Below are positions 1-16,521 of a DNA stretch of 16,521 nucleotides, one piece after another; position 1 is the stretch's first letter; each line of letters begins with the position of its first letter. Position numbers and translations under genes: made by a program. The notes under the pieces were generated by a model. That model was not told the origin of the DNA and searched no databases. It saw only the letters and a list, made by a program, of their open reading frames with translations. This DNA comes from Streptomyces sp. MUM 178J (GTDB lineage: Bacteria > Actinomycetota > Actinomycetes > Streptomycetales > Streptomycetaceae), in contig NZ_JADWYQ010000078.1 in assembly GCF_022414575.1 (NCBI RefSeq), positions 1 to 16,521 of the forward strand, written 5' to 3'.

Positions 1-1084
1 CCGTCGGATGCCGCTCTGACTTCGCTACCTGCGATTTCTCGCCCATCTGATGCAATTCCCGAGGGTTGGTGTAGATGTTCAGCGTCATGGCCGCGTTGGT
101 GTGGCCGAGACGCTCGGAGACCGTCTTCACGGACTCGCCGTGCTTGATCAGCAGACTGGCGTAGTGGTGCCGGAGGGCGTGGGGTCCGGTGCCCTTCGGC
201 ATGCCGGCCTTCGCGCAGGCGGGCCGCCAGGACCCGTCCATGAAGTGCGTGTAGACCACGGGTCCGCCTTGTGGCGCCGTGAAGATCCAGCCTTCGGGCC
301 CATCGGCGGGGAAGTCCCGCAGGTGGGCCTTCATCGCATCCACCGCCATGCGGGGGAGCGGGACCGTGCGGTGCGAGCGAGCGGTCTTGGGCGGGCAGAC
401 GTACACGCCGTGCTTGGCGGTCTGCTGGATCTGCTGCTCGACCGAGACGGTCGCGTGCAGCAGGTCCACGTGCCGGAGCTGGAGGCCGAAGAGCTCGCCG
501 GGGCGGAGCCCGGTGGCCGCGCCGAGCAGCACGAGGCCCTTGTACCGGGCGGGCATCTCCTCGGCTAGCGTCCGTACCTGCTCGACGGCCAGCGGTACGA
601 CCTTCTTCCGGGGTACCGAGGGCAGCTTCGCCTCGGCGCAAGGGTTGTGGGGGATCATCCGGTCACGGACGGCCGCCCGGAAGACGGCGTTGACCGTGTT
701 GAAGACCGTCCGTGAGGTGCTGGCGGCCAGCCCGTGCGTGGTGGTCAGGCTGGTGACCCAGCTCTGTACGTCGCCGGGCTTGATGGCGCCGAGTGACCGC
801 TTCTCCCAGGCTGGGTAGACGTAGCAGCGCAGGTGCTGGGCCACCGCCTTGGCCGTGGAAGGCCGGTGCGGCTGGATGGCCCGCCACTCCTCCGCGTACT
901 CCTTGAAGGGCTTCTTCGCCGATCGCGGGTCGACGTACTGACCGGTGACCAGGCTGGCCGTGACCTCGTCGATCCACCGCTGGGCGTCGATCTTGCGGTC
1001 GAAGTGGCGGGCGTGCTCCTTGCCGTCGAGGTCGCGGTAGCGGGCCCGCCATTTGCCGTTGGGGCGCTTCTGGATGTTGGCCAA
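1..1084 (-). CDS. int: Tyrosine recombinase/integrase, C-terminal end cut by window edge
   Basis: Site-specific recombinase that would integrate and excise the element. I translated 361 codons from a TTG at 1084-1082, preceded by AAGGAG with a 7-nt gap. The frame is open to the window edge, so the extreme C-terminus is missing. An Arm/SAM-like N-terminal DNA-binding region (about 1-150, starting with the AP2-like segment KWRARYRDLDGKEH) precedes the catalytic domain. The catalytic set is visible: R194 (ATGLRPGE), H302-x-x-R305 (HALRHH), H328 (RLGHTN) and the nucleophile Y338 (NIYTN). Actinomycete integrases of this type are usually about 370-420 aa, so little is lost. It lies 24 nt downstream of the XRE regulator gene on the same strand and is probably co-transcribed with it. 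Its 3' end faces outward, so the att site should lie just left of the window. The fold assignment is firm; the target site is unknown. Confidence 0.95.
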   Translation of the reverse strand, partial: MANIQKRPNGKWRARYRDLDGKEHARHFDRKIDAQRWIDEVTASLVTGQYVDPRSAKKPFKEYAEEWRAIQPHRPSTAKAVAQHLRCYVYPAWEKRSLGAIKPGDVQSWVTSLTTTHGLAASTSRTVFNTVNAVFRAAVRDRMIPHNPCAEAKLPSVPRKKVVPLAVEQVRTLAEEMPARYKGLVLLGAATGLRPGELFGLQLRHVDLLHATVSVEQQIQQTAKHGVYVCPPKTARSHRTVPLPRMAVDAMKAHLRDFPADGPEGWIFTAPQGGPVVYTHFMDGSWRPACAKAGMPKGTGPHALRHHYASLLIKHGESVKTVSERLGHTNAAMTLNIYTNPRELHQMGEKSQVAKSERHPT

Positions 1085-1108
1085 GTGGCCTCTCCTTCGT
1101 GTCGGTTG

Positions 1109-1609
1109 TCAGTAGTGGCCTCCGTCCTCGATGTCGCCGCTGAGCGTGCGAGCGTCCCGCTCGTCGCCCATGAGGCGGAGGCACTGCTCGTGGATGGCCC
1201 GCGAGCTGTCCGGGTGGGCCTTGATGTGGTCGGCGATGGCGACCACGGCGTGGTGTAGGCGGTCGCGCGCGTCGCGGGCCTCGTAGAACGCCTCGACGGC
1301 TTCTTGGACGAGGCGCCGACTGTCGATGTCGAGCCCCTCCAGGGGCGGGGACATCAGCTCTTCGAGAGGGAGCTCGAAGACGCGGGAGAAGGCGAGGGCC
1401 TCGTCGAGGTTGATGCGCCGGCGGGGGGTGCCGTTCTCGATGCGCCAGACCGCTGTCTGGTTCATCTTCACGCCGGCTCTCGTGACCCGGTCAGCCAACT
1501 CGGTCGTGCTCCACCCTCTGACCTCGCGCTCCAGGGCCACACGCGCGGCCACGTTCCCCTCGCTGTAGAGCAGCGGCACCTCGCCGCCCTCGGGCCTGTC
1601 GCCTGCCAT
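1109..1609 (-). CDS. XRE-family helix-turn-helix regulator
   Basis: A 166-aa protein with an HTH_3/XRE-type domain at about residues 19-85: GNVAARVALEREVRGWS, TTELADRVTRAGVKMN, and the recognition-helix region QTAVWRIENGTP. A helical C-terminal tail contains EAVEAFYEARDARDRLHHA. An upstream ATG at 1747 is in frame, but I chose ATG 1609 because GGAGG lies 4 nt before it and the domain begins soon after. The longer start would also run through the divergent promoter region. The gene precedes the integrase by 24 nt on the same strand and is divergent from the excisionase-like gene, the position of a repressor controlling excision and replication. The palindrome at 1654-1669 is a candidate operator. 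The repressor role is inferred from position; the HTH call is direct. Confidence 0.85.
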   Translation of the reverse strand: MAGDRPEGGEVPLLYSEGNVAARVALEREVRGWSTTELADRVTRAGVKMNQTAVWRIENGTPRRRINLDEALAFSRVFELPLEELMSPPLEGLDIDSRRLVQEAVEAFYEARDARDRLHHAVVAIADHIKAHPDSSRAIHEQCLRLMGDERDARTLSGDIEDGGHY

Positions 1610-1653
1610 CGAACCTCCATCGTCACCGTCGCTATCCCAATTGAAACATGGGC

Positions 1654-1690
1654 TTACCGATTTGGGTAACCGCCGATCCTGGGGTACAAC
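1654..1690 (+). promoter_or_regulatory. Putative operator palindrome overlapping a promoter for xis/rep
   Basis: TTACC-N6-GGTAA (1654-1669) is a perfect 5+5 dyad in the gap between the divergent XRE and xis genes. On the + strand a plausible sigma-70-type promoter reads TTGGGT (1662-1667), 17 nt, TACAAC (1685-1690). The dyad overlaps its -35 box, so a bound repressor would block the xis-rep transcript. The promoter and its link to the XRE protein are inferences. Confidence 0.45.
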
Positions 1691-1730
1691 TTTATGCAGA
1701 TCGAATCGTCGCCTAGCCGAATGGGAATGC

Positions 1731-1925
1731 ATGCGATACCTGACCACCTCCGAGGTAGCCGAGCGCTACCGCACAGCCGAGAGCACCGTCCGCTACTGGC
1801 GCCACATCGGAAAGGGGCCGCGCGGCATCAAGGTCGGCAAGCGGGTGCTCTACCCCGAGGCCGAGCTGCTGCGCTACGAGCGCACCCTGATCGACGGCCA
1901 GGAGGAATGGGGCCTGGCCTCGTGA
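1731..1925 (+). CDS. xis: Excisionase-like MerR-type HTH protein
   Basis: A 64-aa basic protein beginning MRYLTTSEVAERYRTAESTV, then WRHIGKGPRGIKVGKRVLY and PEAELLRYERTL. This is the standard small excisionase/DNA-binding layout: HTH helices, then a wing with the K-V-G-(K)-R-V-x-Y pattern. Such proteins bend DNA at att sites and turn integrase towards excision, and some also regulate transcription. I chose ATG 1731 because the domain starts there; the ribosome site is weak (GGGAATG). An in-frame ATG at 1641 would add 30 residues unlike the family. The gene is divergent from the regulator-integrase operon and 148 nt upstream of rep, probably the first gene of the rightward transcript. The fold is clear; the excisionase role is inferred from size and position. 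Confidence 0.85.
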   Translation: MRYLTTSEVAERYRTAESTVRYWRHIGKGPRGIKVGKRVLYPEAELLRYERTLIDGQEEWGLAS

Positions 1926-2022
1926 GCCACCAACAGGCCGAGACACAGCAACGGCCCCCGGCGCGCCAACGCCGAGGGCCGGAGATTCCCCTGCATGTCG
2001 CCCATCCCTGAACGAACGAACC

Positions 2023-2068
2023 GGTGAGGGGCGGAACCTTGCCCGTCCCGTCCCTCACCTGAGAGGAA
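2023..2068 (+). promoter_or_regulatory. Leader hairpin just upstream of the rep ribosome site
   Basis: GGTGAGGGGCGG (2023-2034) pairs with CCGTCCCTCACC (2048-2059), a 12-bp stem with one G-U pair and a 13-nt loop. It ends 2 nt before the rep ribosome site GAGAGGAA (2061-2068), and rep starts at 2074. It could attenuate transcription from xis into rep, influence rep translation, or be a protein-binding dyad. There is no U-tract, so it is not a classical terminator. Confidence 0.45.
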
Positions 2069-2073
2069 CGTCT

Positions 2074-3696
2074 ATGGAGGACTCTACGTCCCCCGCCACC
2101 TCGAACGCATCCGAGGTTGTCTGGCCCGCCGCCGCGGTCCCCGGCCAGGGCATTCCCTGGCGCGACGGGGACCGAGGCGGGGACCGAACAGAGTCACGGT
2201 CCCCTGCTGCACACGCCAGCGGCGATGCTTCGACGGGTGTTCCGGTCGGGGACCGAAACACCCCCATCGCGGCACCTGTGCAGGTCAGTGCCCTGGGGAC
2301 CGGTCCCGCCGGAGCGGAAGCCGGGGACCGGGCGGAGTCTTTCGGCCCGCTGGTCCCCGAACCCGGTCCCCGAATCCCGGACGAGCGCGGTGCGCCCCGA
2401 ACCGATGGTGAGGGCCACGGTCCCCACGAATCTGCGGGGACCGTGGTCCCCGACGGCGGATCGGGGACCGGGGACCGCGCTGGTGCGAGCGACGAGACGG
2501 CCGGCGAAGGAGCCGCGCTGCTGGATGACCTCCGTGCGGCGATCGGTCGGTACGTGGTGCTGCCGAGCGACGAGGCTCTGACGGCGGTCACGTTGTGGGT
2601 GGCTGCCTCCCATATCCAGCCCGCTCTCCAGCACGCGCCACGGCTGGCGGTGGTGGGGCCGACCAAGGGCTGTGGCAAGTCCCGGGTCCTGGACGTGCTC
2701 CACGAGACCGTGCACCAGCCGATGATGACGGTGAACACGTCGCCTGCGGTGGTGTTCCGCGTCATCGGCAAGAACCCGCCGACGCTGCTGGTGGACGAGG
2801 CCGACACCATTTTCGGCCCCAAGGCCGGCGACAAGGAGGACCTGCGCGGTCTGCTGAATGCCGGGCACCAGCGCAACCGGCCCGCCTGGCGAATATCCGG
2901 CCCGGAGCACAAGCCGACGGCGTTTCCCACCTTCGCCATGGCCGCGCTCGCCGGGATCGGCGACCTGCCGGACACGATCATGGACCGGGCGGTCGTGCTC
3001 CGCATGCAGAAGCGCAAGCCGGGCGAGCGCATCGCCCCGTTCCGCTCGCGGTACTCCGTTCCGGAACTGAACGCGCTGCGCAACCGGCTGGCCGCATGGC
3101 TGGCCCCGCTGCGCGGGGCAGCAGAGCGGCTGGTGCCACCGATGCCGGTCGAGGACCGGGCCGCCGACACGTGGGAGCCGCTGGTGATCGTCGCCGACCT
3201 GGCTGGCGGACACTGGCCCTCGCGGGCCCGTGCCGCCTGCCTGGCGATGACGCGCAACGAGGTGGTCCAGGACGAGCAGACGACGCTGAAGACGCGGCTG
3301 CTGCGCGACGTCCGGCGCGTGTTCGAGCAGGAGGGCCACAAGGAGGCTCTGCGCAGCCAGGACCTGCTCGCCGCCCTCCTCCAGGACGCCGAGGCGCCCT
3401 GGTCCGAGTACGGGACCAAGGGCCTGAACGCCTACCACCTGGCCAACCTGCTGCGCGACTTCGGCATCAGCCCGGCCAACCACCGCTTCGAGAACGGCAG
3501 GCAGGCGAAGGCGTACGCCCGTAACCAGTTCCTCGACGCCTGGGCCCGCTACTGCCCCGACCCTGCCCAACCGGCACCCGCAGTAGAGGAGACCGTGCCC
3601 GCACGTCGAGCCCAGGGCAAGCCACCGGCCCCTCCGTCGGGGGCGATGCCCATCGGCCCGCCCGGCGGGCCTGCCGGCCCCAGGCCCACTCGCTGA
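2074..3696 (+). CDS. DUF3631 AAA+ ATPase, probable replication initiator
   Basis: A 540-aa protein. Residues 1-140 are low-complexity and probably disordered (Gly, Pro, Asp, Arg rich). A helix (DDLRAAIGRYVVLPSDEAL, about 151-170) leads into an ATPase core with Walker A GPTKGCGKS (195-203), Walker B TLLVDEAD (237-244) and a sensor-like DRAVVLR (304-310). The C-terminal DUF3631-type region (about 360-495) includes WEPLVIVADLAGGHW and ends in a winged-helix-like part (YGTKGLNAYHLANLL, YARNQFLDAW). Such proteins occur on actinomycete plasmids and integrative elements as replication proteins. ATG 2074 is preceded by GAGAGGAA with suitable spacing. The DNA for residues 21-135 carries the iteron-like array, so origin and initiator may be one unit, as with the lambda O gene. 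The ATPase is certain; initiator function is inferred from context. Confidence 0.85.
   Translation: MEDSTSPATSNASEVVWPAAAVPGQGIPWRDGDRGGDRTESRSPAAHASGDASTGVPVGDRNTPIAAPVQVSALGTGPAGAEAGDRAESFGPLVPEPGPRIPDERGAPRTDGEGHGPHESAGTVVPDGGSGTGDRAGASDETAGEGAALLDDLRAAIGRYVVLPSDEALTAVTLWVAASHIQPALQHAPRLAVVGPTKGCGKSRVLDVLHETVHQPMMTVNTSPAVVFRVIGKNPPTLLVDEADTIFGPKAGDKEDLRGLLNAGHQRNRPAWRISGPEHKPTAFPTFAMAALAGIGDLPDTIMDRAVVLRMQKRKPGERIAPFRSRYSVPELNALRNRLAAWLAPLRGAAERLVPPMPVEDRAADTWEPLVIVADLAGGHWPSRARAACLAMTRNEVVQDEQTTLKTRLLRDVRRVFEQEGHKEALRSQDLLAALLQDAEAPWSEYGTKGLNAYHLANLLRDFGISPANHRFENGRQAKAYARNQFLDAWARYCPDPAQPAPAVEETVPARRAQGKPPAPPSGAMPIGPPGGPAGPRPTR
2136..2476 (+). repeat. Iteron-like array, 14 copies of GGGGACC/GGTCCCC inside rep
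   Basis: The heptamer GGGGACC occurs forward at 2167, 2179, 2248, 2295, 2323, 2436, 2463 and 2470, and inverted at 2136, 2198, 2352, 2365, 2419 and 2445. The common extension is CGGGGACCGA. Some copies are tandem with 12-13 bp period (2167/2179; 2352/2365). Others form dyads: GGGACCGGTCCC (2296-2307) and an 11-bp perfect inverted repeat (2415-2425 with 2436-2446). The copies encode different peptides by orientation and frame (GDR, GTV, VPE, VPG), so the repeat is kept at DNA level. It is a candidate replication origin or Rep-binding region; function is inferred. Confidence 0.7.
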
Positions 3697-3704
3697 CACC
3701 AGCT

Positions 3705-3835
3705 CCGTATCAATCCGTCGCATCCGTCCCCGCGCAGGTCAGCGCGGGGACGGAGTTTCTCGCCGATACGGATCACTCCGTACCTGCGACCGTTTCCGTA
3801 CCTGCCTTGACCTGCTACGGGACGGATGCAACGGA
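3705..3835 (+). other. Candidate origin of transfer (oriT) upstream of mobC
   Basis: This gap holds nested repeats beyond one terminator. A 17-nt imperfect inverted repeat (16/17 match) joins 3714-3730 and 3819-3835, with core GCATCCGTCCC/GGGACGGATGC. CCGTATC (3705-3711) mirrors GATACGG (3765-3771). TCCGTACCTGC is directly repeated at 3777-3787 and 3795-3805. CCGTA (3796-3800) mirrors TACGG (3816-3820). Inverted repeats directly upstream of mobC-relaxase genes are typical of oriT; the nic site was not identified. Confidence 0.5.
3723..3754 (+). terminator. Strong hairpin after rep
   Basis: A perfect 13-bp stem, TCCGTCCCCGCGC (3723-3735) with GCGCGGGGACGGA (3742-3754), and a 6-nt loop. It starts 26 nt after the rep stop codon and is followed by GTTTCTC. 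It could terminate the rep transcript. It also lies inside the repeat-rich block ahead of mobC, so it may be part of a transfer origin instead. Confidence 0.6.
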
Positions 3836-3876
3836 CGTGACGAAGCGCCACCGCACACGACCACCGGAGCAGCACC

Positions 3877-4587
3877 ATGCCCGAAACGAGCACCGATAAC
3901 GCCCCCACCCGCCGCCGCAAGGGATTCTTCGGCCTGACCCGCCGATCAGCAGCAAGCTGGAGCGAGCGAGCCTCTAACGAGGCTTCGTCCGCGCTTGCCC
4001 CCGCCCCAGGGGTGGCGGAGGGGAAGGCCGAGCGCCAAGGGGCGCCCGAGCCGGAGGAGGGTGTAGCCGAGACCAGCTGCCCGCCCGCCGCCGACTCCAT
4101 CGCCCCACGCACTCAGCCGCTGGCCGATGTCCAACCGCCCGCCGAGCAGCCCTCCTGGCGGGATCCCGACGCCCCCGTCCTGCCCGCGCTGATGAACCGC
4201 AAGCGCACCGTGGAGAAGCGCGACCAGGAGAAGACCATCCGCTTCACGCGGACCGCGGTGAGCGTGATCAGCGCCGCCGCTCACCAGCGCGGTCAGAAGT
4301 TCGCCGGATTCGTCGGGGACGCCGCCCTCGCCGTCGCCTTGGGCAAGGCGGGGCTGGTCGGCAGCCCGGAGGACGACCCGGTCCGCCCGCTGATCGAGGC
4401 CGTCGAGGCACACACGGTCGCGCTGAACCGCATCGGCGGCAACCTCAACCAGATCACCGCGGCCATCCACCGAGGCACCGTGTCCGAGCACGCCGAGGCC
4501 GTGCTGGACCACGTCGAGCAAACCGCCGAGAACAGCTACCGACTGATCGACCAGCTCCTGACGGAAGGCACCGCCCATGGTTCCTGA
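3877..4587 (+). CDS. mobC: MobC-like relaxosome accessory protein
   Basis: A 236-aa protein. The first 100 residues are low-complexity (Pro, Ala, Glu rich). Residues about 115-155 (EKRDQEKTIRFTRTAVSVI and on) look like a ribbon-helix-helix DNA-binding unit. The MobC signature LNRIGGNLNQITAAIHRG spans 183-200. MobC proteins bind oriT and help melt it so that the relaxase can nick. The start ATG 3877 is preceded by GGAG 7-8 nt away. The stop codon lies inside the relaxase gene (11-bp overlap), so the two are translationally coupled. The long N-terminal extension is unusual beside compact plasmid MobC proteins of about 100-150 aa. Family assignment is good; oriT binding is inferred and the candidate site lies directly upstream. 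Confidence 0.85.
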   Translation: MPETSTDNAPTRRRKGFFGLTRRSAASWSERASNEASSALAPAPGVAEGKAERQGAPEPEEGVAETSCPPAADSIAPRTQPLADVQPPAEQPSWRDPDAPVLPALMNRKRTVEKRDQEKTIRFTRTAVSVISAAAHQRGQKFAGFVGDAALAVALGKAGLVGSPEDDPVRPLIEAVEAHTVALNRIGGNLNQITAAIHRGTVSEHAEAVLDHVEQTAENSYRLIDQLLTEGTAHGS

Positions 4588-6274
4588 CGTCTCCACCGGC
4601 TCCAACACCCGCGGACTGATCGCCTACCTCTTCGGCCCCGGCCGCCGCGACGAACACACCAACCCTCACATCGTCGCCGCCTGGGACATGGCCGGCGCCC
4701 CCGACCCCGGCCGCGACCCGGCAGCCACCTACTCCCAGCTCGCCAAGCGCCTCGACCACCACGTCGACCTGCGCACCCGCGAACTGGGCGGCAAGAAACC
4801 ACCCCAGCACGTCTGGCACTGCCCGGTCCGCACCGCGCCCGGCGACCGCTACCTCACCGACACCGAGTGGGCCGAGGCCGCCCGCCGCATCGTTCACGCC
4901 ACCGGCATCGCCCCCGAAGGCGACGAGAAGGCATGCCGGTGGATCGCGGTGCGTCACGCCGCCGACCACATCCACATCATGGCCACCACCGTCCGTGCCG
5001 ACGGACGCCGCCCCCGCACCCACCGCGACGGACAGCGGGCCCAAGCCGAGTGCCGCAAGATCGAGGCCGAGTTCGGCCTGCGCCGCCTGAAGTCCGGCGA
5101 CCTCACCGCGCCCCGCACCCCCACCGGCGCCGAACGCGCCAAGGCCGAACGCCAGGGCCAGACGGTCACGGCACGGCAGTGGCTGCGTGAGCAGGCATAC
5201 GCGGTCGCCGCCGCCGTACGAACGGAAGCCGACTACTTCACCGTGCTGCAGTCCCTCGGCATCAAGGTCAAGACACGCCTCGGCCCCGAGACCGGCGACG
5301 TGATCGGCTACAGCCTCGCCGCACCAGGCGACACCAACGCGGCCGGCGAACCCGTCTGGTACGGCGGCTCGAAACTCGCCCCCGACCTCTCCATCAACCG
5401 CCTACGCGAACGCCTCCCCGACCAGAAGGTGGCCGACCGCCCCCGGTACGTGGCGGACCCCGCCGACCCATGGCGGCACACCACCACCGCCATACACACC
5501 GCACGCACCGTCCTCGACTCCGGTGACGATGCCGCCGCCCAGGGCCACCTCGCCGCCTTCGGCGACGCCCTGTACAACATCGCAAGCGCCACGACCGGCC
5601 CACACCGGGCGGAACTACGAGCAGCGGCGACGGCGTTCAACCGCGCCCGCCGCTCCGCCACCCGCGCCGACCACCAGACCGCCACCGCCCTGCGCAAGGC
5701 CGCCAAGGAACTCGCCTACGCCTCCAACGAGCCGGGCGGACTCGCCATCGCCCTGCTCTTCGCCACCCTGCACCTGGCCCGCGCCGCCGCCAAGTGGCAC
5801 GAACAACGCGGCCACGAACAGCAGGCCGCAGCGGCCCAGGAAGCCCTCCGCCACCTCCATGCGGGCTACCAACAGGCCGCCGCACCCGTCCTGGCGGACC
5901 TGACCCGCCGCGCACCACGAGCCGCAACCACCCGCCGCTACGAACAGGACGTTCGCGCGACCCTCCCCGACCACGCCGACCGAATCCTCGCCGACCCCAC
6001 TTGGACCGCCCTGACCACCACCCTCGCCCACGCCGAAACCGCCGGCCACAACCCCCGACGCCTCCTGACCGAGGCCGGCACCCTGCGGGAACTCGACAGC
6101 GCCGAACACCCCGCCGAGGTCCTCAACTGGCGCATCACCACTCAGCCGAACCGGCGGACGCAAGCCGCTCGAAGCCGAAGCACCACCAGCGGCACATCGG
6201 CCATGTCCGCCGCGCCACATCCTCCGGCCACACCAGTGGCTACGAGGCCCGAAGATCGCAGTCGGCACCGCTGA
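4577..6274 (+). CDS. Relaxase/mobilization nuclease
   Basis: A 565-aa DNA-strand transferase that would nick oriT and pilot the transferred strand. The N-terminus (GSNTRGLIAYLFGPG) has Y17 as a candidate nucleophile. The metal-binding region is HVWHCPVR (H81) plus RHAADHIHIMATTVR, with D130, H131 and H133 in the three-histidine arrangement of MOB_P-like relaxases (Pfam Relaxase). A second conserved block, SLGIKVKTRLGPETGDVIGY and WYGGSKLAPDLSINRLRERL, spans about 227-280. The remainder is Ala/Arg-rich helix, probably coiled or DNA-associated. The start overlaps the mobC end by 11 bp. The length is normal for actinomycete relaxases. No coupling ATPase or secretion genes follow, so transfer would need a helper. 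A hairpin terminator follows within 10 nt. Confidence 0.92.
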   Translation: MVPDVSTGSNTRGLIAYLFGPGRRDEHTNPHIVAAWDMAGAPDPGRDPAATYSQLAKRLDHHVDLRTRELGGKKPPQHVWHCPVRTAPGDRYLTDTEWAEAARRIVHATGIAPEGDEKACRWIAVRHAADHIHIMATTVRADGRRPRTHRDGQRAQAECRKIEAEFGLRRLKSGDLTAPRTPTGAERAKAERQGQTVTARQWLREQAYAVAAAVRTEADYFTVLQSLGIKVKTRLGPETGDVIGYSLAAPGDTNAAGEPVWYGGSKLAPDLSINRLRERLPDQKVADRPRYVADPADPWRHTTTAIHTARTVLDSGDDAAAQGHLAAFGDALYNIASATTGPHRAELRAAATAFNRARRSATRADHQTATALRKAAKELAYASNEPGGLAIALLFATLHLARAAAKWHEQRGHEQQAAAAQEALRHLHAGYQQAAAPVLADLTRRAPRAATTRRYEQDVRATLPDHADRILADPTWTALTTTLAHAETAGHNPRRLLTEAGTLRELDSAEHPAEVLNWRITTQPNRRTQAARSRSTTSGTSAMSAAPHPPATPVATRPEDRSRHR

Positions 6275-6283
6275 CCCCCGTCA

Positions 6284-6316
6284 GATGCCCTCGCCACACG
6301 TCGTGGCGGGGGCATC
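6284..6316. terminator. Hairpin terminator between convergent relaxase and SUKH-like genes
   Basis: GATGCCCTCGCCAC (6284-6297) pairs with GTGGCGGGGGCATC (6303-6316), 13 of 14 Watson-Crick with one G-U, and a 5-nt loop. It lies 9 nt after the relaxase stop and 9 nt beyond the end of the leftward gene, so it probably serves both directions. Its left arm shares GATGCCCTCGC with the terminator at 7482. Confidence 0.75.
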
Positions 6317-6325
6317 GGGTCGGGT

Positions 6326-6859
6326 TCAACGGCAAAGCTTCATGATCGTGTCGTCGAAGTCGGGAAACTCTCGTGTGGCCTGCGCGACGATCGCCGCTGC
6401 CGACGCGCGGCAGTCCGGAGCGAATTGCTCCGCGATAGCCACCAGGTCGCGATTGACCAGGGGAGCCCAATCGGGCTCGGGCTCGTACGAGGTGGCTGCT
6501 TCCCACGGGCCGAAGCCGTCAGCCAGCAGCCACAAGAAGGCACCCAGGTCGCAAGCGACGACGCCCGTCTCCCCCTCGGAGCCCAGAAAGACAACGGGCT
6601 GCTCTACCAGTTCCCGACCTTCACGAACCAGCCACAACGCTGCGTTTCCGCCGGTGCCGTCCTGGCCAAAAACACGGAAGCCGTCGCCGTTCAGCTCGCC
6701 GTTGCCGGTCCACGCGCGAAACCACTCGGTGGTCTCATCGGCGGTCAGGAAGGACTCGTAGGGTTCGAAGTCGACACCATCCTCGCCAATGCACTCGAAC
6801 CGGACCGTCATGGCAGCGGCGAGCGGGGAAGGGAACTGGCGATCTCCGTTCACGTGCAT
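6326..6859 (-). CDS. SMI1/KNR4 (SUKH)-like protein
   Basis: A 177-aa acidic protein from ATG 6859. The middle resembles the SUKH superfamily core: FRVFGQDGTGGNAALWLV (about 61-78), then QPVVFLGSEGETGVVACDL (87-105) and GAFLWLLADG (107-115). SUKH proteins often neutralise toxins of polymorphic toxin systems by binding them in the cytoplasm. No toxin gene adjoins it here, so it may be an orphan immunity-type gene or serve another binding role. A longer in-frame start at 6940 would overlap the divergent gene. I preferred 6859, although no strong ribosome site is visible. A possible leftward promoter is CTTGGC (6893-6888), 16 nt, TACTCT (6871-6866). The family call rests on pattern memory and is moderately sure. 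Confidence 0.65.
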   Translation of the reverse strand: MHVNGDRQFPSPLAAAMTVRFECIGEDGVDFEPYESFLTADETTEWFRAWTGNGELNGDGFRVFGQDGTGGNAALWLVREGRELVEQPVVFLGSEGETGVVACDLGAFLWLLADGFGPWEAATSYEPEPDWAPLVNRDLVAIAEQFAPDCRASAAAIVAQATREFPDFDDTIMKLCR

Positions 6860-6931
6860 GCGAACAGAGTAGCGATCGGTTTGGGCTGCCAAGCTGCTGA
6901 TAGTGCTGGCTGATCTCCAGCTGAGGTACCC

Positions 6932-7453
6932 GTGGGGCATGCTGTCACGGTGAGTGAATCCTCAAACGAGTGGCAGACGTGGTTGACCAGTCTGGACGCG
7001 CGTGGAAGGGCGGCAGCAGAGTCGCTGCGTGCCCGATTCGAAGCACTAGGCGCAGCCGATGCTGGCGACTGGGCCAAGTCGGAGATCTGTGAGGACCTTC
7101 CACACCTCGCGCGGTTCATGCTGCTGCGAAGTCTGTGGCGCGGTCCGATCGGCGGTTGGGCCGATCCGGATGCCATCGATCAGCTTCCTGTTGCCCGGCG
7201 GCTCCTTGCTGCTGGGACGAACAAGGAGGATCTCGTTCGCCTGGCGCGAGCGGTCGCTTATGAGGCGGTGTTCGCAACGCTCGATGAGCTCGACTCAGGG
7301 AGTGATGTGAACGCATCGGGCATCGATGTCGGCTGGCTCGTCATGGAGTCAGCCGAAGACGGCGCTCCGACTGGTCGAGCCCTCTCGGGCCTGCACGAAG
7401 ATCTCTTGGCCATGGACCCGAGTGGGCGAGATGGAGCGGACTTGTGGCAGTAG
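6932..7453 (+). CDS. Hypothetical protein, 173 aa
   Basis: I do not recognise a family. The protein is soluble and acidic with mainly helical character: an N-terminal helix ([20 protein letters not shown]), then [21 protein letters not shown]. The C-terminal part ([31 protein letters not shown]) is mixed. There is no signal peptide or membrane segment. The start is GTG 6932, with GAGG 5 nt upstream; GTG 6950 is possible but has no ribosome site. It is divergent from the SUKH-like gene, and both sit between two similar terminators, so the pair may move or act together. Its W-rich, E/D-rich make-up would suit a small binding or immunity-type protein, which is a guess. Reading-frame quality and spacing make it a real gene. 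Confidence 0.75.
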
Positions 7454-7481
7454 CCCTGGTGCGGGGCCCGCAGCGCGCCCA

Positions 7482-7516
7482 TGATGCCCTCGCTGCTCGT
7501 GACAGCGAGGGCATCA
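7482..7516. terminator. Hairpin terminator between convergent genes
   Basis: A perfect 14-bp stem, TGATGCCCTCGCTG (7482-7495) with CAGCGAGGGCATCA (7503-7516), and a 7-nt loop. It lies between the ends of the 173-aa gene (+) and the HAD gene (-) and probably ends both transcripts. It shares GATGCCCTCGC with the hairpin at 6284. Confidence 0.8.
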
Positions 7517-7520
7517 GTCA

Positions 7521-8066
7521 TCAGGCGGCGCGGGCTGCGGGTAATTGGGAGACCCACGTCGTGAGCTCGGTCAGGTGCCCGGGCTGCAGCCCGTGGTGTG
7601 GGTCGGGCTGAACGAGAAGAGTCGGCGTTCCCTTGGCATTGCGCTCCGCCGCCCAGGCGTGGTCGAGGCAGGTGAAGTCGTCGTCGATCCAGACGGCAGG
7701 TGCGTCTGCCAGCCAGTGGTCAACGTGGTCGCGCTTCCAGAGGTAGCCGTTGGGGTGGCTGGTGGTGATCTGGGGGCGCGGCAGGTCGATGTACGGCAGC
7801 GTCGGGAGGCCCAGGAGGGGCCCGATGAGGGTGGTGGCGTCCTGGCGCCAGCTGGTGCACCAGACCGGGGTGACCAGGCCGGTGCGGATGACTTCCATGA
7901 GCAGGCGGCCGTGGTCGGGGTTGAGCCAGACGGTGACCGGGCTGTCGGCGCTCCGCCCGGTGGGGACGACGTCGTGGCGGGCGTGGGTGGCCGGGGTCGA
8001 GCCGTCCACGTTGGGGAAGGGTATGAGGACGCCGTCGATGTCGAGGAGCAGGTAGGGCGGGCGCAT
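7521..8066 (-). CDS. HAD-like phosphatase (HAD_SAK-type)
   Basis: A 181-aa HAD-superfamily hydrolase. Motif I is LLLDIDGVL, with nucleophile D9 and acid/base D11. Motif II is WCTSW (T71/S72), followed by the family-like [17 protein letters not shown]111 is a candidate motif III lysine, and motif IV is WIDDDF (D128-D130). The layout resembles the small HAD domain first noted in 'Swiss Army Knife' RNA-repair proteins and common as a stand-alone protein in Streptomyces. It should cleave a phosphate ester or nucleotide-type substrate that cannot be named from sequence. I chose ATG 8066 (GGAGGAA close upstream) over the 50-residue extension to 8216, which overlaps the methyltransferase gene. It is the last gene of the four-gene leftward operon, 35 nt after the methyltransferase. 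Confidence 0.85.
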
Positions 8067-8101
8067 CGGTTCCTCCGGGGGAAGCCGGGGCGAATAGCTG
8101 G

Positions 8102-8794
8102 TCAGAGCTTGCGGGCGCGAATCAGCAGGGTGGTGGGCCAGTGGCCCATGCGGGGGTCGTTGAACTCCTGGGCCGAAGTGAGCCAGAAGCCCGCCCGGCT
8201 GAGGTGCCTCTCCCAACGGTCGGTATCGAACTCCCAGCGAGCGATGGGTAGCCGGGTGCGGTCGGGCAAGGTGACGAAGTCGCGGCGGGGCCGATCGTCG
8301 CCGGAAGGGCTTCGACCGCCGCGCTGCGGGTGGGGGACAGAGAAGGCCAGCACTCGCCCGGGGATGAGGCGCTGGGCGATGGCCGGGAGCAGCAGCTCCG
8401 GAGCGACGAGACCGATGGCTCCGAAGACGGAGTAGATCGCGTCGAACTGCTCGTCAGAGGCGTGCAGGTAGTGCAGGGCGTGGCCGGCGACGAAGGTGAG
8501 GTTATTCAGCCGTCCGTAGTGGGAGCGAGCGCGGCGGACCTGAAGGCCGACCAAATCGACGCCGGTCACGTGAGCGCCGTGTCGGGTGGAGAGGTGAGCA
8601 GCGTTGTGGCCAGGGCCGCAACCGAGTTCCAGAAGTCGCTTGCCACGCAGGTCGGGGCCGAGAATCTCGGCTCCGGGCCCTTGGCCGGGCCTCGTGGTCC
8701 ATTCCATCCGTGCGGGTACGGCCAGAGGTTCGGCGAGTCCAACGGCGGTGCGCTGAACGGCGTGGGCGTGCCATGGGGATGCCTGGGCGAGCAC
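8102..8794 (-). CDS. Class I SAM-dependent methyltransferase
   Basis: A 230-aa protein with a Rossmann-fold methyltransferase core: motif I LLELGCGPG (54-62), the acidic end of beta-2 at D80 (VTGVDLV), and a post-motif region QFDAIYSVFGAIGLV (116-130). The C-terminal half includes LAFSVPHPQ and WERHLSRAGF. It resembles small-molecule methyltransferases rather than DNA methylases (no NPPY/DPPY), and it lacks the Hen1 RNA-methylase metal site. The start is GTG 8794, with GGAG 7 nt upstream, one base after the stop of the kinase-like gene, so the two are coupled. The reading frame continues upstream to 9400, but that stretch is the shadow of the kinase-like gene. The substrate is unknown. Confidence 0.9.
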   Translation of the reverse strand: MLAQASPWHAHAVQRTAVGLAEPLAVPARMEWTTRPGQGPGAEILGPDLRGKRLLELGCGPGHNAAHLSTRHGAHVTGVDLVGLQVRRARSHYGRLNNLTFVAGHALHYLHASDEQFDAIYSVFGAIGLVAPELLLPAIAQRLIPGRVLAFSVPHPQRGGRSPSGDDRPRRDFVTLPDRTRLPIARWEFDTDRWERHLSRAGFWLTSAQEFNDPRMGHWPTTLLIRARKL

Positions 8795-8795
8795 G

Positions 8796-9707
8796 TCAGA
8801 TCTCCAGGAGGTGGAGGACATCGGTGAGGTGGCGGCGGACGGCCTTGATGTAGGCGGGGTCGGTGGCCGGGTCGTTGATCCAGCGGATGGACTGCTCCAT
8901 GAACCACTCGACGGCCCACATGCGGTGCCAGCCCAGAGCCCAGTTCTCGGCGGCGAGCCCGCCGCGCCGGGCGAGGGCGTCGGGGGTGCCACCGGCAGTG
9001 ACGTACTGCTCCAGGAACACGCGCAGGCGCACGGGGTGCGGGGGCTCGATGGTGCCGTGCCAGCTGGCGAGGTCGAGCAGACCAGGGCCGGTGAAGGCGC
9101 GGGCGAAGTCGAGCAGCCGCCAGCCGCGCTCGCCGATGTGGAGGCTGGTGGGGTGGAACTCGGAGTGCACCCAGCCGAACGGTTCCAGCGTCGCTCCGGC
9201 CGAGCGGGCCTCGGCGGCCTTGGCGATACGGTCGAGCGCGTCCTCGACGTCGTCGGCGTCCTGCCACCGGTCGGCCTTGCGCAGCCGTTCGAGATGCTCC
9301 AGCGATTTGGTCGGCAGCGTGCGCAGCCGGTCCTGGTCGAGGACGCGCAAGGGTGGAGCCGTACGGGTGCCGTGCAGGACCACGGCCGCGGCGACGCCAT
9401 CGAGGTCGTCGGCCTCGCGGACTGACGGTCCGAGGTCCTCCATGAGCATGCCGAGCCAGCCGTCTAGGACGGCGGAGGCGTGGACCTGGGGGACGGGTAC
9501 GCCGAGGGTGTGGGCCAGGCGGAGGGCCTGGTACTCGCTGTCGAAGGGCTTCTTGGCGTACTTGAAGATGGCCGTGGAGCCGTCCGGGAAGATCACGCGC
9601 TCGACGCCGGACATGGACCACACGCGTACCTCCTCCCGTACGGCGGTGGTCCGGCCGGTCGCGGTGAGCAGGTTGTCGAGGAGTTCGGCGCTGGGGTTCG
9701 TGGTCAC
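8796..9707 (-). CDS. APH-fold kinase-like protein with altered catalytic loop
   Basis: A 303-aa protein of the aminoglycoside/choline phosphotransferase (APH) superfamily. The N-lobe has TAIFKYA with K49 as the likely ATP lysine and E58 (FDSEYQALRLA) as its partner. The linker region is LGMLMEDLG (85-93). The catalytic loop reads HSEFHPTS (181-188), where the family normally has H-x-D-x-x-x-x-N: the catalytic Asp is Glu183 and the metal-binding Asn is Ser188. The later metal Asp is kept at D200 (RLLDFARA). It may be a weak or specialised kinase, or a binding protein. There is no sign that it confers antibiotic resistance. The start is GTG 9707, with GGAG about 9 nt upstream. It is co-transcribed with the methyltransferase one base downstream. 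Confidence 0.85.
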   Translation of the reverse strand: MTTNPSAELLDNLLTATGRTTAVREEVRVWSMSGVERVIFPDGSTAIFKYAKKPFDSEYQALRLAHTLGVPVPQVHASAVLDGWLGMLMEDLGPSVREADDLDGVAAAVVLHGTRTAPPLRVLDQDRLRTLPTKSLEHLERLRKADRWQDADDVEDALDRIAKAAEARSAGATLEPFGWVHSEFHPTSLHIGERGWRLLDFARAFTGPGLLDLASWHGTIEPPHPVRLRVFLEQYVTAGGTPDALARRGGLAAENWALGWHRMWAVEWFMEQSIRWINDPATDPAYIKAVRRHLTDVLHLLEI

Positions 9708-9732
9708 GGGAGGGCTCCGGGGGATGGTGGCG

Positions 9733-9767
9733 TCCGGGGCGGGCGAGGGATGCCGGCCCGCCCCGGA
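9733..9767 (-). terminator. Intercistronic hairpin between the 249-aa gene and the kinase-like gene
   Basis: A perfect 12-bp GC stem, TCCGGGGCGGGC (9733-9744) with GCCCGCCCCGGA (9756-9767), and an 11-nt loop. It lies in the 75-nt gap within the leftward operon. There is no U-tract, so partial termination or transcript processing that lowers downstream expression is more likely than a full stop. Confidence 0.55.
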
Positions 9768-9782
9768 GCCTGATCGGGTGGG

Positions 9783-10532
9783 TTACGCGGCGGGGTTCAC
9801 GCGGCGGGCGTAGACCTGCTCGATCCAGCCCGCCTTGAACGCGGCGAGGTTGTCACGGAAGTTCGCCATCGAGGCACCGTAGGGCGCGACCACGCCGCCG
9901 GACTGGTCCGGCACGGACTGGCAGCCGTGCACGAGCCGGCCGCCCAGGGCGGCGTGGGCCTTGATGGACTCGATCCGGCGGTGCTCGTTGAACCAGCCGC
10001 CGTGGTAGACCTCGTCGAGCACCCCGCCCATCTCGTCGTCCAGGTCGAAGACGACGGACGTGGCGGCGGGGAAGAACCAGCACGGGCCGACGTTGGAGAT
10101 GCGCCCGTCCAGCTCGACCTTGTTGAGCGCCATGAGCGTGGCCGCCTCGCGGAGCATCCGCAGGTGCTCGGCGGTGATCTGCGGAAGTCCGAGGCCGGCC
10201 AGGTGCTCCTCGCGGAACAGGTACGCGTACACCTCGTACGCGGTGGCCACGACGCGGGCCGCGTCGGACGTGGACTCGCTGTGCTGCTTGATGAAGTCGA
10301 GCGCGAGCTGCTCGACCGCGCTCTCGGTCGTCTCGTCCACCTCCAGGAGCTGGGACTTGACCAGCTCCCAGTCGGCGACGAGCCAGGTGTTCGACTCGAA
10401 GCGGAAGAAGTACGCGGCCGGGTCGATCGTGATGCGCCGGCCGTCGACCTGGATGCCGGGCAGGCGGCTCCAGCGCGGGTCGAACGCCTCGGGCAGCTCG
10501 ACCGCGATGGCCGTGGTGTCGATGGTGGTCAC
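9783..10532 (-). CDS. Hypothetical protein, 249 aa, first gene of enzyme operon
   Basis: I do not recognise a family. The start is GTG 10532, with GGAG 5 nt upstream. Residues 15-60 look beta-rich (DPRWSRLPGIQVDGRRITID, then AAYFFRFESNTWLVADW). Residues 60-150 are helical (TTESAVEQLALDFIKQH, ARVVATAYEVYAYLFREEHL, TAEHLRMLREAATLMAL). The C-terminal part has GPCWFFPAATSVVFDLDDE, a Tyr/Trp/His-rich segment VYHGGWFNEHRR, and GGRLVHGCQSVPDQSGG. There is no signal peptide or membrane segment. It heads the operon with the kinase-like, methyltransferase and HAD genes and is divergent from the XRE regulator, so it is the likely direct target of regulation. It could be the enzyme or substrate-binding member that defines the pathway; this is inference from position only. 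Confidence 0.8.
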   Translation of the reverse strand: MTTIDTTAIAVELPEAFDPRWSRLPGIQVDGRRITIDPAAYFFRFESNTWLVADWELVKSQLLEVDETTESAVEQLALDFIKQHSESTSDAARVVATAYEVYAYLFREEHLAGLGLPQITAEHLRMLREAATLMALNKVELDGRISNVGPCWFFPAATSVVFDLDDEMGGVLDEVYHGGWFNEHRRIESIKAHAALGGRLVHGCQSVPDQSGGVVAPYGASMANFRDNLAAFKAGWIEQVYARRVNPAA

Positions 10533-10755
10533 CGTGTCTCCGTCTCTGATCGGCCGGGCTCAGGCACAGGAATGCCCGAGCCTGGTGTGGGCGTACGGAA
10601 CTTCGGGGTGCCGCCCGGACCAAGGAGGAGCCTGGATCACGGTCGCGCCGTTCCGGGCGGCTGCTGATAAGTGAACCGGTGGTCACGCTCAGTGGGTACG
10701 GTGGAAGGCAGTTGAAGCGGTATACGCGGTTTACAGCTCCGGAGTGGAGGCGATC
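10533..10755. promoter_or_regulatory. Divergent control region with inverted and tandem repeats
   Basis: This gap separates the 249-aa gene (-) from the XRE regulator (+). An imperfect dyad, GGCTCAGGCA (10557-10566) with TGCCCGAGCC (10573-10582), lies 24 nt upstream of the leftward start. A tandem 9-bp direct repeat, GCGGTATAC-GCGGTTTAC (10717-10734), lies just before the rightward ribosome site. Either could be an operator for the XRE protein. I see no convincing -35/-10 pair; TACGGT (10697-10702) is a possible -10. Confidence 0.4.
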
Positions 10756-12111
10756 GTGGCGGCGCAGAGAGAACCCAACTCCCGTCTGCGCGACGTCATC
10801 GCAGCGGTCGACTGCACCTACGAGGCCCTCGCCAGAGACGTGCGGCGCATCGCCGCCGAGAACGGCGAGATCCTCCAGACCAACAAGTCGGCCATCTCGC
10901 ACTGGGTGAACGGCACCCGTACCCCGTCCGGCCGAGTAGGCGAGTACCTGGCCGAGGCGCTGTCCCGCCGAGCGGGACGTACGGTCACCCGTACCGAGAT
11001 CGGCCTGCCTGTCGGTGATGCCGAGGAGCCGACGGAATCCGACCCCGTCCTCGCGGTCACCGACCTGGGCCGTGCCGACGTCGAGCGCCGCCGCTTCCTC
11101 GCCATCGCGGCCTTCACCACCGCCGGCGTCGCTATGCCGCTCGGTTACGACCACGAGGCCACCGCCCGCATGCTCCGCGCCCGCACCGGCACGTCCCTGG
11201 TCGGAGCGGAGGACGTGGACGTCGTACGCCAGATCACGGCGGCCTTCAGCGCCGCCGACGAGCGCCTCGGTGGCGGGCACGGACTGACCACTGTCACCGC
11301 GTACCTCGCCGACACAGCCGCTCCCATGCTGCGCGGACGTTTCCCCAGCGAAGCCTTACGCCGGGCCGCCTTCGGTGCCGTCGCCGAACTCGCCTACCTC
11401 GCTGGGTGGAAGCACCACGACCTCGGCCAGGAGGGCGCTGCCCAGCGCTACTACCAGGTTGGCTACAAGCTCGCCTGCGAAGCCGACCCGCACGGCCACG
11501 CAGCCTGGATGATGCGCGCCCTCGCCCACCAGGCCCTGAGCCTCAAGCAGCCCCACCACTGCGTCGACCTCGTCGAAGGCGCCCTCCGCACAGGTCTCGG
11601 CCACGTCGACGGCCAGACCGAGGCCCTCCTCCACATCACCCACGCCCGCGCCTACGCCGCCGCCGACGAGAGTCCCCTGGCAGCGTGCGCCCTGCTCGCC
11701 GCCGAAGACGCCCTCCTCCGAGACGACGGCCCCCAGCCCAGCTACTCCCGCGTCAGCGGCCCCGCCGCCGGCACCGTGGCCAGCCACACCGCCCGCACCC
11801 TGACCGACCTCGCCGACCACATCGGAACCGAGCAGCAGCACCGCGACGCCCTCACCCGCTGGGACCCCGACAAGTACAAGCGCGTCCACGCCCTTACCCA
11901 CGCCGACCTCGGCGACAGCCTCGCCGCCCAAGCCCGCGCCGACGAAGCCGTCGCCGCCTGGACTCAAGCCCTGGTCCTCATGGAGGGCATGACCTCCGAC
12001 CGCACCCGCAAGGCGATCACCTCGATCCGCTCCACCCTCGCGGTCTACCAGCGCCGCCGTGTCCCTGGCGCCGCCGATCTCGCCCGCCGCGCCCGCGAAG
12101 CCCTCGCCTAA
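10756..12111 (+). CDS. XRE-type regulator with long helical (TPR-like) C-terminal domain
   Basis: About 451 aa. The N-terminal HTH (about 8-75) includes LRDVIAAVDCTYEALARDVRR and NKSAISHWVNGTRTPSG. A basic-hydrophobic segment RRRFLAIAAFTTAGVAM (about 111-127) follows, a Tat-like patch often seen in Streptomyces regulators of this build. The rest is helical-repeat-like (EGAAQRYYQVGYKLACEAD, MRALAHQALSLKQPHHC, RADEAVAAWTQALVLMEGM), suggesting TPR-type ligand or partner binding. I chose GTG 10756 because GTGGAGG lies 5 nt before it; GTG 10744 would add 4 residues. Leu codon TTA occurs at 11356-11358, in frame, implying dependence on the bldA tRNA if the host is Streptomyces. It is divergent from the enzyme operon and followed by a Nudix gene, probably in one transcript. 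Confidence 0.85.
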   Translation: MAAQREPNSRLRDVIAAVDCTYEALARDVRRIAAENGEILQTNKSAISHWVNGTRTPSGRVGEYLAEALSRRAGRTVTRTEIGLPVGDAEEPTESDPVLAVTDLGRADVERRRFLAIAAFTTAGVAMPLGYDHEATARMLRARTGTSLVGAEDVDVVRQITAAFSAADERLGGGHGLTTVTAYLADTAAPMLRGRFPSEALRRAAFGAVAELAYLAGWKHHDLGQEGAAQRYYQVGYKLACEADPHGHAAWMMRALAHQALSLKQPHHCVDLVEGALRTGLGHVDGQTEALLHITHARAYAAADESPLAACALLAAEDALLRDDGPQPSYSRVSGPAAGTVASHTARTLTDLADHIGTEQQHRDALTRWDPDKYKRVHALTHADLGDSLAAQARADEAVAAWTQALVLMEGMTSDRTRKAITSIRSTLAVYQRRRVPGAADLARRAREALA

Positions 12112-12145
12112 CATGCCCAACAACCCGCCCGACGAAGGGAACACC

Positions 12146-12643
12146 GTGACCCAGCAGACCGACGACCAGCCGAAGGCCCTCACGCCGGCGCTCGAATCGA
12201 TGACCCTGCTGGTCGCCGCCGTCATCGTCCACGACAAGGCCACCAATCGCGTCGTCCTCCTCCAGCGCAGCGAGAACGCCAAGTTCGCCCAGGGCCTGTG
12301 GGACCTCCCCGTCGGTAAGAGCGAGCCGGGCGAACCCATCACCGAGACGGCCGTCCGCGAGCTCTACGAGGAGACTGGCCTCACGGTGAAGCCCGAGTCC
12401 CTCAAGGTCGCCCACATCATCCACGGTGCATGGGGCGTCGAAGCCCCCAACGGCTTCCTCACCGTCGTCTTCGCAGCCCACGAATGGACCGGCGAACCCG
12501 AGAACCGCGAACCCCGCAAACACTCCCAAGTCCGCTGGGTCGACACCAATGCCATCCCCGACGCCTTCGTTGACACCACGGCCAGCGCGCTGGAGAAATA
12601 TTTGTCAAGCGGCCAGGAGATTTCCTTGCAGGGGTGGGAGTGA
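12146..12643 (+). CDS. Nudix hydrolase
   Basis: A 165-aa protein with a perfect Nudix box, G57-x5-E63-x7-REL-x-EE-x-GL79 (GKSEPGEPITETAVRELYEETGL). These enzymes hydrolyse nucleoside diphosphates linked to another group and often remove damaged or regulatory nucleotides. The sequence before the box (LLVAAVIVHDKATNRVVLLQRSE, KFAQGLWDLPVGK) fits the fold. I chose GTG 12146 because GAAGGGA lies about 5-6 nt upstream; ATG 12113, one base after the regulator's stop, is possible but lacks a ribosome site. It follows the XRE regulator by 34 nt and is likely co-transcribed. Its last 15 codons are less GC-rich (AAATATTTGTCA), unlike its neighbours. The substrate cannot be named; the context suggests it serves the same unknown pathway. 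Confidence 0.92.
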   Translation: MTQQTDDQPKALTPALESMTLLVAAVIVHDKATNRVVLLQRSENAKFAQGLWDLPVGKSEPGEPITETAVRELYEETGLTVKPESLKVAHIIHGAWGVEAPNGFLTVVFAAHEWTGEPENREPRKHSQVRWVDTNAIPDAFVDTTASALEKYLSSGQEISLQGWE

Positions 12644-12708
12644 CTTTCGTGAAAGTCTTCGACGGCGGGAGGAAGGAACGGACCTCGGCCATTCTCTCTC
12701 AGAGAGAA
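12642..12708. other. Two short palindromes between convergent Nudix and nuclease-like genes
   Basis: GACTTTC-GT-GAAAGTC (12642-12657) overlaps the Nudix stop codon. TTCTCTCT-C-AGAGAGAA (12692-12708) follows. Both have loops of 1-2 nt, so they suit protein binding or extruded hairpins better than classical terminators. The 138-nt gap (12644-12781) holds no gene I can support. Confidence 0.4.
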
Positions 12709-12781
12709 CACTGACCCGCCACACCTCCCGAAGGGCAGCCAAGGGCGACCAAACCTGTATGGGGGCTCGCGGTGTAGGGAC

Positions 12782-14302
12782 CTATAGCCCATCGGGGGCG
12801 GATGACAGCTGGGCTGTTGCCCACGGATAGGACGCCCAACCCTGATCGAGGACGGGGTTGCGGGCACTCTCGTGCCCGGTGAGGCATTCATTGAGTGCCC
12901 AAGTGGAGCGTTGGGGGTCAGCTGCGCGTTCCAGGAGCAGTGAGCTGGGTGTGGTGTCGGTCAAGGTCACCAATCGCTCGATCTCCTGGGCGCCGACGAC
13001 CGTGGTCGGGATATCGGGGACGGGCAGCTCCACGTGGGGCAGGTTGGCGTTGGCGACCGGGAATGGCTCAAGGGTGACGATCAACGCCTGACGCGGACGG
13101 TCGGCCGGAATTCCGGCGAATTCTGGGTTGTTCTGGTCGATCTGGGCGGAGGTGCCGTTGACTTGGCGGTAGGCGCGGGCCAGTTTGCTGTCGGTCTCTG
13201 CGACTCCGTCTTCCAGCCCGAGACGGGCGTTCTCAGTCGGCATCATGGACTTGACCTCCACGAGCAGCACCAAGTCGTCGAAGATGACGATCCAATCGAC
13301 GCTGAGCAGCTTATTGCGCTTGACCTGGTACGTGATCTCTCCGATGACATCAGCATCCGGGATCAGGCGGAGATGGCGGCCGATGTACTCCTCGAAGAGA
13401 TAGCCGGTTTCCTGCAGGAAGCCGGTTCCGAAGTGCTCACGTCCTGTGTGGTAAATGCCAGCCGGGGTCGCCTTGCGCCAGACCAGCTGGGGTGATGGGC
13501 AAAGCAGGCCGGGTCCGAAGCCGGTGACCGCTGGCCGGCCGAGCAGCGGGTTGTACGTGAAGCGTCGCAGCTGGGCCGCTTTGCCGCCAGCGACCCGCGT
13601 CAGACTGTCCACGGTCTGCTTCTCGGTCGCTTTGATGGAAGCCACGTCGGTGGCAAAGTGCCGTTCAATGACGCGCAGTACCGTCTCCCGCTTGATCACG
13701 CGATTGAACTTCTCACCGTCCCGGCTGTCGAACATCGCGGGATCGAAACGCCCGGCGTTGAGCAGCGCACATCCCCACAGTAGTTGCGCAGTACCGACGT
13801 AGTCGGGCAGAGGACAGCCGAACAACTCGGTGTCCCAGCCCGGGACCATGCAGCGTGGCTGCCGATGGGCCGGAAACGGGGTGTGCAGGTACAGCGCCGC
13901 GGTGCGGGCGAGACTGACAAATTCCGGGGCCTGCCAGGCCATTTGCTCGCCGCCCAGGCGCATCATGAAGTCCCGCAGGCGGACGGCTGGTTCATCCGTG
14001 CCGTGCAGAGTGGGTTCCTTGAGGCTGGAGTACGCCGCCAAGATCTCCAGCAGATCCCGCTCGGTGGCCTCGGACCGCTGATGTTCAGTGCCGTAGGCCA
14101 GGCAGACGCGGGCCGCGTCAGCCAGAGCCCACGGTGTGTACTTCAGAAAGGGGCTTTCCAGCCAGGGCTGTGGCCGCTGGGGTGTGCCGTAGCGGGCCGC
14201 CGCTGCGGCGATCAGGGGCAGCAGTGAGCTGGGACGATGCCGCCGGATGCGCTGGCGGTATTCGTCCTCCGTCACCAGCCGGTCGTAGAGGTAGGCACCC
14301 AT
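12782..14302 (-). CDS. Large protein with C-terminal PD-(D/E)XK nuclease motif
   Basis: A 506-aa protein of no family I can name. The N-terminal 250 residues are mostly helical (SLLPLIAAAAARYG, WALADAARVCLAYG, ERDLLEILAAYSSL, VIKRETVLRVIERHFATDV). Residues 300-352 show a restriction-endonuclease-like core: an acidic helix FEEYIGRHL (E304/E305), EITYQV, then LLSVDWIVIF with D336, and LVLLVEVKS with E349-x-K351. That is the D...ExK catalytic pattern in the correct strand context. The C-terminus (QALIVTLEPFPVANANL, VVGAQEIERLVTL) fits a late alpha/beta part of the nuclease. There is no methyltransferase partner for a classical restriction system; it may be a defence-type nuclease. ATG 14302 has GGAGG about 10 nt upstream, inside a palindrome. 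It follows the DUF6000 gene after a hairpin. Confidence 0.8.
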   Translation of the reverse strand: MGAYLYDRLVTEDEYRQRIRRHRPSSLLPLIAAAAARYGTPQRPQPWLESPFLKYTPWALADAARVCLAYGTEHQRSEATERDLLEILAAYSSLKEPTLHGTDEPAVRLRDFMMRLGGEQMAWQAPEFVSLARTAALYLHTPFPAHRQPRCMVPGWDTELFGCPLPDYVGTAQLLWGCALLNAGRFDPAMFDSRDGEKFNRVIKRETVLRVIERHFATDVASIKATEKQTVDSLTRVAGGKAAQLRRFTYNPLLGRPAVTGFGPGLLCPSPQLVWRKATPAGIYHTGREHFGTGFLQETGYLFEEYIGRHLRLIPDADVIGEITYQVKRNKLLSVDWIVIFDDLVLLVEVKSMMPTENARLGLEDGVAETDSKLARAYRQVNGTSAQIDQNNPEFAGIPADRPRQALIVTLEPFPVANANLPHVELPVPDIPTTVVGAQEIERLVTLTDTTPSSLLLERAADPQRSTWALNECLTGHESARNPVLDQGWASYPWATAQLSSAPDGL

Positions 14303-14314
14303 CCCACCATGATC

Positions 14315-14328
14315 CTCCTCGCGAGGAG
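14315..14328. promoter_or_regulatory. Perfect 14-bp palindrome covering the ribosome site of the nuclease-like gene
   Basis: CTCCTCGCGAGGAG is fully self-complementary. On the leftward transcript its right half supplies the GAGGAG ribosome site about 10 nt before ATG 14302. It could be an operator, or an RNA hairpin (5-bp stem, CGCG loop) that hides the ribosome site. Confidence 0.45.
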
Positions 14329-14345
14329 CCTATGTGCGGACTTCA

Positions 14346-14374
14346 CGTAGCCGCAGCAGACGGCTGCGGCTACG
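14346..14374 (-). terminator. Hairpin at the end of the DUF6000 gene
   Basis: A perfect 12-bp stem, CGTAGCCGCAGC (14346-14357) with GCTGCGGCTACG (14363-14374), and a 5-nt loop, overlapping the DUF6000 stop codon (14372-14370). On the leftward transcript it would end or attenuate the CPCC-HEAT-DUF6000 mRNA before the nuclease-like gene. There is no U-tract. Confidence 0.6.
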
Positions 14375-14999
14375 GCCGGGTCCAGCCGTTGGCGAAGTCG
14401 CAGTGGAGGTCCGTCCAGCGGCGCTGTTCGGCGGGGGTGTAGCTGGGGTAGCCGAGGCGTCCCACGCCCTTGACCCACTCGTCCCAGAGGCCGTCGGGCT
14501 CCGTGAAGCGGTCGGTGTGGTGGGTACCGAGGAGGGCGTCGAGGCGGAGGAGGGCGCCCAGGGCGGCGGCCTGGTCGTAGTGCAGGTCGGTGCGGGGGAG
14601 GTAGCGGTCGAGGTAGGCGGTGAGGATCTCGGCGTCTGTGTGCGTGCCGAAACGGGCCAGGGCGAAGCAGTAGGCGCCGCCGGAGTAGCAGACCTCGCTG
14701 GCCAGGAGCAGGTCGCCGATGCGTGCCCGGAACCGTTCGCGACGGTCGACGCCGATCAGCCAGCCGGCGGTGAGACGCGAGCGCCATTCGTACCCGAGGA
14801 GGGCTTCCAGTTCCTCGTCGTTGATCGCGGCGGCGTCAGCGATCAGGTGCCGGGTAAAGCGTGTGGTGTGCCACCACCGGGGGCCCAGGAACCGTCCGCC
14901 GTTCAGTACGAGATAGCGCGGAAGGCCGCCGTACGTCCTCGTCACGTAGCTCTTGACCACATGGCCGTAGCCGATCTCCTCGGGGTGCTGGAACGGCAT
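14370..14999 (-). CDS. DUF6000-family protein
   Basis: A 209-aa protein matching the pattern I associate with DUF6000, common in Streptomyces: EELEALLGYEWRSRLTAGWL (about 62-81), IGVDRRERFRARIGDLLLAS, YCFALARFGTHTDAEILTAY (110-129), then LDRYLPRTDLHYDQAAALGA. The function of the family is unknown; the sequence looks all-helical and may be a HEAT-like scaffold. ATG 14999 follows the HEAT-repeat gene's stop by 3 nt, with GGAGAGG at the end of that gene as ribosome site, so the two are coupled. There is no signal peptide or membrane segment. Position in a run of small helical and cysteine-rich proteins suggests an immunity- or adaptor-type role, which is inference. Confidence 0.8.
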   Translation of the reverse strand: MPFQHPEEIGYGHVVKSYVTRTYGGLPRYLVLNGGRFLGPRWWHTTRFTRHLIADAAAINDEELEALLGYEWRSRLTAGWLIGVDRRERFRARIGDLLLASEVCYSGGAYCFALARFGTHTDAEILTAYLDRYLPRTDLHYDQAAALGALLRLDALLGTHHTDRFTEPDGLWDEWVKGVGRLGYPSYTPAEQRRWTDLHCDFANGWTRP

Positions 15000-15002
15000 C
15001 GG

Positions 15003-15734
15003 TCACCTCTCCGGGTACAGGTCGGTACGGTCGATCCAGGTGGGGGCGACGAAGATGTTGTCGTCGGCGGGGGCTTCGGAGGCTTCGAGTAGGGACCAGG
15101 TGCGGGACTCTTCGATCAGGTGCTCCCAGGGCGCGGTCCAGTCGAGTTCCCAGTCCAGGCCGGTGCCGGAGACGCCGTACGTGCGGCCGGCGTCCACCTG
15201 CCAGAACTGGGAGTAGAGGATCACCTGGGCATGGTCGGCGAGGTCGTTGATGATCTCGGTGAAGTGGGCCGAGGGCCAGCCGGGGGCGTCCTCCGCAGCG
15301 GTGGCTCGCAGGCGTGCGGTGAGCGGTGGGACGACAGAGGTGCGGGCGCCGAGTTCGGTCAGGGCCCAGCGGATGCCACCCGGCTCGCTCCAGTCCGGTG
15401 GAGTCGCCCGTTCCAGGCAGGCACGGTAGGCGCGGCGCACGGGCTCGACCGCGCCGTCGATCTCCAGGCTCGCCAGGGCCATCGCAGCCCATTCGCGGAC
15501 GGTCGGGTTGTCGCTGTCCAGCAGGCCGATGAGAGCGGGGCCGCAACGGGGTTCGCCCACCTCCTCGAAGACCTCGATGGCGGTCAGCTGACCGAAGCCG
15601 CCGAGGGAAGGCAGGCCGTTGATGACGGCGGGTATGGCGTCGGCGCCGATCCAGATCAGCTCCGCACGGGCGTCGTAGGACTCCTCGGCCTTGCCGTCGA
15701 GCTGCTGGACGAGTGTCTCGATGTGGGAGGTCAT
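15003..15734 (-). CDS. HEAT-repeat protein
   Basis: A 243-aa protein. Residues 20-110 read as HEAT repeats: DARAELIWIGADAIPAVING, QLTAIEVFEEVGEPRCGPAL, then IGLLDSDNPTVREWAAMALA followed by SLEIDGAVEPVRRAYRA. Repeats of this kind form curved helical scaffolds that bind protein or nucleic acid. The C-terminal 100 residues (WALTELGARTSVVPPLTARL, HFTEIINDLADHAQVILYSQ, then WQVDAGRTYGVSG) form a separate domain I do not recognise. ATG 15734 overlaps the CPCC gene stop in an ATGA junction and has no good ribosome site of its own, so translation is probably coupled. The reading frame stays open upstream to 16337, but that extension is the shadow of the CPCC gene. Confidence 0.85.
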   Translation of the reverse strand: MTSHIETLVQQLDGKAEESYDARAELIWIGADAIPAVINGLPSLGGFGQLTAIEVFEEVGEPRCGPALIGLLDSDNPTVREWAAMALASLEIDGAVEPVRRAYRACLERATPPDWSEPGGIRWALTELGARTSVVPPLTARLRATAAEDAPGWPSAHFTEIINDLADHAQVILYSQFWQVDAGRTYGVSGTGLDWELDWTAPWEHLIEESRTWSLLEASEAPADDNIFVAPTWIDRTDLYPER

Positions 15735-16117
15735 GACGCGGAGTGGTTCCGGCGCCAGAAGGTGGGCAGCCACCAGCAGAGCACCGAGTGGTCGTCGGGC
15801 CACGGGGCGCGGTCCTCGGCCGCCCAGTCCTCGAAGGAGTCCCGTATCAGATCGATGGGGCGCCAGGCGGGGTCGAGCGGCTCGTCCTCGGCCGGAGGGC
15901 GGGCGTACCGGCGGCCGTGCTCGTCGCAGGCGCCGAAGTCCTGGTAGTTCCGCTGGGCCTCGATCAGGGAGACCTTGTTGGCCCCGCCGGCCATGGTGGG
16001 CCAGCGGAACTGGACCCCGTCGTCCTCCCAGAAGCAGACGGGGCAGATGTCGTACGAGCCGGGCATCGCGCTCAGCACACGGTGTCCGCAGCACGGGCAG
16101 GGGTAGGAGTTGCTCAC
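15731..16117 (-). CDS. CPCC-family cysteine-rich protein
   Basis: A 128-aa protein starting at GTG 16117 (MSNSYPCPCCGHRVL). The N-terminus carries the CPCC motif (C7, C9, C10) and a second pair, ICPVCFWEDDGVQ (C25, C28), the usual make-up of the Cys_rich_CPCC family. The pairs probably bind zinc as a small ribbon. A conserved-looking SLIEAQRNYQDFGAC (50-64) follows, then an acidic, Trp-rich tail. The family's function is unknown; members often sit near toxin-immunity loci, which is background knowledge. It is the first gene of a leftward operon, with the HEAT gene overlapping by 4 nt. The ribosome site is weak. The frame continues upstream to 16318 without similarity to the family, so the short form is preferred. 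Confidence 0.85.
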   Translation of the reverse strand: MSNSYPCPCCGHRVLSAMPGSYDICPVCFWEDDGVQFRWPTMAGGANKVSLIEAQRNYQDFGACDEHGRRYARPPAEDEPLDPAWRPIDLIRDSFEDWAAEDRAPWPDDHSVLCWWLPTFWRRNHSAS

Positions 16118-16440
16118 CCGCGCAGTCTCGTTGCAGGTACCGCCGGGGTGCCACGGATTTCTCTGCCTCGGGGGTGCCCTGCCAGTCCGCAGCCAGTCCG
16201 CAGGACACCCGTAAACGGCCGTCGGGAGCCAACGCACGCCAACCGGGAAAGACCAGGTCAGAGCCCTGGATGGGGCTCCGCCGCAGGTCAGGATCGGACC
16301 GCAGACATTCCGCTTCAATGTTTAATTGAAACTTCAATCAAAATTCCCGCTCTGTAAAGGTGCAGGTCAAGAGGGGCCCGTCAATACAAGACGGGCCCTT
16401 TTGCGGCTCCGGCGAGGGGCGGACGGTGCAATGGGCGCTA
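16118..16440. repeat. Non-coding stretch with tandem repeat and AT-rich ATTGAA patch
   Basis: I see no gene here. An 11-bp unit CCAGTCCGCAG is repeated head to tail (16182-16203), 65 nt upstream of the CPCC start. A small hairpin GAGCCC-N6-GGGCTC lies at 16261-16278. An AT-rich patch (16313-16345) has CTTCAAT twice (16313, 16332) and ATTGAA once (16325), including the dyad ATTGAA-AC-TTCAAT (16325-16338). Low GC in this setting suggests a promoter or protein-binding site for the leftward operon, or scar DNA at an element junction. Confidence 0.4.
16372..16402 (+). terminator. Strong rho-independent terminator
   Basis: GGGCCCGTC (16374-16382) pairs with GACGGGCCC (16390-16398), with a 7-nt loop, followed by TTTT (16399-16402). 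This is the only hairpin in the window with a proper U-tract. No rightward gene precedes it, so it may end antisense or small-RNA transcription or shield the region on either side. Confidence 0.8.
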
Positions 16441-16521
16441 GTGTCCTGAGTCGATAGTTCGCTTGCGGTTATAGGGTAGAGCGATGCCTGGTCCGAAGCC
16501 GTTGCCGCTGGAGTTGTCCGA
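16439..16521 (+). mobile_element. Probable left end of an IS630-type insertion sequence
   Basis: CTAG (16438-16441) is the target favoured by IS630-type elements, which duplicate the central TA. From 16441 a 43-nt leader begins GTGTCCTGAGTCGATAG and runs to an ORF that starts like an IS630 transposase. The terminal repeat cannot be verified because the other end is outside the window. Confidence 0.4.
16484..16521 (+). CDS. Start of a putative IS630-family transposase, cut by window edge
   Basis: Only 12 codons are present: MPGPKPLPLELS. This opening resembles that of actinomycete IS630-type transposases (MPGP-x-P, then LS before an HTH region). Upstream, AGGGTAGAGCG gives a weak ribosome site. 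The call depends on memory of the family's N-terminus and could be wrong; the frame is open to the edge. Confidence 0.5.
   Translation, partial: MPGPKPLPLELS

Follow-up and report, generated by a model that had tools for sequence, protein, structure and literature searches.

The repeat array embedded in the rep gene of the DNA stretch analyzed here (hereafter the window, an entire contig of 16,521 bases from a source genome of 6.63 Mb) belongs to a broader group of arrays, each built on a particular word, that lie upstream of mobilization genes in Streptomyces elements. Among the explanations weighed below, the one that we tentatively consider the most likely is that the array is a cis-acting mobilization or maintenance site, to which a protein acting in trans would bind, with transfer or maintenance of the element as the outcome.

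The element and its heptamer array

The window carries an integrative, relaxase-bearing Streptomyces element. The tyrosine integrase gene (2..1084, minus strand; PF00589, E 1.4e-22) runs off the contig end, and is followed by a gene that is syntenic in many relatives and that, having no Pfam match, is labeled regulator-like by reading only (1109..1609, minus strand), an HTH_17 excisionase-like gene (1731..1925, plus strand; PF12728, E 1.8e-10) and rep (2074..3696, plus strand). The 540-aa product of rep is a member of the DUF3631 (RepAM) family (PF12307, residues 310–493, E 8.9e-72; 241.5 bits against the curated cut-off of 24). Further downstream, there is a MobC/NikA-like gene (3877..4587, plus strand), which itself matches no Pfam or NCBIfam family and is named from its position and its alignment with NikA-like proteins of other elements, and the gene for a relaxase with a MobA/VirD2-like nuclease domain (4577..6274, plus strand; PF03432, E 6.9e-8). 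The integrase and the relaxase are thus present, and no T4SS family was detected in ten scanned proteins of the window, where the contig is cut within the element; a TraB query of the same genome gave only two weak matches (best E 3.1e-9), with one listed place (contig C25) outside the window. Rfam and tRNA scans of the window yielded no match. The genes at 7521–12643 recur in many relatives at varying distance from the element, and judging from this sequence comparison, those from ~7.5 kb onward probably belong to the chromosome next to an integration site that the relatives have in common; no attachment sites were found.

The two structure models of Rep cover residues 141–540 only. Within them, residues 405–493 (3286..3552, plus strand) form a putative DNA-binding domain with the winged-helix order of secondary structure elements and pLDDT mostly at 79–91. 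The modeled protein looks like an AAA+ helicase-initiator of the MCM/PriRep1 type, with the PriRep1 structure (7pds) among the structural matches at a sequence identity of ~10%; the rows of this fold search span mainly model residues 1–264, not the winged-helix segment. It is plausible that DUF3631 proteins are replication proteins.

The array itself (2136..2476) is located in the DNA that codes for the N-terminal linker of Rep. As the earlier note on this DNA had described, 14 exact copies of GGGGACC/GGTCCCC (8 forward and 6 reverse) are packed into 341 bp, and a count over all 16,521 bases finds none elsewhere. The bare number of heptamers is mildly high (mean of 7.6 in dinucleotide shuffles of the whole window, with at least 14 in 7 of 200 shuffles); the extreme feature is the clustering, given that the genome-wide count of 765 + 734 = 1,499 in 6.63 Mb translates into 0.077 copies expected in 341 bp (Poisson P ~3e-27). 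The copies are preceded by C in 11 of 14 cases and followed by G in 12 of 14, which extends the site to C-GGGGACC-G. Only one heptamer with a single mismatch is found at 2101–2520, compared to 82 in the whole window. No AT-rich unwinding stretch is present in the array, most of which has a G+C content of 70–78%, the lowest nearby G+C being found at 1601–1750.

Codon-matched shuffles, which had been proposed along with the earlier note, were run as three kinds of controls on rep residues 1–145, with 20,000 trials each, and no trial of any kind reached 14 copies. The same peptide encoded with the codon usage of the element gives 1.3 heptamers on average (maximum 7), permutation of its own synonymous codons 3.1 (maximum 9), and shuffling of the codon order 0.6 (maximum 5). 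Furthermore, the repeat is read in several frames and in both orientations, as the same note stated: codon phases 0, 1 and 2 hold 7, 1 and 6 copies, respectively, and both strands are used. Because no codon-matched control reaches the observed count and all phases and both strands are employed, the target of selection is the DNA.

Conservation in DUF3631 relatives and a second array 3' of rep

The same behavior is seen in related loci. The DUF3631 loci were drawn from a named genome collection (80 loci, 79 of them from Streptomyces) and from genomes of the same genus (30 loci, one of them the window). Among the 101 loci that were anchored, with the window counted twice (L001 and L083), 67 carry a GGGGACC array, 14 a CCGGACC array and one a GCGGACC array, two are mixed, and 17, including six distant relatives (58–70% identity), have none; these loci are mutually related, as are the relaxase loci discussed below, so that counts in either set are not independent. 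In 76 of the 78 array-bearing loci tested, the array count exceeds those of all 400 synonymous permutations; the 78 loci have 11.1 copies on average vs. 2.7 after permutation, at a density of 24.9 per kb inside the array vs. 0.17 outside. Taken over the DUF3631 loci, the 952 copies occur in every codon phase on each strand. The identity of the array-stretch peptide to that of the window drops to 33–49% in GGGGACC-type loci that still hold 6–18 copies, indicating that the repeat is kept as DNA while the peptide changes. Together with the codon controls, these results bear out the contention of the earlier note that selection acts on DNA rather than on peptide. The helical phasing of the copies is weak and, the loci being related, uninterpretable.

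The comparison of homologues that the earlier note suggested supports it for most loci, in which the repeat persists as DNA despite divergence of the peptide, but not for one clade that has no array. This clade consists of 11 rows of the Rep tree, is nested among array-bearing rows and has the same gene order where visible; eight of its rows have a readable N-terminus, the N-terminal frame of L065 looks disturbed, and L059 and L060, cut at contig starts, are array-less by default only. The CCGGACC type requires three changes on the Rep tree, which implies that arrays move between Rep cores. In two distant DUF3631 loci (L109, 1114–1520, and L111, 1139–1541), seven copies of GCCGTCCC surround the match start, and these are perhaps another word of an N-terminal array.

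A second array is present just 3' of rep. Nine copies of TCCGT/ACGGA are found in ~130 bp (3704–3835) between rep and mobC, together with a perfect hairpin of 12-bp arms and a 6-nt loop (3724..3753). At least six TCCGT/ACGGA copies per 150 bp are present in 78 of 80 DUF3631 loci vs. 4 of 86 other contexts, and the 22-base core of the hairpin in 66 of 80 vs. 1 of 86; the clade without heptamers keeps its TCCGT copies. By this distribution, the TCCGT array with its hairpin is a likelier candidate for the origin used by the DUF3631 Rep than the heptamer array. A role as transfer origin is less likely for this region because elements with homologous relaxases and other replicons lack it. In more distant DUF3631 loci of the conjugative AICE type (L002, L113, and L114), the 3' end of rep carries CCGCTACC repeats; L113 and L114 are AICE plasmids, each with an annotated prim-pol gene nearby, and L002 (repeats at 1325–1471) is a second DUF3631 gene of the window's own genome, on contig C73. 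A repeat array inside a rep gene, then, need not be an origin, and for this rep, a better candidate lies on its 3' side.

Relaxase modules, word changes and candidate readers

The three-copy heptamer pattern was found in 64 of 246 genomes of the same genus, in many places that are not DUF3631 loci. From among the matches listed, we took 26 strong non-DUF3631 arrays with up to 17.5 kb of context, leaving out weak ones of 3–6 copies (L117, L121, L122, L130, L135, L136, and L140). A homologous MOB relaxase is present in 24 of these 26 contexts; of the other two, L160 carries a TrwC relaxase instead, and L171 is truncated where its contig ends. The relaxase is the one gene family that is common to these contexts, and the arrays lie ~0.3–2.5 kb upstream of its start. 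The backbones vary: there are contexts with WhiB and DUF2637 genes, in which the array is inside the DUF2637 gene, contexts with a DnaC/IstB-like ATPase gene near the array, and contexts with HTH_36 and zinc-finger genes, in which the array is intergenic (gene calls in these contexts come from a simple script that in places took antisense frames). In a class-wide sample, the pattern is present in 7 of 28 genomes of the same genus vs. 13 of 268 others, the latter with one match each save one with two far apart, and thus GGGGACC arrays are mainly a feature of Streptomyces. Relaxase homologues (E ≤ 0.001) occur in 163 of the 246 sampled genomes of the genus. About 0.4–0.8 kb upstream of the relaxase, two sequence blocks recur: of 85 loci, as many as 44 contain parts of GCGACCGAGGGCGGATCGCAGC, and 23 contain parts of CCGCCCCGGGGGTGGC. 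Neither block is in the window in exact form; as a reading of the sequence, they are a possible oriT.

Starting from the relaxase instead of the word, 60 further relaxase contexts were chosen from the places listed, across the range of identity and with the known array loci excluded, and the criterion for an array was a top 7-mer count above the maximum from 30 first-order Markov sequences. By this rule, 32 of the 60 contexts have an array and 28 do not, a fraction that is biased downward by the exclusion. With respect to the identity of the relaxase to that of L149, arrays were called in 28 of 39 contexts at 65–100%, none of 2 at 58–65% and 4 of 19 at 45–58%. The words found include GGTCCCC, TGGTCCG, GGTCCGG, CTCGGTCC, TCGGTCCCGG, AGGACCG, CGGTCA, GGACAC and CGGGCAG, most of which would fit CGGNCM as a summary. 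Copies favor the strand of the relaxase gene, by 437:218 for the GGGGACC/GGTCCCC word and by 120:21, 52:4, 44:0, 30:2, 37:12 and 8:3 for other words; this bias may stem from coding constraints, many arrays lying in genes on the relaxase strand. Both orientations are present in most GGTCCCC arrays.

The words vary from lineage to lineage and are transferred as cassettes. They are swapped between almost identical elements, and in L164 (7540–8370), a GGGGACC array passes directly into a GCGGACCA array. The window's own genome has a second relaxase locus (L223, G000:C15:91430-97627) with an array of another word, CGGTCAG/CCGGTCA.

Which factor could read such words? On the relaxase and mobC trees (the latter, with its alignment, after removal of eleven outlier rows), the words cluster, requiring 21 and 23 changes, respectively, vs. 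means of ~31 after shuffling, with none of 100 shuffles as low. Despite this clustering, the words switch often, and the phylogeny of the relaxase or mobC was rejected as their explanation; an element-encoded reader of loose specificity is a possibility. MobC/NikA was set aside as an unlikely reader: its putative RHH strand is identical in elements that carry different words, and varies among elements that share a word. We then compared residues among close relatives that carry one or the other of the most frequent DUF3631 word types, A and B: the best separating residue in the integrase, two small regulators, MobC and the relaxase reaches an accuracy of 0.71–0.80 against baselines of 0.56–0.57, and the integrase, both regulators and the relaxase were discarded as readers of the A/B difference, no residue separating the types. 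In Rep, separating residues are found only beside the array, as expected of a swapped cassette, and none in the rest of the protein, the putative winged helix included. In the absence of a tracking residue, the reader would be either indifferent to word changes or not encoded by the tested genes.

We also searched for a helper with the same array and found none among 24 TraB and 30 TrwC loci. The TraB loci served as a positive control: in 11 of the 24, GGTGTCA/CTGACAC ranks among the three most frequent words, often within ~100 bp at one end of traB, the cluster count in some loci not being above shuffles. GGGGACC does not rank first in any of the 24, and given that TraB loci carry another word, we rejected the possibility that the array consists of TraB recognition sites. 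A GGTCCCC cluster near one TraB gene (L254, 690–945) turned out to be a CRISPR-like repeat. CGTGAAC repeats are present in L113 (8711–8981, 9 copies), an element of the TraB type that has them within its DUF2637 gene, and in L252 (1–660, 13 copies). TrwC elements were likewise dismissed as helpers with matching arrays: a GGGGACC array is present at 1 of 30 TrwC loci, namely at the place already represented by L160 (L292; G012:C1 near 4754.3 kb), upstream of the gene for a 1448-aa TrwC relaxase, with no T4SS family in ten scanned genes around it. Near the TrwC relaxase genes of two other elements (L278 and L285, ~110–660), there are 13–15 copies of GCGCACC/CGCACCG.

These observations bear on the proposal of the earlier note that the array and Rep make up a self-contained origin-initiator unit, i.e., that the array is an iteron origin inside the initiator gene. 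On this view, the putative winged helix of the DUF3631 Rep would be what binds it. The dense cis cluster of identical short words is indeed what iterons look like. However, the word is not specific to its Rep family: it recurs without DUF3631 and beside unrelated replication genes, nearly always upstream of a relaxase. Moreover, the array is missing from one DUF3631 clade, a swap of word type is not accompanied by changes in Rep other than beside the array, the G+C-rich array has no AT-rich stretch, and a separate, DUF3631-specific array lies 3' of rep. We therefore do not favor the self-contained unit and regard an iteron origin as unlikely, if still the strongest of the rivals.

Under the mobilization or maintenance site that we favor, the array would be threaded through the linker-coding DNA of rep since that DNA lies upstream of mobC and the relaxase gene. 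The reader would be a factor acting in trans, from a co-resident conjugative helper or from the host; the Rep, MobC and relaxase that the element encodes are improbable readers. This factor would occupy many copies together and engage the element, once excised, for its transfer or maintenance, while Rep itself would start replication at the TCCGT array and hairpin. With more reserve, we propose that the words could form a variable address code common to Streptomyces relaxase elements, in which ~10–30 copies of a 7–8 bp CGGNCM-type word, polar to the mobilization genes and moved as cassettes, would be read by helper or host machinery in trans. If so, unrelated mobile elements that copy the word of a transfer or maintenance service would thereby come to share it. 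Relaxases of this type are common in the genus, and a large, word-specific cis array beside the mobilization genes provides a handle on how relaxase-only elements move, whereby the identity of the binder would indicate the helper or host machinery involved.

Alternatively, the array could be a centromere-like stability site that is bound cooperatively, as are the Omega/ParB heptads of pSM19035, an analogy that we find rather improbable. It is in line with the non-palindromic heptamers in both orientations: the parS site of pSM19035 consists of 7–10 consecutive 7-bp repeats that are functional in mixed orientations (PMC9499535), and SpdA2 of pIJ101 binds a palindrome in its own gene and affects stability (PMC4170104). 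The copies in the window, however, are spaced rather than contiguous, no ParA-like gene is found among those scanned in the window and the fetched contexts, and MobC, which is RHH-like, does not vary with the word.

It is more doubtful still that the array is not read at all and is a by-product of recombination or gene conversion that homogenizes short words in variable coding DNA. Such a process would account for words that are alike within arrays and drift between lineages, for the change of word within the single array of L164, and for a clade in which nothing visible but the array is missing. It fits poorly with the position upstream of relaxase modules in unrelated backbones, intergenic regions included, and with the exactness of the copies, which have almost no single-mismatch variants. 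Least probable of all is a role in single strands, in which complementary copies would form hairpins in transferred DNA or mRNA, e.g., as a leading-region priming site: the two orientations in most GGTCCCC arrays and the location of the array, with mobC between it and the relaxase gene, are compatible with it, but several arrays run in one direction (44:0, 52:4, and 30:2), so that complementary copies are dispensable.

Comparison with known systems

Among the matches listed in the open-licence literature, no title or abstract opening describes such arrays, and the closest parallels come from better studied replication, partition and transfer systems. Phage P4 alpha and the SaPI Rep/PriRep1 proteins are AAA+ helicases with a C-terminal winged helix that act as initiators with iterons of their own. 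Binding of the array by Rep, whose sequence identity to them is ~10%, is hypothetical. An origin inside rep1 of pSLA2 has reportedly been studied, and a study of the minimal replicon of pMEA300 is said to have been published.

The RepAM proteins of actinomycete ICEs belong to the same Pfam family as the Rep of the window, and the autonomous replication of pMEA300 depends on such a RepAM/DUF3631 protein (PMC3218068). This paper predicts rolling-circle initiation and does not contain the term iteron, whereas our model resembles an AAA+ helicase-initiator of the MCM/PriRep1 type. The sps site in spdA2 of pIJ101 is similar to the array in being a protein-binding site within a coding sequence of a Streptomyces mobile element, and differs in that it is a 12-bp palindrome in 1–3 copies that is read by SpdA2, the protein of the host gene itself (PMC4170104). 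With parS of pSM19035, the array shares non-palindromic 7-bp words, many copies and flexible orientation; the parS repeats are contiguous, located at promoters and served by a ParA partner, and those of the window are spaced (PMC9499535). Unlike Omega/ParB, MobC, the only RHH-like candidate in the window's element, does not follow the word.

The TRS word of pSVH1, GACCCGGA, is similar to the CCGGACC type. Streptomyces conjugation has been described as requiring one plasmid protein only, TraB (PMC4170104), and T4SS-type ICEs have also been reported in this genus (PMC9513070). The TRS in Streptomyces clt regions are likewise clusters of 7–8 bp words near transfer genes, in that case read by the translocase (PMC4170104, PMC3583192), and the clt repeat of pWTY27, TGACACC (PMC3583192), matches the GGTGTCA/CTGACAC of our TraB loci. 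The difference is that the word at traB is this one and not GGGGACC, and that the window's element has a relaxase, with no TraB found there.

The iteron of pWTY27 comprises five GTGGGAAC and five TTCCCAC copies in both orientations near the replication genes, and RepA binds it as judged by EMSA and footprinting (PMC3583192). The likeness to the array lies in the short words, both orientations and the neighborhood of replication genes. The pWTY27 iteron is located in adjacent non-coding DNA, where the Rep of the plasmid itself is the reader and binds a long inverted repeat; unlike in pWTY27, the word of the window recurs beside unrelated replication genes.
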